Source: Ornithinimicrobium cerasi
GTDB taxonomy: Bacteria > Actinomycetota > Actinomycetes > Actinomycetales > Dermatophilaceae
Reading direction: 5' to 3'
Assembly (NCBI RefSeq): GCF_003702705.1
Contig: NZ_QZMN01000004.1
Coordinates: 186,001-250,000 of the forward strand
Length of the DNA: 64,000 nt
This document shows, piece after piece, positions 1 through 64,000 of the stretch. Position 1 is the first letter of the stretch; every line of letters begins with the position of its first letter. A program made the translations under genes and the position numbers. The notes under the pieces were generated by a model. The model was given only the letters and a program-made list of their open reading frames with translations. It searched no databases and had not been told where the DNA came from.

Positions 1-43
1 ACCCTCCGTGCCGCCACCTCGGCGGGTGGTCGCCCGGCCGGGG

Positions 44-439
44 TCAGGAGGGGGAGCAGTCGGCGCAGGTGCCGAAGATCTCCAGGGTGTGGCTCACGTC
101 GCGAAAGCCGTGCTCGGCCGCCACCGAGTCCGCCCACCGCTCGACGGCCGGCCCCTCGATCTCCACCGTCCGGCCGCAGTCGCGGCAGACGAGGTGGTGG
201 TGGTGGCCCGTGGAGCACTTGCGGTAGACCGACTCACCGTCGTCGGTGCGCAGGACGTCCACCTCGCCCGACTCCGCCAGCGTGGCCAGCGTCCGGTAGA
301 CGGTGGCCAGGCCGACGGTCGCGCCCGTCCCGCGCAGCCGGGCGTGCAGGTCCTGGGCGCTGGTGAAGTCCTCGCTCGAGCCGAGCAGGTCGATCACCGC
401 GGCCTGCTGGCGGGTCGGGCGGCGGCGGGTCGTGGTCAT
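44..439 (-). CDS. zur: Fur-family zinc uptake regulator (Zur)
   Basis: This 131-residue protein is a Fur-superfamily repressor. The N-terminal winged helix contains the typical segment GLATVYRTL (about residues 42-50). The dimerisation half carries the metal-site signatures HHHH, CRDCGR and a C-terminal CADC, so the structural Cys4 zinc site is complete. It is the last gene of the operon znuA-ATPase-permease-zur; its ATG overlaps the permease stop (ATGA). That context and the Zur-like box upstream of znuA indicate zinc sensing rather than iron sensing. The regulator would therefore be co-transcribed with, and autoregulated through, the uptake genes. Fur itself is the alternative, but gene context argues against it. 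Confidence 0.92.
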   Translation of the reverse strand: MTTTRRRPTRQQAAVIDLLGSSEDFTSAQDLHARLRGTGATVGLATVYRTLATLAESGEVDVLRTDDGESVYRKCSTGHHHHLVCRDCGRTVEIEGPAVERWADSVAAEHGFRDVSHTLEIFGTCADCSPS

Positions 440-1455
440 CGGGTCACCTCGTGCCCGACGCGGCCGCTGTCCTCCGGCGGTGGCTGCGGCCCGTGGGCGT
501 GCTCGTCGTAGTGCCCCTCGTGCGCGGCGTGGCGGTGGCCGTCGTGGAGGTAGTCGACGTGGTCACCGTGGGAGACCGCCTCGTGACCGCACCCCGGCCC
601 GTGCTCGTGCAGGTGCCGCTCCGCATGCCGGTGCCGAGCCCGGGCCAGCGCGCGGCGGAGCGAGCCGACCGTGGTCGCCACCGCGAACAGCGCGATGGCC
701 AGCAGGACGACGGTCCCCCCGGCCGCGGTGTCCAGCTGGTAGGAGGCGCTCACCCCTCCCACGGAGGCCACCACCCCCAGACCGACGGCCCACCAGCTCG
801 CCGCGCGGAAGCTGCCGGCGAGCTGCTGCGCGGCGGCGTTCGGCACGATCATCAGGGCGCTGATGAGCAGCAGGCCGATGACGCGCATGGCGACGACCAC
901 CGTGATCGCCGTCAGCACGCCGAGGGTGATGTTGAGGGCCAGCACCGGCAGGCCGCTCGCCCGGGCGTACTCCTCGTCCCCGGCGACGGCGAAGAGCCGC
1001 TGCCGCAGGAGCAGCACCGTGCCCGCGATCAGCGCCGACAGCACGGCGAAGAGGATCAGCTCCCCGCGCGTCGTCGTGGTGATCGAGCCGAAGAGGAACC
1101 CCGTGAGGTTGCCGGTCTGCGCCCCCTCGGCCCGGTTGATGATCACCACCCCGGCGGCGATGCCGCCGTAGAACATCAGGGCCAGCGCCATGTCGCCCGA
1201 CGTGCGCCCGCGGGCCCGCAGCACCTCGATGAGCACGGCGGCGAGGGTGGCGGCGAGGAGGGCCGACCAGACCGGGCTCCCCCGGGTGGCCACCCCGACC
1301 GCGACGCCGGCGAGGGCCACGTGGCCGATGCCGTCGCCGACGAGGGACAGGCGCCGCTGGACGAGGAAGATGCCGACCATCGGCGCGACCAGCCCGACGC
1401 AGAGGGCCGCCAGCAGGGCGTTGCGCATGAAGTCGAGGGACAGCATCTCGCTCAC
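436..1455 (-). CDS. znuB: Zinc/manganese ABC transporter permease (ZnuB family)
   Basis: An integral membrane permease of the ABC-3 (ZnuB/MntB) family, 339 residues from a GTG that overlaps the ATPase stop (GTGA). It has about eight hydrophobic segments, beginning near LLAALCVGLVAPMVGIFLV, and the conserved VGDGIGHVALAGVAVG segment. It moves the metal delivered by the binding protein across the membrane. The unusual part is the last 65 or so residues, a hydrophilic cytoplasmic tail packed with His (for example HLHEHGPGCGH, HDGHRHAAHEGHYDEHAHG). Such a tail could buffer or sense zinc on the inner face. Zinc specificity is inferred from Zur and the Zur box. Confidence 0.9.
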   Translation of the reverse strand: MSEMLSLDFMRNALLAALCVGLVAPMVGIFLVQRRLSLVGDGIGHVALAGVAVGVATRGSPVWSALLAATLAAVLIEVLRARGRTSGDMALALMFYGGIAAGVVIINRAEGAQTGNLTGFLFGSITTTTRGELILFAVLSALIAGTVLLLRQRLFAVAGDEEYARASGLPVLALNITLGVLTAITVVVAMRVIGLLLISALMIVPNAAAQQLAGSFRAASWWAVGLGVVASVGGVSASYQLDTAAGGTVVLLAIALFAVATTVGSLRRALARARHRHAERHLHEHGPGCGHEAVSHGDHVDYLHDGHRHAAHEGHYDEHAHGPQPPPEDSGRVGHEVTR

Positions 1456-2219
1456 CGGACGGCTCCGTCCGCGGTGGGGGAGAGCACGCCGGGGCCCCGC
1501 CCGGCGGCCCGTGCCAGCTCCCCCTGGTGCACGGCATACCCCTCGGGCGTGCCGTCGAAGGTGAGGTGGCCGGACTCGACCTCGACGATCCGGTCGACGA
1601 TCCCGCGCAGCGCCGTGAGCTCGTGGGTGACGACCAGCATCGTCGTGCCGGCCTCGCCGAGGCGATGGAGCACGCCGGCCAGCACGAGCTGGCTGGCCCG
1701 GTCGACCCCGGCGGTGGGCTCGTCCATGACGAGCACCTCCGGGCGGGCGACGAGCGCCCGGGCGATGAGGACCCGCCGCTGCTGACCCCCGGAGAGGGTC
1801 TCGACGTCGAACCGGGCGCGGTCCGCCAGCCCGACCGCCTCCAGTGCCGCGTCCACGGCCGCACGCTCGCGTCGGCCCGGGGGGCGCCACCACGGGAGTC
1901 CGGACAGGAGCCCGGTCGTGACCACCTCGGTCACGGTGGCGCGCACCCCGCCGGTGAGGGTATGCCGTTGCGGCACGTACCCGACGCGGGTCCGGTCGCG
2001 CAGCCGGGCGAGGGGGGTGCCCAGCACGGTGACCTCGCCGGACAGGTGCTCCGAGAGCCCCAGGAGGCCGGTGACGAGGGTGGTCTTGCCCGAGCCGTTG
2101 GGGCCGAGGACGGCCAGCACCTCGCCCCGGTGGACGGTGAGGTCGACGTCGGTGACGACCGCCCGGCCGCGGTAGCCGAACGCGGCGCGGTGCAGCTCGA
2201 GGACGGGGGCGGTGCTCAC
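1452..2219 (-). CDS. znuC: Zinc ABC transporter ATP-binding protein
   Basis: An ABC ATPase of 255 residues that powers the metal uptake system. Walker A is GPNGSGKTT, the signature is LSGGQQRR, and Walker B is VLVMDEPTAGVD followed by the switch His in VVTHE. I chose GTG 2219: it overlaps the znuA stop by four bases and has AGGGA five bases upstream. The ATG six bases earlier would leave no room for a ribosome site. It lies between the binding protein and the permease, with GTGA overlaps on both sides, so the three subunits are translationally coupled. Confidence 0.9.
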   Translation of the reverse strand: MSTAPVLELHRAAFGYRGRAVVTDVDLTVHRGEVLAVLGPNGSGKTTLVTGLLGLSEHLSGEVTVLGTPLARLRDRTRVGYVPQRHTLTGGVRATVTEVVTTGLLSGLPWWRPPGRRERAAVDAALEAVGLADRARFDVETLSGGQQRRVLIARALVARPEVLVMDEPTAGVDRASQLVLAGVLHRLGEAGTTMLVVTHELTALRGIVDRIVEVESGHLTFDGTPEGYAVHQGELARAAGRGPGVLSPTADGAVR

Positions 2220-3181
2220 GGGCATCCCTGGCCGGTCCGCAGCGCGGCGAGGTTGGCGCGCATCACCTCGAGGTAGTCCTCGCCCGCGGACGCCTCGGTG
2301 ATCCCCTCCACCGGGTCGAGCTCCAGCACCCTCGCGCCGGTCTCGCGGGCCACCGTCTCGGCGATCCCGCCGGGCAGCAGCGGCTCGGCGTAGATGGTGC
2401 CGATGCCCAGGTCGGCCACCAGGTCCGCGACCTCCGCGAGCCGTGCCGGGGACGGCTCGGACTCGGGCGAGATGCCGGTGATGCCGACGACGTCCAGGTC
2501 GTAGCGGGCGCCCAGGTAGCCGAACGCCTCGTGGGTGGTCACGACGTCCCGCGTCCGGCAACCGGCGAGCCCCTCGGCGAGCTCGGTGTCGAGCGCCTCG
2601 AGGTCGGCGCGCAGGTCGGCGGCGTTCCCGAGGTAGGTCTCAGCGCCCTCGGGGTCGACCTCGGCCAGACGGTCGGCCACCGCGTCGGCCACGTCGGCGT
2701 AGCGCTGCGGGTCGAGCCAGAAGTGCGGGTCCTCGGCGCCGTGCCCGTGCCCGTGCTCGTCCTCGTGCTCGTCGGCGTGCGCCCCGTGCTCCTCCTCGGA
2801 CTCGCCCAGGACGAGCAGGTCCGCGGCGGGTACGACGTCGAAGGAGGTGTCGGGCGCCTGCGCGGCGACCGCGTCGTCGACGGCGGGCTGCAGGCCGGTG
2901 GCGTGGACGACGAGGTCGGCACCGGCCAGCGTCCCGACCGTCCGGGGGGTCAGCTCCACGTCGTGCGGGTCGACGCCGGCGGCGGTGAGCGTGGTCACCT
3001 CGGCGCGGTCCCCGGCCACCCGCCCCAGGACGTACTCCAGCGGGTAGAAGCTGGCGACCAGCTGCAGGCGCGCCGGGTCCTCGGTCGCCGCCGCTCCGCC
3101 GGTGTCGGCAGGCTGTCCGCACGCGCCGAGGACGAGCGCGGTGAGCGTGGCGAGCACCGGGAGGGGAGAGCGGATCGGCAT
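2216..3181 (-). CDS. znuA: Zinc-binding lipoprotein of the ABC importer (ZnuA-like)
   Basis: A cluster A-I substrate-binding lipoprotein of 321 residues. The signal peptide ends in a lipobox (LGAC, Cys about residue 20). Metal ligands of the family are visible in DPHDVELTP, the HFWLDP segment, VTTHEAFGYL and the C-terminal YAEPLL/LELDPVEG region. Between the first two sits the His-rich acidic loop typical of ZnuA (EEHGAHADEHEDEHGHGHG). It captures zinc outside the membrane and passes it to the permease. It is the first gene of the operon and has a Zur-like palindrome about 20 bases upstream of its ATG. Confidence 0.92.
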   Translation of the reverse strand: MPIRSPLPVLATLTALVLGACGQPADTGGAAATEDPARLQLVASFYPLEYVLGRVAGDRAEVTTLTAAGVDPHDVELTPRTVGTLAGADLVVHATGLQPAVDDAVAAQAPDTSFDVVPAADLLVLGESEEEHGAHADEHEDEHGHGHGAEDPHFWLDPQRYADVADAVADRLAEVDPEGAETYLGNAADLRADLEALDTELAEGLAGCRTRDVVTTHEAFGYLGARYDLDVVGITGISPESEPSPARLAEVADLVADLGIGTIYAEPLLPGGIAETVARETGARVLELDPVEGITEASAGEDYLEVMRANLAALRTGQGCP

Positions 3182-3200
3182 ACCCCCATCGTCGGAGGAA

Positions 3201-3215
3201 TGATAATGATTGTCA
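3201..3215. promoter_or_regulatory. Zur box upstream of znuA
   Basis: The 15-mer TGATAATGATTGTCA is a near-perfect inverted repeat: TGATAAT and the complement of ATTGTCA (TGACAAT) differ at one base. Actinobacterial Zur operators have this form. It lies about 20 bp upstream of the znuA start, where bound Zur would block transcription when zinc is sufficient. Confidence 0.75.
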
Positions 3216-3226
3216 AAACGAGTTGG

Positions 3227-3556
3227 TCAGCCCCGAGGGACGAGCTGCACGACCGCGACGACGACGAAGAGGAGCAGCACCGTCACCCGCATCACCCGCT
3301 CCACGCCGGAGAGCCGGGGCCAGGAGAGGTAGAGCAGCCAGAGGATGAACAGGAGCGCCACGGCGACCAGGAGCCAGCCGACCGGACCGCCCAGGAACCC
3401 GCCGCCGAGCAGGAGCAGCAGCAGGAGCAGGAAGGGCAGCCAGACGGGCAGCCGCGAGAGCAGCTCGAGGGCCGGCAGCGAGGCCTGCTCGATCCGGCGG
3501 CGGACGGGGCCGGGCTGGGCGGTGGGTCGGTCCGAGGACGGGGAGGCGGTGGGCAC
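3227..3556 (-). CDS. Small membrane protein, DUF6703-like
   Basis: A 109-residue membrane protein of unknown function, from a GTG. A charged, proline-rich N-terminus of about 35 residues precedes two or three hydrophobic segments, one unusually leucine-rich (LPFLLLLLLLLGGGFLG) and a second from about WLLVAVALLFILWLLYL. The C-terminal segment VLLLFVVVAVVQLVP is also hydrophobic. It resembles the actinobacterial DUF6703 family; I recall but cannot verify that assignment. It is divergent from glyS, sharing the short region 3557-3611. Confidence 0.7.
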   Translation of the reverse strand: MPTASPSSDRPTAQPGPVRRRIEQASLPALELLSRLPVWLPFLLLLLLLLGGGFLGGPVGWLLVAVALLFILWLLYLSWPRLSGVERVMRVTVLLLFVVVAVVQLVPRG

Positions 3557-3598
3557 GCGGCAAGCCTAACGAGGTCCGGCGACCGGCCGGCCGGACCG

Positions 3599-3612
3599 TA
3601 GACTGACGCCCA
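3599..3612 (+). promoter_or_regulatory. glyS promoter -10 (TAGACT), leaderless start
   Basis: TAGACT at 3599-3604 lies seven bases before the glyS ATG at 3612, and no Shine-Dalgarno sequence is present. Transcription would begin at or next to the A of the start codon, giving a leaderless mRNA. The same spacing occurs at cysM. Confidence 0.6.
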
Positions 3613-5015
3613 TGGCCCAGACCTCCACCGTTGATCTCGTCGTGTCCCTCGCCAAGCGCCGTGGCTTCGTGTTCCCCTGCGGCGAGATCTACGGCGGGAC
3701 GAGGTCGGCGTGGGACTACGGGCCGCTCGGCGTGGCCCTGAAGGAGAACATCAAGCGGCAGTGGTGGCGCTCGATGGTGCAGACGCGCGACGACGTCGTC
3801 GGCCTCGACTCCTCGATCATCCTGCCCCGCCAGACGTGGGTCGCCTCGGGCCACGTCGGGGAGTTCTCCGACCCGCTGACGGAGTGCCAGTCCTGCCACA
3901 AGCGGTTCCGCGCGGACCACCTGCAGGAGGCGGCGGCGGAGAAGCTGCGCAAGAAGGGCGGCCAGGAGGTCGACCCCGACGACATCGCGCTCGACACCCT
4001 GACCTGTCCCAACTGCGGCAACAAGGCGTGGACCGAGCCGCGCGAGTTCAACATGATGCTCAAGACCTACCTGGGCGTCATCGAGGACGAGTCGGGTCTG
4101 CACTACCTGCGCCCGGAGACCGCGCAGGGCATCTTCATCAACTTCGCCAACGTCATGGGCGCCTCCCGCAAGAAGCCGCCGTTCGGCATCGCGCAGACCG
4201 GCAAGAGCTTCCGCAACGAGATCACCCCGGGCAACTTCATCTTCCGCACCCGTGAGTTCGAGCAGATGGAGATGGAGTTCTTCGTCAAGCCCGGTGAGGA
4301 CGAGCAGTGGCACCAGTACTGGATCGACGAGCGCACCGCCTGGTACGTCGACCTGGGCATCGACCCTGACAACCTGCGTCACTACGAGCACCCGGCGGAG
4401 AAGCTGTCGCACTACTCCAAGCGCACCGTCGACATCGAGTACCGCTTCAACTTCACCGGCAGCGAGTGGGGCGAGCTCGAGGGGGTCGCGAACCGCACCG
4501 ACTTCGACCTGGGCACGCACAGCCAGCACTCGGGCACCGACCTGTCCTACTTCGACCAGACGTCGGGGGAGCGCTACACGCCCTACGTCATCGAGCCGGC
4601 GGCCGGGCTCTCGCGCTCCCTCATGACCTTCCTCGTGGAGGCCTACACCGAGGACGAGGCGCCCAACGCCAAGGGCGGCGTCGACAAGCGCACCGTGCTG
4701 CGGCTGGACCCCAGGCTGGCCCCGATGAAGGCGGCCGTCCTGCCGCTGTCGCGCAACGCCGACCTCTCCCCGAAGGCCCGTGACCTGGCGGCCGCGCTGC
4801 GTCGCCACTGGATGGTCGACTTCGACGACGCCGGGGCCATCGGGCGTCGCTACCGCCGCCAGGACGAGATCGGGACGCCGTTCTGCGTCACCGTCGACTT
4901 CGACACCCTCGAGGACCAGGCGGTGACGATCCGCGAGCGCGACTCGATGGCGCAGGAGCGGGTGGCGCTCGACCAGGTCGAGGGTTACCTCGCGCAGCGA
5001 CTCGTCGGCTGCTGA
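3612..5015 (+). CDS. glyS: Glycyl-tRNA synthetase
   Basis: Class II glycyl-tRNA synthetase of the alpha-2 type, 467 residues, charging tRNA-Gly in the cytoplasm. Recognisable parts are the N-terminal segment [11 protein letters not shown], a zinc-binding insert with CQSCHKRF and CPNCGNK, the motif 2 region [10 protein letters not shown] followed by [14 protein letters not shown], and the C-terminal anticodon-binding domain from about residue 365. The length is usual for actinobacteria. It is monocistronic here; the next gene downstream is convergent and separated by a hairpin repeat. Confidence 0.97.
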
Positions 5016-5074
5016 CCCCGCGAGGGCGGGTCGCCTGCCGTGGTGGATCTCGTCCAGGACACCGCACGGTATGC

Positions 5075-5140
5075 CTGTGCGCGGCTGTCGTGTCCCAGGC
5101 GTCGCCAGGGCGTTCGTCGTGACACGACAGCGCCGCACAG
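5075..5140. repeat. Intergenic hairpin repeat, copy 1
   Basis: Two 20-base arms, 5075-5094 and 5121-5140, are complementary at 18 positions around a 26-base loop. The right arm (GACACGACAGCGCCGCACAG) recurs exactly at 61536-61555. Both copies lie between the 3' ends of convergent genes. This looks like a small dispersed REP-like element, perhaps acting as a two-way terminator. No other coding feature is supported between 5016 and 5228. Confidence 0.65.
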
Positions 5141-5228
5141 TCATGGGTGGTGGGCGGTGGCGATAGCAGGGTCGGTGGCGCTGGTCGGTTGCGGTGGTCG
5201 AGATGGTCGGTCGCTCTGTTGGCCCTGA

Positions 5229-5846
5229 CTAGCCGCTCATGATCAGCCCGACGCCGATCGAGACCATCACCACGGCGATGACGGCGTCCAGCACCTGCCA
5301 GGAGCGGGGGCGGGCGAAGACGGGGGCCAGCCGCCGGGACCCGAAGCCCAGCGCACCGAACCAGAGGGTGCTCCCGACCACGACGCCGGCGTAGAACCAC
5401 CACCGGCCGTCCGGGCCGTGCGTGTTGGCGATGGTGCCCAGGAGGGTGACGTCCAGGTAGACGTGCGGGTTGAGCAGGGTCAGGGCCGCCATCGTGGCCA
5501 GCGCCCGCCCCACGTCGCCGGCCCCGGCCCCGGGCCCACCCGCCTCGAGCGTGTCCCCGGGGCGGAGGGCGCGCCAGGCCGCGTGCACGCCGTAGCCGAT
5601 GACGAAGAGCCCGCCACCCCACCGGGCGACGGTGAGGAACGCCGGCCAGGTGGCGACCACCGCACCGATCCCGAGCACCGCCAGCCCGATCAGCAGCGTG
5701 TCGGCGAGGATGCAGAAGAGTACGAGGGGTCCGACCCGCTGACGGCGCAGCCCCTGCCGCAGCAGGAAGGCGTTCTGCGCGCCGATGGCCACGATGAGGC
5801 CCAGGCCGGTGAGCGCGCCGGTGAGCAGCAGGGTCAAGGAGGTCAC
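5229..5846 (-). CDS. lysE: LysE/ArgO family amino-acid exporter
   Basis: A 205-residue inner-membrane exporter of the LysE family with about six transmembrane segments, starting at GTG. The conserved N-terminal region GLIVAIGAQNAFLLRQGLRR is the family signature (basic amino-acid exporters). It would expel lysine and/or arginine when internal pools rise. It is divergent from a LysR-type regulator across an 81-base intergenic region, the standard lysE-lysG arrangement, so regulation by that protein with lysine or arginine as co-inducer is expected. Confidence 0.9.
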   Translation of the reverse strand: MTSLTLLLTGALTGLGLIVAIGAQNAFLLRQGLRRQRVGPLVLFCILADTLLIGLAVLGIGAVVATWPAFLTVARWGGGLFVIGYGVHAAWRALRPGDTLEAGGPGAGAGDVGRALATMAALTLLNPHVYLDVTLLGTIANTHGPDGRWWFYAGVVVGSTLWFGALGFGSRRLAPVFARPRSWQVLDAVIAVVMVSIGVGLIMSG

Positions 5847-5927
5847 GACAGGTGAGCCTAGGTGGCCGGAGCCGTCGGACGCCCATCAGAACGATGAAAC
5901 ATTCTGTCGAACCCTTAGCCTGTCTTC

Positions 5928-6866
5928 ATGTCCCTGGACCCCGTCGCCCTCGCCACCCTCTCCGCCGTCGTGCAGGAGCGCACGTTCGAGCGGGCGGCGG
6001 CACGGCTGCGGGTGACGCCGTCGGCGGTGTCCCAGCGGATCAAGGCGCTGGAGCGCTCGGTGGGGCAGGTCGTGGTGGGCAGGACGAAGCCTGTCACCCC
6101 GACCCCGGCGGGGGAGGTGCTGATGCGCCTGGCGGGGCACTGGGACCTCCTCGTCCACGACGCCCTCGTCGAGCTGGTCCCCGACCGGGACACGGCGGCG
6201 CACCCGCAGGTCCCGGTGGTCGTCAACGCCGACTCGCTCGCCACCTGGATCCTCCCCCCGCTGGCCCTGGCCCAGGAGGAGCTGGGCATCGCGCTGGACG
6301 TCGTCCGCGAGGACGAGGAGCACGCCTCCGACCTCGTCCGGTCCGGGGCGGCGCTGGCCGCGGTGACCGCCGACCCGACCCCCGTCGCGGGATGCCGGAT
6401 CACGCCCCTGGGCTCGCTGCGCTACCTGGCCGTGTGCACGCCGGCGTTCCGCGACCGCTGGCTCCCGCGGGGGGTGCGGGCCGCTGACCTGGACCGGGCC
6501 CCGATGGTCCGCTTCGACCGCAAGGACACGATGCAGCACCGGGTGGCGCGGCGCTGGGTCCGCCGCGACATCACCCCGCCGTCCACCTTCATCGGGTCGA
6601 GCCAGGAGTTCGCCGAGGCGGTGCGCCTCGGGATGGGATGGGCGCTGATGCCGGCGGCGTGGGCCGAGGAAGGCATCCGGGCCGGGCGGCTGGTCCCGGT
6701 CGGGCCCCGGCCCCGTCACGACGTCCCGCTGCACTGGCTGGCCTGGCGGCTGCCCTCCCGCACGCTGGACGTGCTGACGCGGCACGTCACCGAGGCGGCA
6801 GCGGTGGGTCTCGTCCCACGTGGTCCTGGCCAGACCTCCGGTGGTGGGACAATCGAGGGGTCATGA
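5928..6866 (+). CDS. lysG: LysR-type regulator of amino-acid export (LysG/ArgP)
   Basis: A 312-residue LysR-family activator. The N-terminal helix-turn-helix is clear (ERTFERAAARLRVTPSAVSQ, about residues 21-40), followed by the effector-binding domain. Orientation opposite to lysE is the classic arrangement in Corynebacterium, where the regulator with bound Lys, Arg or His activates the exporter gene. TAGCCT at 5916-5921 lies six bases before the ATG, which suggests a leaderless transcript. The stop overlaps the dusB start (ATGA), so it is co-transcribed with dusB. Confidence 0.9.
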   Translation: MSLDPVALATLSAVVQERTFERAAARLRVTPSAVSQRIKALERSVGQVVVGRTKPVTPTPAGEVLMRLAGHWDLLVHDALVELVPDRDTAAHPQVPVVVNADSLATWILPPLALAQEELGIALDVVREDEEHASDLVRSGAALAAVTADPTPVAGCRITPLGSLRYLAVCTPAFRDRWLPRGVRAADLDRAPMVRFDRKDTMQHRVARRWVRRDITPPSTFIGSSQEFAEAVRLGMGWALMPAAWAEEGIRAGRLVPVGPRPRHDVPLHWLAWRLPSRTLDVLTRHVTEAAAVGLVPRGPGQTSGGGTIEGS

Positions 6867-8068
6867 CTGTCGCCGCACCCGTCCTCCCGCCCCTGCAGAT
6901 CGGCCCGCACACCATCGACTCACCGGTCGTCCTGGCCCCCATGGCGGGGATCACGAACCGGGCCTTCCGGCGGCTCTGCCGGGAGTACGGCGACGAGGGT
7001 CTCGCGGCGGCCGGCGGGGCCGACGCCTCCGGCTCCAGCTGCCTGTACGTCAGCGAGATGATCACCTCGCGGGCCCTCGTCGAGCGCACCCCTGTCTCGA
7101 TGAAGCTCATCGAGCACGACCCGGGTGAGTCGCCCCGCTCGGTCCAGCTCTACGGCGTCGACCCGGTCACGGTCGGGGCCGCCGTGCGGATGCTCGTCGA
7201 GGAGGACCGCGCCGACCACGTCGACCTCAACTTCGGTTGCCCGGTCCCCAAGGTCACCCGCAAGGGCGGCGGGTCTGCGCTGCCGTGGAAGACCGAGCTC
7301 TTCCGGGGGATCGTGCGCAGCGCCGTGCGCGAGGCGGGGGCGAACGGCATACCCGTCACGGTGAAGATGAGGGTCGGCATCGACGTCGACCACGAGACGT
7401 TCCTCGACGCCGGGCGGATCGCCGAGGACGAGGGTGTCGCCGCGGTCGCACTGCACGCCCGGACGGCCGCCCAGGCCTACTCCGGCGAGGCCGACTGGTC
7501 GCGCATCGCCGAGCTGAAGCAGGCGGTGACCTCCGTCCCGGTGCTGGGCAACGGCGACATCTGGTCGGCGGAGGACGCCGTGCGGATGGTCGAGGAGACG
7601 GGGTGCGACGGGGTCGTCGTGGGCCGCGGCTGCCTCGGACGTCCCTGGCTGTTCACCGACCTCGCCGCCGCCTTCGCGGGCTCCAGGGTGCGGGTGGAAC
7701 CGACCCTGGAGGAGGTATGCCGTGTGCTGCGCCGCCACGCGGAGCTCCTCGTCGACTTCCACGGCGACGAGGGCAAGGGGTGCCGGGACATCCGCAAGCA
7801 CATCGCGTGGTACACGAAGGGCTTCCGGGTCGGGGGGCAGCTGCGGCACCAGCTGGCCCTCGTCGACACGCTGTCCGACCTGGACCGCCTCATCGAGGGG
7901 CTCGACCTCGACCAGGGGTGGCCGCGGGAGGGTGCCGACGGCCAGCGCGGCCGCGCCGGGTCCCCCCGGGTCGTCGCGCTGCCGGACCGGTGGCTGGAGT
8001 CGCGGGAGCTGGACGAGGGCCAGCGGGCAGCCGTCGCGCAGGCCGAGCTGGACGTCTCGGGAGGCTGA
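6863..8068 (+). CDS. dusB: tRNA-dihydrouridine synthase (DusB family)
   Basis: A flavoenzyme of 401 residues that reduces uridines in the tRNA D-loop with NADPH. The TIM-barrel start SPVVLAPMAGITNRAFRRL, the catalytic-Cys segment NFGCPVPKVTRKGGG and the FMN-phosphate segment VVVGRGCLGRPWLF are all present. I chose the ATG at 6863, which overlaps the lysG stop, because homology begins within a few residues of it. It is somewhat longer than E. coli DusB because of a C-terminal extension of about 60 residues after the helical domain. Confidence 0.93.
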   Translation: MTVAAPVLPPLQIGPHTIDSPVVLAPMAGITNRAFRRLCREYGDEGLAAAGGADASGSSCLYVSEMITSRALVERTPVSMKLIEHDPGESPRSVQLYGVDPVTVGAAVRMLVEEDRADHVDLNFGCPVPKVTRKGGGSALPWKTELFRGIVRSAVREAGANGIPVTVKMRVGIDVDHETFLDAGRIAEDEGVAAVALHARTAAQAYSGEADWSRIAELKQAVTSVPVLGNGDIWSAEDAVRMVEETGCDGVVVGRGCLGRPWLFTDLAAAFAGSRVRVEPTLEEVCRVLRRHAELLVDFHGDEGKGCRDIRKHIAWYTKGFRVGGQLRHQLALVDTLSDLDRLIEGLDLDQGWPREGADGQRGRAGSPRVVALPDRWLESRELDEGQRAAVAQAELDVSGG

Positions 8069-8168
8069 GCGGGCGTCCTCCCGCGGGCGTGGTTACGGTG
8101 GAGGCGTTCCCCCACCTCCTCCCGGGCGTGCCGTCCGGAGGACCCACCACGGACGAAGGAGCTCAGCC

Positions 8169-8693
8169 ATGGCACGACTCGAGGGCAAGAACGTCGCTTT
8201 CGTGCTCACCGACGGATTCGAGGACAGCGAGCTGACCAGCCCCTGGGAGGCGGTCGTCGAGGCGGGCGGCACGCCGCACCTCGTCTCGCCCGCGAGCGGG
8301 AGCGTGAGGGGCAAGAACGGTCACACGCAGCAGGTCGACGTGCCGGCCTCCTCGGCCTCGCCGGACGACTACGACGCCCTCGTCCTGCCCGGCGGCACCG
8401 GCAACGCCGACAAGATCCGGATGGACGAGGACGCGGTGGCGCTGACCCGCGCCATCGTCGGGGCGGGCAAGCCGGTGGCGGTCATCTGCCACGGCGCCTG
8501 GATCCTCACCGAGGCCGACGCGGTGCGCGGCCGACGGATGACGAGCTACCCCTCCCTGCGGACCGACCTGCGCAACGCCGGTGCCGACTGGGTGGACGAG
8601 GAGGTCGTCGTGGACGGAGGGCTGGTCAGCAGCCGCACCCCTGATGACCTCCCGGCCTTCAACCGCGAGCTCGTGGCGGCGTTCGCCAGCTAG
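8169..8693 (+). CDS. DJ-1/PfpI family protein
   Basis: A 174-residue type 1 glutamine amidotransferase-like protein of the PfpI/YraA group. The nucleophilic elbow is VICHGAWILTEAD, with Cys about residue 106 followed by His as in PfpI. Members act as proteases, glyoxalase-type deglycases or stress chaperones; I cannot say which applies here. GAAGGAG lies eight bases upstream of the ATG. The gene stands alone between dusB and a convergent sulfurtransferase gene. Confidence 0.88.
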   Translation: MARLEGKNVAFVLTDGFEDSELTSPWEAVVEAGGTPHLVSPASGSVRGKNGHTQQVDVPASSASPDDYDALVLPGGTGNADKIRMDEDAVALTRAIVGAGKPVAVICHGAWILTEADAVRGRRMTSYPSLRTDLRNAGADWVDEEVVVDGGLVSSRTPDDLPAFNRELVAAFAS

Positions 8694-8709
8694 GTCAGGC
8701 GACCCGGGC

Positions 8710-9588
8710 TCAGGCGGGGCCGGTGGCGACCGGCCGCGACGGGTCGCCGATCCAGTCGCTCCAGCTGCCCACGTAGACGGCCGGGGACGGCAGTCCCACG
8801 GCCTCCATCGCCAGGGCGGCGTGGGCGGCCTGGACACCAGAACCGCAGTAGACGGCCGAGGGTGTCGTCGGCTCGGCGCCGGCCTCGTGCAGGAGCGCCC
8901 GCACCGCGTCCCCGGGCAGGAAACGGCCCTCCTCGTCGAGGAGCTCCAGGGCGGGCAGGCTCCGCGCCCCGGGGATGTGTCCGGCGACGGGATCGATCAC
9001 CTCGTTCTCGCCCCGGAAGCGGTCGGACGGGCGGGCGTCGAGGAGCTGGCCCCCGTCGGCGACCCACGCGTCGACGGCAGTGGCGTCGAGCAGGGTGCGC
9101 CCTCCCGGGGTGAGCTCCACGTCGCCCTCGTCCGGGTGGACGTCACCGGTCTGCACGGGCAGGCCGGCCGACTGCCAGGCCGCCAGACCGCCGTCGAGCA
9201 CCCGGGCCGGGACCCCGAAGTAGGTGGCGAGCCACCACGCCCGGGCAGCGCCCAACGAGGCCCGGGCGTCGTAGAAGACCACGGGCCGGCCATGACGCAC
9301 GCCGGCGCGGCGCAGCCCGGCCCGGACCCGCTCCGCGGACGGCATCGGGTGCCGCCCACCAGACTCCGCCGGCGGGTCGGAGAGGGCGGTCTCCAGGTCG
9401 AGGAAGCCGGCCCCGGGCAGGTGGCCCGACCGGTAGTCGTCGGCGTTGCGGCGGGGACCACCACCCAGGACCCAGCGCACGTCGACCAGGGTCGGGCGTG
9501 CCTCCTCCGGACCCCCCAGCAGCTCGGCGAGCTCCTCGACGGAGACGAGCGGCGACCCGCCCCCGGACCCGCCGGCGCCCGTGGTCAC
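8710..9588 (-). CDS. sseA: Thiosulfate/3-mercaptopyruvate sulfurtransferase (tandem rhodanese)
   Basis: A 292-residue enzyme with two rhodanese domains. The inactive N-terminal domain includes VDVRWVLGG and VVFYDARASLGAARAWWL; the C-terminal domain has the active-site loop YCGSGVQAAHAAL with the persulfide-forming Cys. The loop CGSGV is typical of mercaptopyruvate/thiosulfate sulfurtransferases. The GTG start overlaps the stop of the upstream aminotransferase gene, so the two are translated together. Which sulfur donor is used cannot be read from the sequence. Confidence 0.9.
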   Translation of the reverse strand: MTTGAGGSGGGSPLVSVEELAELLGGPEEARPTLVDVRWVLGGGPRRNADDYRSGHLPGAGFLDLETALSDPPAESGGRHPMPSAERVRAGLRRAGVRHGRPVVFYDARASLGAARAWWLATYFGVPARVLDGGLAAWQSAGLPVQTGDVHPDEGDVELTPGGRTLLDATAVDAWVADGGQLLDARPSDRFRGENEVIDPVAGHIPGARSLPALELLDEEGRFLPGDAVRALLHEAGAEPTTPSAVYCGSGVQAAHAALAMEAVGLPSPAVYVGSWSDWIGDPSRPVATGPA

Positions 9589-10859
9589 GAGGCACCCGGC
9601 TCGGTCGGGGGCTCGGCCTGGACGGGGGCGTCGAGCGCCTCGCGGAAACGGTCGGCCAGCTCCTGGGCCTCCTCGTCGGTCATCACGAAGGCGGGCGACA
9701 CCTGGATCGCGCCGGCGCCGCAGGCTCGCGTGGCGACCCCGAAGTCTCGGACCCGCACGGCGAACTGCATCGCCGCAGCGGGCGTCTCGAGCTGCAGTGC
9801 GGCCACAGCTCCCACGCCGCTGCGCACCTCCGTCACCCGCTCGTGCCCGGCCAGGGGCGCCAGCACCCTCGCGAGCGTCTGCTCGAGGCGGGCCGCCTCC
9901 TGCACGAGGCCCTCCCGCTCGATGAGGTCGAGGTTGGCCAGCGCGACGGCGGCGGCGGTGGCGTGACCGGAGTAGGTGTAGCCGTGCCGGAACCAGACCC
10001 CGGCACCCGGCCGGAAGAACGGCTCCCACACCCGGGGAGCGACCAGGACCGCGCCCATCGGGGCGTAGCCGCTGGTCAGGCCCTTGGCGGTGGTCACCAG
10101 GTCCGGCTCCAGCCCGAACCGGCTGCTGGCGAACCAGGCCCCGCCGATCCGGCCGAAACCGGTGACCACCTCGTCGGCGACGAACAGGATGTCGTGCTCG
10201 GTGCAGGTCTTGCGCACCTCGGTCAGGTAGCCCTCCGGCGGCGCGTAGACACCGCCGGCCCCGATGACCGGCTCGCAGAAGAAGGCCGCGACGCGGTCGG
10301 CGCCGATCCGCTCGATCGTCGAGCGGAGGTCCTCGGCCGAGTCCCACCCGACCTGCGCCGTACCGTCCGGGACGAGCTCGCCATACCCCTCGCGGTTGCC
10401 GGGGATGCCCGCGAGGGCGGTGCCGGCGTAGTGCATCCCGTGGTAGGCCTTGGACCGCGAGACCAGCACGGTCTTCTCCGGCCGTCCCTGCTCGACCCAG
10501 TAGCGGCGCGCCATCTTGGCGGCGGTGTCGATGGAGTCCGACCCTCCGGAGGTGAAGAAGATCTTGCTGCCGGGGACCGGCGCGATCGCCTCGAGGCGGT
10601 CGGCGAGCCGGAGGGTGGGCTCGGTCGCGTAGTCGCCGAACGTGGAGTAGGCGGCGAGGGTGCGCATCTGCTCCGCCGCGGCCTCGGCCAGCTCGGCCCG
10701 GCCGTGACCGACGTTGGTGAACCACAGGCCGGCGGTGGCGTCGAGGTAGCGCTCGCCCGCGGTGTCCCAGACGCGCACCCCCTCGCCGCGGGCCAGGACG
10801 AACTCACCGGCGGACTCGACCGCGCCCATGTCGGAGAACGGATGCCACAGAGATCCCAT
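9585..10859 (-). CDS. Class III pyridoxal-phosphate aminotransferase
   Basis: A 424-residue aminotransferase of the omega-amino acid/polyamine group. The N-terminal substrate region is ATAGLWFTNVGHG, the cofactor-phosphate region is FFTSGGSDSIDTA, the cofactor Asp lies in LFVADEVVTGFGR, and the PLP lysine is in TTAKGLTSGYAPMG. The ATG at 10859 begins MGSLWHPFSDM, which matches family N-termini. It transfers an amino group from an amine or omega-amino acid to pyruvate or 2-oxoglutarate; the substrate is unknown. It shares an operon with the sulfurtransferase and is divergent from the DUF2277 gene. Confidence 0.9.
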   Translation of the reverse strand: MGSLWHPFSDMGAVESAGEFVLARGEGVRVWDTAGERYLDATAGLWFTNVGHGRAELAEAAAEQMRTLAAYSTFGDYATEPTLRLADRLEAIAPVPGSKIFFTSGGSDSIDTAAKMARRYWVEQGRPEKTVLVSRSKAYHGMHYAGTALAGIPGNREGYGELVPDGTAQVGWDSAEDLRSTIERIGADRVAAFFCEPVIGAGGVYAPPEGYLTEVRKTCTEHDILFVADEVVTGFGRIGGAWFASSRFGLEPDLVTTAKGLTSGYAPMGAVLVAPRVWEPFFRPGAGVWFRHGYTYSGHATAAAVALANLDLIEREGLVQEAARLEQTLARVLAPLAGHERVTEVRSGVGAVAALQLETPAAAMQFAVRVRDFGVATRACGAGAIQVSPAFVMTDEEAQELADRFREALDAPVQAEPPTEPGAS

Positions 10860-10900
10860 GAGCCAGACCCTAGCCGCAGGGTCGTGGCACAGTGGTGAGC

Positions 10901-11167
10901 ATGTGCCGGAACATCCGTCAGCTCCACAACTTCGCCCCGCCCGCCACGCCGGAGGAGGTCCGTGCCGCCGCGCTGCAGTACGTGCGCAAGGTGGGCGGCA
11001 GCCCCCAGCCCTCACGGGCGAACGAGGAGGCGTATGCCGTGGCCGTCGACGCGGTGGCGGAGGCGACGCAGCGGCTCCTCGACAGCCTCGTGACCACGGC
11101 CCCGCCGAAGGACCGTGACGTGGAGGCGGCCAAGGCCCGCGCCCGGGCGCAGGCCCGCTACGCCTGA
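10901..11167 (+). CDS. DUF2277 family protein
   Basis: A small protein of 88 residues matching the DUF2277 family (N-terminus MCRNIRQLHNFAPPAT and the helical segment EEVRAAALQYVRKVGG). No function is known. The ATG at 10901 is preceded by two in-frame GTGs, but homology begins at MCRN. CACAGT ends seven bases before that ATG and no ribosome site is present, consistent with a leaderless transcript. Its stop overlaps the next ATG by one base. Confidence 0.85.
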   Translation: MCRNIRQLHNFAPPATPEEVRAAALQYVRKVGGSPQPSRANEEAYAVAVDAVAEATQRLLDSLVTTAPPKDRDVEAAKARARAQARYA

Positions 11168-11757
11168 TGGGCGGCCACTACCTGCGCCCCGTCACCGCGC
11201 TGCCCCGGCACCCGTCGCTGGAGCGGGCGGCCCTGCCCGACACGCGCGCGGTGCGGCTGCGGCACGTCGCCAACTGGGTCAACCTGTCCACGCCGTTCGG
11301 GCTGCTCGTGGCCCGGGTGGGAGGGTGCCGGCTCCGCCGCGGTCCGGCGCGCAGCGTGCTGGCCGACTACTACCGGTGGACCTTCCCCGCGGGGGGTGCG
11401 TTCACGATCGGCGACGTCGTCATCACCCGGCACGACCTGGACCTGCTGGCCGCCCGGCGTCCCACCCTGCTGGAGCACGAGCTGGTCCACAGCACCCAGT
11501 GGGCCTACTGCCTCGGCCTGCCGTTCCTGCCGCTCTACGTCGCCTCGATGGCCTGGTCGTGGCTGCGCACCGGCGACCGGGCCGCCCGCAGCGTCTTCGA
11601 GCGTCAGGCGGGGCTCCACCTGGGCGGGTACGAGGACGTGCAGCCACGCCCGCTCGGGCCGGTCGTGGGCCGGGGGATGCGCCGGATGATGCTCCTGGTC
11701 CGCGGCCGCAGGGGGCTCGACGCGGGCGCCGCGCTGGGGGAGGAGAAGCGCCCGTGA
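11167..11757 (+). CDS. Putative HExxH membrane-associated protein of unknown function
   Basis: A 196-residue protein I do not recognise beyond a general type. It contains LLEHELVHSTQWAYCLG (about residues 98-114): the HELVH element matches the HExxH zinc-protease signature and is followed by a hydrophobic segment LPFLPLYVASMAWSW. An N-terminal hydrophobic stretch (WVNLSTPFGLLVARVGG) may lie in or against the membrane. The C-terminus is basic. It is translationally coupled to the DUF2277 gene (TGATG). A minimal metalloprotease fold is possible, but no third ligand can be assigned with confidence. Confidence 0.7.
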   Translation: MGGHYLRPVTALPRHPSLERAALPDTRAVRLRHVANWVNLSTPFGLLVARVGGCRLRRGPARSVLADYYRWTFPAGGAFTIGDVVITRHDLDLLAARRPTLLEHELVHSTQWAYCLGLPFLPLYVASMAWSWLRTGDRAARSVFERQAGLHLGGYEDVQPRPLGPVVGRGMRRMMLLVRGRRGLDAGAALGEEKRP

Positions 11758-11787
11758 CCCGCGCTCACCTGGTCGGGGGTCGAGACC

Positions 11788-12615
11788 TCACGGGGCCAGG
11801 GGTCCCTCGCCCACCGAGCCCAGGCCGGGCGTCACCGAGTCACCGAGCCTGACCACCCCCGCGGACAGGGGGACGAGCCGCGTCCCGAACCAGGTCTTCC
11901 CACCCCACGCCCGGTGCCGCGCCAGGGTCGCGATCGGTTCGGACCCCGTGGCCAGCGTGACGGGGTCGATCGTCGTCATCACGCAGCGGTCGCACAGCTC
12001 CGCCGTGCGGAACGCGACGTCACCCAGCCGCACGGTGCCCCAGAGGTCCTCCGCGAACGGCTCGTCCCCGTCGATGACGACGTTCGGCCGGAAGCGCAGC
12101 ATGTCCAGACGCGGCAGGGGCCCCACCCACTCCTGGAGCCTGGAGAGCGAGGCCTCGCTGGTGAGGAGCAGCGGTCCGGCGTCCGCCAGCGACAGGGTGT
12201 CACCCTCCGCGCCGCCGTGCGCCCCGGACACCCGCCGGACCCGCGGGTCCTCCTGCCACACCAGCCGGAGCGGCCGGCCCACCCGCTCGCTGACCCACCG
12301 GCTCACGTCCTCGTCCGCCGGTGCCGCGGAGCCCTGCCGCGAGTGGCCGACCAGGACCTGCGGCACGCCCAGCGGGGTGTCCACCGGGATGCTGCCCCCG
12401 TCGGCGTCGTGCAGCCGGATCGTCTCCTCGTCGACCTGCTCCGCCCACAGGCCCAGCAGCCCCCGCTCCTGCCGGGCGGTGACCGGTTCACCCGTGTCGT
12501 CGACCAACCCCCACCGGCGGTCACCGGCCAGGCCCCACGGCTCGACGTCGGCCTCGTCCACCGGCACGCCGCCGACCGACTTGACCGGGTAGATCCTCAG
12601 CTCGGTGACGCGCAC
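11788..12615 (-). CDS. MOSC domain protein (mARC/YcbX-like)
   Basis: A 275-residue protein with an N-terminal MOSC beta-barrel domain (LRIYPVKSVGGVPVDEADV, then GLAGDRRWGLVDDTGEPVTARQ) and a C-terminal MOSC domain ending in a molybdenum-cofactor-binding segment with RFRPNVVIDG and LCDRCVMTTIDP. Family members (eukaryotic mARC, E. coli YcbX) reduce N-hydroxylated compounds using molybdenum cofactor. No ferredoxin domain is fused. The GTG at 12615 gives the family N-terminus. It is divergent from the dGTPase-like gene across 36 bases. Confidence 0.87.
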   Translation of the reverse strand: MRVTELRIYPVKSVGGVPVDEADVEPWGLAGDRRWGLVDDTGEPVTARQERGLLGLWAEQVDEETIRLHDADGGSIPVDTPLGVPQVLVGHSRQGSAAPADEDVSRWVSERVGRPLRLVWQEDPRVRRVSGAHGGAEGDTLSLADAGPLLLTSEASLSRLQEWVGPLPRLDMLRFRPNVVIDGDEPFAEDLWGTVRLGDVAFRTAELCDRCVMTTIDPVTLATGSEPIATLARHRAWGGKTWFGTRLVPLSAGVVRLGDSVTPGLGSVGEGPLAP

Positions 12616-12651
12616 CGCCCCAGCCTCGCACGCACGGCATACGCTCGGGAC

Positions 12652-13935
12652 GTGAGCACCGCACCCCGTCCCGAGGTCGCCGGCTACACCGCGTCCGACC
12701 GGGAGCGGTGGGTGGCGGAGGACCCGGCCCTCAAGCGCGCCGACCGGCACGACTTCGCGCGCGACCGCGCGCGGGTGCTGCACTCGGCGGCGCTGCGTCG
12801 GCTGGCCGCGACGACGCAGGTGGTGCAGCCGGCGAGCGACGACTTCGTCCGCAACCGGCTCACGCACTCCCTCGAGGTGGCGCAGATCGGTCGGGAGTTC
12901 GGCGCCGCCCTCGGCTGCGACGCGGACGTCGTGGACACCGCGTGCCTCGCCCACGACATCGGCCACCCGCCGTTCGGCCACAACGGGGAGGCGGTGCTCG
13001 ACGAGCTGACGGCCGGGATCGGCGGGTTCGAGGGCAACGCCCAGACCCTGCGCGTCCTCACCCGGCTGGAGGCCAAGCGCGCCCACCCGGACGGGCGGTC
13101 CGCCGGTCTCAACCTCACCCGGGCCAGCCTCGACGCCGCGATGAAGTACCCGTGGCCGCGGGGCGGGCATGCCGCGGGCGGGCACAAGTTCGGGGTGTAC
13201 GACGACGACCGGGAGGTCTTCGCCTGGGTCCGCGAGGACCTCCCGGAGGGAGACGCGACCCGCCGCTGCCTGGAGGCGCAGGTCATGGACTGGGCCGACG
13301 ACGTCGCCTACTGCATCCACGACGTGGAGGACGCGATCGCCTCCGGCCGGGTCGATCCCGCGGCGCTGCGCTCGCGGGAGGTGCAGGAGGCGGTCTCGGC
13401 CCTGGCCCGGGACTGGTACGCCCCCGACCTCGAGGTCGACCAGCTCCTCGAGTGTCTCGGACAGGTGGTCGCGACGGGGTGGGTCCCGTTGCGGCACAGC
13501 GGGAGCCGTGCCGACCTCGCCGCTCTCAAGGACATGACCTCGCGCCTCATCGGCCACTTCGTGCACACCGTGGAGAGGGTCACCCGGGAGCGCTACGGCG
13601 ACGGCGTCCTCAGCCGCTACGCCGCCGACCTCGTCATCCCCGACCGGGTCCGGGCCCAGGCCGCCGTGCTCAAGGCGGTCGCCGCCCACTTCGTCATGCT
13701 CAGCGAGGAGCGTCGTCAGGTGATGGACACCGAGCGGGAGGTCCTGGGCACCCTCGTCCACCTCTACACCTCCGACCCCTCCCGGCTGGACCCGGTGCAC
13801 CGGGAGGCCTACGACGCCGCACCGGACGACGCGGCGGCGGCCCGGGCGGTGATCGACCAGGTCGCGAGCCTCTCCGACGCCCGTGCGCTGGCCGTCGTCG
13901 CCCAGCGGTCCCCGGCCCGGTCCGCGGGCGCGTGA
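12652..13935 (+). CDS. dgt: Deoxyguanosinetriphosphate triphosphohydrolase-like protein
   Basis: An HD-domain dNTPase of 427 residues. Metal ligands are visible in RLTHSLEVAQIGREF and CLAHDIGHPPFGHNGE, and later in QVMDWADDVAYCIHDVED. It hydrolyses dNTPs to nucleoside and triphosphate, tuning nucleotide pools. TACGCT at 12640-12645 lies six bases before the GTG, so the transcript is probably leaderless. In actinobacteria this gene commonly sits next to dnaG; here dnaG is 7 kb downstream. Its stop overlaps the start of the nitronate monooxygenase gene. Confidence 0.92.
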   Translation: MSTAPRPEVAGYTASDRERWVAEDPALKRADRHDFARDRARVLHSAALRRLAATTQVVQPASDDFVRNRLTHSLEVAQIGREFGAALGCDADVVDTACLAHDIGHPPFGHNGEAVLDELTAGIGGFEGNAQTLRVLTRLEAKRAHPDGRSAGLNLTRASLDAAMKYPWPRGGHAAGGHKFGVYDDDREVFAWVREDLPEGDATRRCLEAQVMDWADDVAYCIHDVEDAIASGRVDPAALRSREVQEAVSALARDWYAPDLEVDQLLECLGQVVATGWVPLRHSGSRADLAALKDMTSRLIGHFVHTVERVTRERYGDGVLSRYAADLVIPDRVRAQAAVLKAVAAHFVMLSEERRQVMDTEREVLGTLVHLYTSDPSRLDPVHREAYDAAPDDAAAARAVIDQVASLSDARALAVVAQRSPARSAGA

Positions 13936-14957
13936 TGGGCGTCCTGGACCGGCTCGACCGTCCCGTCGTGGGCGCGCCGATGGCCGGCGGTGTGAGCACC
14001 CCCCGGCTCGTCGCCGCGGTCGGCGACGCCGGGGGGCTGGGGATGCTCGCGGCCGGCTACCGGACCCCGGAGCAGCTGGCGGCCGACCTCCTCACCACCA
14101 GGGAGCTGACCGCCGCCCCCTTCGGCGTCAACCTGTTCGTCCCGCGGCGCGTGGACCGCGCGCGGCACGAGGCGGCGGTCGCGGCCTACCGCGAGGCGCT
14201 CCTGCCGCTCGCCGCCGGGCTGGGCACCGACCCGGGGTGGCCCTCCTGGGAGGACACCGACCACTGGGAGGACAAGGTCGCGCTCGTCGAGGCGTTCGCC
14301 CCGGCGGTGGTCTCCTGCACCTTCGGCGTGCCCGGCGAGGACGTCGTCGCGCGCTGGCGCGCGGTCGGCGCGGAGGTGCACCTGACGGTCACCTCTACGG
14401 CCGAGGCGGCCGCGGCGGTGGGTGCCGGCGCGGACGTGCTCGTCCTGCAGGGGCACGAGGCGGGCGGGCACCGGGCCACCCACGACCCCGAGGCGGAGCC
14501 GGTGCTCATCGACCACCTCGGGCTGCTCGAGACCGTCCGGCCGCTGACCGACCTGCCGCTCGTCGCGGCCGGGGGCGTCACGACGGCCGGGGACGTGCGC
14601 CGCGCGCTCGAGGCCGGGGCGAGCGCCGTCCAGGTCGGCACCGCGCTGCTCCTCACCAACGAGTCGGGTGCCTCACCCACCTACCGTGCCGCGCTCCGCG
14701 ACCCCGCGCTCACCGAGCGCGTGACGACGCGGGCCTTCAGCGGGCGCGTCGCCGGGGCCGTCCGCAACCGCTTCGTCGACCGGTATGCCGTGCTCGCGCC
14801 ACCCGCGTTCCCGGTCGTGGACCAGGTCAGCAGGCCGGTGCGCGTGGCGGCGGCCCGCGCCGGCGACGTCCACGCGATCCACGTGTGGGCCGGCTCGGGC
14901 TGGCAGGCCTGCCAGGAACGGCCCGCCGCGGAGATCGTCCGGGAGCTCGCGGGGTGA
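13935..14957 (+). CDS. Nitronate monooxygenase family flavoprotein
   Basis: A 340-residue FMN-dependent TIM-barrel enzyme of the nitronate monooxygenase (2-nitropropane dioxygenase) family. Landmarks are PVVGAPMAGGVSTPRL at the N-terminus, VLVLQGHEAGGH containing the catalytic-region His, LVAAGGVTTAGDVRRAL and the phosphate-binding VQVGTALLLTNES. It oxidises nitronates such as propionate 3-nitronate, or acts on a related substrate. The ATG overlaps the dgt stop by one base and its own stop overlaps the next GTG. Confidence 0.88.
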   Translation: MGVLDRLDRPVVGAPMAGGVSTPRLVAAVGDAGGLGMLAAGYRTPEQLAADLLTTRELTAAPFGVNLFVPRRVDRARHEAAVAAYREALLPLAAGLGTDPGWPSWEDTDHWEDKVALVEAFAPAVVSCTFGVPGEDVVARWRAVGAEVHLTVTSTAEAAAAVGAGADVLVLQGHEAGGHRATHDPEAEPVLIDHLGLLETVRPLTDLPLVAAGGVTTAGDVRRALEAGASAVQVGTALLLTNESGASPTYRAALRDPALTERVTTRAFSGRVAGAVRNRFVDRYAVLAPPAFPVVDQVSRPVRVAAARAGDVHAIHVWAGSGWQACQERPAAEIVRELAG

Positions 14958-16093
14958 CCGGTCCCGGCGCCGACCGGCCCTGGCTGCCGTCGGACGCACG
15001 GCTGGACGACGGCGTCGACCTCGGGGGCTCGACCCGGTCGCAGGTGCGGCGGCACCAGGTCCTCGAGGGCCCGCCGGGGTGGGGGAGCTCCGTCGTGGTC
15101 AAGCGTTTCCTGCCCCAGCGGGAGGGTCACCGCGCCGCGACGGGCTACACCCGCGAGCGGGTGGGGCTGACCCACCTCCCCGGTACGCCACGCCTGCTCG
15201 CCTCCCACGACCCGTCCCGCACGCTCGTCCTGGAGGACCTCGGGGCCGACTCCCCGACGCTCGCGGACGTGCTCCTCGCGGAGCGGGCCACGCCGGGGGC
15301 GTCGGGCAGGGACACCAGCGCCGCCGCCTACTGGCAGGCCATCGAGTGGGCCGGGGCGCTCGGCCGCACCGTCCGCAGCCCGACCGGGATGCCCGACGCC
15401 GCGAGGGCGGAGCTGGCCGACGCGGCGGCCGAGGACCGGCGGGTCCGGCAGGACTACCCGCGCACGGGGCTGTCCCGGCTGCGGGAGGTGGCCGGGGTCC
15501 GTCACGCGGGCGCGGCGACCGCCGAGATCCTCGACGCGGTCGAGCGGCTCGAGCGCGACACCGCACGGCACGTCCTGGGTCCGGGCGACGCCTGCCCGGA
15601 CAACGCGGTGCTGACGCCGGCGGGCGTGCGCCTCGTCGACCTCGAGGGTGCAGGGGTGCGTCACGTCGCCTACGAGGCGGCCTACGCCGCGGAACCGTTC
15701 TCCACCTGCTGGTGCGTCCTCACCCCACCGGTGGGGCTGACCGGGGCCATGCTCACGGCCTTCACGGCCGGCGCCGGCGAGCACCTGCCCGGGCTGGCCG
15801 ACGACCCGGACTGGCCCGCCCAGGTGCGGGTGGCCGTCGCCGCCTGGGTGCTCAGCGGCACCCTCTGGCTGCTGGACGGGGCGGTCGCCGACAGGGCGAT
15901 GGCACCGGCCGGGCGCCGGGGGCCGCAGTTCCGTGCGTTGCTGCTGTCCCGCTGGCGCCGAGTGGTGCACGAGTGCGCCGAGGAGCTGCCGGACGTCGCC
16001 GCCGTCTGCGACGAGGCGCTGCGCTGGGCCCTGCGCGCCTGGCGCGACGGGTCACCGCTCGAGCTCCCCCCGTACCCGGCCTTCGCGGACTGA
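14954..16093 (+). CDS. Kinase-fold protein, aminoglycoside phosphotransferase-like
   Basis: A 379-residue protein, function unknown, that looks like a divergent protein-kinase-like/APH fold. The phosphate-loop region may be VVVKRFLPQRE (with Lys), LVLEDLGADSPTLADVLL resembles the hinge, and GPGDACPDNAVLTPAGVRLVDLEG resembles the catalytic loop plus metal-binding segment (HGDxxxxN...DxE) except that the usual His is replaced. Asp and Asn of the loop and the later Asp are kept. It may phosphorylate a small metabolite. The GTG overlaps the previous stop. Confidence 0.7.
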   Translation: MTGPGADRPWLPSDARLDDGVDLGGSTRSQVRRHQVLEGPPGWGSSVVVKRFLPQREGHRAATGYTRERVGLTHLPGTPRLLASHDPSRTLVLEDLGADSPTLADVLLAERATPGASGRDTSAAAYWQAIEWAGALGRTVRSPTGMPDAARAELADAAAEDRRVRQDYPRTGLSRLREVAGVRHAGAATAEILDAVERLERDTARHVLGPGDACPDNAVLTPAGVRLVDLEGAGVRHVAYEAAYAAEPFSTCWCVLTPPVGLTGAMLTAFTAGAGEHLPGLADDPDWPAQVRVAVAAWVLSGTLWLLDGAVADRAMAPAGRRGPQFRALLLSRWRRVVHECAEELPDVAAVCDEALRWALRAWRDGSPLELPPYPAFAD

Positions 16094-16160
16094 ACCTTTC
16101 CGGGTCGGGGTGCGACATGCTGGGGGAGAGAGCCGCACCGATCTCGTGAAGGAGGCGGCC

Positions 16161-16664
16161 GTGGTCACGACGGACCCCGCCTACAGCGAGTTCGTGCTGG
16201 CCCGGCAGGGCAGGCTGCGTCGCGCGGCCTACCTGATGTGCGGCGACGCCGCACAGGCCGAGGACCTGTTGCAGGAGGCGTTGATCGCGTTGGCCGAGAA
16301 GTGGGAGACCGTGGAGCACCCGGACGCGTTCGTGCGCAGAGTCATCTACCGCCAGCGGGTGTCGTGGTGGAGGCGGTCGCGGCACGAGCTGGCCACCGGC
16401 ACGCTCCCGGAGGGGGGCGTCGACGACGGGGCCGACGTGCGGGCCCGCGACGCCGAGGTGCACGACGTCCTGCGCACCCTGCCCCCCCGCCAGCGGGCCG
16501 CGCTCGTCCTGCGCTACTTCGAGGACCTGACCGAGGCCCAGACGGCCGAGGTCATGGGCATCGCGACGGGGACCGTGAAGAGCCTGTCCCACCAGGCCGT
16601 CGCCAGGATGCGCGCCGAGCTCTCGGCGCACCAGGTGGTCGAGCAGAGGGAGGGACGGCGATGA
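16161..16664 (+). CDS. ECF RNA polymerase sigma factor, SigE-like
   Basis: A 167-residue extracytoplasmic-function sigma factor. Region 2 is AAYLMCGDAAQAEDLLQEAL through FVRRVIYRQRVSWWRR; region 4 is RTLPPRQRAALVLRYFEDLT followed by the helix-turn-helix TAEVMGIATGTVKSLSH. The GTG at 16161 has AAGGAGG six bases upstream, which decides the start. It overlaps the start of the downstream membrane protein gene, the usual position of an anti-sigma factor. Confidence 0.93.
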   Translation: MVTTDPAYSEFVLARQGRLRRAAYLMCGDAAQAEDLLQEALIALAEKWETVEHPDAFVRRVIYRQRVSWWRRSRHELATGTLPEGGVDDGADVRARDAEVHDVLRTLPPRQRAALVLRYFEDLTEAQTAEVMGIATGTVKSLSHQAVARMRAELSAHQVVEQREGRR

Positions 16665-18082
16665 ACCCCAGGTATGACGTGCCCGTCCCCGGCGACCCCG
16701 ACGACGGCACCCTGATGCTCGAGGTGCGCGAGGCGCTGGACCGCGCCGCGCAGCTGCACGCCGAGCCGGACGTGGACGTCCACGAGCCGTGGTCGCTCGG
16801 GCGACGGCGTCGGGCGCGCAAGCGGGCCGGGGCCGCCCTGGTGGCCGGTGCGGCCACCGTCACGGCGCTCGCGGTGGGGTGGCAGGCCGGCCTGATGGGC
16901 GGGGCCACCGACCCCACGCCCACCGTGGCCGCGGTGCCCGACGGATACACGACGTTCGTGTTCGCGGCGCCGGGTGCCCCGGAGGTCGACGTGGACACCG
17001 TCAGCGCGCTCGACGTGCCGACCGCCGCGGAGCTCAGCGGGACCACCTGGGTGCTCACCGACGACCTGTGGGGCAGCGACCTGTCCGCGTCCCAGGTGGT
17101 GGCGGCGGACCCGGGCACCACGACGATCACCTTCGGCGGGGACCCCGGGTCCGGATGGGGGTTCTCCGCGGACGGCTGCGGGGGCGGGTGGGTCCAGGAG
17201 GACCTCTCGTTGTCCGCCGAGGGACGGTTCCCGCCCAGCGACCCGGTGAGCGACGACCAGGGGTGCCCGCAGGACGCCCAGGCGGCGGAGGACTTCTGGG
17301 CGGCCGCCCTGGGCGGGGGCGGATACCTGAGGGTGCTCGGGGACGACGACTGGTTGCTGGTGTCGGTCGTGGCCCCCACCGCGGGACCGGACGACGACGA
17401 GGGCCCCGGTGTGGTGACCGTCACGGCCAGCCCGACGGCGCCGGCGCCCACCGCCGAGCCCGCCCCGTCGGTCCCGTCGACGCCTGCGGAGCCGTCCCAG
17501 CCCCTGCCCACGCAGCCTCCGCCCTCGCCCGAGCCGTCGGCGTCCGCGCCGCCGGAGCCGCCGAGCGCCCCCACCGGCACGGTCGACCCGCCGGACGAGC
17601 CGGGCGCGACCGGCGGCGGGCTGCTGCCGGGCTTCGTGCCTGCCGGCTCCGCGACCACGAGCGCGGGCTTCCCGGGCGGAGGGGCGCTGTTCGCCCCCAC
17701 GGTCCGGGCGGGCGCCAACGACGGCTTCGACCGAGTGGTGGTGGATCTCACCGGCACGGGCGCGCCGACCTGGCGCGCGGCATACCCCCCGGAGCCCGTG
17801 CGGGACGGGTCGGGACTGCCCGCGGGGGTGGCCGGTGACGCCGTGCTCGAGGTGGTGATCACCGGCATGGCCTACCCCGAGCCGGGGGACCCGGTCTACG
17901 ACGGGGGCGACTTCGGGCTCGACACGCACGCTCTGGGCCTCGTCGTCGAGGTGATCCGGACGCCACCCTTCGAGGGTCAGCTGCAGCTGTTCGTCGGGAT
18001 GACCGGAGAGCCCCGGCCCTACCGGGTCTTCCTCCTGCAGGACCCGATGCGCCTCGTCGTGGACGTGCAGACCGCCCCCTGA
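16661..18082 (+). CDS. Membrane-anchored AMIN-like domain protein downstream of sigma factor
   Basis: A 473-residue protein. The cytoplasmic N-terminus of about 55 residues (acidic, then RRRRARKR) is followed by one transmembrane segment (AGAALVAGAATVTALAVGW). The extracellular part has a middle domain with Cys residues and tryptophan-rich strands, a Pro/Ser/Thr-rich linker of about 90 residues, and a C-terminal AMIN-like domain (GFDRVVVDLTGTGAPTWRAAY to YRVFLLQDPMRLVVDV). Its ATG overlaps the sigma gene stop. Topology and position suggest a sigma-factor regulator that senses the envelope, but no canonical zinc anti-sigma motif is seen. Confidence 0.8.
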   Translation: MNPRYDVPVPGDPDDGTLMLEVREALDRAAQLHAEPDVDVHEPWSLGRRRRARKRAGAALVAGAATVTALAVGWQAGLMGGATDPTPTVAAVPDGYTTFVFAAPGAPEVDVDTVSALDVPTAAELSGTTWVLTDDLWGSDLSASQVVAADPGTTTITFGGDPGSGWGFSADGCGGGWVQEDLSLSAEGRFPPSDPVSDDQGCPQDAQAAEDFWAAALGGGGYLRVLGDDDWLLVSVVAPTAGPDDDEGPGVVTVTASPTAPAPTAEPAPSVPSTPAEPSQPLPTQPPPSPEPSASAPPEPPSAPTGTVDPPDEPGATGGGLLPGFVPAGSATTSAGFPGGGALFAPTVRAGANDGFDRVVVDLTGTGAPTWRAAYPPEPVRDGSGLPAGVAGDAVLEVVITGMAYPEPGDPVYDGGDFGLDTHALGLVVEVIRTPPFEGQLQLFVGMTGEPRPYRVFLLQDPMRLVVDVQTAP

Positions 18083-18089
18083 GGCGGCC

Positions 18090-19055
18090 TCACCCCTCCT
18101 CCGGCGGCTCCTCGTGACCCTCCGCCTCGTCCCGTGCCGCCCGCTCCAGCAGGGGGGCGAGGTCGTAGACCGCGTCGTCGATGCCGGCGTGCAGGTCGCC
18201 GAGCTCGGCGTAGCGGCAGGGCATCGTCAGCATCGTGAAGTCGCCCGGCTCGCAGTCCGGCACCTCGTCCCAGCGCAGCGGGGCCGACACCCTTGCGTCG
18301 GGCGTGGCCCGCACCGAGTAGGCCGCGGCGATGGTGTGGTCGCGGGCGTTCTGGTTGAAGTCCACGAAGACCTTGCGCGGGTCCCGGTCCTTGCGCCACC
18401 AGGTCGTGGTCGCCTCCTCCGTGCGCCGCTCGACCTCCCGGGCGAAGGCCAGGGCCGCGCGACGCACGTCGCGGAACCCGTGCTCCGGGGCGATCCGCAC
18501 GTAGACGTGGATGCCCTTGGACCCGGTCGTCTTGGGCCAGCCCACGGCGCCCAGCTCGGCCAGGACCTCCTGTGCCACCCCGCAGACCCGCCGTACGGTG
18601 GCGAAGTCGCAGTCGTCCCCCGGGTCGAGGTCGATCCGCCACTCGTCGGGCTGCTCGACGTGCCCGCGCCGGCTGTTCCAGGGGTGGAACTCCACGCACG
18701 ACATCTGCACCGACCAGATCACCTGCGCCAGCTCGGTGACGCAGAGCTCGTCGGCGGTGCGGTTCCAGCGGGGGAAGGTGACGTGCACCGTCTCCATCCA
18801 GTCGGGGGCGCCCCGCGGCAGCCGCTTCTGGTGCACCCGCTCACCGGCGATGCCGTCGGGGAAGCGGTGCATCATGCACGGACGCTCCCGCAGGGCGGTG
18901 ACGATGCCGTCCCCCACGGAGAGGTAGTAGCGCGCCAGGTCGAGCTTGGTCAGGCCCAGGTCGGGGAAGTAGACCCGGTCGGGGTTGGAGATCCGCACCG
19001 ACCGACCCCCCACCTCGAGCTCGGTCGCGGGGCTGCTCCCTCGGCTGGTGGGCAT
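18090..19055 (-). CDS. LigD-type polymerase domain protein (end-joining primase-polymerase)
   Basis: A stand-alone 321-residue polymerase domain of the LigD/PolDom (archaeo-eukaryotic primase) family. Typical segments are ISNPDRVYFPDLGLTKLDLA, the metal-binding RIDLDPGDD, TGSKGIHVYVRI, VFVDFNQNARDHTIAAAYSVRA and the C-terminal PLRWDEV. In non-homologous end joining it fills gaps with ribonucleotides and works with Ku and a ligase. No ligase domain is fused and no Ku gene is in the window. The ATG lies three bases after the MFS exporter stop, so both share a transcript. Confidence 0.92.
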   Translation of the reverse strand: MPTSRGSSPATELEVGGRSVRISNPDRVYFPDLGLTKLDLARYYLSVGDGIVTALRERPCMMHRFPDGIAGERVHQKRLPRGAPDWMETVHVTFPRWNRTADELCVTELAQVIWSVQMSCVEFHPWNSRRGHVEQPDEWRIDLDPGDDCDFATVRRVCGVAQEVLAELGAVGWPKTTGSKGIHVYVRIAPEHGFRDVRRAALAFAREVERRTEEATTTWWRKDRDPRKVFVDFNQNARDHTIAAAYSVRATPDARVSAPLRWDEVPDCEPGDFTMLTMPCRYAELGDLHAGIDDAVYDLAPLLERAARDEAEGHEEPPEEG

Positions 19056-19058
19056 GGC

Positions 19059-20588
19059 TCAGCCTAGCGAGACCGCGGTCTGCCGTTCCGGACCACCGGG
19101 GCCCTGGGCCGGGGTGCCGTCGCCCGCCGTCGCGGGGGAGGGTGCCGCACCGGCGGTGGCGCGGACCCGGGTGGAGACGACGACGACGAGGACGGCGAGG
19201 ACGACACCCACCACCAGCGCGGCGCGGACCCCGCCGTCCAGGGCCTCGGCGGCCCCGGCGCTGTTCCCCAGCAGCGCACCCTCCCGCCAGGACAGGACCG
19301 CGATCGACAGAGCGGTGCCGGCGGCCGCCGCGACCTGCTGGACGGTGCCGAGCATGGCGCTGCCGTAGGGGTAGAGCGCGGGCGGCAGCGCGCCCAGGCC
19401 GCCGGTGAAGGCAGGGGTGAACATCAGCGCGAGCCCGACGCTGGCGGTGACGTGGAGGAGCAGGAACGCCCACCACGGGCCGATCACCGTCGCGACGACC
19501 ATCCCCGAGAGGGCCACGAGCAGGAGCAGGGCGCCGGGGACCACCAGCGGCCGGGAGCCGACGCGGTCGAACCAGCGACCGACCCTGGGCCCCATGAGTC
19601 CCATCGCGAGGCCGCCGGGCATCAGGAGCAGGCCGGCCTCGAGCACCGAGAGGCCGCGGACCTGCTGGAGGTAGAGCGGGAGCAGGATCATCACGCCCAT
19701 GAGCGCCATGAAGGCCAGCGAGGTGAGGGTGAGGGCGGCGGCATACTGCCCGTGCCGCAGCACCCGCAGGTCCAGCAGCGGGGACCCGGTGCCGCGCTGC
19801 AGCGAGAGCTGACGCCAGACGAAGAGGCCCAGACCGGCCGCCCCGACGGCGAGCGCGACCGGCGCCGGGACGAGCGGGGCCGAGCCGCTGGCCGCGCCAT
19901 CGCCACCGGCCTCCGCGAGCCCGTAGACGAGCGAGCCGAAGCCGACCGCGGTGAGCAGGACGCTGGGGACGTCCAGCCGGGGCCGGGCACCGGCGGGGTC
20001 GGGGACCGACGCCACGCGCAGGGCTCGCAGGCCGACGACGGTGATGAGGAGCGCGATGGGCAGCACGAGGCCGAAGAGCCAGCGCCAGCTCAGCCACTGC
20101 AGCACCACGCCGGAGACGGCCGGGCCCAGGGCGGGGGCGACGGAGATGACCAGGGTGACGTTGCCCATCACCCGGCCGCGGGCGTGCGGGGGGACGAGCG
20201 TGAGCAGCGTGGTCATGAGCAGGGGCATCATCACCGCGGTGCCGCTGGCCTGGACGACCCGCCCGAGGAGCAGGAACGGGAAGGAGGGCGCGACCACGCA
20301 GGCCGCCGTACCGGTGAGGAACAGGCCCATCGCCAGCCGGAAGGCAGCCCGGGTCCCCAGCCGCTGGAGCAGCCAGCCGGTGGTGGGGATGACCACGGCC
20401 AGGGTGAGCATGAAGCCGGTCGAGAGCCACTGCGCCGCGCGCTCGTCGATCTCCAGCGACGTCATCAGCTGGGGCAGGGCGTTGACGAGCACGGTCTCGT
20501 TGAGGATGACCACGAAGGCCGCCACGGTGAGCGTGCGGAGCACGGTGGTGGTGACGGGCGGCAGCGGTTCGCTCGCGGTGCGGGGCAT
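19059..20588 (-). CDS. MFS drug exporter, DHA2 family
   Basis: A 509-residue major facilitator transporter with about fourteen transmembrane segments (EmrB/QacA type). The family motifs are present: VLNETVLVNALPQL in helix 1, WLSTGFMLTLAVVIPTTGWL, the motif A-like loop LLQRLGTRAAFRLAMGLFLTGT and motif C-like GPAVSGVVLQWLSWRW. It would export hydrophobic drugs or metabolites by proton antiport. It is divergent from dnaG and is followed closely by the LigD polymerase gene. The substrate is unknown. Confidence 0.9.
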   Translation of the reverse strand: MPRTASEPLPPVTTTVLRTLTVAAFVVILNETVLVNALPQLMTSLEIDERAAQWLSTGFMLTLAVVIPTTGWLLQRLGTRAAFRLAMGLFLTGTAACVVAPSFPFLLLGRVVQASGTAVMMPLLMTTLLTLVPPHARGRVMGNVTLVISVAPALGPAVSGVVLQWLSWRWLFGLVLPIALLITVVGLRALRVASVPDPAGARPRLDVPSVLLTAVGFGSLVYGLAEAGGDGAASGSAPLVPAPVALAVGAAGLGLFVWRQLSLQRGTGSPLLDLRVLRHGQYAAALTLTSLAFMALMGVMILLPLYLQQVRGLSVLEAGLLLMPGGLAMGLMGPRVGRWFDRVGSRPLVVPGALLLLVALSGMVVATVIGPWWAFLLLHVTASVGLALMFTPAFTGGLGALPPALYPYGSAMLGTVQQVAAAAGTALSIAVLSWREGALLGNSAGAAEALDGGVRAALVVGVVLAVLVVVVSTRVRATAGAAPSPATAGDGTPAQGPGGPERQTAVSLG

Positions 20589-20695
20589 GGGAGGGGTGAC
20601 CTCGATCGTCGTCGGGACTCATCGGTGACCGGTCGCTCCGCTCGTCGTGGCGGCCGGCTGTGGGGGAAGTGCCCGAGGTCCAACACCGGCCGACC

Positions 20696-20701
20696 TAGAC
20701 T
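20696..20701 (+). promoter_or_regulatory. dnaG promoter -10 element (TAGACT)
   Basis: TAGACT, the same -10 hexamer as at glyS and cysM, lies 46 bases upstream of the dnaG GTG. Here a leader of about 40 bases with the strong site GAGGGAGG (20731-20738) follows, so this transcript is leadered. Confidence 0.5.
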
Positions 20702-20747
20702 CCTTCCCACAGACGACGACAGATTTCCGCGAGGGAGGTGCAGGCGC

Positions 20748-22679
20748 GTGGCGGGACGGATCCGGGCCGAGGACGTCCAGAGCGTCAAGGAGCGCGCCTC
20801 CCTCGAGGAGGTCGTCCGGGCCGCCGGGGTCAACCTGCGCGGAGGCGGGGTGGGGACCCTCAAGGGGCTGTGCCCCTTCCACGACGAGAAGACCCCGTCC
20901 TTCCAGGTGCGCCCGGCCGTCGGCTACTTCCACTGCTTCGGCTGCGGCGAGGGCGGAGACGTCATCGACTTCGTCACGCGGACCGACCACCTCACCTTCA
21001 CCGAGGCCGTGGAGCGGCTCGCGGACCAGCTGGGGATGACCCTGCGGTACGAGGAGAGCGGGCCGGGTGCACGCGACCAGGGGTCCCAGGTCCCGGCGGG
21101 ACAGCGGACCCGGCTGATGGAGGCGCACCGGGTGGCCGAGGAGCTCTACCACCAGGCGCTGCTGGAGAGCGCGGAGGGCCGGGCCGCCCGGGTCTTCCTC
21201 CACGAGAAGGGTTTCGACGGCGAGCACGCCCGGCAGTTCATGGTGGGCTACTCGCCGCAGGGCGGGCAGGTGCTGACGGACCACCTGCGGGGCAAGGGGT
21301 TCACCGACGACGAGCTGGTCGTCGCGGGCCTGGCGTCGCGGGGTTCCCGGGGGCTCTACGACCGGTTCCGCGGGCGGGTGATGTGGCCCATCCGCTCCAT
21401 CACGGGGGACACGGTCGGCTTCGGCGCCCGTCGCCTCTACGACGACGACAGGGTCGCCGCCAAGTATCTCAACACCGCCGAGACCCCGATCTACAAGAAG
21501 ACCGGGGTTCTCTACGGCCTCGACCTGGCCAAGAAGGCCATCTCGACGGAGCGCCGGGCGGTCGTGGTCGAGGGCTACACGGACGTGATGGCCGCCCACC
21601 TCTCCGGGGTCGGCACCGCAGTCGCCACCTGCGGGACGGCCTTCGGCACCGACCACATCTCGATCCTGCGCCGGATGCTGCGGGACGAGCCGGGGCGGGC
21701 ACCCGCCCGGGTGATCTTCACCTTCGACGGGGACGCCGCCGGGCAGAAGGCGGCGATGAAGGCGTTCGAGCAGGACCAGCGGTGGGCCGCGCAGAGCTTC
21801 GTCGCCGTGGCGTCCGAGGGCCAGGACCCCAACGACCTGTGGCTCCGGGAGGGCGGCGAGGCCGTGCGTGCCCTCGTCGACTCGGCCCAGCCGATGTTCG
21901 AGTTCGCCGTGCAGACCGTCCTTGCCCTCTATGACCTTGATCAGAACAGTCAACGAGCGGCAGCACTGTCCGAGGTGGCGCCGCTGCTAGCAAAGGTCCA
22001 GGACGAGTCGCTGATGGTGGAACTGGCGCGCTTCGCCTCCGACAGCATCGGGTATCTGGACACAAATGTGGTCCTCGGCGCGATTCGTCACGCCCGCAAG
22101 AACCCGCCTTCCCAGGCACTACGCACGCTTCAGAGGCAGCAACCCAGCAGTGAGCCCGACGGTGAGGAGCGGCATACCGAGCTGCCCCGGCCCGACCTGC
22201 GCGACCCCGTGCAGGTGGCTGAGCGCCAGCTGCTGCAGGTCGCCCTGCAGTACCCCCTCGCGATCTACCCGGGTGACATGGACGAGCTCGACCCCAGCCA
22301 CCTCCGTGCGCCGATGCACCAGGCCGTCTGGCACGCGCTGCGCGCGGTCGGCGGGGTCACCGCCGCGAACACCATGAGCGCGACCCGGTGGAACCAGGCC
22401 GTCCTCACCCAGACACCACCGCCGGTGCGCCCGCTCGTCCACGAGCTGGCCGTGGCACCCCTCCCGACCCGCCTCGACGCGGCGAGCGGGCTGCCGCCCG
22501 AGGTGTATGTCGACTCGCTCGTCATGCGCGTCCGGCTGGCCACCCTGGAGCACCGGATCGCCCAGACGCTCGGTCAGGCCCGTCGCACGCCGGACGGCAC
22601 GCCGGAGTCCCGCCGGCTCGGCGAGCACCTCATGCAGCTGCAGCGCGAGCACGCCACCCTCAAGGACAAGGTGACCTGA
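20748..22679 (+). CDS. dnaG: DNA primase
   Basis: Bacterial replicative primase of 643 residues that makes RNA primers at the fork with DnaB. Domain order: CHC2 zinc finger (CPFHDEKTPSF, then YFHCFGCGEGGDVIDF), the RNA polymerase core with the TOPRIM motifs VVVEGYTDVMAAHLSGV and TFDGDAAGQKA, and a C-terminal helicase-binding domain from about residue 480. The GTG start is set by GAGGGAGG nine bases upstream and by the immediate homology MAGRIRAEDV. The next gene begins four bases after its stop. Confidence 0.96.
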   Translation: MAGRIRAEDVQSVKERASLEEVVRAAGVNLRGGGVGTLKGLCPFHDEKTPSFQVRPAVGYFHCFGCGEGGDVIDFVTRTDHLTFTEAVERLADQLGMTLRYEESGPGARDQGSQVPAGQRTRLMEAHRVAEELYHQALLESAEGRAARVFLHEKGFDGEHARQFMVGYSPQGGQVLTDHLRGKGFTDDELVVAGLASRGSRGLYDRFRGRVMWPIRSITGDTVGFGARRLYDDDRVAAKYLNTAETPIYKKTGVLYGLDLAKKAISTERRAVVVEGYTDVMAAHLSGVGTAVATCGTAFGTDHISILRRMLRDEPGRAPARVIFTFDGDAAGQKAAMKAFEQDQRWAAQSFVAVASEGQDPNDLWLREGGEAVRALVDSAQPMFEFAVQTVLALYDLDQNSQRAAALSEVAPLLAKVQDESLMVELARFASDSIGYLDTNVVLGAIRHARKNPPSQALRTLQRQQPSSEPDGEERHTELPRPDLRDPVQVAERQLLQVALQYPLAIYPGDMDELDPSHLRAPMHQAVWHALRAVGGVTAANTMSATRWNQAVLTQTPPPVRPLVHELAVAPLPTRLDAASGLPPEVYVDSLVMRVRLATLEHRIAQTLGQARRTPDGTPESRRLGEHLMQLQREHATLKDKVT

Positions 22680-22682
22680 CCC

Positions 22683-23264
22683 ATGCCCCTCTTCCGCCGC
22701 CCCCGCCGCGTCATCGGCGTCGAGACCCCGCCCCCGACGACCAGGCCCCGGGACGTCCCGGCCTCCGCCCGCCTGCCCCTGGAACGGGGCGAGCAGCTGC
22801 TGGCCTCCGCCCAGGAGGACGCTGGCGGGCACTGGCTGCTGCTCACGAGCTGGCGCCTGGTCGAGCGGACCGATGACGGCCGCACCCTGCTGGAGCGCCC
22901 GTGGCACGAGGTCGACGCCGGCGTCTGGGACCCCGACACGTGGGTGCTGGGCGTCTCCTTCGTCGACGGGCTCGACGGCCGGCAGTGGGGCCTGCGGCTG
23001 CGGACGGGCCCGGGGATGGTGCCGGAGGTGCTGCGCGACCGGACGACGGCCAGCGTGGTCCTGGTGCGCGCCGTCGACCTGGGTCGCCCACGGACGGCCA
23101 GGGTGACGATCCGCACGGACCTGCGGACCCGGGACCTCGTCGAGCAGGTGATCCTCGGGCGGGGCGCCCGTCCCGACGACCGCGAGCTGTCCGCGCAGGT
23201 CCACCTGGCCCGCCAGGAGCTGCGGGGCCAGGTCGGCCTGGACCCGGCGTCCACGACAGACTGA
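22683..23264 (+). CDS. Hypothetical protein downstream of dnaG
   Basis: A 193-residue soluble protein without a family I recognise. No signal peptide or transmembrane segment is visible. The N-terminus is basic and proline-rich (about 25 residues); the middle resembles a PH-like or DUF-type beta domain, with alternating strands (GGHWLLLTSWRLVERT, RPWHEVDAGVWDPDTWVLGV). The C-terminal part is helical. It follows dnaG in the same transcript and is the last backbone gene before tRNA-Asn. Confidence 0.75.
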   Translation: MPLFRRPRRVIGVETPPPTTRPRDVPASARLPLERGEQLLASAQEDAGGHWLLLTSWRLVERTDDGRTLLERPWHEVDAGVWDPDTWVLGVSFVDGLDGRQWGLRLRTGPGMVPEVLRDRTTASVVLVRAVDLGRPRTARVTIRTDLRTRDLVEQVILGRGARPDDRELSAQVHLARQELRGQVGLDPASTTD

Positions 23265-23352
23265 GCTGGCCCCTCACCCGACCGGAGAGCGTGGCGTCCG
23301 GCGATTTCGGGAGGCGCCGCGCCCTTTGCTACAGTCTGTCCTCGCTGCACAT

Positions 23353-23425
23353 TCCCCTGTAGCTCAATTGGCAGAGCAGCCGGCTGTTAACCGGCAGGTT
23401 GTTGGTTCGAGTCCAACCGGGGGAG
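23353..23425 (+). tRNA. tRNA-Asn (GTT)
   Basis: A complete cloverleaf of 73 bases. The acceptor TCCCCTG pairs with CGGGGGA (one T-G pair), the anticodon loop holds GTT, and the T arm is GTTGG-TTCGAGT-CCAAC. CCA is not encoded. TACAGT near 23330 is a plausible -10. Its last 25 bases are part of the 26-bp repeat that bounds island 1. Confidence 0.95.
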
Positions 23426-23426
23426 C
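23401..23426 (+). repeat. attL of island 1 (3' end of tRNA-Asn)
   Basis: The T arm, acceptor 3' strand and one following base of tRNA-Asn. The same 26 bases occur at 32286-32311. Integration left the tRNA intact on this side. Confidence 0.85.
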
Positions 23427-23429
23427 ATC

Positions 23430-23480
23430 GAGAAGGGCCCTCTGAACTGCGGAAACGTCAGTTGGAGGGCCTCTCGCTTT
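23430..23480 (+). terminator. Terminator of tRNA-Asn
   Basis: Long imperfect hairpin with arms GAGAAGGGCCCTC...GAACTG and CAGTT...GAGGGCCTCTC, followed by GCTTTT. A related hairpin follows the right-hand tRNA fragment at 32322-32356. Confidence 0.65.
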
Positions 23481-23581
23481 TCCAGTGCAGCGACTATGCA
23501 TCGTTCGCCGTTGGTTGCTCCCGCATGAGAGGCGCAGCCAAGTGCCCTTCTCGTTGCATTCACTCGGCCATCCGCCGTCAG

Positions 23582-23995
23582 ATGAGCCGGCAGCTACGGC
23601 CGCCGGCTCTGGACGAGCTCGGGCTGGTCGGTGCGCTCGAAGAGGTCGTCGAGAGCCTTGGCCTCGACTGCGCGGTGGTCAGCCAGGACCTCGGTGTGCT
23701 TCCTCCCGGACCCGAGGCCGCCGCATACCGGATCGGGCGCGAAGCACTCACCAACGTCGCCCGCCACTCCGGATGCACTTCGGCGCAGCTGACGATCGCG
23801 CGACACAGCGACAGTGTGCAGCTCGAGGTGCGTGACCACGGTGCCGGGCGCAGCGGCCCAGCCGGAGTGGGGACGGTGTCCATGCGGGAGCGGGCACACG
23901 AGCTCGGCGGGTCGCTCTCCATCGAGGACACCGACGGCGGAGGGACCACCGTCCGCGCTTGGCTTCCCCTGCCCGCGCAGAGAGGGATCCGATGA
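23582..23995 (+). pseudogene. Truncated NarL-type histidine kinase (C-terminal ATPase part)
   Basis: Only the end of a two-component sensor kinase remains. Recognisable are LRPPALDELGLVGAL (end of the HisKA_3 helical domain), the N box REALTNVARHSG and the G box DHGAGRSGPAG...GTVSMRERAHELGG. No input domain, membrane segment or phospho-accepting His is present; these would have to lie in the space taken by the tRNA and its terminator. The reading frame is open upstream to about 23399 but resembles nothing. The stop overlaps the response regulator start, so the original operon order is kept. It could at most bind ATP. Confidence 0.8.
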
Positions 23996-24642
23996 GCCCG
24001 ATCCGGGTCGTGCTCGTCGACGACCACCCCATGTTCCGCGAGGGTGTGCGCTTCACGCTCCAACGATCCAGCGACATCGAGGTCGTCGCCGAGGCGGCAG
24101 ACGGAGCCGCCGCCATCGCTGCCGTCGCCGACACCGCCCCGGACGTCGTCCTCATGGATCTCGCGATGCCAGGGATCGGCGGCCTCGAAGCGATCACGAG
24201 GATCCTCCACAACCACCCGGGCGTCGCCGTCCTCGTCCTGACCATGTCCGAACAGGACACCGCGCTCTTCGCCGCGCTGCGGGCCGGGGCACGCGGATAC
24301 CTCGTCAAAGGTGCACCCGGCGAGGAGATCGTCTCCGCGATCCGCTCCGTCGCCGCAGGCCACGTCCTGATCGGCGCGCCCGTCGCAGCCCGCACCCTCG
24401 AGGTCCTCACCGACCCCGGCCCGCCCGGGTCCGCGGACCCAGAGCACGACTACGGACTCACCCAGCGAGAGCATGAGGTACTCGCACTCCTCGCCCGCGG
24501 CATGACCAACCAACAGATCGCCGACAGACTCGTCATCTCACCAATCACCGCCCGCAACCACGTCAGCAACATCCTGACCAAACTCCAGGTACGCAGCCGC
24601 CGCGACGTGATCCGTCGCTTCGGACGCCATGAAGAACCCTGA
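23992..24642 (+). CDS. NarL/FixJ-family response regulator
   Basis: An intact 216-residue response regulator. Receiver residues are VLVDDHPMFREGV (acidic pair), the phospho-acceptor Asp in VVLMDLAMPGIGG and the Lys in GYLVKGA. The C-terminal LuxR-type helix-turn-helix is LTQREHEVLALLARGMTNQQ through ISPITARNHVSNIL. Its ATG overlaps the stop of the truncated kinase. Without the kinase it may be orphaned, respond to another kinase, or be constitutively weak. Confidence 0.92.
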   Translation: MSPIRVVLVDDHPMFREGVRFTLQRSSDIEVVAEAADGAAAIAAVADTAPDVVLMDLAMPGIGGLEAITRILHNHPGVAVLVLTMSEQDTALFAALRAGARGYLVKGAPGEEIVSAIRSVAAGHVLIGAPVAARTLEVLTDPGPPGSADPEHDYGLTQREHEVLALLARGMTNQQIADRLVISPITARNHVSNILTKLQVRSRRDVIRRFGRHEEP

Positions 24643-24776
24643 GCACAGGCCCATGCCTTCAGCGCAAACAAGGACCGACCAGCGCACAGGCGTTACGTGA
24701 GTCCTTTCGCCGGCAGTTGACCACGTGGTCTGTGGTTCCGCATCGCTCAACAGTCAGGGACGTCCCGCACTTGCTC

Positions 24777-25292
24777 TCACGGTGACCTCCGCGACCGCAA
24801 GGGCACGAACCGTGGAGTGCGGTCGGCATAGTCGGCGTATCCCTCGAATCGCTCCGCCAGGCGTGTTTCCTCCCATCGTGCTTTCACGTTCAGGAGCAGG
24901 ACCAGCGCTGCCAGGGTGAGGAGCCGGAGCCCGCTTCCGGCCGCCACCGTGATTGCGGCCATCATGAGCAACAACCCGCTGTAGATGGGGTGCCGTACGT
25001 ACCGGTAGAGGCCGCCCGTACGCAGCTGGGCGTGGGCGTTCGGCAACGGCGTGGCCGTCAGACCTCGGCCAAGTCCCGTCGCGCCGATCACCATCACGGT
25101 CAGGCCCAGGACGGCGGCCGCGCTGCAGGCAACGGTGAGCGCAGCGGGCACCGGCCAGTCATCGCCCTTTGGGAGCACCACGAGGATACCGATGAGCACG
25201 AACTGGCCCACGACCATGAGCCGCGCGGTCCTGACCTGACCAGAGGACGTGCTGCCTTCGTGCCCAGCAGCGGATTCTGTGGGTGGGCTCAT
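24777..25292 (-). CDS. Membrane methyltransferase, isoprenylcysteine/phospholipid methyltransferase type
   Basis: A 171-residue membrane protein with about four hydrophobic segments. The family signature is present: TGGLYRYVRHPIYSGLLLMM (about residues 91-110) and the C-terminal ARWEETRLAERFEGYADY, both typical of ICMT/PEMT-type enzymes that use S-adenosylmethionine. The true acceptor in bacteria is generally unknown. The ATG was chosen from MSPPTES, after which the hydrophilic lead ends at the first membrane segment. The flanks (24643-24776 and 25293-25479) show no genes I can support. Confidence 0.82.
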   Translation of the reverse strand: MSPPTESAAGHEGSTSSGQVRTARLMVVGQFVLIGILVVLPKGDDWPVPAALTVACSAAAVLGLTVMVIGATGLGRGLTATPLPNAHAQLRTGGLYRYVRHPIYSGLLLMMAAITVAAGSGLRLLTLAALVLLLNVKARWEETRLAERFEGYADYADRTPRFVPLRSRRSP

Positions 25293-25479
25293 CTGATCGG
25301 CTTCCTTCACGGGAAGAGTGGAGCCAACGAGTGGTGAGATGCCGAGGTTGACAGCGCGTCGACGAGCCCCATCATCCTTGGTCCTCGCGGCCGAGCACGT
25401 CGCAGTGATAGACGCGGCGCGCAGTGCTGCGGAGTAGGACGTCGTGCACGCCGCGGGCAGCGGGCACCTGGGCCCGTGG

Positions 25480-26118
25480 TCAGTAAGCGATGCTGATGTG
25501 CTCTCGGTGATGACGCGGGTTCTCGATCTCGTCAACGATCGCGAGAGCGAAGTCGGCACCGGAGATGTTCGAGTTCCCGTCGGCGTCGAAGAGCGCGATC
25601 TCACCGCCGACCCGGTAGGTACCGGTTCGCTCGCCCGGGGCAAACGCACCGTAGCCACCAGCGGGGCTGATGAAGAGCCAGTCGAGCTCCTCGGGCGCCT
25701 GCTCGGCGAGCATCACCCGGGTGGCCTCACCCTCCAACGCCTCGGCCCGGTACTGCTCCGGGATCTCACCCTCGACCACCCGCGGCAGGCCCGGCCCGGG
25801 TCGCAGCGAGCTGAACCCGCCGACCTGCAGGTAGCGCGCACCAGCCTGGGCGGATAGTCGGGCCAGCGCGCCGTACGCCTCGACGAGGCGGCCGGCCATG
25901 TCACCGCGTGGGGAGAGCGCGGCGAGCACGACGTCGGCGCCCGGCACGACGCGGGCAGCGACCTCGGAGACGCCGCCGACCTCGTAGCGCACGCCCTCCA
26001 CAGGCTCCTGGGGCTCGGACCGGCTCACCGAGAGCACCTGGTGACCTCGCGACGCCGCCTCCCGCACGACGCTGCCGCCGGTGTACCCGGTCCCGCCGAA
26101 GACAACGATGGTGGCCAT
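25480..26118 (-). CDS. NAD(P)H-binding Rossmann-fold protein (NmrA/atypical SDR)
   Basis: A 212-residue protein with a glycine-rich dinucleotide-binding start, VVFGGTGYTGGSVVREA. Further family segments are GADVVLAALSPRG and the region LDWLFISPAGGYGAFAPGER, as in NAD(P)-dependent epimerase/NmrA-like proteins of the YwnB type. The catalytic Tyr-Lys pair of classical SDRs is missing, so a redox-sensing or small-molecule reductase role is possible. The ATG at 26118 has GGAG eight bases upstream and fits better than the ATG two codons earlier. Confidence 0.85.
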   Translation of the reverse strand: MATIVVFGGTGYTGGSVVREAASRGHQVLSVSRSEPQEPVEGVRYEVGGVSEVAARVVPGADVVLAALSPRGDMAGRLVEAYGALARLSAQAGARYLQVGGFSSLRPGPGLPRVVEGEIPEQYRAEALEGEATRVMLAEQAPEELDWLFISPAGGYGAFAPGERTGTYRVGGEIALFDADGNSNISGADFALAIVDEIENPRHHREHISIAY

Positions 26119-26275
26119 GAGCATGCTCCTCTACTGCTGGGGTCAGTCGGACTGCTTCGTCAACCACCGCAGAGGCTCAGATAGTCCAGCCTCCAGAGCG
26201 AACGGCACACGCAGGCGCCCCCTTCCGCCGGAAGTTGATCCGCCCAGGAGTGTCCGGTTCTGAGTGGCCGTCAGG

Positions 26276-26956
26276 TCAGGGCGGCGCCTTGGCCGCGATT
26301 GAGATGACCACGTCGTGGCCGAAGGACGGGTCGAGGCTGACGTGAAGGCCCAGTTCGGTTATCCGGTCATCCCTGGGGTGCCATTCAAGGTCCGGTCGGG
26401 TGCGGCCGAGGAGCGGGCAGAGCGCGTCGATTGTCGGTTTCCATAGCGTGATCCAGTTGCGCCGCGGACCGACGACGAAGGCGAGCTGTAGGTGGATGGG
26501 ACCGTCGGGAAGTTGGGGCTCGTTGACTGCTGCCGCGTAAATCTGCTCCTTGTAAGTTCTCGTCTGTGCCGAAGCGGTGGTACGCACCGTGAAGGCTCGG
26601 GCCGGCGAGGTAACCTCTCGGGCGGCTGCAAGGACCGCTGTTGAGGAGTCCGCAATCCGCTTTGTGCACCACACCGAGACCAGGTGCTCGTTGCGCAAGT
26701 GGGTGGCGAGCGGGAAGGAGTAGTTGTCGAGGTCACCCGTGCGGAGGAGATCCCGGCCGGGTGGCAGGCCGACATTGAGCGAGAGCGTCCACGGCGCGTC
26801 TGGGACTGGTGTCAACAGCTCAGCGGTGTCCTCGAGGTACTCGCGTAGGCGGACTTGGTCAGGGTCGGTGGACTTGTTCCAGCTCGTCAGCCGGGGAGTC
26901 TTGCGAAGGATGATCCCGGCATCGTCTGGTCGCGCGTACCACTGGGGGTGGGTCAC
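26276..26956 (-). CDS. Hypothetical protein with RusA-like features
   Basis: A 226-residue protein with no family I can name surely. The C-terminal half has a strand-rich pattern (IHLQLAFVVGPRRNWITLWKPTIDAL) and a DDRITELGLHV segment that recalls RusA-type Holliday-junction resolvases (K-P-x-I-D ... D-D-x-x-V-x-E-L). An earlier segment is TGDLDNYSFPLATHL. The GTG start overlaps the stop of the upstream nuclease gene, so the two form one unit on the minus strand. I regard the RusA relation as suggestive only. Confidence 0.65.
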   Translation of the reverse strand: MTHPQWYARPDDAGIILRKTPRLTSWNKSTDPDQVRLREYLEDTAELLTPVPDAPWTLSLNVGLPPGRDLLRTGDLDNYSFPLATHLRNEHLVSVWCTKRIADSSTAVLAAAREVTSPARAFTVRTTASAQTRTYKEQIYAAAVNEPQLPDGPIHLQLAFVVGPRRNWITLWKPTIDALCPLLGRTRPDLEWHPRDDRITELGLHVSLDPSFGHDVVISIAAKAPP

Positions 26957-27864
26957 GGCCGGTGTAGCCGACCGTCTGGAGTGACCCACCAGATTTCGAT
27001 TTGGGCAGCAGCCAGTGAGGTTTCGGTCTCGCGATGGAGGTCGCGGTAGCGAGGGAAGTCGGGCAGGGCGATGACGCTGGACCACGTCGGTTCTTTCCCT
27101 CTCAGTCGCATCGCGGCCAGCACAGCTTGGGCGTACCAGTGACCGGCCTGTGTACTGGGCAGGGTGCGTTTGGTCTCGCCAGCGCGTGCAGGGTCGGCAT
27201 AGTGGCGGCTGGGGAAGCCCTTCACTTCGACACCGACCGTTTTGGCGTCACGAGAGGCGACGATGTCTACTCCGTGCTCCTTGGTTGCGGTGTTCGCCAC
27301 GGACAGGATGCGCCACCCATCACCGGCCAGGGCACTCACCACAGATGCCTGCACGTTCGCCTCCGTGTGCCACTCCTCACTCGGAATCGCCCGGCTCATT
27401 CGCTGCGCACTGGGCGGGGCGCCCTGCGAAGGTATCTCCGGGGCCGGCGGAGCCGTTCTGTTGTTGGGTTGAATGTCCGAGAGGTCGACCGTGTCGCTGG
27501 TCTTTGCGTGCCATCGCTCGACTTCTTCGGTAGTGGCGCGACGGAAGAGACCCCGGTCGATTCGGGTCAGGAATGGCTCACGCCCAGCGAACTGGGATCT
27601 ATCTGCGACGTTCCAGCACGCGCCCCGCAGGTGGGTGCGTATGGTGCGTTCGTTCGCCTGAGCAGGAGCGTGGCGTCTAAACCAAGAGATGGCTTCCTGG
27701 GAAGTGAACGAGCCGGACTGGCTCGCGACGTACTCGCGCAACCGCTCCCACACCGTCACACGACCGATTCCCTCCACCAGCCCAGGCTCCCACATCGCCG
27801 CCTCGGGCGAAGGGACCTCACTCGAGGGAGTGATGTCAGAATCCGACCGACTGAAGTCCGTCAC
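26953..27864 (-). CDS. Winged-helix plus PD-(D/E)XK nuclease-like protein
   Basis: A 303-residue protein. Residues about 35-115 look like a winged-helix domain (VWERLREYVASQSGSFTSQE then GLFRRA). The C-terminal half carries a restriction-endonuclease-like core: EANVQASVVSALAGDGWRIL, GVDIVASRDAKTVGVEVKG, that is the D...ExK arrangement with a preceding helix Glu. Mrr-type and other defence nucleases share this. It is divergent from the GmrSD-like gene across 62 bases and overlaps the RusA-like gene, suggesting a joint role in DNA restriction. Target specificity is unknown. Confidence 0.78.
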   Translation of the reverse strand: MTDFSRSDSDITPSSEVPSPEAAMWEPGLVEGIGRVTVWERLREYVASQSGSFTSQEAISWFRRHAPAQANERTIRTHLRGACWNVADRSQFAGREPFLTRIDRGLFRRATTEEVERWHAKTSDTVDLSDIQPNNRTAPPAPEIPSQGAPPSAQRMSRAIPSEEWHTEANVQASVVSALAGDGWRILSVANTATKEHGVDIVASRDAKTVGVEVKGFPSRHYADPARAGETKRTLPSTQAGHWYAQAVLAAMRLRGKEPTWSSVIALPDFPRYRDLHRETETSLAAAQIEIWWVTPDGRLHRP

Positions 27865-27926
27865 CCGTAGGCTCGCTGCGGAGGTAAAGCACCCGAACGC
27901 CGGTTGACGCCAGAAGGGGCACGGTA

Positions 27927-29636
27927 ATGGTTTCTGCGAAGCAGACCAGATTCACTGCAGTCCTCTCCGGCAAGTACCAGCTGCGGGTGCCGCTGTACCA
28001 ACGTCGATACGCATGGAAGCGGGACGCGTGGACGGCTCTTTGGGGCGACGTGCTCCACCTCGCGCTCGATCAACAGACCGACCCGGCCGCTCGGCATTTC
28101 CTCGGCTCTGTGGTCCTGGCGCCGACTCCGAACGGAGCCCCCCATGCGCGGCTGGTGATCGACGGCCAGCAACGTCTACTGACGACCAGCCTGCTTCTCT
28201 GTGCATTGCGGGACAGTGAGCCGCGGCTACCAGCCGCACTGCGTACCCGGGTGGAGCGTTGCCTCCTTGTGCCCCGTGGGAGGGGCGGGCCGCTGAAGCG
28301 CCTCAAGCTGCTTCCCACACAGTTCGACCAGAACGCGTTCTCCCGAGTTGTGCACCAGCAGGAACTCGAGCCAGGACACGAGGCGTCGAAGGCTTACCAG
28401 TTTTTCCAGAGGCGACTGGTGTCGATGCAGCAAGGACAGGATGAGAACGTTGAGGGGGTGACGACCGCTGAAGTGGTCCGAGTTGTGCTCGACGGTCTCG
28501 AATGCGTCTCAGTGGTCGCCCAAGCCAGCGACAACGTCCACAGGATCTTCGAGTCCCTCAACAATCGCGGCCAGCCGCTCACCCAGGCTGATCTCATCCG
28601 GAACTACGTCTTCATGCGGCTTAGCTCGAATGCCGAGGACTTCCACGAGTACACGTGGAAGCCATTGGAGGAGAGGTTCTCGGCGGACGAGTTGACCCAG
28701 CTGTTTTGGCTGGATCTCGTTCGGGATCGCCCCACGATCACGCAACGACAGACGTACGTCGAGCAGCAGAAAAAGTTGCACAAGGTATCGACGACTGGTC
28801 TGAAGAAGGCGATTGACGAGGTCGTGCATGCAGGCGCGTTGTGGGATCGGATACTCCGACCAGAGGGGGAGCCGAGCAAGCCCGTCCGCAACCGGCTGGA
28901 GCGCTTGAAAGAGTGGAAGACGACCACCGTCTGGCCAGTGCTGATGTTCCTCCTCGAGGAACGGGATCGCGGCACCGCTACGAGCCCCGAGATCGCTCGT
29001 GCGATGCAGTACTTGGAGAGCTACTTCGTGCGACGGGTCGTGATCGGCCGAGCCACCGATAACATGAACCGGGTGCTGCTTGCGGCGCCGCAATCGGTGC
29101 GGGATAGCGACGATCCGGTTGACCTCGCTCTTCGTCGCTACCTCTCTGGCGAGAACAAGCACTGGGCCACAGACGACGAACTCCGCCGGGAAGTCGGGAC
29201 GAAGGCGTTCTACAACCACGGAAAAGCGTTCCAGAAGACACTCATCCTCTCCTGGCTGGAACTCGAACTCGCCGGTGGCGAGTACGTATTGGCCGACGAC
29301 TTCACGGTGGAGCATGTGATGCCACAGACCCCTACGGCTGCCTGGCGCGCCGAGGTAAGAAGCGGCGCAGCGCCGGGGGAGAACGTCGACCTCCTCTACT
29401 CCGGCTTGGTCAACACGCTTGGAAACCTGACGCTGGCGCGCTCTGGGCGAAACTCGCAGATGGGCAACAAGAGCTTCGCGGACAAGAAGGCGGTCCTCGC
29501 CAAGCATGGATCGGGGCTGCAGATGACCAAGGAGATAACCAAGAAACACCACTGGCGACCAGATGACATCCGCAAGCGCAGCGCCGTGATGGTCGAACGA
29601 ATCATCAAGACGTGGCCCGGTCCCTTAGAGGGGTAG
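27927..29636 (+). CDS. GmrSD-type DUF262/DUF1524 restriction protein
   Basis: A 569-residue single-chain protein with an N-terminal DUF262 domain (LRVPLYQRRYAWKRDAW, LVIDGQQRLLTTSLLLCALR, later RIFESLNNRGQPLTQADLIR) and a C-terminal DUF1524 HNH nuclease (TVEHVMPQTPTAAW, TLGNLTLARSGRNSQMGNKSF). This fusion is the GmrSD/BrxU type IV arrangement, in which the DUF262 part binds NTP and the HNH part cuts DNA, often DNA with modified cytosines. AGAAGGGG lies upstream of the ATG. It has no methylase partner here, as expected for a type IV system. Confidence 0.9.
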   Translation: MVSAKQTRFTAVLSGKYQLRVPLYQRRYAWKRDAWTALWGDVLHLALDQQTDPAARHFLGSVVLAPTPNGAPHARLVIDGQQRLLTTSLLLCALRDSEPRLPAALRTRVERCLLVPRGRGGPLKRLKLLPTQFDQNAFSRVVHQQELEPGHEASKAYQFFQRRLVSMQQGQDENVEGVTTAEVVRVVLDGLECVSVVAQASDNVHRIFESLNNRGQPLTQADLIRNYVFMRLSSNAEDFHEYTWKPLEERFSADELTQLFWLDLVRDRPTITQRQTYVEQQKKLHKVSTTGLKKAIDEVVHAGALWDRILRPEGEPSKPVRNRLERLKEWKTTTVWPVLMFLLEERDRGTATSPEIARAMQYLESYFVRRVVIGRATDNMNRVLLAAPQSVRDSDDPVDLALRRYLSGENKHWATDDELRREVGTKAFYNHGKAFQKTLILSWLELELAGGEYVLADDFTVEHVMPQTPTAAWRAEVRSGAAPGENVDLLYSGLVNTLGNLTLARSGRNSQMGNKSFADKKAVLAKHGSGLQMTKEITKKHHWRPDDIRKRSAVMVERIIKTWPGPLEG

Positions 29637-29854
29637 AACGGGAGGATTTGCGTTGCCTGGCTGAGTGGTCAGCCCGCCTCCTCCATCAGGTTGAGGTCGT
29701 GGGCCACGCGGGAGCGTCTCCAGTGCGGCACTCGGCTCGCGGATCGTGCTGGCCGAAGTGCACGGGTGGTGCTGCACTCCGCCGGCTGCTGGGCGGTGGC
29801 AGTCACCCGGTGTCTTCCGGCGGCATCGGCTGGCTGAAGTCCTACGCTGGTTCG

Positions 29855-30325
29855 ATGCTGGATCTCGACGCTCTCGACGTTGAAGAGATCGCGACCGCCT
29901 TGGCCGATCAGACCGACTACGAGCACCGATGGCTGGTCGACCCGAGGACCGGCGAGATCGCGTTCTGGACCAGCGACACCGGCATCGACGGTGAGAACCC
30001 GGTCGACCTCGACGATCTCGACCTGGTTGTCATCGACCCCCTCCCTCCGTACGTCTGGTACCAGGACATGGTTGACTTCGCCGACGGCCTCAGCGACCGC
30101 GCTGCCGGCGAGCGACTGCACCGATCGCTGCAGGGTAAGGGCGCCTTCCGGCGCTTCAAGAATGAGCTCTACCAGCGAAATCCCGATCTGATCTCGCTCT
30201 GGCACACCTTTCGGGATGCCCGCGCTCGTCGGCGTGCCGTGGAGTGGCTTCGGGACGAGGACCTGATCAGCGGCGATGAGGCTCAACGATTCCTTGATGA
30301 GAACCCCGCGCCTGCCCTTCCCTGA
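29855..30325 (+). CDS. UPF0158 family protein
   Basis: A 156-residue acidic protein matching the UPF0158 pattern: WLVDPRTGEIAFW, a YVWYQDMVDFAD segment, LHRSLQGKGAFRRFKNEL and a C-terminal RRRAVEWLRDEDL. The function is unknown. TACGCT at 29843-29848 stands six bases before the ATG, suggesting a leaderless mRNA. The space before it (29637-29854) holds no gene I can support. Confidence 0.82.
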   Translation: MLDLDALDVEEIATALADQTDYEHRWLVDPRTGEIAFWTSDTGIDGENPVDLDDLDLVVIDPLPPYVWYQDMVDFADGLSDRAAGERLHRSLQGKGAFRRFKNELYQRNPDLISLWHTFRDARARRRAVEWLRDEDLISGDEAQRFLDENPAPALP

Positions 30326-30498
30326 CGGGAGACGCCTCGCATCGGCTCCGCCCCCGCGCGTGCCTGGTGATGTCATGCCCGCACGCCAGCGACGCGCGCG
30401 CGATGGCGCCTGGGCCTCGTGTGAGACGGATGTGGTTCGCGGCTCGTCTTCTGGGAGTGCGCGCGATGCTGCCCGGCGGGGCTGGTTGACTGGGCGGG

Positions 30499-32010
30499 GT
30501 GAGCGATGAGCAACCGGTGCCGACCGACCCCGCCGCGGTGAAGGCGTGGGTGGCGAACTTGAGCAGGGAGGATCTGGCGGCCCTGACCCAGCAGGTCCTC
30601 GGTGGCGGGCTCGGCGCCCTGCTCGGGGTCGATGAGTACACCACTGGCAACCCTCCGATCGAGCTGCCTGACCCGCCGCAGCAGGTGAGCGCGTTGACCG
30701 TCACGGTCGAGCTGCGCGGCTCCAGGCCGCGGATCTGGCGTCGGCTGCGGCTGCCGGGTGACGTGACCTTGGACGTCGTGCACCTGGCGTTGCAGGCGGC
30801 GATGGGGTGGAGCGATTCCCATCTGCATCGCTTCCAGCCGGGCGGCGGGCGGGGGTACACCGGCCCGTACTTCATCACTGCCTTCGACGAGGAGGAGGAA
30901 GGCGATGAGGGCACTCGCGAGGAGGCGGTCCGCTTGGACCAGGTGATGCGCGAACCCGAGGACCGGCTGACCTACCTGTACGACTTCGGCGACGGCTGGG
31001 AGCACCTGATCACTCTGGAGTCTGTCGCCCCGATGACGGCGGAGAACCGGGACCCGGTGTGCCTGGCCGGGGCCAGGGCGTGCCCGCCGGAGGACGTCGG
31101 CGGGATCCACTCCCACATAGAGCTGGCCGCGTGGCTTCGCGCCGGAGCACCCGCCGATCAGGTGCCCGAACCGTTCGACGACGCCGAGCACGCTCACGGC
31201 TGGCTCCCGGTCGGCTACGACCCCGACGCGTTCGACCCGGCCGAGGCCACGGTCGCGATCAGAACGTGGATACGCGGCGAGCACGTGCCCTGGCACGGGG
31301 TGCCCGAGCCGCTGGCCGAGCTCGTCCGAGGAATCCGCGGGTCGACCTGGATGCAGGCCACCGATTGGCTCAACGCCCTCGGCCCGCGAGAGCCTGTCAC
31401 CTTCAGCGATGCCGAGCTCCACCTTGCGGCCCGCCCGTGGCGGGCGGTCCTGGACGCCGTCGGCGACGGGATCAGGCTCACCAGCGCCGGATACCTGCCC
31501 CCGGCCGTGGTTGAGCAGATCGCCAAGACGAGCGGGATCACGACCTGGTGGATCGGCAAGGCGAACCGGGAGGACCTGACCTACCCCGTCGCGTTCCTGC
31601 GCGAGAACAGCCAAGCGCTCGGGCTGCTACGCAAGAGCCGAGGAGTCCTGGCCCCGACCGCGCGCGCCAGAGCCGCGGCCGGCGACCCGCACCGCCTGGT
31701 CACCGCCGTGCTTGACCGCCTCCCCATCGGCAAAGGCTTCGACGCCGAGGCCGGGTGGCTCCTGCTGCTCGCCACCGCTGCCGACGCCACCGACAAAGCC
31801 GAGGTCTACACCCACATCGCGCAGATGCTGACCGACCGCGGCTGGCGCACCCGACCCGGCAGCGACGTCACCACCGCCCAAGCCCGCGACGGAGCACGAG
31901 GAACCCTTGACGCCCTCGAATCCATGGCCGGCGACCACAACGACACCGACACCGCACTCCTGACAAGGCTCGCCCGAGCCGCACTCCTCGGCACCGCACC
32001 CAACACGTAG
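30499..32010 (+). CDS. Plasmid pRiA4b ORF-3-like protein
   Basis: A 503-residue protein. Residues about 60-250 match the pRiA4b ORF-3 family (TVELRGSRPRIWRRLRLPGD, HLHRFQPGG, YLYDFGDGWEHLITLE, VCLAGARACPPEDVGG), found on plasmids, transposons and islands, function unknown. The second half (about 255-500) is helical, without a family I recognise. It begins at GTG 30499. Base composition is close to the backbone, unlike the GmrSD-like gene, so it may have a different source within the island. Confidence 0.85.
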   Translation: MSDEQPVPTDPAAVKAWVANLSREDLAALTQQVLGGGLGALLGVDEYTTGNPPIELPDPPQQVSALTVTVELRGSRPRIWRRLRLPGDVTLDVVHLALQAAMGWSDSHLHRFQPGGGRGYTGPYFITAFDEEEEGDEGTREEAVRLDQVMREPEDRLTYLYDFGDGWEHLITLESVAPMTAENRDPVCLAGARACPPEDVGGIHSHIELAAWLRAGAPADQVPEPFDDAEHAHGWLPVGYDPDAFDPAEATVAIRTWIRGEHVPWHGVPEPLAELVRGIRGSTWMQATDWLNALGPREPVTFSDAELHLAARPWRAVLDAVGDGIRLTSAGYLPPAVVEQIAKTSGITTWWIGKANREDLTYPVAFLRENSQALGLLRKSRGVLAPTARARAAAGDPHRLVTAVLDRLPIGKGFDAEAGWLLLLATAADATDKAEVYTHIAQMLTDRGWRTRPGSDVTTAQARDGARGTLDALESMAGDHNDTDTALLTRLARAALLGTAPNT

Positions 32011-32031
32011 GAGGCGCTCAACAGGCGCGTC

Positions 32032-32160
32032 CTATCGCCGGGTGCTGGGCGTCCTGCGTCCGTAGTCCGCTGACGGGACCGTGAAGCGTGCCTGCCAGCG
32101 GCCCGAGCGCATCCGCGTCACCTGCCCGAAACGACGACGCGGTGATCTTGCATCGTTCAT
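32032..32160 (-). pseudogene. Integrase remnant (N-terminal 42 codons)
   Basis: The fragment reads from an ATG at 32160 and includes RRRFGQVTRMRSGRWQARF, the arm-binding start common to actinobacterial tyrosine integrases. It stops after 42 codons; the core-binding and catalytic domains (R, H-x-x-R, Y) are absent, having been lost to the pRiA4b-like gene's side. It reads away from the adjacent right attachment repeat, as an integrase should. The intact parent would have been about 350-400 residues. Confidence 0.75.
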
Positions 32161-32180
32161 GCAGCGGATCGTACGGCATA

Positions 32181-32264
32181 TTGTGTCCATTTGTGTCACG
32201 TTGGACCTGCAGTACCTCCGCTCATTTGTGCAGGTCAGAGGCATATTTGTCACTCTGTGTCCAC
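32181..32264. repeat. Short repeats TTGTGTC, possible integrase arm sites
   Basis: Between the integrase remnant and the right attachment repeat, TTGTGTC occurs at 32181-32187 and 32191-32197, with variants TTTGTGCA, TTTGTCAC and CTGTGTCC further right. Arm-type sites of tyrosine integrases are short repeats in this position. The assignment is tentative. Confidence 0.35.
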
Positions 32265-32285
32265 GTGAGTCCAACAAGTTCAGGT

Positions 32286-32311
32286 GTTGGTTCGAGTCCA
32301 ACCGGGGGAGC
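32286..32311 (+). repeat. attR of island 1
   Basis: Exact 26-bp copy of the end of tRNA-Asn (23401-23426). No 5' part of a tRNA precedes it, so this is a fragment left by site-specific integration. Confidence 0.85.
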
Positions 32312-32321
32312 GTCGTGAGAA

Positions 32322-32356
32322 GGCCCCTGAACTGTGGAAACGCACGTTCAGGGGCC
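32322..32356 (+). terminator. Hairpin after attR (original tRNA-Asn terminator)
   Basis: Perfect 11-bp stem GGCCCCTGAAC / GTTCAGGGGCC followed by CTTT. It corresponds to the hairpin after the intact tRNA-Asn, and probably was its chromosomal terminator before integration. Confidence 0.6.
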
Positions 32357-32406
32357 CTTTCCATCTGGGTGCAGCGACTGTGCCTCGTCCGTAGGGGGTT
32401 GCCTCT

Positions 32407-32580
32407 CCACCTTGAGGCAGACCGGTCCGGCGCCACCCGCAGACCGGTCGGGCGTCGATGAACCCCGAGCCGGACGGCGTGGAGGTGCCCGTCGGCGATG
32501 TGGCGGCGCACGGTTGAGACGGCCAGGACGTCGGCTGCCTCGCGGAGCGACACCAGCCTGCGGGTGATGGGGGTAGCCAT
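32407..32580 (-). pseudogene. Degenerate excisionase-like helix-turn-helix fragment
   Basis: From the ATG at 32580 the frame encodes RRLVSLREAADVLAVSTVRR then HIADGHLHAVRLG, the helix-turn-helix pattern of excisionase/MerR-like DNA-binding proteins. Compared with the usual GVSxxTVRRxI spacing, two residues are missing in the turn, and similarity ends after VRLG. It lies outside the right repeat of island 1, so it belongs to another, older element. The rest of 32357-32743 contains no gene I can support. Confidence 0.5.
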
Positions 32581-32743
32581 GCGCGACCTGTCGGCACGTG
32601 GGCGAGGACGGTACGCCGACCTGTTGGAGCGTCTCCGGACGCTGACCCTTGCGGCCGAAGGAGTCACCCGGTCAGCGTCATCATCACGGGGTGCTGCGTG
32701 GAGATCGATCGGTCGGCTGGAATTCTTCGGCGACCGCCGCCCG

Positions 32744-32757
32744 TAGACTCCGGCGGG
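32744..32757 (+). promoter_or_regulatory. cysM promoter -10 (TAGACT), leaderless start
   Basis: TAGACT at 32744-32749 is seven bases before the GTG at 32757, with no ribosome site between. The arrangement equals that of glyS. Confidence 0.6.
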
Positions 32758-33671
32758 TGAACAACCCCGGGCCGTACCCCACGATGGAGGACGTCATCGG
32801 TGGCACCCCGCTGGTGCGTCTGCAGCGCCTTCCGGGGCCGGAGAACGAACGCCGAGGCAACGTGCTGCTCGCCAAGCTGGAGGGGAACAACCCGGCCGGC
32901 TCGGTGAAGGACCGGCCGGCGATCAGCATGATCCGGGGCGCCGAGGAGCGGGGGGAGATCTCCCCCGGCGACACCCTGCTGGAGGCCACGTCCGGCAACA
33001 CCGGGATCGGCTTGGCGATGGCGGCGGCGATCAGCGGGTATCCCCTGGTCATCGTGATGCCCGAGAACGCTTCCACCGAGCGGATCCAGACGATGAAGGC
33101 GTACGGGGCCGACCTGGTTCTCACGTCGGCAGAGGGCGGCATGGAAGAGGCCCGCGACGTCGTGACGCGGATGGAGGGGGAGGGTAGGGGCCGGGTCCTG
33201 GACCAGTTCGGCAATCCTGACAACCCCCGCGCCCACGAGAACGGCACGGGCCCGGAGCTGTGGGACCAGACCGGGGGACGGATCACGCACTTCGTGTCCG
33301 CGATGGGGACCACCGGCACCATCACCGGGGTCTCGCGGTTCCTGAAGTCGCGCAACCCCGGTATCCACATCGTCGGTGCACAGCCGGCGGAGGGCGCGAA
33401 GATCCCCGGGATCCGCGCCTGGCCACCGGCGTACGTGCCGAAGATCTTCGATCCCTCAGCGGTGGACCGGACCGTGGAGGTCACCCAGGGCGACGCCGAG
33501 GAGACGGCCCGCCGGCTGGCCCGCGAGGAGGGTCTCTTCGGCGGCGTCTCGGCGGGCGGCGCGTGCTGGACCGCCCTGCAGGTGGCGGAGGATGTCGAGC
33601 GTGCGACGATCGTCTTCGTGGTCTGTGACCGCGGCGACCGCTACCTCTCCAGCGGGGTGTTCCCCGCCTGA
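32757..33671 (+). CDS. cysM: Cysteine synthase, CysM family
   Basis: A 304-residue PLP enzyme that makes cysteine (or S-sulfocysteine) from an activated serine. The PLP lysine is in NNPAGSVKDRPAISMI, the substrate loop is LEATSGNTGIGLAMAAAISG, and the phosphate-binding glycine run is SAMGTTGTITG. The insertion pattern and the FGNPDNPRAHENGTGPELW segment are those of CysM rather than CysK. Actinobacterial CysM can use O-phosphoserine with a thiocarboxylated carrier protein; no such carrier gene is adjacent here. The gene lies just outside island 1. Confidence 0.93.
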   Translation: MNNPGPYPTMEDVIGGTPLVRLQRLPGPENERRGNVLLAKLEGNNPAGSVKDRPAISMIRGAEERGEISPGDTLLEATSGNTGIGLAMAAAISGYPLVIVMPENASTERIQTMKAYGADLVLTSAEGGMEEARDVVTRMEGEGRGRVLDQFGNPDNPRAHENGTGPELWDQTGGRITHFVSAMGTTGTITGVSRFLKSRNPGIHIVGAQPAEGAKIPGIRAWPPAYVPKIFDPSAVDRTVEVTQGDAEETARRLAREEGLFGGVSAGGACWTALQVAEDVERATIVFVVCDRGDRYLSSGVFPA

Positions 33672-33720
33672 GGGTCCTGGCCGACGGCCGGGCACGCGCT
33701 GTCGTCGCGTCGGCTGACTG

Positions 33721-33936
33721 ACCGTGCGGCCGATGTGGCGCGTGGGCTATGCCACCGAGGCGTCCGTCGCGGTCATGGACTGGGCCAGATCGTCCGGACA
33801 CGAGCGACTGTGGGCCAGCGTCTGGGACCGGAACACCGCCTCTCGGCAGGTCCTGGCAAAGCTCGGCTTCCTCGAAGCTGGCCACCGTGAACTGGACCCC
33901 ACCCGAGGAACCACCCTCTTCACCACGCGAAGGTGA
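33721..33936 (+). pseudogene. GNAT acetyltransferase fragment
   Basis: The segment WRVGYATEASVAVMDWARSS and RNTASRQVLAKLGFLEAGHR match the acetyl-CoA-binding and C-terminal parts of RimJ/RimL-type GNAT acetyltransferases. The first 90 or so residues of the fold are missing, and the sequence before it is the region after cysM. It is a remnant. The gap from 33937 to 34162 contains no gene I can support. Confidence 0.7.
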
Positions 33937-34162
33937 TAGCACCGACGGCAAGGTTCGCCTGCTCGGTCACCCCCACGCCCTCACTCGAGGTCAGGAGCCT
34001 CCGGGACCGTTCCCTTCGGGGCCGCCGATTCCTCGGCAAGGTCATGACGCACTGCTGCCTCACCGACACCCTCGTCGGCGGGGGAGCGTTGTGAGGTCGC
34101 ACCGCGACATGGTCCGGACCCCGGGGGGGCCGGCCCATGTCGTGGGTCGAGGGTTGTTCGGC

Positions 34163-35137
34163 TCAGTCGTCGCGGGGCTCACGCCGACGGTGGGCCGCCT
34201 CCGAGGCGGCGTCCCCGACGTTGGTGTGGACGCGTCCGGCGGCGTCCTGCATGAGTTGGCCCCCGTCGACCACACCTGCTCCCAGGGTGGCCGTGCCGGC
34301 CTGGACCACCCCGCCGGCGCTGCGGTTCCGCCGACGCTGCCGGGACTCCACGAACTCGGCCAGCTTGCCCAGGCCGTAGTTGACGAGGATGAAGATCGCC
34401 GCGACGACGACGTAGGCGGGTAGCGTCGCACCCTCGGCGGACCCGATCCGGCGGGCGCTCGTGACGAGCTCGGGGTAGAGGATGATGTACCCCAGGGCGG
34501 AGTCCTTGGTGATGACCACGACCTGGCTGATGAGCGTCGGCATCATCGCGGTGAGCGCCTGGGGCACGAGGATGCTCCGACGGACCTGCGACGGGGAGAG
34601 GCCGATCGACAGACCCGCCTCCCGCTGCCCGGAGGGGAGCGAGGCCACGCCGTTGCGGATGACCTCGCACAGGACCGCCGAGTTGTAGGCGGTCAGCCCG
34701 ACGATGACACCGATCAACGGGTTGAGTCCGCTGGGGGTGAACTGGTTGATGCTGAGGAAGTAGAAGGTGAACAGCATCATGATGAGCACCGGCACGGCCC
34801 GGAAGAACTCGACGAAGATGCTCGCAGCCCACCGCAGGGGGGCGACCTCGGACATCCGCGCCATCGCCAGGCCGAGCGCCAGCACCATCGACAGGACGAT
34901 GGCGATCGCCGCCGCCCGCAGCGTGTCGAAGAGACCCGGCAGCAGGTAGTTGGTCCACGCGGTGCCGGTCAGCAGCCAGTCCCACCGGGCGGCGGTCAGC
35001 TGCTCGCGGTCGATGAGCCGGTCGAGGATCACCCACGCCAGCGCCAGCGCGAGCAGCACGCCGACGGCCGTGAGGATCCGGTGCAGGCGCCGTGCCCGGG
35101 GGCCGGGGGCGTCGAAGAGGACGGCTGCCCCGCTCAC
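34163..35137 (-). CDS. gluD: Amino-acid ABC transporter permease (GluD-like)
   Basis: A 324-residue permease of the polar amino-acid (HAAT) family. After a short basic N-terminus and first membrane segment it shows the usual LPGLFDTLRAAAIAIVLSMV, the FFRAVPVLIMMLF segment and the cytoplasmic ATPase-contact loop EAGLSIGLSPSQVRRSILVPQ. The C-terminal extension of about 60 residues after ESRQRRR is hydrophilic and unusual in length. Its GTG overlaps the stop of the partner permease. Substrate, from the similarity of the cassette, is probably glutamate or another acidic amino acid. Confidence 0.88.
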   Translation of the reverse strand: MSGAAVLFDAPGPRARRLHRILTAVGVLLALALAWVILDRLIDREQLTAARWDWLLTGTAWTNYLLPGLFDTLRAAAIAIVLSMVLALGLAMARMSEVAPLRWAASIFVEFFRAVPVLIMMLFTFYFLSINQFTPSGLNPLIGVIVGLTAYNSAVLCEVIRNGVASLPSGQREAGLSIGLSPSQVRRSILVPQALTAMMPTLISQVVVITKDSALGYIILYPELVTSARRIGSAEGATLPAYVVVAAIFILVNYGLGKLAEFVESRQRRRNRSAGGVVQAGTATLGAGVVDGGQLMQDAAGRVHTNVGDAASEAAHRRREPRDD

Positions 35138-35832
35138 CGCTTCACCGCCAGGCGCTGCGAGAGGTGGCTGACGAGGAGCCCGAGCGGCAGCGTGAGGATG
35201 ACGAAGCCCAGGGCCACGAGGGCGAAGCCCGGCATGAGGTCGGCCGGCCGGAACTCGGCGATCCATCTCATCCGGTATGCCGTCTCGAAGACCCCGATGG
35301 CTGCGACCACCGTGGTGTTCTTGACGAGCGCGATCAGCACGTTGCCCAGCGGCGTGATGGCGCCACGGAAGGCCTGGGGGAGGATCACCTCCCGCAGGCT
35401 CTGGGGAAAGGTCAGCCCGATCGACCGCGCGGCCTCTGCCTGACCGAGCGGGATCGTGTTCACCCCCGAGCGGATGGCCTCGCAGACGAAGGCCGCGTGA
35501 TAGATCGACAGCCCGATCACGCCGAGGCGGAAGTTGAGGCTGGAGATGAAGTCAGGGTTGCCGCTGCCGTCCGGCAGGCGCCGGCTGGCCGGCTCGATCC
35601 CCAGCTGACCCCAGAGGACCAGGCTGCAGGCCACCACGATGAGGGTCAGCGGCGTGTTGCGGACGAGGGTCACGTAGGAGGCACCCAGCGCGTTGAGCAC
35701 CCCGACGGGAGCCAGCCTCAGGATGGCGATGACGGTGCCCAGGATGAGCGCGAACGCGGCCGACCACAGCGCCAGCTGGATGGTCAGGAAAAATGCGGGG
35801 AGGAGCTGGGCCTGCTCGATCAGGTCGATCAT
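35134..35832 (-). CDS. gluC: Amino-acid ABC transporter permease (GluC-like)
   Basis: A 232-residue permease, partner of the downstream one. The typical QLALWSAAFALILGTVIAIL and SYVTLVRNTPLTLIVVACSL segments open the transmembrane domain; the ATPase-contact loop is EAARSIGLTFPQSLREVILPQ. Five or six membrane segments are visible. It forms a heterodimeric channel with the next gene. A strong stem-loop separates it from the binding-protein gene, so it should be expressed at a lower level. Confidence 0.9.
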   Translation of the reverse strand: MIDLIEQAQLLPAFFLTIQLALWSAAFALILGTVIAILRLAPVGVLNALGASYVTLVRNTPLTLIVVACSLVLWGQLGIEPASRRLPDGSGNPDFISSLNFRLGVIGLSIYHAAFVCEAIRSGVNTIPLGQAEAARSIGLTFPQSLREVILPQAFRGAITPLGNVLIALVKNTTVVAAIGVFETAYRMRWIAEFRPADLMPGFALVALGFVILTLPLGLLVSHLSQRLAVKR

Positions 35833-35874
35833 GCATCACCGTCCTGGGGTGGGCGTGGCGGAACCGGGCTGCGA

Positions 35875-35913
35875 CGTCGGGTCGGTGCACCAGCGAGGTG
35901 CACCGACCCGACG
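35875..35913 (-). terminator. Stem-loop between binding-protein and permease genes
   Basis: Perfect 17-bp inverted repeat (CGTCGGGTCGGTGCACC and its complement) with a 5-base loop, 11 bases downstream of the binding-protein stop. There is no T-run. In ABC operons such hairpins stabilise the binding-protein mRNA and limit read-through into the permeases. Confidence 0.75.
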
Positions 35914-35923
35914 CTGGTAGGGG

Positions 35924-36802
35924 TCAGCCGCAGTGGCCGCCGGCCTCCGGCGGGTTGAGGTCGGCGTTGGGCGTGTAGCCGGCCGCACCGAGGTTGTCCT
36001 CGACGATCTGCTCCATGCTGCCGTCCTCCCACAGCTCGTTGATGGCGTCGTTGATCGCCTCGCAGTCCTCGGACTCCTTCGGCAGGCCGACGCCGTAGAG
36101 CTCCTCGGAGAACGGGTTGCCGACGACCTTGAACTGGCCGGCGTACTGGTCCTGCGCGGCGAAGCCGGCGAGGATCGTGTCGTCGGTCGTCAGCGCCTCG
36201 ATGGTGCCGCCGGCGAGCTGCTCCATGCACTCGGAGTAGCTGGCGTACTCCTGCAGCTGGACGCCCGGGACGTCCTCCTTGACGTTCTCCGCCGACGTGG
36301 AGCCGGTGACCGAGCACAGCAGCCGGCCGTCCAGGTCGTCCGGCCCGGTGATGTCGGAGTCCTCAGCCACGAGCAGGTCCTGGCCCGCGACGAAGTAGGG
36401 CCCGGCGAACTGGACCTTCTCCTTGCGGGCGTCGGTGATGGAGTAGGTGGCGAAGATCATGTCGACCTGCCCCGTCTCCAGCAGCGTCTCGCGCTGGGCC
36501 GAGACGGACTCGGCCCAGGTGATCTGGTCCTCGGAGTAGCCGAGCTTCTCGGCGACCGCCTTGGCGACGTCGACGTCCATACCGCTGGGCTCGGAGCCCT
36601 CCATGAGGCCGAGGCCGGGCTGGTCGTACTTGATGCCGATCGTGATGCCCTCGCCGTCTCCGGCACCGGCACCGGCGTCGCTCGTGCTGTCGCTGCCGCC
36701 GTCCCCGGCGGGGGCGCCGGTGTCGTCGTCACCGCCGCAGGCGGAGAGGACCAGGGCCGTGGCCGCCGCGAGGGCGGCGACGCGGAAGGAGGTGCTGCTC
36801 AT
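35924..36802 (-). CDS. gluB: Glutamate-type solute-binding lipoprotein (GluB-like)
   Basis: A 292-residue family 3 binding protein. The signal peptide ends in the lipobox LSACGG, then an Asp/Gly/Ser-rich linker of about 30 residues. The mature domain has IGIKYDQPGLGLMEG, GMDVDVAKAVAEKLG, RETLLETGQVDMIFATYSIT and CSVTGSTSAENVK, as in glutamate-binding GluB of corynebacteria. AAGGAG lies nine bases before the ATG. The glutamate assignment rests on resemblance and operon order. Confidence 0.9.
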   Translation of the reverse strand: MSSTSFRVAALAAATALVLSACGGDDDTGAPAGDGGSDSTSDAGAGAGDGEGITIGIKYDQPGLGLMEGSEPSGMDVDVAKAVAEKLGYSEDQITWAESVSAQRETLLETGQVDMIFATYSITDARKEKVQFAGPYFVAGQDLLVAEDSDITGPDDLDGRLLCSVTGSTSAENVKEDVPGVQLQEYASYSECMEQLAGGTIEALTTDDTILAGFAAQDQYAGQFKVVGNPFSEELYGVGLPKESEDCEAINDAINELWEDGSMEQIVEDNLGAAGYTPNADLNPPEAGGHCG

Positions 36803-36834
36803 CTGTGTATCTCCTTGAAAGGGGGTTGGTCGGA

Positions 36835-37608
36835 TCAGTGGGTCAGGATCTTGCCGAGGAAGTCCTTGGCACGGGCGGACTGCGCGTTCGTGAAGAACTG
36901 CTCGGGGGTGTTCTCCTCGACGATGGCGCCGTCGGACATGAAGACGACCCGGTCGGCCGCCTTCCGCGCGAAGCCCATCTCGTGGGTGACGACGACCATC
37001 GTCATGCCGCTGCGGGCCAGCTCGGTCATCACGTCGAGGACCTCGTTGATCATCTCGGGGTCCAGCGCCGACGTGGGCTCGTCGAAGAGCATGACGGTGG
37101 GTTCCATGGCCAGGGACCGGGCGATCGCCACGCGCTGCTGCTGGCCACCGGAGAGCTGGGCGGGATACTTCGACGCCTGGTGGTCCACCCCCACCCGGGT
37201 GAGGAGCTCCATCGCGTGCTCCTTCGCCGCCGCCGGCTTCATACCCCGCACCTTCATGGGCCCGAGGGTGACGTTCTCGAGGATGGTCTTGTGGGCGAAG
37301 AGGTTGAACGACTGGAACACCATGCCGACGTCGGCGCGCAGCCTGGCGAGCTCCTTGCCTTCGTCTGGCAGCTCGGTGCCGTTGATGGCGATGCGCCCGC
37401 TCTCGAAGGTCTCGAGCCGGTTGATGGTGCGGCACAGGGTCGACTTGCCGGAGCCGGACGGGCCGATGACGACGACGACCTCGCCCTCGTGCACCGTGAG
37501 GTTGATGTCCTTGAGGACGTGCAGCTCGCCGAAGTGCTTGTTGACGTTCTCCAGCACGACGAGGGGCCGGTCCGGGGTGCGCCGAGCCGCGGCGGGGGTG
37601 TCCGTCAT
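36835..37608 (-). CDS. gluA: Amino-acid ABC transporter ATP-binding protein (GluA-like)
   Basis: A 257-residue ABC ATPase of the polar amino-acid class. Walker [10 protein letters not shown], signature LSGGQQQR, Walker [13 protein letters not shown] and switch VVTHEMGFA are all intact; [18 protein letters not shown] is typical of the class. It is the first gene of the gluABCD-type operon. It begins at an ATG 32 bases upstream of the binding-protein unit's leader, so all four genes read as one transcript. Confidence 0.93.
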
Positions 37609-37687
37609 GAGCCGAACCCTAGACCGCGCGGGTCACCACGGTCAGGGTTTTGCCATGGTTGTCACCGCATCGTGACCAAAGTGGGGG

Positions 37688-37761
37688 TGGGCCAGCAGGG
37701 GCTTGAACCCTGGACCGACGGATTATGAGTCCGCTGCTCTGACCGGCTGAGCTACTGGCCC
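37688..37761 (-). tRNA. tRNA with CAT anticodon (Ile2 or elongator Met)
   Basis: A complete cloverleaf of 74 bases on the minus strand. The acceptor GGGCCAG pairs perfectly with CTGGCCC, the anticodon loop is CTCATAA and the T arm is CAGGG-TTCAAGC-CCCTG. CCA is not encoded. The C4-G69 and C5-G68 pairs are recognition features of TilS substrates in E. coli, which favours tRNA-Ile2 (lysidine-modified), but an elongator Met identity cannot be excluded. Confidence 0.9.
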
Positions 37762-37792
37762 CGACCGTCCATCCTAGCCGGGCAGGGACCGC

Positions 37793-38212
37793 TCACTGCC
37801 GCAGGTAGTTCTCCAGGGCGTCGCGCTCGGCCTCGAGGGCGTCCAGGCGTGCCTTCACGACGTCACCGATCGAGACGATGCCCTGGAGCGAGCCGTCCCT
37901 GACCACGGGCATGTGCCGGTGGCGTGCCTCGGTCATCCGGACCGCCAGGTCGGTCAGGTCGTCATCCGGGCCGCAGAGGTTGACCTCGGTGGTCATCAGG
38001 GTGCTCACGGGTGCCGAGGTGTCGGCCCCGCCCCGCAGGTGGTGGACCACGTCGCGCTCGGAGACGATACCGACGACCTGGTCCTGGTCGACCACGACGA
38101 CGGCCCCGATCTTGTTGTCGTCCAAGGTGTCCAGCAGCTCGATGACGGTCGCGCTCGAGGGGAGGGTGACCACGGAGCTGCCCTTCTTCCTGAGCAGGTC
38201 GGCGACGCGCAT
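37793..38212 (-). CDS. CBS domain pair protein
   Basis: A 139-residue protein made of two CBS repeats (about residues 8-62, VVTLPSSATVIELLDTLDDN to VVDQDQVVGIVSERDVVHHL, and 72-125, LMTTEVNLCGPDDDLTDLAV to DGSLQGIVSIGDVVKARLD). CBS pairs bind adenine nucleotides and act as sensor modules; stand-alone forms are common in actinobacteria and their partners are mostly unknown. No fused catalytic domain is present. Confidence 0.9.
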   Translation of the reverse strand: MRVADLLRKKGSSVVTLPSSATVIELLDTLDDNKIGAVVVVDQDQVVGIVSERDVVHHLRGGADTSAPVSTLMTTEVNLCGPDDDLTDLAVRMTEARHRHMPVVRDGSLQGIVSIGDVVKARLDALEAERDALENYLRQ

Positions 38213-38309
38213 ACGTCAACCTAGCACGCAGGGCGAGCCCGCCGCCGGGGTACGCGAGAGGCCCTCGACCGGTGCGGTCGAGGGCCTCCCGAGGACGGGG
38301 GTGCGGGTG

Positions 38310-39218
38310 TCAGCCGGTGATGCGGCCGTACCAGATGCCGCCGTAGACCGGGGCGCCGTAGGTCACGCCGGACCCCGGGTTGAGGGCCTCGATGACCATC
38401 CCGTTGCCGGCGTAGAGACCGACGTGGTGGAACTGGTTGGTGAAGACGAGGTCGCCGGGCTGCGGGTTCGAGACCGGCGTGACAGCGGCCTTCTGGCCGT
38501 TGACGGTGCGCGGGATGTCGATCCCGGCCTGCTGGAAGACCCACCAGGTGAAGCTCGAGCAGTCGAAGGCCGACGGCGGGTTGCCACCGTAGACGTAGGG
38601 GAAACCGACGTACGACTGGGCGATGCCGACCACTCCACCACCGACGGGTGCGGGGGCGGGCGCCGGGGCCGGCGCTGCGGCTGCGGCCTGCTGCTGGGGC
38701 GCCGCCTGGGTCTGCTGCTGGGGCGCGGGTGCCGCCTGCTGCTGGGGCGCGGCCTGGGTCTGCTGCTGGGGCGCGGCCTGTTGCGCGGGCGCCGCGGCCT
38801 CCTCCTGGGTGGCGGTGGCCTGCTCCGTCGCCGGGGCCGCCTCGACGACCTCCTCGACCTCGACGGTGGTGCCGGTGAAGGCGGACCCCGCGAGGACGGT
38901 CGAGACCGACGCGGCGTCGGCCGGAGCGCTGCGCGCCTGGCTGCGGTCGGCGCCGGACTGGTCACGCAGCTCGGACAGCGACGCGCTGCGCAGGCTGGCG
39001 AGCGCCGCGGCGCCCTCCCGGGCCTGGTCGGCGTTCGTGCTGACCGCCGTCGTCTGCTCGGTGACGGACGGGGCCGAGGTCTCGGGGGCGGTCTCCTGGC
39101 GGAACGTCGTGGCACCGGCCGTGGCCACCGTGCCGGCGACGAGGCCGCCGATCATCAGGGCGGCAGCGCCGTTACGGGGTGCGGCGCTCGAGGCGCGGTG
39201 CTTACCAGTGAACTTCAT
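38310..39218 (-). CDS. Secreted NlpC/P60 peptidoglycan hydrolase
   Basis: A 302-residue secreted cell-wall hydrolase. It has a signal-peptide-like N-terminus (RNGAAALMIGGLVAGTVATAGA), a predicted-helical spacer, and a low-complexity stretch of about 70 residues built of Gln, Ala and Pro (repeats like QAAPQQQ). The C-terminal NlpC/P60 catalytic domain has Cys in FDCSSFTWWVF and His in NQFHHVGLYAG. It cuts between D-Glu and diamino acid in peptide stems, as RipA-type enzymes do at division. GGAGG stands nine bases before the ATG. Confidence 0.9.
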   Translation of the reverse strand: MKFTGKHRASSAAPRNGAAALMIGGLVAGTVATAGATTFRQETAPETSAPSVTEQTTAVSTNADQAREGAAALASLRSASLSELRDQSGADRSQARSAPADAASVSTVLAGSAFTGTTVEVEEVVEAAPATEQATATQEEAAAPAQQAAPQQQTQAAPQQQAAPAPQQQTQAAPQQQAAAAAPAPAPAPAPVGGGVVGIAQSYVGFPYVYGGNPPSAFDCSSFTWWVFQQAGIDIPRTVNGQKAAVTPVSNPQPGDLVFTNQFHHVGLYAGNGMVIEALNPGSGVTYGAPVYGGIWYGRITG

Positions 39219-39542
39219 ACAACCTCCGGGGCCATGGGACACGACCCGGTCTTGGGCGGGACAGCTGCGGGCACAGGGGTACCCACAGGTGCAAGGACCT
39301 TGAATGGCACGTCGTTCACAGGGACAGGGGTGACGCGCCTTGAACAGGTTACGAAATGATCACGAAAAGACCAAGTCCGACGGGCCTGTTGTGACTCATC
39401 TGACAGCTTTCCCGGCGAGCACTTGATACTGGAGTGACAAGGGAGCACAATGTGACTGCACAAGCGCATCAGGTCGGGCAGACGGGTCTCCGCCCGTGTC
39501 GAGGTCGTTGGGGAAGACGTCCCTCACACACAGGAGGCCAGG
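39219..39542. promoter_or_regulatory. Divergent regulatory region of NlpC/P60 and DUF3145 genes
   Basis: No gene fits in these 324 bases. On the minus strand TTTCGTGATCA and TTTCGTAACCT form a direct repeat with 11-base spacing (39346-39367), the layout of tandem OmpR-family sites such as those of MtrA, which controls cell-wall hydrolase genes in actinobacteria. The transcript leader for the hydrolase would be about 100 bases or more. GGAGG (39535 region) serves the DUF3145 gene. Confidence 0.4.
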
Positions 39543-40058
39543 ATGTCCGCTGTCATGCCCCGAGTCATGACTCGCGGGGTGGTGTTCATTCACTCCACCC
39601 CCACTGCGTTGTGCCCGCACATCGCGTGGGCGGTCGAGGGCGTCCTCGACACCAGGGTCAGCCTGGACTGGGTCCCCCAGCCCGCGCAGCCCGGCACGAT
39701 GCGCACGGAGTTCTCGTGGACCGGTGACGCCGGCACGGGTGCCTATCTCGCCAGCGCCATGCGCGGCTGGGACGGCCTGCGGTACGAGGTCGTCGAGGAA
39801 GCCAGCCGCGGGAGCGACGGGATGCGGTGGACCCACACGCCGTCCCTCGGCATCCACCAGGCCCGGTTGTCGGCCAACGGCGACGTCGTCGTCAACGAGG
39901 ACCGGCTCCGCTCGATCGTCGACCAGTGCGACGGGGACGCCGACCGGCTGACCGCCGAGCTGCGGCGGGCGCTGGGCGGTGAGTGGGACGCCGAGCTGGA
40001 TGTGTTCCGCCACGCCGGGGAGGGTGCCCCACCCACCTGGCTGCACAAGGTGGGCTGA
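39543..40058 (+). CDS. DUF3145 family protein
   Basis: A 171-residue protein of the actinobacterial DUF3145 family, with the typical start TRGVVFIHSTPTALCPHIAW and later LRYEVVEEASRGSDG and WLHKVG at the end. The family is conserved across actinobacteria and has no known function. AGGAGG lies eight bases before the ATG. The stop is 17 bases from the end of the convergent glycosyltransferase gene. Confidence 0.9.
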   Translation: MSAVMPRVMTRGVVFIHSTPTALCPHIAWAVEGVLDTRVSLDWVPQPAQPGTMRTEFSWTGDAGTGAYLASAMRGWDGLRYEVVEEASRGSDGMRWTHTPSLGIHQARLSANGDVVVNEDRLRSIVDQCDGDADRLTAELRRALGGEWDAELDVFRHAGEGAPPTWLHKVG

Positions 40059-40075
40059 GGCCGACCCCCGGACCC

Positions 40076-41203
40076 TCAGGGCCGACCCGCGGGCACGCGG
40101 CGGCGCACGTCCTCGTGGATCGCCAGCATCCGCTGCGAGGACGCCTCCCAGTTGAAGCGCTCCGCCTGTTCGCGCGCGAGACGGCGGGCACCCTGGCGGC
40201 GCAGCAGCGCCTCGACCCCGTCGGCGAAGGCGGCGGGGGTGGAGGGGGCGACGCAGCCACCGGTCCCGACCACCTCCTGCAGGGCGCCTTCGTCGGTGCA
40301 GACCGTGGGCACGCCGCAGGCCATGACCTCCAGGGCCGCCAGCCCGAAGGTCTCCAACGGTCCCGGCGCCACCGCGACGTCCGCGCTACCCATGCGGGCG
40401 GCCAGCTCGGACCGGCTGGTGATGTACGCGTGGAAGAGGATCGGCAGGTTCTGGGCCCGTTCCATCAGCTGGCCCCGCATCGGTCCGTCCCCGAAGACCG
40501 TCATCTGCACGTCGTGGCCGCGACGCACCAGCTCACGCACGGTCTCGATGGACAGGGCGGGGCGCTTCTCGGGTGAGAGCCGTCCGCAGTGGACCAGCTG
40601 GACGGTCCGGCCCGGGGGAGGGGGCCACGGCACCGCGGAGTCCGGGTCCCGGTGCGGCCGGAACACGTCGAGCTCGACGCCGAGTGGGACGACGTGCGCG
40701 TGCACCCCGATGCGCTCGAACTCCTCCGCCGAGAACCTGCTCGGGGTGACGATCGCGTCGTAGTCGTGGGCACTGCGCCGGTTGACGAGGTCGGCCGCCC
40801 AGGTGGCGGGCCGGTCCGGCACCGGGGTCCGGCGGACCATGATCCCCGTCATGTTCTCGTGGCTGATCATCACCGAGCCGATGCCACGGCGCCGCGCCCA
40901 CCGACCCATCCAGCGCGTCGTGGCACGGTCGGACACCTCGATCACGTCGGGGGTGATCGCGTCCATGAGCCGCGAGAGGCGGGAGCGGTCGAACATCAGG
41001 GAGTACCCGGTTCCGGGGATCGGGGTGGCGGGGACGCGGTAGACGGTGCCCTGACTCTCCTCCGTGATCTCCGGGCCCGGCCCCGGGATGATCAACGAGG
41101 CGCGGTGGCCGTGGGCCCGGTAGTGCTCCCCCCAGGCACGCAGGGCGGTCTTGATGCCGCCGGAGGTAGGGCTGACGAAGTTGGCGACGCGCAGGATGTG
41201 CAT
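40076..41203 (-). CDS. GT4-type glycosyltransferase
   Basis: A 375-residue GT-B fold glycosyltransferase of family 4. The N-terminal acceptor domain starts MHILRVANFVSPTSGGIKTA; the C-terminal donor domain has VHCGRLSPEKRPALSIETV and the catalytic EX7E-type segment PGPLETFGLAALEVMACGVP. It could transfer a sugar to a lipid or surface glycan; the similarity to mannosyltransferases of phosphatidylinositol mannoside synthesis is only general. It lies downstream of the fatty-acid operon on the same strand, 31 bases after fabF's end. Confidence 0.88.
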   Translation of the reverse strand: MHILRVANFVSPTSGGIKTALRAWGEHYRAHGHRASLIIPGPGPEITEESQGTVYRVPATPIPGTGYSLMFDRSRLSRLMDAITPDVIEVSDRATTRWMGRWARRRGIGSVMISHENMTGIMVRRTPVPDRPATWAADLVNRRSAHDYDAIVTPSRFSAEEFERIGVHAHVVPLGVELDVFRPHRDPDSAVPWPPPPGRTVQLVHCGRLSPEKRPALSIETVRELVRRGHDVQMTVFGDGPMRGQLMERAQNLPILFHAYITSRSELAARMGSADVAVAPGPLETFGLAALEVMACGVPTVCTDEGALQEVVGTGGCVAPSTPAAFADGVEALLRRQGARRLAREQAERFNWEASSQRMLAIHEDVRRRVPAGRP

Positions 41204-41234
41204 GACGACGGCGAGCCTACGCGCCGCCCTCGCG

Positions 41235-42503
41235 TCAGCGGTACGTGCGCAGGGTGAGGGCCACGTTCACGCCCCCGAAGCCGAAGGAGTTGTTGACGGC
41301 GGCCACGTCCCCCTCGGGCAGGGCGCGGGGCGCGCCGGTGACGACGTCCAGGTCGATCTGCGGGTCGGGGTCGTCGAGGTTGATCGTGGGTGGGACCCTG
41401 CGGTCGCGCAGGGTCAACGCGGTCAGGACCGCCTCCAGCGCCCCGGCCGCACCGAGCAGGTGCCCCGTCATCGACTTCGTGGCGGTGACCGCGAGGTTGG
41501 CGGTGTGGCTGCCGAAGGCTCGGTGGATCGCCTTCGTCTCGGCCAGGTCGCCGACGGGGGTGGAGGTGGCGTGGGCGTTGATGTGCAGGATGTCGCTCAC
41601 CGCCAGCCCGGCGTCCGCGACGGCCTCCTCCATGGCTCGGGCCGCCCCTGCACCCTCGGGCTCGCCAGCCGTGATGTGGTAGGCGTCCGAGCTCATCCCC
41701 ACGCCCGCCAGCTCGGCGTAGATCGTCGCGCCCCGTGCGAGCGCGTGCTCCTCCGCCTCGAGGACGAAGACGCCGGCGCCCTCGGCGATGACGAAGCCGT
41801 CGCGGCCCACGTCGTAGGGCCGGGAGGCGCGCTCGGGGTCGTCGTTACGGGAGGAGAGCGCGGTCATCGCCGCGAAGGCGGCGATGGGCAGGGGGTGGAT
41901 GGCAGCCTCGGTGCCACCGGCGACCATGACGTCGGCCCGTCCGGTCCGGATCATCTGCAGCGCCAGGCCCATACCCTCGGCGCCGGAGGCGCAGGCGCTG
42001 ACGGGGCAGTGCGCGCCTGCCCGGGCGCCCAGGTCGAGGGAGACCGCCGCCGCGGGGCCGTTGGGCATGAGCATCGGGACGGTCAGCGGGAAGACCCGGC
42101 GGGGACCGCGGGTGCGCAGCACCTCCCACTGGTCCAGCAGGGTCCAGACCCCGCCGATGCCGGACCCCACCGCGACACCCAGCCGCTCCTTCTCGACCTC
42201 GGGGCTGCCCGCGTCCGCCCAGGCCTCGCGCGCGGCGATGAGGGCGTACTGACCGGCCGGGTCGTTGCGACGCACCTCGACCTTGGTCAGCACCTCCGAG
42301 GGCGGCGTGTGGATCTGACCCGCGAAGGTGACGGGGAGCTCGTGCTCGCTGACCCAGTCCTGGGTGAGGGGGCGCACGCCGGACCTGCCGGCCAGGATCG
42401 CCTCCCAGGTCTGGGGGGCGGTGCCTCCGACCGGGGTGGTGGCGCCGACGCCGGTGATGACGACGCGACGAGCGGGCTGGGAGGAGGACGGGGAGGTGGA
42501 CAT
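41235..42503 (-). CDS. fabF: Beta-ketoacyl-ACP synthase II
   Basis: A 422-residue condensing enzyme extending acyl-ACP with malonyl-ACP. The catalytic Cys is in SACASGAEGMGLALQ, the two His residues in NAHATSTPVGD and MTGHLLGAAGALEA, and the oxyanion region in NSFGFGGVNVAL. It is the last gene of fabD-fabH-acpP-fabF. A hairpin between acpP and fabF may lower its expression relative to acpP. Confidence 0.95.
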   Translation of the reverse strand: MSTSPSSSQPARRVVITGVGATTPVGGTAPQTWEAILAGRSGVRPLTQDWVSEHELPVTFAGQIHTPPSEVLTKVEVRRNDPAGQYALIAAREAWADAGSPEVEKERLGVAVGSGIGGVWTLLDQWEVLRTRGPRRVFPLTVPMLMPNGPAAAVSLDLGARAGAHCPVSACASGAEGMGLALQMIRTGRADVMVAGGTEAAIHPLPIAAFAAMTALSSRNDDPERASRPYDVGRDGFVIAEGAGVFVLEAEEHALARGATIYAELAGVGMSSDAYHITAGEPEGAGAARAMEEAVADAGLAVSDILHINAHATSTPVGDLAETKAIHRAFGSHTANLAVTATKSMTGHLLGAAGALEAVLTALTLRDRRVPPTINLDDPDPQIDLDVVTGAPRALPEGDVAAVNNSFGFGGVNVALTLRTYR

Positions 42504-42565
42504 CGGCGGCGGCTCTCCTGTGTCGGTGGGGGGCTGAGGGGTGGGCCGGGGGACCGACCCGGGTC

Positions 42566-42599
42566 GCCCGGCGCGGGGTATGGGGTGTCCGCGCCGGGC
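42566..42599 (-). terminator. Stem-loop between acpP and fabF
   Basis: Perfect 11-bp stem GCCCGGCGCGG / CCGCGCCGGGC with a 12-base loop, 13 bases after the acpP stop on the transcript. No T-run follows. It probably protects the abundant acpP message and attenuates fabF. Confidence 0.65.
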
Positions 42600-42611
42600 G
42601 CGTTCCTGCGG

Positions 42612-42860
42612 TCAGCCCTGGTTGCTGGCGATGTAGGTCACGGCGTCCCGGACGTGGGTGAGGTTCTTGACCTCGTCGTCGGGGATGCGGACGCCGAACT
42701 TGTCCTCGGCGTTGACCACGATGGTCATCATCGAGAGCGAGTCGATGTCCAGGTCCTCGGTGAAGGACTTGTCCATCTGGACCTCCTCGGGCTCCAGACC
42801 GGTCTCCTCGTTGACGATCTCGGCCAAGCCCTCGAGAATCTCCTGCTCGGACAGTGCCAT
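42612..42860 (-). CDS. acpP: Acyl carrier protein
   Basis: An 82-residue acyl carrier protein. The phosphopantetheine serine is in LDIDSLSMMTIV, within the usual four-helix acidic protein. It carries growing acyl chains for the type II fatty-acid synthase. It lies between fabH and fabF; the flanking gaps of 86 and 108 bases hold no other gene. GGAG lies eight bases upstream of the ATG. Confidence 0.96.
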   Translation of the reverse strand: MALSEQEILEGLAEIVNEETGLEPEEVQMDKSFTEDLDIDSLSMMTIVVNAEDKFGVRIPDDEVKNLTHVRDAVTYIASNQG

Positions 42861-42946
42861 GTGCGTTTCTCCTTCGGTATGCGGTTGGGCTGACCCGGTG
42901 CTGTGCACCCGCCGGGCCTCGGGAGCTGGGGTGTGGCCTGTGAGCC

Positions 42947-44053
42947 CTAGGGCATGAGCACGACCTGGGCGGCATACACCAGACCGGCCCCGAAGCCGAT
43001 CTGGAGCGCGACGCCGCCGTGCGGGGCCTCGCCCTCGTCGAGCATGCGGGACATGGCCAGCGGGATCGACGCGGCCGAGGTGTTCCCGGTCTCGGCGATG
43101 TCCCGTGCGACCGGCACGTGCTCGGGGAGCCCGAGCGCCTTGATCATGGCGTCGGTGATCCGCATGTTGGCCTGGTGGGGCACGAAGGCGTCGAGGTCGT
43201 CGGGCGTCAGGCCCGCCGCCCGGACCGCCTCCACGGCCACCGGGGCCATCGAGAACACGGCCCAGCGGAAGACGGCCTGGCCCTGCATGACGAAGGAGGG
43301 CCACGGGATGCCGTCCTCCCGACCGGGGTCCTCCATCTGCGGCCGCAGGTCGGTCCACGCCTCGCGCTGGGTGATGACGTCCGCCTTGTCCCCGAGGCTG
43401 CCCCAGAGCGTGGGGCCGATGCCGGGGTAGTCGGAGACGCCCACGACGGCGGCGCCGGCCCCGTCCCCGAAGATGAAGGCCGAGCCCCGGTCGTACTTGT
43501 CGGTGAAGTCCGACAGCTTCTCCACGCCGAGGACGAGGACGTAGTCGGTGGTGCCGGCGCGGACCATGTCGTTGGCGAGCGAGATCGCGTGGCAGTAGCC
43601 GGCGCAGGCGGCCGAGATGTCGAAGGCGGCGGGGTTGGGGATGCCGAGGCGGTGCGCGAGCATCGGCGCGGCCGCGGGGGTCTGGTAGGGGTGGCTGACG
43701 GTCGCCATGATGACGACGCCGATCTGCTCCGGCGAGACGCCGGCCTGCGCCATCGCCTGCCGTGCCGCGGGCTCGGACATGTCGATGACCGTCTCGTCCT
43801 CGCGGGCGAAGCGGCGGGTCACGATGCCGGAGCGCTGCTGGATCCACTCGTCGGAGGAGTCGATGAACTGCACGATCTCCTCGTTGGTGACCACCCGCTC
43901 GGGACGGTAGCCGCCGAGGCCGTGGATGCGCGCGTGCCGCATCCCCTGGGGGACCGTGAGCTCCTTGCGCTCGGTCGAGCCGGCCGGCGCGGGGCCGGGC
44001 GTCACGGTGCCGGCGCCGTCCGGCGCGGTCGGGGTGGAGAGGTCGTCGGTCAC
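42947..44053 (-). CDS. fabH: Beta-ketoacyl-ACP synthase III
   Basis: A 368-residue enzyme that starts fatty-acid synthesis by condensing acyl-CoA with malonyl-ACP. The Cys-His-Asn triad is in SAACAGYCHA, VPHQANMRI and ETGNTSAASIP. It has an extra N-terminal segment of about 37 residues rich in Pro, Gly and Thr before the fold begins at MRHARIHGLGG. I keep the longer start because its ATG overlaps the fabD stop (ATGA); the inner ATG is an alternative. Confidence 0.94.
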   Translation of the reverse strand: MTDDLSTPTAPDGAGTVTPGPAPAGSTERKELTVPQGMRHARIHGLGGYRPERVVTNEEIVQFIDSSDEWIQQRSGIVTRRFAREDETVIDMSEPAARQAMAQAGVSPEQIGVVIMATVSHPYQTPAAAPMLAHRLGIPNPAAFDISAACAGYCHAISLANDMVRAGTTDYVLVLGVEKLSDFTDKYDRGSAFIFGDGAGAAVVGVSDYPGIGPTLWGSLGDKADVITQREAWTDLRPQMEDPGREDGIPWPSFVMQGQAVFRWAVFSMAPVAVEAVRAAGLTPDDLDAFVPHQANMRITDAMIKALGLPEHVPVARDIAETGNTSAASIPLAMSRMLDEGEAPHGGVALQIGFGAGLVYAAQVVLMP

Positions 44054-45030
44054 AGCGGGTCCTCCTGCGGGTGGGGGCGGGCGGCTCCGGCGGACCCGTC
44101 GGCGCCGTGCTCGCTGAGCATCCGGCGCGCGGTGTCGAGGTCGTCGGGGGTCTTCAGGGCGAGCAGCTCGACACCCTTGAGCTCGCGCTTGGCCAGCCCG
44201 ACGAGGGTGCCGGCCGGGGCGAGCTCGACGAGCGCGGTGACCCCGAGCTCGGCGAGGGTGCGCATCGTGAGGTCCCAGCGGACCGGTCGCGAGACCTGAC
44301 CGACCAGGCGGTCGAGGACCTCGCGGCCGGTCGCGACGGCAGCGCCGTCCGCGTTCGACAGGAGCGTCACGTGCGGGTCGTGCACCTCCATGGACCGGGC
44401 GAGCGCCGCGAGGCGCTCGACCGCGGGCTGCATGTGCTCGGTGTGGAAGGCGCCGGCGACCTGCAGGGGTATGACGCGCGCCCGCGCCGGGGGCGCGGCG
44501 GCCAGGGCGGCCAGCTGCTCCAGGGTGCCGGCGGCCACGACCTGGCCGGCGCTGTTCATGTTCGCGGCGGTCAGGCCGTGCGTCTCCAGCGCGGCCCGCA
44601 CCTCCTCCGGGTCGCCGCCGACGACGGCGCTCATGCCGGTCGGGGCGAGGGCCGACGCCGCGGCCATGCCCCGACCGCGCTCACGGACGAGGACGATCGC
44701 CTCCTCCTCGGGAAAGGCACCCGCCGCCGCGGCGGCCGTGATCTCCCCGACGGAGTGGCCGGCCAGCACGTCGGCACCGGCCGCCGCTCTCCGGGTGTCC
44801 GGAGTCACGACCGCGCCGAGGACCACCAGACCGGCGGCCACGATGAGCGGCTGGGCCACGGCGGTGTCCCTGATGGTGTCGGCGTCCGAGGTCGTGCCGT
44901 GAGCGAGCAGGTCGAGGTCGGCCGCGTCGGAGAGCCGCGCGAGGTGCTCGGCCACGCCGGGGAGCTCGAGCCAGGGACGGAGGAAGCCGGGGGACTGGGA
45001 GCCCTGCCCGGGCGCGACGATTGCGAGCAC
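44050..45030 (-). CDS. fabD: Malonyl-CoA:ACP transacylase
   Basis: A 326-residue transacylase that loads malonyl groups onto AcpP. The nucleophile elbow is LAGHSVGEITAAAA; GQGSQ at the N-terminus and the His region GAFHTEHMQPA complete the active site. It starts at GTG, as homology begins at LAIVAPGQGSQ. It is the first gene of the cluster after the regulator fasR, 101 bases away, with a perfect palindrome between them. Confidence 0.94.
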   Translation of the reverse strand: MLAIVAPGQGSQSPGFLRPWLELPGVAEHLARLSDAADLDLLAHGTTSDADTIRDTAVAQPLIVAAGLVVLGAVVTPDTRRAAAGADVLAGHSVGEITAAAAAGAFPEEEAIVLVRERGRGMAAASALAPTGMSAVVGGDPEEVRAALETHGLTAANMNSAGQVVAAGTLEQLAALAAAPPARARVIPLQVAGAFHTEHMQPAVERLAALARSMEVHDPHVTLLSNADGAAVATGREVLDRLVGQVSRPVRWDLTMRTLAELGVTALVELAPAGTLVGLAKRELKGVELLALKTPDDLDTARRMLSEHGADGSAGAARPHPQEDPL

Positions 45031-45096
45031 CTGACCACTCTGCCGGTGAGACCCTCCAGACGACGTGCCCGTTCCCGACGAGAAGAGGGCTGAACC

Positions 45097-45115
45097 TTTG
45101 GAGGTTTCCTCCAAA
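45097..45115. promoter_or_regulatory. Perfect palindrome between fasR and fabD
   Basis: TTTGGAGGTTTCCTCCAAA is a perfect 8+3+8 inverted repeat in the 101-base gap between the regulator gene and fabD, 67 bases before the fabD start. It is a candidate operator for the PucR-type regulator. It could also fold in RNA, although it has no terminator T-run. Confidence 0.55.
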
Positions 45116-45131
45116 CGACGGCCGTCCGGCG

Positions 45132-46229
45132 TCATCGCCCACCCCGCCAGGTGCGGCCGTGCTGGCCCATCCGCCCCAGGGCGAGGGCGACCTGGAGCAC
45201 CCAGGCGTCACGGGGGGAGTGGGGGTCCAGGCCGACCACGTCGCTCGTCCTCCGCAGGCGGTAGCGCACGGTGTTCGGGTGCAGGAAGAGCTCACGGGCG
45301 GTGGCCTCGAGCACCGTGCCGTTGTCGAGGTACGCCTGCACCGTCTCCAGGAGCGCCGAGGGGTGGTCCCGCAGGGGTGCGTAGACGCGGTCGACGAGCA
45401 TCCGCCGGGCAGGCAGCTCCCCCAGGAGCGCGCGTTCGGGAAGCAGCTCGTCGGCGGCGACGGGCCGTGGGGCGGTGGCCCAGGCACCCGCCGCGTCGGA
45501 GCCGGACAGCGCCGCGCGGGCGCTGCGGCCGGCGGCGAAGAGGTGAGGCACCCGCGGGCCCACGACGACGGGGCCGGGTCCGAAGAGCGCGGTGAGCCGG
45601 CCTGCGTCCTCCAGCGGCTCCTCGGTGCCACCGAGGATGCAGACAAGGCGGGGACCCTGGGCGGCGGTCAGCGCCTCCCGTCCCAGGCGCAGCGCGGTCT
45701 CGCGCACCGCCGACAGCGCGACGCCGGAGTCACCCTCGGGCAGCGAGCCGACGACCACGGCGACCCCGGAGACGTCCTCCCAGCCGAGCTCGGCGGCCCG
45801 CGAGGCGAGGGTCTCGTCGGCCTCCCCGCGGATGACGGCGTGCACCACCAGCGACTCCAGCCGGGCGTCCCAGCGGCCGCGACGCTCGGCGGCCTTGGCG
45901 TAGACCTCGGCCGCGGCGAAGGCCACGTCGCGCGAGTAGCGCAGGACCGCCTCCCGCAGTGCGGGCCGTTCCGGCTCGGCGACGAGGTCGGGGACCGCGT
46001 CCTCGACGGTGGCGACGGCGGTGCGCGTCAGGTCGAGCGCCTGGCGAAGGGAGATCGTCTGGGCCAGGTTCTTCGGCGCCCCGGCGAACATCTCGGCCGA
46101 CACCGCCCGCTCGGGCGAGCCCTCGGCATACCAGCTGAGGAGGGCGTTGATCCCGGCCTGGCTGATGAGGGAGACCCATGACCGGTCGTCGGGGCTGAGC
46201 TCGCGGAACCACGGGTGCTCCGCCTCCAT
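45132..46229 (-). CDS. fasR: PucR-family regulator of fatty-acid synthesis (FasR-like)
   Basis: A 365-residue protein with the PucR C-terminal helix-turn-helix domain (TVQAYLDNGTVLEATARELF, HPNTVRYRLRRTSDVVGLDP) and a preceding GGDEF-like domain (GVAVVVGSLPEGDSG, LVCILGG). In Streptomyces coelicolor the orthologous-position protein FasR activates the fabD-fabH-acpP-fabF operon. The same order here supports that role. It is followed on the same strand by fabD. Confidence 0.88.
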   Translation of the reverse strand: MEAEHPWFRELSPDDRSWVSLISQAGINALLSWYAEGSPERAVSAEMFAGAPKNLAQTISLRQALDLTRTAVATVEDAVPDLVAEPERPALREAVLRYSRDVAFAAAEVYAKAAERRGRWDARLESLVVHAVIRGEADETLASRAAELGWEDVSGVAVVVGSLPEGDSGVALSAVRETALRLGREALTAAQGPRLVCILGGTEEPLEDAGRLTALFGPGPVVVGPRVPHLFAAGRSARAALSGSDAAGAWATAPRPVAADELLPERALLGELPARRMLVDRVYAPLRDHPSALLETVQAYLDNGTVLEATARELFLHPNTVRYRLRRTSDVVGLDPHSPRDAWVLQVALALGRMGQHGRTWRGGR

Positions 46230-46306
46230 CCGACGGGTCGCGAGGGTGGCCAGGGCTCCGGAGCGCCGGGTCAGTCCCTCGGCGCCCCGGGGAGGGGCGG
46301 CTCCGC

Positions 46307-49066
<2,760 letters not shown>

Positions 49067-49207
49067 CAGGGAAGTCCTTTCGAACGGCGGGTGAACTCGC
49101 GGACAGTCTGTCACGCACCCCGGACCGACGTCGGGCGACCCTTCGCGGCGGCTCGCCGGGCCATCGCCTTTACAACCGACGGCGCGATCTAGTTGTGTAG
49201 GGGCACC

Positions 49208-49639
49208 ATGGCTACCGAGAACGACACCGTTGACCCCTCCGACGCCGGCCCGCTGGGCGTCCCCCTCCGCAAGATGGGAGTCGCGCCCGGCCAGATCGTC
49301 ATCGAGTACGGCTACGACGACGACGTCGACGAGGACGTGCGCGCGGCGATCGAGACCCTGGCCGAGGGACCCCTGGAGGACGAGGACTACGACGGGGTGG
49401 TGGACGTCGTGCTGCTGTGGTGGCGCGAGGGAGACGGCGACCTGGCCGACGAGCTGATGGACTCCCTCACCACCATGGAGGAGGGCGGCTTCATCGCCCT
49501 CCTCACGCCGGGCGTCCGCCGCCCGGACCGGGTGGCCGCCCACGACGTGCAGGAGGCCTGCGCGACCTGCTCCCTCACCGCCTCCGGGGCCGTGCCCCTG
49601 GGCGAGTGGGTCGGCCAGCGGCTCGTGGGTCGCAAGTGA
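49208..49639 (+). CDS. DUF3052 family protein
   Basis: A 143-residue acidic protein of the actinobacterial DUF3052 family ([50 protein letters not shown]). Its function is unknown; in mycobacteria the relative lies near aceE, as it does here. I chose the ATG at 49208 instead of the GTG five codons earlier because the family begins with a short acidic N-terminus and GTAGGGG precedes it. Its stop overlaps the peroxiredoxin start. Confidence 0.88.
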
Positions 49640-50094
49640 TCCTCGACGTCGGCTCGCGGGCCCCCGACCTCACCCTGCCGGACCAGCACCACGACCGGGT
49701 GTCCCTCTCCGGCCTGGTCGCGGACCGGCACGTCCTGCTCGTCTTCTTCCCCGCGGCGTTCTCCTCCATCTGCACCGGGGAGCTGCTGGAGATCCAGCTC
49801 AACATCGACGAGTTCGTGAACGACAAGGTGCAGGTGGTGGGGGTCTCCTGCGACCCTCTCGACGCGCTGCGGGCCTGGGCGGCCCTGGAGGGCTACCGGT
49901 TCCCGCTGCTGTCCGACTTCTGGCCCCACGGCGAGGTGAGCCGCGCCTACGGCGTCCTCAACGAGTCCACCGGGGCGGCGACGCGAGGGACCTTCCTCGT
50001 CGACCCGACGATGACGGTGACGTGGAGCCTGGTCCACGGACCCGGCGAGGAGCGCCCGATAGGTCTCCTCCACGAGGCGGTCCGCGACCTCTGA
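49636..50094 (+). CDS. ahpE: Peroxiredoxin, AhpE family
   Basis: A 152-residue one-Cys peroxiredoxin. The peroxidatic Cys is in [14 protein letters not shown], matching the P-x-x-x-(T/S)-x-x-C motif with Ser in place of Thr. Length and sequence resemble mycobacterial AhpE, which lies next to a DUF3052 gene there too. The GTG start overlaps the previous stop. It removes hydroperoxides and peroxynitrite using mycothiol or mycoredoxin as reductant (known for AhpE, inferred here). Confidence 0.9.
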
Positions 50095-50217
50095 GGCCAC
50101 GTCGGCGCCGGCCGCCCCACCGGCCCGGGCCTCGTGTCGGCGGACCGCTCCGCGGGCTGGCACAATGGCACGCCGGACCCTGACGCCCTCGACCGAGGGG
50201 CGCCCGGTGTCCGGATG

Positions 50218-50290
50218 GGGCCTGTAGCTCAGCTGGTAGAGCGCCGCGTTTACACCGCGTAGGTCGTCGGTTCGAGCCCGGCCGGGCCCA
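50218..50290 (+). tRNA. tRNA-Val (TAC), at left end of island 2
   Basis: A 73-base cloverleaf: acceptor GGGCCTG/CGGGCCC with one T-G pair, D arm GCTC/GAGC, anticodon loop TTTACAC (anticodon TAC) and T arm GTCGG/CCGGC. The 27-43 pair is C-T, a mismatch at the end of the anticodon stem. The 5' half is chromosomal; the last 46 bases lie in the attachment repeat. CCA is not encoded. Confidence 0.93.
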
Positions 50291-50291
50291 C
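50245..50291 (+). repeat. attL of island 2
   Basis: 47-bp sequence from the anticodon stem through the acceptor end of tRNA-Val plus one base. It is identical to 58441-58487. Confidence 0.92.
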
Positions 50292-50407
50292 CCATCACAG
50301 CAGGTCAGAAAACCGCAAAACACGAGGTCAAAGGGTGGTATTGCCCTTTTCAGACATTTGCTTGACGCTTCACCCACTCTGAGCAGCGATGCGAGACCCT
50401 GCCTACC

Positions 50408-50427
50408 CCGTTCGCACGCCGTTCGCA
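50408..50427. repeat. Left arm-type repeats CCGTTCGCA
   Basis: Two exact copies of CCGTTCGCA at 50408-50416 and 50419-50427, 11 bases apart (one helical turn). Matching repeats occur near the right end (58350-58369). They are likely integrase arm-binding sites. Confidence 0.65.
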
Positions 50428-50446
50428 TCAGGGTACGATGACCTAA

Positions 50447-50460
50447 GCACATCGATGTGC
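50447..50460. promoter_or_regulatory. Palindrome in the integrase promoter region
   Basis: GCACATCGATGTGC is a perfect 14-bp palindrome, 22 bases upstream of the integrase ATG and just after a possible -10 (TACGAT, 50434-50439). It is a candidate repressor operator controlling integrase expression. Confidence 0.5.
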
Positions 50461-50482
50461 AAGTCATAGACGGGAGCAGGAC

Positions 50483-51565
50483 ATGGCATCGGTCCACCCG
50501 AGGGGCAAGACGTGGGTCGTTAGGTACAGGACGCCACAGGGCACCAACGCTCAGAAGACCTTCAAGGGGTACAGGGAGGCTCAGGCGTTCAAGGCAGAGG
50601 TCGAGACGCAGACCAACAAAGGGACGCTGATCGATCCCACGTACAGACGCCTCACTTACGCCGACTGGCACGAGACGTGGATGACGCAGCGCCCAGACCT
50701 CAGGGAGAGCACCAGGGCGCGGGTGGAGGGGATCGCACGCGTCCACCTGCTGCCGACGTTCGGCCACCTGCCGGTGCAGCGCATCACGCAGCAGGACGTA
50801 CAGACCTGGGTGACGAAACAGCAGGTTGCGCCAGCCACAGTGAGACGCAACTATGGAGAACTGTCCAACTCGTTCACGGCGGCAGTGGCGGCAGGCATCA
50901 TCACTGTCTCTCCCTGCCGGGGGATCAGGCTGCCCAAGGTGCCCAGGGCTGGAATGGCGATCCTCGACCACGAAGAGATAGAGGCGCTTGCCGCGTGCAT
51001 CCTGCCCAGGTACAGGGCACTCGTCTACCTGTTGGCCTACGGAGGTCTGCGGATAGGGGAAGCGCTGGACCTCACCCCGGCTGACGTAGACCTGAAAAAG
51101 GGGACCGTGCGGGTTGACAGCACACTGACGATGGGTGCTGACGGCAGCCAGACCTCTGGCCGTCCCAAGAGTGATGCAGGCATGAGAACAGTCCCACTGC
51201 CCAGCAAGATCGTCAGCGTTCTCGCAGAGCACATGCAGACCTATCCGGCTGACTACGTGTTCACAGGTGGCAGGGGAGCGCAGTTGCATGTGTCCAACTT
51301 CGGGGAACGCACGTTCAAGCAGGCAGTAGCCAAGTGGAACGCTGTCAGGGAGACCCAGGCTCTACCGCCGTTGAAGCCGCGTGTCCATGACCTACGGCAT
51401 ACCGCTATCACTCATTGGATACGGCTGGGAGCAGACCTGCCGCGAGTCAAGACCTGGGCGGGGCACACGAACGCAGCATTTACCCTGGACCGCTATGCGG
51501 GTTACTTCCCCCAGGACGACAGCAAGTTCATGGACGCGCTTGACCAAGGCATCGGAGCGAGATAA
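50483..51565 (+). CDS. int: Tyrosine integrase of island 2
   Basis: An intact 360-residue tyrosine recombinase. An N-terminal arm-binding domain (GKTWVVRYRTPQGTNAQKTF) and a SAM-like core-binding domain (about 60-155) precede the catalytic domain with Arg in AYGGLRIGEALDL, the beta-hairpin Lys region, HDLRHTAITHW, the His of TWAGHTN and the nucleophile Tyr in LDRYAGYF. It should integrate and, with a directionality factor, excise the element at tRNA-Val. GGAGCAGG precedes the ATG. Frequent AGG arginine codons contrast with the host genes. Confidence 0.96.
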   Translation: MASVHPRGKTWVVRYRTPQGTNAQKTFKGYREAQAFKAEVETQTNKGTLIDPTYRRLTYADWHETWMTQRPDLRESTRARVEGIARVHLLPTFGHLPVQRITQQDVQTWVTKQQVAPATVRRNYGELSNSFTAAVAAGIITVSPCRGIRLPKVPRAGMAILDHEEIEALAACILPRYRALVYLLAYGGLRIGEALDLTPADVDLKKGTVRVDSTLTMGADGSQTSGRPKSDAGMRTVPLPSKIVSVLAEHMQTYPADYVFTGGRGAQLHVSNFGERTFKQAVAKWNAVRETQALPPLKPRVHDLRHTAITHWIRLGADLPRVKTWAGHTNAAFTLDRYAGYFPQDDSKFMDALDQGIGAR

Positions 51566-51984
51566 TGGAGACAGCAATCATCGCAGCACTGGCAGCAGTG
51601 CTGGGCGTGGTAATCGGCTCGCTACTGACTGAGCGACGGGAGCACCGAACGTGGCTCAGAGACCAGAAGATGCAGGTCTACTCCGAACTCATTGGGTTGT
51701 CGGAATACGCCGACAATATCAGAAGTGACGTCTGGGACGTGGATCGATTTAGGGAATATCAACAGAGGCACAACGACCTCCTGGCCCGGATAAGTCTGAT
51801 TGGTAGTCAAGAAATGGTGCTCGCGGCCGGTGACCTTCACCGACTGGGAGGGGAGGTCTACGCGAAGAAAGAAGAAGACTTGAAAAAGGCAGTTAATGCT
51901 TTCACGACACAACTGCTCAAAACAATTCAGATTGCGCGAAAAGAACTGGGCTTGCCTACTCACCGCATGCATTTTGACGAGTGA
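51565..51984 (+). CDS. Membrane-anchored coiled-coil hypothetical protein
   Basis: A 139-residue protein with a single N-terminal membrane segment (IIAALAAVLGVVIGSLLTE), then RREHRTWLRDQK and a long helical region likely to form a coiled coil (from about residue 30). No family is recognised beyond similarity of layout to small phage and island proteins with an N-terminal anchor. The ATG overlaps the integrase stop by one base, so it is co-expressed with the integrase. A role in superinfection exclusion is possible but unproved. Confidence 0.75.
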   Translation: METAIIAALAAVLGVVIGSLLTERREHRTWLRDQKMQVYSELIGLSEYADNIRSDVWDVDRFREYQQRHNDLLARISLIGSQEMVLAAGDLHRLGGEVYAKKEEDLKKAVNAFTTQLLKTIQIARKELGLPTHRMHFDE

Positions 51985-52045
51985 TGACGGCAGCAGCGGT
52001 ATGCTCATGCTGCACTGCTCCTTGCGCAGCCCGTGCGGCCAGCGC

Positions 52046-52080
52046 CAGAGAACCCCTAGGTAATCCCTAGGGGTTCTCTG
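52046..52080. terminator. Bidirectional terminator hairpin
   Basis: Perfect 15-bp inverted repeat CAGAGAACCCCTAGG / CCTAGGGGTTCTCTG with the 5-base loop TAATC. It lies between the convergent coiled-coil and lipoprotein genes. Confidence 0.85.
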
Positions 52081-52103
52081 CATACTGAGGAATGCTATCG
52101 CGC

Positions 52104-52550
52104 TTATTCGCTCATGCCCTCTAATGCCTTGTCCAGATTCCGCCTGTCGTAAGCACCAATGAGGAAGTTGTCTGCCTGATAGGCGTGGAACTCTTCGCCT
52201 GCCGTGTAGTCAGGAATGGCTACCTCGTCAGCAGACTGGAACACTAGAATCTCAATGTCCCCACAGTCCAGGTGACGCATCCCACCAATAGAGTCATGCT
52301 GGTCCGAACCCCAGGGGCACTCAGACAAACCAAGTTCCTTGGCCATGAGATTGGGTGAGTTCTCAAATGCACTCACATCAAGGTCCGTAGTGGCGTCCTC
52401 GTATGTCACGTCCCCACCGAATGACTGTGTGATGTACCTGTCTCCACTTGACTCCGGTTCGGCTGCCGCTTCGGGTTCGTCGCTGCCCCCGCAACCCGTC
52501 AGGGCTGCCATGGAAACCGTCACGAGTAGTGCCTTGAATGGCGCGTTCAC
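52104..52550 (-). CDS. Small secreted lipoprotein of island 2
   Basis: A 148-residue lipoprotein. The signal peptide (LLVTVSMAALTGCGG) ends in the lipobox LTGC; an acidic linker follows, and the mature domain contains two Cys (LSECPWGSD, HLDCGDIE) that may pair. The GTG start has AAGGGGA seven bases upstream. No family is recognised. Prophage lipoproteins often block superinfection by related phages; that is an inference here. It is transcribed against the rest of the element, suggesting expression in the integrated state. Confidence 0.75.
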   Translation of the reverse strand: MNAPFKALLVTVSMAALTGCGGSDEPEAAAEPESSGDRYITQSFGGDVTYEDATTDLDVSAFENSPNLMAKELGLSECPWGSDQHDSIGGMRHLDCGDIEILVFQSADEVAIPDYTAGEEFHAYQADNFLIGAYDRRNLDKALEGMSE

Positions 52551-52673
52551 GTCTGTCCCCTTTTCGTCGTCAATGACTGCTGTGCCCCACACTCTACAGG
52601 GCGGGGGTCTGGATGGTTCCCCACCGGCTGTATCAACCCAGAGCACCGGCCTAGCGCTCACCATCACGATCCC

Positions 52674-52773
52674 TGATGACTTGATGATAAGCCCGGTCTC
52701 ATGCGGAACGGCTGATGATAACGCTGATGACAAGTCTGATGACCTGATGATAAGACCGTGTCTCTGATGATAG
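52674..52773 (+). repeat. Left half of iteron-like array (TGATGATAA type)
   Basis: Seven copies of a 9-mer close to TGATGATAA start at 52674, 52682, 52713, 52725, 52737, 52745 and 52765. Several are 12 or 8 bases apart. The opposite orientation follows at 52884-52976. Repeats of this kind bind initiator proteins in plasmid and phage origins. Confidence 0.65.
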
Positions 52774-52883
52774 AGGAAGCCCAGCAAAAGACTCAGAAGA
52801 TAGTGATGTTAAAGAAGATAGAAGAATATACACACATATATCTACAGATACATCATCATCTACAGACAGACCTTCCCTCTATC
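52774..52883. other. AT-rich core between the repeat halves
   Basis: The segment between the two halves is strikingly A+T-rich for this genome (AGAAGATAGAAGAATATACA and CATATATCTACAGATACATC lie within it). This would fit a DNA-unwinding element. A reading frame could be drawn across it, but it has repeat-driven composition and no coding signature. Confidence 0.5.
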
Positions 52884-52976
52884 TTGTCATCACCTCTATC
52901 ATCAACCTTCGGGGTCTGTCATCACTCTTATCATCAACAGTTCCCAGTGATACCGGACTTATCATCACTATCATCG
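52884..52976 (-). repeat. Right half of iteron-like array (inverted)
   Basis: Six copies of the complement (TTATCATCA, with CTATCATCA, CTGTCATCA and TTGTCATCA variants) start at 52884, 52896, 52916, 52928, 52959 and 52968. They mirror the left half around the AT-rich core. Confidence 0.65.
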
Positions 52977-53241
52977 TCATCTACCCCCGGTCGGGGTGAT
53001 GAGAGAGTGTGCAGCCCGCTTATTCTCGCATTTCCGCGTGAGCAAGAAGGATTATTTTCGGCCGCTCCAGAATAGCGCCGGGTGTGATATACTATGGTGT
53101 AGAGGTTGGGAACCGAACTATCGGCCCTGACGTCTAAGCAGTACAGGTCAGGAAATGACCACTTTCTCAATGAGTCCGTCAACACTCGGAGGCGTAAAAC
53201 GGTTTAGATCTTGTTCAAAAGTTGAATTTCTGTTCTCACCG

Positions 53242-53283
53242 CCCTCTCCCCCTTGGTCTTGACGGACTCCCAGGGGGAGAGGG
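53242..53283. other. Strong hairpin upstream of the replication gene
   Basis: Perfect 12-bp stem CCCTCTCCCCCT / AGGGGGAGAGGG with an 18-base loop, about 50 bases upstream of the small ORF that precedes the ATPase. No T-run follows. It may be part of the origin, an RNA control element, or a weak terminator. Confidence 0.5.
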
Positions 53284-53336
53284 CACTTCCTTGTCTGAAT
53301 ACATTTAGTGCGATAGCACAAGGAAGAGAGAACAGA

Positions 53337-53381
53337 ATGAACAACGAGAATAAGCAAGTATTGCCGGGTGATGAGTCATGA
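53337..53381 (+). CDS. 14-codon ORF overlapping the RepA-like gene
   Basis: ATG at 53337 encodes MNNENKQVLPGDES and its TGA overlaps the next ATG (ATGA). It has a purine-rich site AAGGAAGAGAGAA upstream, while the downstream gene has no site of its own. It may therefore serve as a translational coupling leader. Coding status is uncertain because of its size. Confidence 0.4.
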   Translation: MNNENKQVLPGDES

Positions 53382-54544
53382 ACCTTGACCTATTCACGAT
53401 CAAGAACACACCCATCAGGAAGACGAAGTGGATCATCCCCGGGGTGATGGAGTCAGGACGCTACCACCTGATCTATGGGGACAAGGGCGCGGGAAAGACA
53501 ACCTTCACATGCGGCTACCTGATCCCAGAAGCAATGGACGGCGGGATAGAGCGCATCGTCTATATCTCGCCGGGTGAGGAAACGACAGCAGCAGACCTGC
53601 TGGTCTACGCAGCAGTTCACGGATACGATCCGTCACAGGTTCTTTATTTCAGCGACGGTGTGGAAATGTCATTCGCTGCTGGCACCGGCGATGAGATTGA
53701 CGAATCCTCGGGAGTACCGCAGTTCACCGGGGAAGGTAAAGAGCGAGAGAACGAACTCATCCGCCTGAACATGCACCCTGAGGCGCTGACGGACAAGAAC
53801 AACGTCAACAGTCGGAACAAATCCTTCTATTTCCCTGTGGACGTCCTGGCGCTGATGAAGAACATCCGTGATGATGTTCCCACCCTCTATATCGTTGAAG
53901 GACTTGACGAAGTTGTTGGTGCGGATGTTCTCAGGTCGTACGGAGGAACCGATACGGTGCAGAACCGTTCATGGAAGAACGTAATCCGTTATATTGAGAA
54001 TCTGTTGAGCGACAACGACGTGTTCATCGACGTGACGCACACCAAGAAGGGCGACGGTAGCCAGATTAAAGGTTCCACCGGACGTTTCGACAAGGCGCGC
54101 CACGCACTGCGTATCAATGGTCATAACAAGACTGGTGAACGCTACACCACTGTCGTGGGAGAGGGTAACGCCACCGGCAGGGAATGGCGTAACGAGCAGA
54201 TCATTCTGGTTCGTGACGTGGAGGAGCAGGACATTCAAAAGGCGTTCGGTCATCCTGTCACACACCGCGTTCCCCAGAAGGTGTTCTCCGGGTTGGAGTC
54301 GGTAGCAACGGATATGACCCTTCCTGATCTGCTCACCCTGGACTGGTCTGAGCCACGTTCGACCGCTGACATTGTTGTAGCCCTGGGGCTACGTGAGGAA
54401 AACGGCATCAAGGCAAATGACGCACGCATGTGGGAGAAGGCACGCAAGAACCTTCCCGCGAACGTCCGAATCAGCAGCGTCAAGCGTGGTCTTTGGTCCT
54501 GGGAGAACTGGGCAGAGTTTCAGGATGAGGATGACGCAGCATGA
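53378..54544 (+). CDS. RepA-like hexameric ATPase/helicase
   Basis: A 388-residue RecA-fold ATPase of the AAA_25/RepA type. Walker A is YGDKGAGKTTFTCGYL (about residues 33-48), a Walker B-like strand is PTLYIVEGLDEVVG, and the segment DVTHTKKGDGSQIKGSTGRF with KARHALRI is characteristic of RepA/Gp4-like helicases. The C-terminus (about 315-385) looks like a winged helix. It probably unwinds DNA for replication from the nearby repeat array. The start overlaps the 14-codon ORF and its stop overlaps the next gene. Confidence 0.85.
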   Translation: MNLDLFTIKNTPIRKTKWIIPGVMESGRYHLIYGDKGAGKTTFTCGYLIPEAMDGGIERIVYISPGEETTAADLLVYAAVHGYDPSQVLYFSDGVEMSFAAGTGDEIDESSGVPQFTGEGKERENELIRLNMHPEALTDKNNVNSRNKSFYFPVDVLALMKNIRDDVPTLYIVEGLDEVVGADVLRSYGGTDTVQNRSWKNVIRYIENLLSDNDVFIDVTHTKKGDGSQIKGSTGRFDKARHALRINGHNKTGERYTTVVGEGNATGREWRNEQIILVRDVEEQDIQKAFGHPVTHRVPQKVFSGLESVATDMTLPDLLTLDWSEPRSTADIVVALGLREENGIKANDARMWEKARKNLPANVRISSVKRGLWSWENWAEFQDEDDAA

Positions 54545-54861
54545 CCGCCATCCAGTCAAGAGCGGTAGCGCCGCTGAGACGCACGGACAAATCTAGGCAT
54601 CTTGGGACACTCTGGCAATTGTTCAGACGCTCACAGAGGCACACAGACCCCGTACAGGGCACGTTTGCCGGGTGTCCAGGGTGTATGACAGCAGACGTTG
54701 CCGGGTACTGGAAGGAAGCAGCAGCCGGTGACCCTGAGGACGCTCTCTATGCAGGTCTGTCAGCACGATGGGCAGGCATGGAGGTCGGGCACGCAGCACA
54801 CGACACAACTATGGCGAGAGCCGGAAAGGTAGGACGGAAATGGACAAGCACGAAGAATTGA
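54541..54861 (+). CDS. Hypothetical protein of island 2
   Basis: A 106-residue protein, start overlapping the ATPase stop (ATGA). A basic N-terminus with a short helix (LGTLWQLFRRSQRH) is followed by GTFAGCPGCMTADVAGYW; a lone CxxC could bind metal only as part of a larger site. The C-terminal part is helical. No family is recognised. Tight packing in the replication operon makes it a real gene. Confidence 0.65.
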   Translation: MTAIQSRAVAPLRRTDKSRHLGTLWQLFRRSQRHTDPVQGTFAGCPGCMTADVAGYWKEAAAGDPEDALYAGLSARWAGMEVGHAAHDTTMARAGKVGRKWTSTKN

Positions 54862-55022
54862 TGCAAGCACACCTAGAGGCAGCGCGGATTCGCGTAGCAG
54901 GCCGAAAGTGGTACAGGGAGAAGTCCCTAGCAGCCCTGAAAGACCTAGAGGGCAAGCTCCATCCCAAGATCATCCAAGCCATACGTGAAGGGCTTGACGA
55001 CGAAGGGGAGGAAGAGGAATGA
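54840..55022 (+). CDS. Small acidic helical protein of island 2
   Basis: A 60-residue protein beginning MDKHEELMQAHLEAARIRVA and ending in a very acidic tail (DDEGEEEE). Predicted as mostly helical. It overlaps the previous gene by 22 bases and its stop overlaps the next ATG. The site AGGACGG lies close upstream of the ATG. Unknown function; small acidic phage proteins often bind DNA-binding partners or mimic DNA, which is speculation here. Confidence 0.6.
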   Translation: MDKHEELMQAHLEAARIRVAGRKWYREKSLAALKDLEGKLHPKIIQAIREGLDDEGEEEE

Positions 55023-55204
55023 ACGAGAGCGAGCCAGTCGAAGCCCTGGATCAAATGATCTGGGACATGGAGCACGGTCATACCGAGGACTTCGGTCAGA
55101 TCACCGGCACTGTGGTCGGGTCAACACCTATTGTCACGATGCAGGGCCATGAAATCTTCGCTTACGATATGCCTATCTTCGGATACTGGTCAGACTGCGA
55201 GTGA
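55019..55204 (+). CDS. Small hypothetical protein of island 2
   Basis: A 61-residue acidic protein (MNESEPVEALDQMIWDMEHG onward), start overlapping the previous stop (ATGA). GGGGAGG lies upstream of its ATG inside the previous gene. It ends before the long structured region upstream of the capsid gene. No family is recognised. Confidence 0.6.
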   Translation: MNESEPVEALDQMIWDMEHGHTEDFGQITGTVVGSTPIVTMQGHEIFAYDMPIFGYWSDCE

Positions 55205-55557
55205 GGGATTTCCCTAATGCGAACATGTGTGGGAAAATAGAGTAACAATTGCTGTCAGGCAATTTATGGATCGCCGTCTAATGTCAATAGCCCGGTGACT
55301 CCACGCCGGGGGTGGAATGAAAGTTCTACCTCCGGCAAAACAAAGTCCACTCAGGACTCTAAACAGAGGTCAGGGCCAAGGAAGCCCATTGAATTTCCTG
55401 TGCACAGGTTCTTACCGAAGTCAGCCTTGAATGAATCGGGATACAGAGCGGATTGCAAGCCGCTTTTTTAAGTGACGCTGTAGCGTCCGTGTCCAGCGAG
55501 ACACGTAACTAAACTATTCATTTAAGGAACCCGTACGTAGGAAAACGTGCGGGATGC
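55205..55557 (+). promoter_or_regulatory. Structured leader before the capsid gene
   Basis: 353 bases without a gene. Several hairpins can be drawn: AATTGC/GCAATT near 55246, a terminator-like AGCGG/CCGCT with TTTTTT (about 55448-55471), GACGCT/AGCGTC and CGTGTC/GACACG after it, and CCCGTACGT/ACGTGCGGG (55530-55553) next to the ATG. The T-run hairpin would end replication-operon transcripts. The last one covers the capsid ribosome site. Late control, perhaps responding to a helper, is plausible. Confidence 0.5.
55448..55471 (+). terminator. Intrinsic terminator before the capsid gene
   Basis: AGCGG and CCGCT arms around an 8-base loop, followed by a run of T (GCTTTTTT). It lies between the replication genes and the capsid gene, about 90 bases before the latter. 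It would keep the capsid silent unless read through or separately promoted. Confidence 0.6.
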
Positions 55558-56355
55558 ATGACACTAACAACTACAAATTCAGCTGAGGTTTTTCGTCCGA
55601 ACGTGACTGCGTTCGTTGCCTCCGACGTTCTCAATGATGAACTGCTGACGAAGATCACCACCGTAGCCGGTGCAGTAGAGGGCGATGAGCCTTCACTTCT
55701 AGTCGGTTACACACCTGACGTTGGAGCAGCCTTCTACGCAGAAGGTCAGGAAATCACCGCTCAGACCCCGACATTGGGGCAGTGGGAAGTCAAGACCCAT
55801 AAGGTCGCTGCCCTGGTCAACGTCACCAACGAACTGGACAGGGCTGGCAACGCTGGCAACGTCCTGGCAGAGGGTATGCGTAGGGGACTTGCCCGTAAGG
55901 CAAATGAGGCACTGTTCAACAACGCTTCTGCTCCTACCGGCATCCTCAACGACAGCGACCTTGCAGCCGCTACCGCTCTAGGCACGTCCCTAGACTCGTT
56001 CAACACTGCCTACTGGTCCATTGCTGAGACTGGCGTAACCCCCAACTACATCGTGGGTTCGCCTTCCGCTATGGCTGCTCTGGGCAGCATCAAGGCTGCT
56101 ACCGGCAGCAACCAGCCACTGGTGGACGACATGACCGTCATGGGTCTGCCGGTGTACGTGAGTACGGCTATGGCTGCTGACCGATTCCTGATCGGCCACA
56201 CCAGCGCTGTCGTCTCTGCTGTAGGTCCGTTGCGACTGGCTAAGAGTCAGGATGCAGCGTTCGCCTATGACGCCACCAGCCTGCGAGCAACGTGGCGCTT
56301 TGGTTGGGCTGTCGTACAGCCTGACCGACTAGCAGTCATCAGCACCGCTGCCTGA
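55558..56355 (+). CDS. HK97-fold phage major capsid protein
   Basis: A 265-residue major capsid protein of the short actinophage type. It starts directly at the N-arm (no scaffolding domain or prohead protease site), with E-loop-like strands AAFYAEGQEITAQTPTLGQW and VKTHKVAALVNVTNELDRAG, the helix GMRRGLARKANEALFNN, the A-domain PNYIVGSPSAMAALGSIKAA and the closing strand GWAVVQPDRLAVI. It should form the icosahedral shell. No other head gene lies nearby. The ATG at 55558 follows a hairpin that could hide its ribosome site. Confidence 0.9.
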   Translation: MTLTTTNSAEVFRPNVTAFVASDVLNDELLTKITTVAGAVEGDEPSLLVGYTPDVGAAFYAEGQEITAQTPTLGQWEVKTHKVAALVNVTNELDRAGNAGNVLAEGMRRGLARKANEALFNNASAPTGILNDSDLAAATALGTSLDSFNTAYWSIAETGVTPNYIVGSPSAMAALGSIKAATGSNQPLVDDMTVMGLPVYVSTAMAADRFLIGHTSAVVSAVGPLRLAKSQDAAFAYDATSLRATWRFGWAVVQPDRLAVISTAA

Positions 56356-56419
56356 TATCTCCTTAGATATCAAACCCCGGTGTTCCCCACCCTCGCTACT
56401 CATCCGGTGGGGGTGGGGA
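56355..56419 (+). terminator. Tandem hairpins after the capsid gene
   Basis: GATATC/GATATC directly after the stop and a 9-bp stem TCCCCACCC / GGGTGGGGA (56384-56392 and 56411-56419). Together they probably end the capsid transcript. Confidence 0.65.
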
Positions 56420-56446
56420 CTAAAACTACACGGATGAGAGAAGTGG

Positions 56447-56731
56447 ATGAGGTTTATGAATACCAAGATGTGCAGCCGCTGCAAGCAGAGCAAAGACCTG
56501 TCGGCATTCCATCGTGACAAGCACAAGACAATGGGAGTGAGCAGCATGTGTGCTGACTGTAAGAACGCAACAGACAGGCAGAAGCGTGCAGAGCGTCCAC
56601 CTAAACCACGACTGCCGGAAGAGCATGGAACCGTCAAGCAGTATGTCCGTGGTTGTAAATGTCACGGTTGCAGACGAGCCAAGCGTCAGCAGAACGCAAT
56701 GCGCTATCTGGGTGGGCACCCATCCCTCTGA
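56447..56731 (+). CDS. Small double zinc-finger protein (HNH/EndoVII-like fragment)
   Basis: A 94-residue protein with two Cys-rich parts: MCSRCKQSKDLSAFHRDKHK with MCADCKNATDRQK, the treble-clef start of phage HNH/endonuclease VII-like proteins, and HGTVKQYVRGCKCHGCRRAK, a common actinophage motif. The nuclease His-Asn-His core is not complete, so it may be a DNA-binding or packaging helper. ATG 56447 or 56456 can start it. HNH proteins usually sit beside terminase genes; here no terminase follows. Confidence 0.72.
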   Translation: MRFMNTKMCSRCKQSKDLSAFHRDKHKTMGVSSMCADCKNATDRQKRAERPPKPRLPEEHGTVKQYVRGCKCHGCRRAKRQQNAMRYLGGHPSL

Positions 56732-57116
56732 AACCTTGAAGCGGTCTCAACACGCCGAGGAGATCGGCACACCTCCCGGGCTGTATTCCACATGAATAGG
56801 ACGCTACTGACGTTGTGAGGGCATTCTTATGCTCGACAGGACTCCATATCAGAGCCGATTTTCACAAACAGCCGTTTTGGCCCCTTGAAATCCGTTGTGC
56901 TGCAATAGTATTCAAGCACCCAAAATGACCGTTTCTGTAGGAAATTCGTAGCGCCTCGCAGGGTGGAAATGTGCCTCTGGAATTTTTTGCCGTCTATATA
57001 AGATGACCGTCCTTGCGCTACAGCCTCTTCGGGCGCACTATCGTAATAGATGGTGACTCTTAGAGAAGCCGGTCTGTACGTGATAGAACGGTTTTATCAT
57101 TTCAGTTGCTTGGAGG
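56732..57116. other. Non-coding gap in island 2
   Basis: 385 bases between the zinc-finger gene and the convergent membrane gene. No coding frame with support, no RNA I recognise. The G+C content is low compared with the host and GACCGT occurs twice (56926, 57004 regions). It may have lost a gene or contain promoters. Confidence 0.4.
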
Positions 57117-58019
57117 TCATCGGCGCTGGCTTAGCCTCTTCCTATTCCGATTCTTCAGGCGTCGAAGACGAGCATCCACGGGCAGGGTCTGGGCGGGAGG
57201 CCTCGCTAATTGCGATTGCAGGCGGCCGTCGTGATCGTACATGCTCAGTACAGCCAGGAAGTTGGCACGGCGAATTGTTATCTTCCGCATTTCGTATCTG
57301 CTGGCCACCATCTCTCGCTCGGTCAGGTACAGTTTCCTGAGTAGAGATTGGTGTTCCGCTCTGGTTTCGTCCATCCGGCGGAAGGTTTCAGCAACCGACA
57401 CATCAGGCTGGCCCTCAGAACTGAGGGGACTTCGGGGCGGTTGCCATGCTGTAATCCATTCGTCCATTTCTTCGAGATACTTGGTGAGACGGCTTATGCG
57501 TTGTGCGTTTGCCAGCCGAGAATCTTCGGTTCGGGTCAGATGGGCAAGACTTGCGCGACCCCGTTCTCTGTCTGCGATGGCCTTCTCATACTGTTCTGCG
57601 AACCGGAGAACCATGGCACGTTGCTTCTTGCTAATGGGCCGCCTGCGCCTCGGTTCGTATCGCCCGAGCGCCCAACGAAGGAACGGCATAGGGTTACGTG
57701 TCGTAAGCCACGCTACGGAATCACCAGCGGCCAACGCTACCGATGTAAAAGCAAAAGGGCCAATAATCCCGACGAGCATGTTTATCGCAGTGACAAAAGG
57801 TACCCAGCGAAAGCCGCTGACGTCCTGGCCCTGTAGTGACTGTTCGGTCAGGTAAAAGGTTCCCCATATCCCTGCAACGATTGCAAACGAAAACAAGCCT
57901 TGAAAAGTTCGTAAGGCGGGGTGCGCGGTTGACGCGACGTATAGTGTCTGACGCAGAACGAGCGTGTATGCAATAAGCAGGGTGGCCATGATGGTGGAAT
58001 AGTAGATCCAGTGATCCAT
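57117..58019 (-). CDS. Four-helix membrane protein with coiled-coil cytoplasmic tail (candidate cargo)
   Basis: A 300-residue protein. Its N-terminal half holds about three or four transmembrane segments (YYSTIMATLLIAYTLVL, LFSFAIVAGIWGTFYL, FVTAINMLVGIIGPFAF), and the C-terminal half is a charged helical region (from RRRPISKKQRAMVLRFAEQY to RMDETRAEHQSLLRKLYL) likely to form a coiled coil. No family is recognised. It is transcribed towards the capsid genes, next to the right attachment site, the usual place for satellite cargo such as anti-phage genes. I chose ATG 58019 over upstream ATGs because the membrane segment starts there. Confidence 0.7.
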   Translation of the reverse strand: MDHWIYYSTIMATLLIAYTLVLRQTLYVASTAHPALRTFQGLFSFAIVAGIWGTFYLTEQSLQGQDVSGFRWVPFVTAINMLVGIIGPFAFTSVALAAGDSVAWLTTRNPMPFLRWALGRYEPRRRRPISKKQRAMVLRFAEQYEKAIADRERGRASLAHLTRTEDSRLANAQRISRLTKYLEEMDEWITAWQPPRSPLSSEGQPDVSVAETFRRMDETRAEHQSLLRKLYLTEREMVASRYEMRKITIRRANFLAVLSMYDHDGRLQSQLARPPAQTLPVDARLRRLKNRNRKRLSQRR

Positions 58020-58103
58020 ATCTTCACTCTCTGATGCGCTCGCAGGGCAGTATTCAGGTTCGACGTGCGTGAGTCCATGCAACGAGCCTCTCGCCCGTTT
58101 AGC

Positions 58104-58274
58104 ATGCAGACCATGGAACTCTACTTCTGGTTCTACCTCATCGGCGCTGTGCTGGTCATCGTGGCTGTCCCGGCTGTCGTCCTGTTCCTCTGGCGGATCA
58201 GGCGCTCAACTGGACGTTCTGATCGAGCAGGGGTCGGGACCGAAGTGAAGCCTCCCCGATCTTCCTTCCGGTGA
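58104..58274 (+). CDS. Small single-span membrane protein
   Basis: About 56 residues with one strong membrane segment (FWFYLIGAVLVIVAVPAVVL) and a basic cytoplasmic tail WRIRRSTGRSDR. It is divergent from the large membrane gene. Start choice among three ATGs is uncertain, and no good ribosome site is seen. It is supported mainly by its composition. Confidence 0.45.
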   Translation: MQTMELYFWFYLIGAVLVIVAVPAVVLFLWRIRRSTGRSDRAGVGTEVKPPRSSFR

Positions 58275-58349
58275 CCGGTTGGTCGGGTGTGACTGGCGTG
58301 TTCGCGACGGGGTAGGTTTGACCCCATATCAGCACCTCAGACGTGTGCG

Positions 58350-58369
58350 CCGTTCGCAAAGCGTTCGCG
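58350..58369. repeat. Right arm-type repeats CCGTTCGCA
   Basis: CCGTTCGCA at 58350-58358 and GCGTTCGCG at 58361-58369, again 11 bases apart, mirror the pair near the left end. Likely integrase arm sites. Confidence 0.6.
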
Positions 58370-58413
58370 TTTTGGGGTCTAGACACTTGGCTGACGCGCG
58401 TAAGCGCAGGTCA

Positions 58414-58486
58414 GGGCCCGTGGCGCGGTTGGTAGCGCAGCGCGTTTACACCGCGTAGGTCGTCGGTTCGAGCCCGGCCGGGCCCA
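58414..58486 (+). tRNA. tRNA-Val (TAC)-like gene at right end, element-supplied 5' half
   Basis: The right junction also forms a full cloverleaf: acceptor GGGCCCG/CGGGCCC paired perfectly, D arm GCGC/GCGC, anticodon TAC, the same T arm. Its first 27 bases come from the element, so the attP lay within a tRNA-Val-like gene. Position 14 is G instead of the nearly universal A, which could weaken it; but its anticodon stem (G27-T43) is better than that of the left copy. Function is uncertain. Confidence 0.7.
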
Positions 58487-58487
58487 C
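58441..58487 (+). repeat. attR of island 2
   Basis: Exact 47-bp copy of 50245-50291. The chromosomal sequence that once followed tRNA-Val resumes after it, with the Nif3-like gene's GTG starting at the next base. Confidence 0.92.
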
Positions 58488-59429
58488 GTGCAGAACAGCA
58501 GCGAGGACGCGTCCGCCGCGCCCGGCGTGGTCAGGGACGCGACCGGCGCGGGCTTCCCGACGCTCGCGGAGACCGTCGGCGTGCTGGAGCGGCTCTACCC
58601 GCCCGAGACCGCCCAGTCCTGGGACCGCGTTGGCCTGGTGGCCGGTGACCCGGAGCAGCAGGTCGCCCGCATCCTCCTCGCGGTCGACCCCACCCTGGCC
58701 GTCATCGCCGAGGCGGTCGCGCTCGGCGCCGACCTCGTCGTGACGCACCACCCCCTGCTGCTGCGCGGCATCCACTCGGTGGCCCCCACGACGGCCAAGG
58801 GGGCGGCGGTGACCGACCTGGTCGTCAACGACGTCGCCCTGTACTGCGCGCACACCAACGCCGACGTCGCCGACCCGGGTGTGGGCCACGCGCTCGCCGC
58901 GGCCTGCGGGCTCTCGACGACGGAGCCGCTGTCACTTCCGGAGGGCCAGGAGCTGGGACGGGTGGGCGACCTCGACGAGCCGGTGCCCCTCCGCCAGCTG
59001 GTGGAGCGGCTCGCTGCAGCGCTGCCCGCCACGGCCGGCGGGGTCCGGGTGTCCGGCAGCCCCGAGGCGCCGGTCAGGAGGGTCGCCGTGCTCGGCGGGG
59101 CGGGTGACGCGGAGTTCCCGGCCGTGGTCCGCAGCGGTGCCGACGTCTACGTGACCGCAGACCTGCGCCACCACCCCGCGCTGGAGGCGCGGGAGGAGGC
59201 GGTCGCCCGGGCCAGGCTGGGCGGCGCCCGCGCGGAGGCGCCGGCGACGCCATACCTCGTCGATGCCGGTCATTTCGCCAGCGAGTGGCTCTGGCTGCCC
59301 GTGCTGCGGGAGCGGCTGGCCGCGGGCCTGCCGGATAGCGTGAGCATCGCGATCTCGACCGTGCGCACCGACCCCTGGGACTTCGTGGTCGGTGCCGCCC
59401 CACCCACCGACCCAGGAGACCCCGCGTGA
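58488..59429 (+). CDS. Nif3-like dinuclear metal centre protein
   Basis: A 313-residue protein of the Nif3/YbgI family, with metal ligands in LVVTHHPLLLRGIHSV, CAHTNADVADPGVGHAL and near the end DAGHFASEW. Family members form hexamers with a two-metal site; some are GTP cyclohydrolase-like, but the role is unknown. The GTG lies two bases after the tRNA-Val end. The first 23 residues are not conserved, so a GTG 13 codons later is an alternative. It begins an operon with the next two genes. Confidence 0.87.
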   Translation: MQNSSEDASAAPGVVRDATGAGFPTLAETVGVLERLYPPETAQSWDRVGLVAGDPEQQVARILLAVDPTLAVIAEAVALGADLVVTHHPLLLRGIHSVAPTTAKGAAVTDLVVNDVALYCAHTNADVADPGVGHALAAACGLSTTEPLSLPEGQELGRVGDLDEPVPLRQLVERLAAALPATAGGVRVSGSPEAPVRRVAVLGGAGDAEFPAVVRSGADVYVTADLRHHPALEAREEAVARARLGGARAEAPATPYLVDAGHFASEWLWLPVLRERLAAGLPDSVSIAISTVRTDPWDFVVGAAPPTDPGDPA

Positions 59430-60163
59430 AGGCGACCCCCCAGATGCAGGCCCGGCTCCTCGACCTGCAGGAGCTCGACATCAGGCTCACCCAGCTCGAC
59501 CACCAGGCGCGCTCCCTGCCCGAGCTCACCGACATCGCGCGGCTGGAGGCGCAGGAGGCGGACCTGCAGGCGGAGGTCGTGCGCACCGAGACCGCGGTGA
59601 GCGACCTGGAGCGTGAGGTGACCAGGGCGGAGGTGGCCGTGCAGCAGGTCCGCGACCGGGCCGCGCGGGACGAGGCGCGGCTCGCGTCCGGGACGGGGTC
59701 GGCCAAGGACCTGCAGGGTCTGCAGCACGAGCTGGCGTCGCTGAGCCGTCGCCAGGAGGTGCTCGAGGACGCCGAGCTGGAGGTGATGGAGCGGGTGGAG
59801 ACCGCGCAGGCGCAGGCTCGGACCGCCGTGACGGCGAGGGACGAGCACGTCGCCCGCCTGGCGGGGCTGAGGTCGGCCCGGGACGCCAAGCTGGCCCGCA
59901 TCGGGGCCGAGCGGGAGGAGGTCGCCTCGGGCCGACCGGCGGTGGCCGCCGACCTCTCGCCCGAGCTGCTGGCCCTCTACGAGCGGGTGCGCGCGCACAG
60001 CGGCACCGGCGCGGCGCCCCTCCTGCAGCGTCGGTGCGGGGGGTGCCGGCTGGAGATCAACGCCGTCGACCTGGGCCGGATCCGCGGGGCCGCCGAGGAC
60101 GAGGTGCTGCGGTGCGAGGAGTGCGGCCGGGTCCTGGTGAGGACGCCGGAGTCAGGTCTGTGA
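59426..60163 (+). CDS. Coiled-coil protein with C4 zinc ribbon
   Basis: A 245-residue protein: a long coiled coil (about residues 5-180, rich in Leu, Glu, Arg and Ala heptads), then a zinc ribbon with CGGCRLEI and CEECGRVLVR. This is the CT398/FlgZ-like family (C4-type zinc ribbon), commonly located between a Nif3-like gene and RNase H in actinobacteria. Its function is unclear; nucleic-acid or protein-scaffold binding is expected. The GTG overlaps the Nif3 stop. Confidence 0.9.
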   Translation: MKATPQMQARLLDLQELDIRLTQLDHQARSLPELTDIARLEAQEADLQAEVVRTETAVSDLEREVTRAEVAVQQVRDRAARDEARLASGTGSAKDLQGLQHELASLSRRQEVLEDAELEVMERVETAQAQARTAVTARDEHVARLAGLRSARDAKLARIGAEREEVASGRPAVAADLSPELLALYERVRAHSGTGAAPLLQRRCGGCRLEINAVDLGRIRGAAEDEVLRCEECGRVLVRTPESGL

Positions 60164-61443
60164 GCCTGCCCACGGCGCTGGTCGTCGAGGCGGACGGCGG
60201 GTCGCGGGGCAACCCCGGGGTGGCGGGCTACGGCGCGCTGGTCCGGGACGCGAGGACCGGCGAGGTGCTGGCCGAGCGCGCCGCACCCCTGGGACGGGCC
60301 TCCAACAACGTCGCGGAGTACGAGGGACTCGTGGCCGGTCTCCAGGCCGTCCTCGACCTGGACCTGGCCGCGGGGGCAGTGATCGAGGTCCGGATGGACT
60401 CCAAGCTGGTCGTCGAGCAGATGTCCGGGCGCTGGAAGATCAAGCACGCCGACATGCAGCGGCTCGCCCTGACGGCGCGCCGGCTCGTCGACCGAGTACA
60501 GGCCGAGGGGGGCTCGGTGGACTTCCGGTGGATCCCGCGCGAGCGCAACAAGGCGGCCGATGCCCTGTCGAACGTGGGCATGGACGGACGCACCGTGCGG
60601 CGCGACCTCCCTGCCAGGGTGGGAGACGCGGACGGGGTCGGCGGGGATGCCGGGGCCGGTCCTTCAGTCGGTGAGGCGGTCGGCGTGGGGGTTGGCGACG
60701 GCGACGGGGTCGGCGTCGGGTCCGGGACCGACCGCCCGACCTTCGGTGTGGGACGGGTGCCGCTCAGCGACGTCTACGTCTCGGACGAGACCGTCCCGAC
60801 CCTGGAGGGCCAGACCCGCCTGATCCTCGTGCGCCACGGCGTGACCGACTTCACCGAGTCGCACCGGCTCGACGGTCGTGGGGGAGCCGACCCCGAGCTC
60901 AACGACACCGGCCTGCGGCAGGCGCGGGCCGCGGCTGCCGCCGTGGCCGAGCTGGTCGCCCGGTCCGAGGTCGGACCGGTGAGGGTCGTCTCCAGCTCGT
61001 TGCGCCGGGCCCGGCAGACCGGCCAGGCGATCGCCGACGCGCTCGGCGTGGAACGGGAGCAGGACGCCGACTGGGACGAGCAGAGCTTCGGCAGCTGGGA
61101 CGGACTCTCGATGGGGCAGCTGATGGGGTCCCGGCCCGAGGAGCTGCTCCGTCTGCGCAACGACCCCGAGTGGTCACCCGACGGCGGGGAGTCGCGGCGC
61201 CAGCTGGACGCCCGGGTCGGCGCGGCGCTGGGCCGGGCCATCGCGCGTGGGGGCACGGTCGTCGTGGCCACCCACCGGGTCGTCCTGATGTCGGTGCTGT
61301 GCCGCCTGCTCGACATCGACGCCAACCGTGCCTGGTCCGTCGCGACAGCCCCGACGTCCCTGACCGCGATCGAGGTCTGGCCCGACGGTGGGGTGCAGGT
61401 CGCCTTCGTCAACGACACCCACCACCTCCTCGGTCTGGTCTGA
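60160..61443 (+). CDS. Bifunctional RNase H / histidine-phosphatase protein
   Basis: A 427-residue fusion. RNase H type I domain (about 1-140): EADGGSRGNPGVAGYGALV, NNVAEYEGL, EVRMDSKLV and NKAADALSN give the acidic catalytic set. A Gly/Val/Asp-rich linker of about 60 residues follows. The C-terminal histidine phosphatase domain (about 220-427) has LILVRHGVTDF with catalytic His, SSLRRARQT and VVATHRVVL. The mycobacterial homologue has RNase H and alpha-ribazole phosphatase activities, so a link to cobalamin synthesis is possible. The GTG overlaps the previous stop. Confidence 0.92.
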   Translation: MSLPTALVVEADGGSRGNPGVAGYGALVRDARTGEVLAERAAPLGRASNNVAEYEGLVAGLQAVLDLDLAAGAVIEVRMDSKLVVEQMSGRWKIKHADMQRLALTARRLVDRVQAEGGSVDFRWIPRERNKAADALSNVGMDGRTVRRDLPARVGDADGVGGDAGAGPSVGEAVGVGVGDGDGVGVGSGTDRPTFGVGRVPLSDVYVSDETVPTLEGQTRLILVRHGVTDFTESHRLDGRGGADPELNDTGLRQARAAAAAVAELVARSEVGPVRVVSSSLRRARQTGQAIADALGVEREQDADWDEQSFGSWDGLSMGQLMGSRPEELLRLRNDPEWSPDGGESRRQLDARVGAALGRAIARGGTVVVATHRVVLMSVLCRLLDIDANRAWSVATAPTSLTAIEVWPDGGVQVAFVNDTHHLLGLV

Positions 61444-61489
61444 CGCGGAAAGGGCGGCTCGGCGGCGCGGCGACCCCTCGCGGCGTTCG

Positions 61490-61555
61490 CTGTGCGATTC
61501 TGTTGTGCCACAACGGTTGCCAGCGTGACGATCGTGACACGACAGCGCCGCACAG
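61490..61555. repeat. Intergenic hairpin repeat, copy 2
   Basis: Arms 61490-61509 and 61536-61555. The right arm is identical to that of copy 1 at 5121-5140; the left arm pairs less well here (about 15 of 20). Again between convergent genes (61444-61703). The remainder of this gap holds a simple GC-rich stretch with repeated GGCGTAG/CAGGCG motifs. Confidence 0.6.
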
Positions 61556-61703
61556 GCATGGTGGGGGGGTGCGTGCAGGCGTAGAGGGGGGTGCAGGCCG
61601 GATGATGGGGCGGCGCATGCAGGCGTAGCGGGGGCTGCCCGCAGGCGTGGAGGTAGCGGCGCGCAGGCGCCGTGAGGGTGCGCGGCGGGACGCACCGTCC
61701 CCC

Positions 61704-62450
61704 TCAGGCCGGCAGGACGTCCAGGACCCAGGGCCGGCCGGGACGGGCCGGCTCGTGCAGCGTCACCTCGAACGACGGGCGGAGCAGCTCCACCAGCGCC
61801 GCCGGGCGCCGCGGGTCCGTAGCCTCCTCGGTCAGCGCCCGCGCCACGAGCCCGCGGGTGTGCTTGGCCATGTGCGTCGCCCCGGGCACGCGCACGGTGA
61901 CCCAGCGCTCGGCGAGCGGACCCTGCGGGACCCAGGCGGCGGCATACGTGCTGGAGCGGCAGTCCACCACCAGCCCGCGCCCCGCCGCGGCGGGCAGCGC
62001 TGCCTCGAGGTGCGGGCGCCAGAAGCCGGCGAGCGGTCCCACACCGGGCAGGTTGACCCCCATCGACAGCCGGTAGGGCGCCACCCGGTCGGCGGGGCGC
62101 ACGGCGCCGTACAGCGCCGAGATCACGAGCAGCCGACGCCGCGCGCGACGACCGGACTCGGCGTCCAGGCCGGAGAGGTCCAGCGCGTCGTAGAGCACCC
62201 CGGTGTAGAGCTCGCCCGCCGGCAGCGTCGGGGCGGTCGCCAGGCGGGTGTTGCGCGAGATCTCCTCCCCGAGAGCCGGACTGACGCCGAGGACGGCGGC
62301 GGCGTCCGGTCGGGCGCTCGCCCTGGCCAGCGCCCGGGCGACCTGCCCCCTCGGCGCCGTCAGGGTCTGGAAGGACAGCCGCTCCGCGCGCAACGGGGCA
62401 CCACGGGAACGGGTCGCCTTGGACTCCGACGGCGGCAGGAGGATGAGCAC
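61704..62450 (-). CDS. yaaA: Peroxide stress protein YaaA family
   Basis: A 248-residue protein of the YaaA/DUF328 family, with the conserved start LILLPPSESKATR, the region LYTGVLYDALDL, LLVISALYGAVRPADRVAPY and CRSSTYAAAW. In E. coli YaaA lowers free iron and protects against peroxide damage; the fold binds DNA with a helix-hairpin-helix. The GTG begins the family motif. It is divergent from the RNB gene across 32 bases. Confidence 0.92.
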   Translation of the reverse strand: MLILLPPSESKATRSRGAPLRAERLSFQTLTAPRGQVARALARASARPDAAAVLGVSPALGEEISRNTRLATAPTLPAGELYTGVLYDALDLSGLDAESGRRARRRLLVISALYGAVRPADRVAPYRLSMGVNLPGVGPLAGFWRPHLEAALPAAAGRGLVVDCRSSTYAAAWVPQGPLAERWVTVRVPGATHMAKHTRGLVARALTEEATDPRRPAALVELLRPSFEVTLHEPARPGRPWVLDVLPA

Positions 62451-62470
62451 GTCAGGCAGGGTAGGACACG

Positions 62471-62483
62471 TAGGGTGCTGCCA
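62471..62483 (+). promoter_or_regulatory. Promoter -10 (TAGGGT) of the RNB gene, leaderless start
   Basis: TAGGGT at 62471-62476 lies six bases before the ATG at 62483 and no ribosome site is present. It is another example of the leaderless spacing seen in this window. Confidence 0.5.
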
Positions 62484-63928
62484 TGATCCAGCGCGCGACG
62501 AGGCTTGCCGGTGCCCCCACGTCGGAGACGGGCCAGCTCCTGGCGCGGGCGTTCGACGCGGCCCGCGCCGAGCAGGAGGTCCGGATCGACTTCCCCGACG
62601 AGGTCCTCGCCGAGGTCGAGGAGGCCCTGCGTTCCGTCGAGCTGCCGGACCGGGACGAGACGTCGGTCCCGTTCGTGACCATCGACCCGCCCGGGTCGAT
62701 GGATCTGGACCAGGCCATGCACCTGGAGCGCGACGGCGCCGGCTACCGCGTGCGCTACGCGATCGCCGACGTGCCGGCCCACGTGCGTCCGGGCGGTGCC
62801 GTGGACGCCGAGGCGCGGCTGCGCGGCCTGACGGTCTACTGCCCCGACCGCCGCGTCCCGCTCCACCCGCCGGCGCTCAGCGAGGGAGCCGCCAGCCTGC
62901 TGCCGGACGAGGTGCGTCCCGCCTACGTGTGGGACATCCGCCTCACCGACCAGGGGGAGCGCGCGTCGGCCGACCTCTACCGCGCCCGGGTCCGGTCCGT
63001 GCGGCGCTACACCTACGAGGAGGTCCAGGCGCTCGTCGACGGTGACGGGGCGGAGGAGACCCTCCTGCTGCTGAAGGAGGTGGGCGAGCTGCGCATCCGC
63101 CGCGAGGCGGACCGGGGCGGCGCCAGCCTGCCGATGCCCGAGCAGGAGGTCGAGGCCACCGAGGACGGGCACTACCGGCTGCGGCTGCGCCCGCTGCTGC
63201 CCGCCGAGGACTGGAACGCCCAGATCTCCCTGCTCACCGGCATCGTCGCCGCGCAGCTCATGCTCGAGGGGGGTGTCGGCATCCTGCGCACCATGCCGGT
63301 CCCCCCGCGGGACGCCGTGCAGCGGTTCCGCCGGGAGGCGCGGGCGCTGGGCGCCGAGTGGCCGGAGGGTATGCCGTACGGCGAGTTCCTGCGCCGGCTC
63401 GACAAGTCCGACCCGGCTCACCTCGCGGTCGTCCAGGCGGCGACCGCGTTGTTCCGCGGCGCCGGCTACCGCGCCTTCGACGGCGAGCTCCCCCCGGAGG
63501 AGGAGCGGGTGCAGGCGGCGATCGCGGCGCCGTACGCCCACGTGACCGCGCCCCTGCGACGGCTCGTGGACCGGTTCGGTCTGGCCGTGTGCGAGGCGCT
63601 CTGCGCGGGGGCCTCGGTGCCTGACTGGGCGCGGTCGGCCCTGCCCGAGCTGCCCGCCGTGATGGCCGACGCCGACCGACGGGTCCGCGCGGTCGAGCGC
63701 GCGTGCGTCGGGGCCGTCGAGGCGGCCGTGCTCTCGGACCGGGTCGGGGAGGAGTTCGAGGCGGTGGTCGTCGACGGCACCTCCAAGGGTGTTGTCGTGC
63801 AGCTGACCGACCCGCCCGTCAGCGAGGACGCCCGGGGCACCGCCGAGCTGGGCAGCATGGTGTCGGTCCGCGTCGAGGCGGTCGACATCCTCGAGGGGGT
63901 CGTCGACCTGCAGGTCGTGGGGCGGTGA
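62483..63928 (+). CDS. RNB-domain exoribonuclease (RNase II/R family)
   Basis: A 481-residue 3'-5' exoribonuclease consisting mainly of the RNB catalytic domain. The catalytic Asp cluster is in TIDPPGSMDLDQAMHL, followed by RVRYAIADVPAHV, YCPDRRVPLHPPALSEGAAS and the later THVTAPLRRLVDR-type region (YAHVTAPLRRLVDRFGLAVC in part). It lacks the N-terminal cold-shock domains and has only a short beta-rich C-terminal region in place of S1, as usual for actinobacterial short forms. The stop overlaps the next GTG. Confidence 0.92.
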   Translation: MIQRATRLAGAPTSETGQLLARAFDAARAEQEVRIDFPDEVLAEVEEALRSVELPDRDETSVPFVTIDPPGSMDLDQAMHLERDGAGYRVRYAIADVPAHVRPGGAVDAEARLRGLTVYCPDRRVPLHPPALSEGAASLLPDEVRPAYVWDIRLTDQGERASADLYRARVRSVRRYTYEEVQALVDGDGAEETLLLLKEVGELRIRREADRGGASLPMPEQEVEATEDGHYRLRLRPLLPAEDWNAQISLLTGIVAAQLMLEGGVGILRTMPVPPRDAVQRFRREARALGAEWPEGMPYGEFLRRLDKSDPAHLAVVQAATALFRGAGYRAFDGELPPEEERVQAAIAAPYAHVTAPLRRLVDRFGLAVCEALCAGASVPDWARSALPELPAVMADADRRVRAVERACVGAVEAAVLSDRVGEEFEAVVVDGTSKGVVVQLTDPPVSEDARGTAELGSMVSVRVEAVDILEGVVDLQVVGR

Positions 63929-64000
63929 CGCAGCACCCGCCGCCGCGCGTCGTGGCGACGGACTGCGACGGCACCCTCCTGCGCTCCGACGGCACCGTCT
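63925..64000 (+). CDS. HAD-superfamily hydrolase, 5' end only
   Basis: The gene runs off the window. The visible 25 codons contain VVATDCDGTLLRSDGTV, the HAD nucleophile motif (DxDGTLL) of Cof-type phosphatases. The GTG overlaps the RNB gene's stop (GTGA), so the two are co-transcribed. The substrate cannot be told. Confidence 0.8.
   Translation, partial: MTQHPPPRVVATDCDGTLLRSDGTV

What the first reader, a model, noticed from the sequence alone, without database searches (positions are those of the whole stretch)
50245..58487. Compact phage satellite that encodes only a capsid protein
Between exact 47-bp tRNA-Val repeats lie an intact integrase, a RepA-like ATPase with an iteron-type array, small overlapping genes and a single HK97-fold capsid protein. 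I see no terminase, portal, protease, tail or lysis gene. Capsid-forming satellites (cf-PICIs) described so far carry packaging and head-assembly genes with the capsid; a lone capsid gene beside a replication module is different. It may redirect a helper's portal, terminase and tails into its own shell, perhaps one sized for about 8 kb of DNA. All genes appear open, which argues against a decayed prophage.
Basis: partly seen in the sequence, partly recalled or inferred. Interest (0 to 1): 0.9.

Follow-up and report, generated by a model that had tools for sequence, protein, structure and literature searches.

The report
Phage satellite bringing only its shell
An 8.2-kb mobile DNA element in an actinobacterium carries its own integration gene, replication gene and virus shell gene but none of the other virus parts, and it belongs to a widespread family of such elements that probably borrow the rest of the virus particle from a helper phage.

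Summary
Window 50245-58487 is an integrated element (repeat spacing 8,196 bp) between exact 47-bp tRNA-Val repeats: tyrosine integrase, iteron origin, RepA/AAA_25 ATPase, coupled small genes, one HK97-fold capsid and a small EndoVII/HNH-like protein. Ten ORFs scanned gave no terminase, portal, protease, connector, tail or lysis hit. Two other species of the genus carry the same integrase-origin-Rep-capsid order at the same tRNA (capsids 51-53% identical; one is frameshifted), each with its own iterons in the same inverted layout. Related capsids sit in small elements across actinobacteria: portal in 0 of 44 loci, large terminase in 1, a scaffold gene just upstream in 33. Most fall in two capsid clades apart from a capsid-forming-PICI-like clade with TerL and portal. 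Twelve deposited 10.9-11.1-kb Mycolicibacterium "phages" have a related capsid; in the two read, a scaffold precedes it and no TerL or portal was found. Best reading: a shell-only satellite that makes its own small heads and borrows portal, terminase and tail. Helper use is inferred. "Integrase plus capsid" candidate PICIs were already reported in Mycobacterium (2023), so this is a new variant of a known kind. The window's subclade also lacks a recognisable scaffold.

The parts
50245..50291 (+). left 47-bp repeat (attL core) inside tRNA-Val(tac) 50218-50292; the 5' half of that tRNA is of the host type
   Evidence: in the 27 unoccupied genus loci the 5' half has 0-3 mismatches to this copy and 6-8 to the right copy
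50483..51565 (+). tyrosine integrase, 360 aa
   Evidence: PF00589 5.5e-21, phrog_1 4e-65; 76% identical in L014 and L015
51565..51984 (+). 139-aa protein with an N-terminal hydrophobic stretch, likely membrane-anchored cargo; overlaps the integrase stop
   Evidence: no confident family; weak kin in L014 (35% over 78 aa, 2e-08)
52104..52787 (-). ORF with an internal lipoprotein-type signal (LTGC; motif recognised by eye); cargo
   Evidence: sequence; no family
52673..52975 (.). putative replication origin: 4 TGATGATA iterons (52682-52765), AT-rich centre (74% AT at 52800-52849), 3 inverted copies (52897-52960)
   Evidence: same layout with different iterons in L014 and L015
53378..54544 (+). 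RepA-like AAA_25 ATPase, 388 aa, candidate initiator/helicase
   Evidence: PF13481 4.3e-07; 48-50% identical in L014 and L015; no relative at E 1e-5 in 50,697 phage records
54541..54861 (+). 106-aa ORF, ATGA-coupled to Rep
   Evidence: no family
54840..55022 (+). 60-aa highly charged small protein (43% D/E/K/R)
   Evidence: no family
55019..55204 (+). 61-aa protein, ATGA-coupled
   Evidence: no family
55558..56355 (+). HK97-fold major capsid protein, 265 aa, without the HK97 delta (scaffolding) domain
56447..56731 (+). 94-aa EndoVII/HNH-like protein
   Evidence: phrog_1035 endonuclease VII 2.3e-09; an HNH gene follows the capsid in L014 (phrog_338 1.6e-16)
57117..58082 (-). 321-aa protein with hydrophobic stretches, likely membrane protein; cargo
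   Evidence: no confident family
58441..58487 (+). right 47-bp repeat (attR core) inside tRNA-Val(tac) 58414-58487; the 5' half of that tRNA is element-specific and rebuilds a tRNA gene

Best explanation
The element is an integrative phage satellite of a 'shell-only' type. Shown by sequence: it sits in tRNA-Val beside its own integrase, with the cross-over in the anticodon-arm region, carries its own Rep and an iteron array, and encodes an HK97-fold capsid protein while no portal, terminase or tail gene was found. Inferred: when a helper phage replicates, the element excises, replicates from its origin, and its capsid protein assembles small heads around the helper's portal. The helper's terminase then packages about one element length (8.2 kb), and helper connectors and tail complete the particle. 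This would both pay for transfer and divert helper portals and tails. Most relatives also bring a scaffold-like protein, so the unit that travels is a procapsid (scaffold + capsid); in this three-species subclade the scaffold is missing or unrecognised.
For: Same integrase-origin-Rep-capsid order in three species at one site, capsids about 52% identical, dN/dS 0.29 for window/L014. Inverted iteron layout kept while the iteron sequence differs per element. In 44 lone-capsid loci: portal 0, protease 0, connectors 0, TerL 1, scaffold just upstream 33, tyrosine integrase 34. Pfam TerL/portal searches of 40 genomes with capsid hits put none beside a lone capsid, while the cf-PICI-like loci have both. 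Two lone capsid clades versus one cf-PICI-like clade. Element sizes 7.0-10.9 kb, median 8.8 kb, for 23 of 32 loci that could be sized. One relative is an apparently circular contig of 8,992 bp. Twelve deposited 10.9-11.1-kb Mycolicibacterium phage records have a related capsid; the two read have a scaffold hit upstream of it and no TerL or portal hit, and their capsids nest in the second clade. The top row of the fold comparison is the cf-PICI EcCI2 capsid, tied with encapsulins and HK97.
Against: No particle, excision, helper or packaging was observed. No scaffold was found in the window subclade (scaffold HMM best E 8.9), so self-assembly is unproven. The resident prophage shares no exact 16-mer with the element, so no helper or shared packaging site is identified. 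One of the two same-site relatives, L015, has a frameshifted capsid, and L075 and L077 are broken. Four scans of 2.9 million IMG/VR contigs found no relative, though they seek short exact peptides only. Encapsulins tie with phage capsids in fold score. The absence tests with session HMMs lean on the cf-PICI-like members they were built from, and the Pfam searches missed TerL-like ORFs that other models found (resident prophage, L060, L059). Lone capsids are not one clade on the tree: the label needs 3 changes.
Confidence: 0.68

Rival explanations
1. Capsid-poison satellite: the lone capsid protein does not build its own heads but co-assembles with or blocks helper capsids, protecting the host or resizing helper heads.
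For: The window subclade lacks a recognisable scaffold, protease and connectors, so a stand-alone head is not guaranteed; remodelling of helper capsids is known in SaPI and PLE satellites (abstract starts of PMC12409344 and PMC10945586 in listings).
Against: In 33 of 44 loci a scaffold-like gene lies just upstream of the capsid, which a poison would not need; the 11-kb relatives were deposited as phage genomes.
Confidence: 0.17
2. Remnant of a capsid-forming PICI or prophage that lost terminase, portal and connectors and is now decaying.
For: cf-PICI-like elements of similar size exist in the same order; a TerL ATPase-domain ORF persists in L060 and L059; three lone capsids are broken (L015, L075, L077).
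Against: Lone-capsid loci fall mostly in two large capsid clades spanning several families; gene order is kept and the capsid is open in two of three species at this site; dN/dS was 0.29-0.75 in the 7 pairs tried; att sites, Rep and origin are intact.
Confidence: 0.08
3. Domesticated or encapsulin-like shell: the capsid forms a protein compartment for the host or the element, not a DNA head.
Against: The profile search of PDB sequences listed 12 chains, all named as capsid or major head proteins and none as encapsulin; neighbours are integrase, Rep and HNH; scaffold-like genes in relatives.
Confidence: 0.05

Closest known systems
Mycobacterium 'candidate PICIs' (integrase + major capsid; phiRv1 and phiRv2 are among them), PMC10654092
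   Same: Integrated elements, often at tRNA genes, with integrase and capsid, some with helicase and scaffold; not full prophages. The Mycobacterium, Mycolicibacterium and Mycolicibacter loci found here (L091, L094, L095, L097, L099-L101) have a scaffold hit upstream of the capsid.
   Different: [quoted passage not shown] some carry terminase. Absence of portal and TerL as a trait of whole capsid clades, the origin structure and a scaffold-less subclade are not stated in the section read. The paper's own elements were not compared letter by letter here.
Capsid-forming PICIs (cf-PICI)
   Same: Satellite that makes its own HK97-type capsid; the cf-PICI EcCI2 capsid is the top row of the fold comparison.
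   Different: cf-PICIs encode capsid, protease, portal, connectors, TerS, TerL and HNH (as summarised in PMC10690885); in the window only capsid and a small HNH/EndoVII-like gene were found.
Mycolicibacterium aichiense 'phages' WillG, Alyssa1 and ten others (OR387110-OR387121)
   Same: 10.9-11.1 kb; in WillG and Alyssa1 a scaffold hit lies directly upstream of a capsid that nests in the second lone-capsid clade, and no TerL or portal hit was found.
   Different: Serine integrase as annotated; they add TerS, an adaptor, a stopper/closure protein and a short tape-measure protein (annotation of both; PHROGs for WillG).
SaPI-type PICIs
   Same: Att-flanked island with own Rep and an origin with iterons around an AT-rich centre (SaPI origin layout recalled, from no call); helper particle use inferred.
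   Different: SaPIs redirect the helper's capsid (listing) rather than encode one.
Streptomyces satellites MulchRoom and MiniFlayer (PMC10690885)
   Same: Actinobacterial satellites with own capsid and scaffold.
   Different: They also encode TerS, TerL, portal and a head-tail adapter (passages read).
pCD630-type Clostridioides plasmids
   Same: Small replicon; pCD630 (7.9 kb) is annotated with helicase, HNH and one phage capsid gene.
   Different: Plasmid in another phylum, capsid about 23% identical to that of L069; no integrase or scaffold annotated.

Membership tests
Capsid-forming PICI (cf-PICI) | Encodes major capsid protein | tested here: met
Capsid-forming PICI (cf-PICI) | Encodes portal, protease and head-tail connectors | tested here: not met
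   no hit in ten element ORFs; no session-HMM hit in the window locus
Capsid-forming PICI (cf-PICI) | Encodes large and small terminase and HNH | tested here: not met
   no terminase hit; only a small EndoVII/HNH-like protein
[quoted passage not shown]
   no capsid or Rep relative in 50,697 phage records at E 1e-5
PICI (SaPI-type) | att-flanked island with integrase and own Rep/origin | tested here: met
   origin activity itself not tested
PICI (SaPI-type) | Induction, excision and packaging by a helper phage | not testable with these tools
   needs culture; no helper identified
PICI (SaPI-type) | Uses the helper's capsid, without a capsid gene of its own | tested here: not met
   own capsid gene present
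Decayed prophage | Remnants of terminase, portal or tail genes, or same-site capsid relatives inside full prophages | tested here: not met
   none found; same-site relatives L014 and L015 are the same compact element
Encapsulin | HK97-fold shell that encloses a protein cargo | tested here: inconclusive
   fold scores tie; cargo not identifiable by sequence here

The most novel reading that the evidence does not exclude
There is an old, class-wide lineage of satellites in actinobacteria whose transferable unit is just a procapsid (scaffold + capsid, or capsid alone as in this window). They swap the shell of a helper phage while keeping the helper's portal, terminase and tail. That would mean that portal-shell compatibility is loose enough for one capsid lineage to serve many helpers, and that head size alone, near 8-10 kb, enforces which genome is packaged.
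Probability: 0.5. Interest if true: 0.84.

Novelty: new variant of a known kind. Interest (0 to 1): 0.7.

Why it matters
Known satellites either remodel the helper's capsid or bring nearly the whole head with its packaging motor. A lineage that brings only the shell would fill the gap between them, show how modular tailed-phage assembly is (foreign portal in a foreign shell), and give a test of what sets head size and packaging choice. It could also explain small 'integrase + capsid' islands that satellite finders miss (the Mycobacterium paper says its four mapped examples were not found by SatelliteFinder).

Tried and rejected
Encapsulin: neither excluded nor favoured by fold. Hidden scaffold in the window: the scaffold HMM against ORFs of 35 aa or more of window, L014 and L015 gave only one chance hit at E 8.9. 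Conserved DNA upstream of the capsid: window, L014 and L015 do not align convincingly there. Known RNA in the element: Rfam gave the two tRNAs and two hits below their gathering scores. Resident prophage as helper by shared DNA: nothing beyond the control stretch. Anti-phage cargo: PADLOC gave only two weak hits, both to Rep. IMG/VR contigs: four scans by short peptide patterns, no relative. Plasmids: one distant match (23.6%, on a 386-kb Tsukamurella plasmid) for the window capsid. Literature: the listings of ten full-text searches showed no description of shell-only satellites as a class or of the M. aichiense 11-kb phages; the library holds open-licence papers only, and one search returned nothing. 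Sequence search of the window capsid alone against PDB found nothing meaningful; the profile did.

Rows dropped: one search examined 32 lone loci; 23 sizes were used and 9 dropped (L016 and L062 without a consistent repeat; L053, L054, L063, L066, L073 without a clustered tyrosine integrase; L075 and L077, broken, with 2.3- and 5.2-kb repeats). For L014 the 15-bp tRNA repeat and for L068 the 25-bp repeat were chosen over longer ones by position; L070 rests on a 15-bp repeat. Of 8 cf-PICI-like loci 5 were sized. Trees leave out L015, L075 and L077 (broken) and L059; one search also leaves out L084, L087 and the resident prophage capsid. Not fetched: 18 weaker places (E 4.5e-18 to 9e-11) and, apart from L090 (not analysed), the new places. 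L010, L011 and L023 (weakest hits) were not classified. Searches used 40 genomes chosen from the hits; the genomes of ten of the 44 loci (L091, L093-L101) were not searched with those Pfam families.
Full report
WHAT IS THERE. The window holds an element between exact 47-bp direct repeats at 50245 and 58441, 8,196 bp apart, each the 3' part of a complete tRNA-Val(tac) gene. Left to right: tyrosine integrase; a 139-aa protein; a lipoprotein-like gene on the minus strand; an AT-rich iteron array; a 388-aa RepA/AAA_25 ATPase; three small genes coupled by overlaps; a 265-aa HK97-type capsid; a 94-aa EndoVII/HNH-like protein; a membrane-protein-like gene on the minus strand. Ten chosen ORFs were scanned against Pfam, PHROGs and NCBIfam; no terminase, portal, protease, connector, tail or lysis hit appeared. 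Some further short ORFs were not scanned.

INTEGRATION SITE. In the genus, 32 of 32 genomes hold the right-flank gene. Loci came back for 30: the window's own and 29 others. Of these 29, 19 have a single tRNA-Val an estimated 17-170 bp from the end of the peroxiredoxin gene, i.e. an empty site; two (G117, G121) are occupied; 8 have another gene arrangement. In the 27 unoccupied loci the tRNA's 5' half has 0-3 mismatches to the window's left copy and 6-8 to its right copy. The two other occupied sites likewise have an odd 5' half at the right end. So the cross-over lies in the anticodon-arm region and the element supplies a 5' half that rebuilds a tRNA gene.

THE THREE-SPECIES SUBCLADE. G117 (L014) and G121 (L015) carry the same order at the same site: integrase 76%, Rep 48-50%, capsid 51-53% identical to the window. 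All three elements have 55-56% GC. Between integrase and Rep each has a cluster of short repeats, a gap of about 0.1-0.2 kb, and an inverted cluster: TGATGATA in the window, TGARGATA in L014, GGTGATAR in L015 (L014 also has one stray copy on either side). In the window this is 7 copies against 0.10 expected and at most 3 in 500 shuffles. Kept layout with changed sequence is what a Rep-specific origin predicts. An HNH gene follows the capsid in L014 and in L015. The L015 capsid is frameshifted in the genome as held, either decay or a sequencing error.

A WIDE FAMILY. A single-sequence search found capsid relatives in 11 of 187 family genomes; a profile found them in 49 of 396 genomes of the order at E 1e-10 and 23 of 394 of the class at E 1e-20. 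These counts include the own genome and cf-PICI-like or prophage capsids. A named-genome scan gave 12 loci in Mycobacterium, Mycolicibacterium, Mycolicibacter, Gordonia, Dietzia, Brevibacterium, Leucobacter and Microbacterium. Two architectures appear. Eight loci are cf-PICI-like; by session HMMs, int, HNH, TerL, portal and Ad1 in 8 of 8, protease and scaffold in 7, Hc1 in 5. Exemplar proteins (L085, and HNH of L082) were confirmed with PHROGs; no tail gene is evident in the maps, but the rest of those loci was not scanned. The others are lone-capsid elements: integrase, a varying replication gene (D5 primase, DUF3987, DUF3631 and AAA_25 in four scanned exemplars), usually a scaffold, then the capsid. 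In 44 lone-capsid loci: portal 0, protease 0, Ad1 0, Hc1 0, TerL 1, scaffold within 1.6 kb upstream 33 (36 anywhere within 9.5 kb), tyrosine integrase 34, HNH 8. Serine-type integrase ORFs appear in five (L016, L063, L066, L073, L095). The HMMs were built from these same loci, TerL and portal mainly from the cf-PICI-like ones, so they find near kin best. The scaffold assignment rests on PHROG phrog_4708 hits for 2 of 13 members (2.8e-08), for the WillG protein (1.6e-04) and on position.

INDEPENDENT ABSENCE TEST. Pfam searches of 40 genomes found TerL_ATPase at 10 places in 8 genomes, portal PF04860 at 2 in 2, and PF05133 at 16 in 10; none lies beside a lone capsid. Sensitivity is limited: PF03354 missed the resident prophage's TerL, which PHROGs shows, and missed the 249-264-aa TerL ATPase-domain ORFs of L060 and L059. 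L060's matches the 239-aa family phrog_7579 end to end, so it may be a stand-alone protein and not a stump.

TREE. Capsids fall into a cf-PICI-like clade (8 rows, 100/100), a lone clade of 25 that holds the window (99/99) and a clade of 17 (96/90) of which 15 are lone and 2 are the 11-kb phages; L069 and the long-branched pCD630 stand apart. A first tree agrees in outline but supports the second lone clade less (85/71). The label 'lone' needs 3 changes, so one origin is not shown; it is strongly clustered (shuffled mean 10.1). Capsid dN/dS (NG86) for seven chosen pairs was 0.29-0.75, which suggests purifying selection; dS was 0.38-1.58, so the estimates are rough.

SIZE AND MOBILITY. Att repeats sized 23 of 32 lone loci at 6,997-10,912 bp, median 8,825; 5 of 8 cf-PICI-like loci were 9,883-10,461 bp. 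One genome (G351) has three lone loci, two of them whole contigs of 8,580 and 9,087 bp. The latter has a 95-bp terminal overlap (an 8,992-bp circle) and carries a plasmid Replicase, HNH, scaffold and capsid, with no integrase hit. By recalled figures for HK97 (T=7, about 40 kb) and volume scaling, 7-11 kb would fit a T=3 head; this is inference only.

PARTICLES IN A RELATIVE. Twelve GenBank phage records from Mycolicibacterium aichiense, 10,866-11,078 bp, have capsids 35-36% identical to that of L020. The annotation of two was read (WillG, Alyssa1). Both have a scaffold HMM hit (7.3e-22, 2.5e-21) directly upstream of the capsid and no TerL or portal HMM hit. Annotation gives both a terminase, adaptor, stopper and tape-measure gene; PHROGs supports TerS, Ad1, Hc1 and tape measure for WillG. 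Their capsids nest in the second clade. They were deposited as complete phage genomes from soil; I saw no paper on them. They suggest that members of this capsid lineage do end up in particles.

MECHANISM. Shown by sequence: an intact site-specific integration system, Rep beside an iteron array, and a conserved capsid. Inferred: helper-triggered excision and replication, assembly of element shells on helper portals, packaging by helper terminase, addition of helper tails. A packaging role for the HNH-like protein (as in cos phages, recalled) is a guess. No helper is known. A resident siphophage-like prophage on contig C66 (about 47.8 kb to at least 80 kb) has an integrase of the invertase type, helicase, TerL, HNH, head morphogenesis, scaffold, capsid, adaptor and tape-measure genes and a weak portal hit (1.2e-5), but no exact 16-mer in common with the element, against 4 in a 40-kb host control.

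NOVELTY. 'Candidate PICIs' in Mycobacterium, described as phage-like regions with integration machinery plus a major capsid gene, with phiRv1 and phiRv2 among them, are the nearest published kind (PMC10654092; section 9 and passages read). cf-PICIs and MulchRoom/MiniFlayer encode portal and TerL (passages of PMC10690885). The window element is therefore a new variant, with two points I did not find in the listings of the ten searches: portal/TerL absence as a trait of whole capsid clades, and a subclade with a capsid but no recognisable scaffold.

Noticed in passing
L069 (G351:C35, 9,087 bp) and L057 (G351:C39, 8,580 bp): Stand-alone contigs with HNH, scaffold and capsid; L069 closes by a 95-bp overlap to an 8,992-bp circle with a plasmid Replicase: a plasmid form of the same shell module.
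   Followed up: partly
L101:10332-12116 (and a 628-aa ORF at the same place in L100): Mycolicibacter lone-capsid elements carry a large gene after the capsid; in L101 it is a full minor tail protein (phrog_110, 4e-181), as if the satellite also swaps one tail part. The L100 ORF was not scanned.
   Followed up: partly
L060:7489-8238 and L059:7445-8239: TerL ATPase-domain ORFs (249 and 264 aa) in two elements without a portal hit; L060's matches the 239-aa phrog_7579 family end to end.
   Followed up: partly
G021:C1:84814-85668 and 94566-95420 (L083): Two copies of a cf-PICI-like element 9.75 kb apart, apparently in tandem.
   Followed up: no
G000:C66 from about 47,800 to at least 80,000 (L088, L089): Resident siphophage-like prophage in the window's own genome; candidate but unproven helper.
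   Followed up: partly
L136 (NC_008226.2, pCD630) and 13 further Clostridioides plasmid records: Plasmid records, mostly of about 8 or about 16 kb, matching the L069 capsid; the one read (pCD630) has helicase, HNH and one capsid gene: possibly a parallel shell-only element in another phylum.
   Followed up: partly
window 52104-52787 (-) and 57117-58082 (-): Lipoprotein-like and membrane-protein-like cargo genes of unknown role; no defence-family match.
   Followed up: partly
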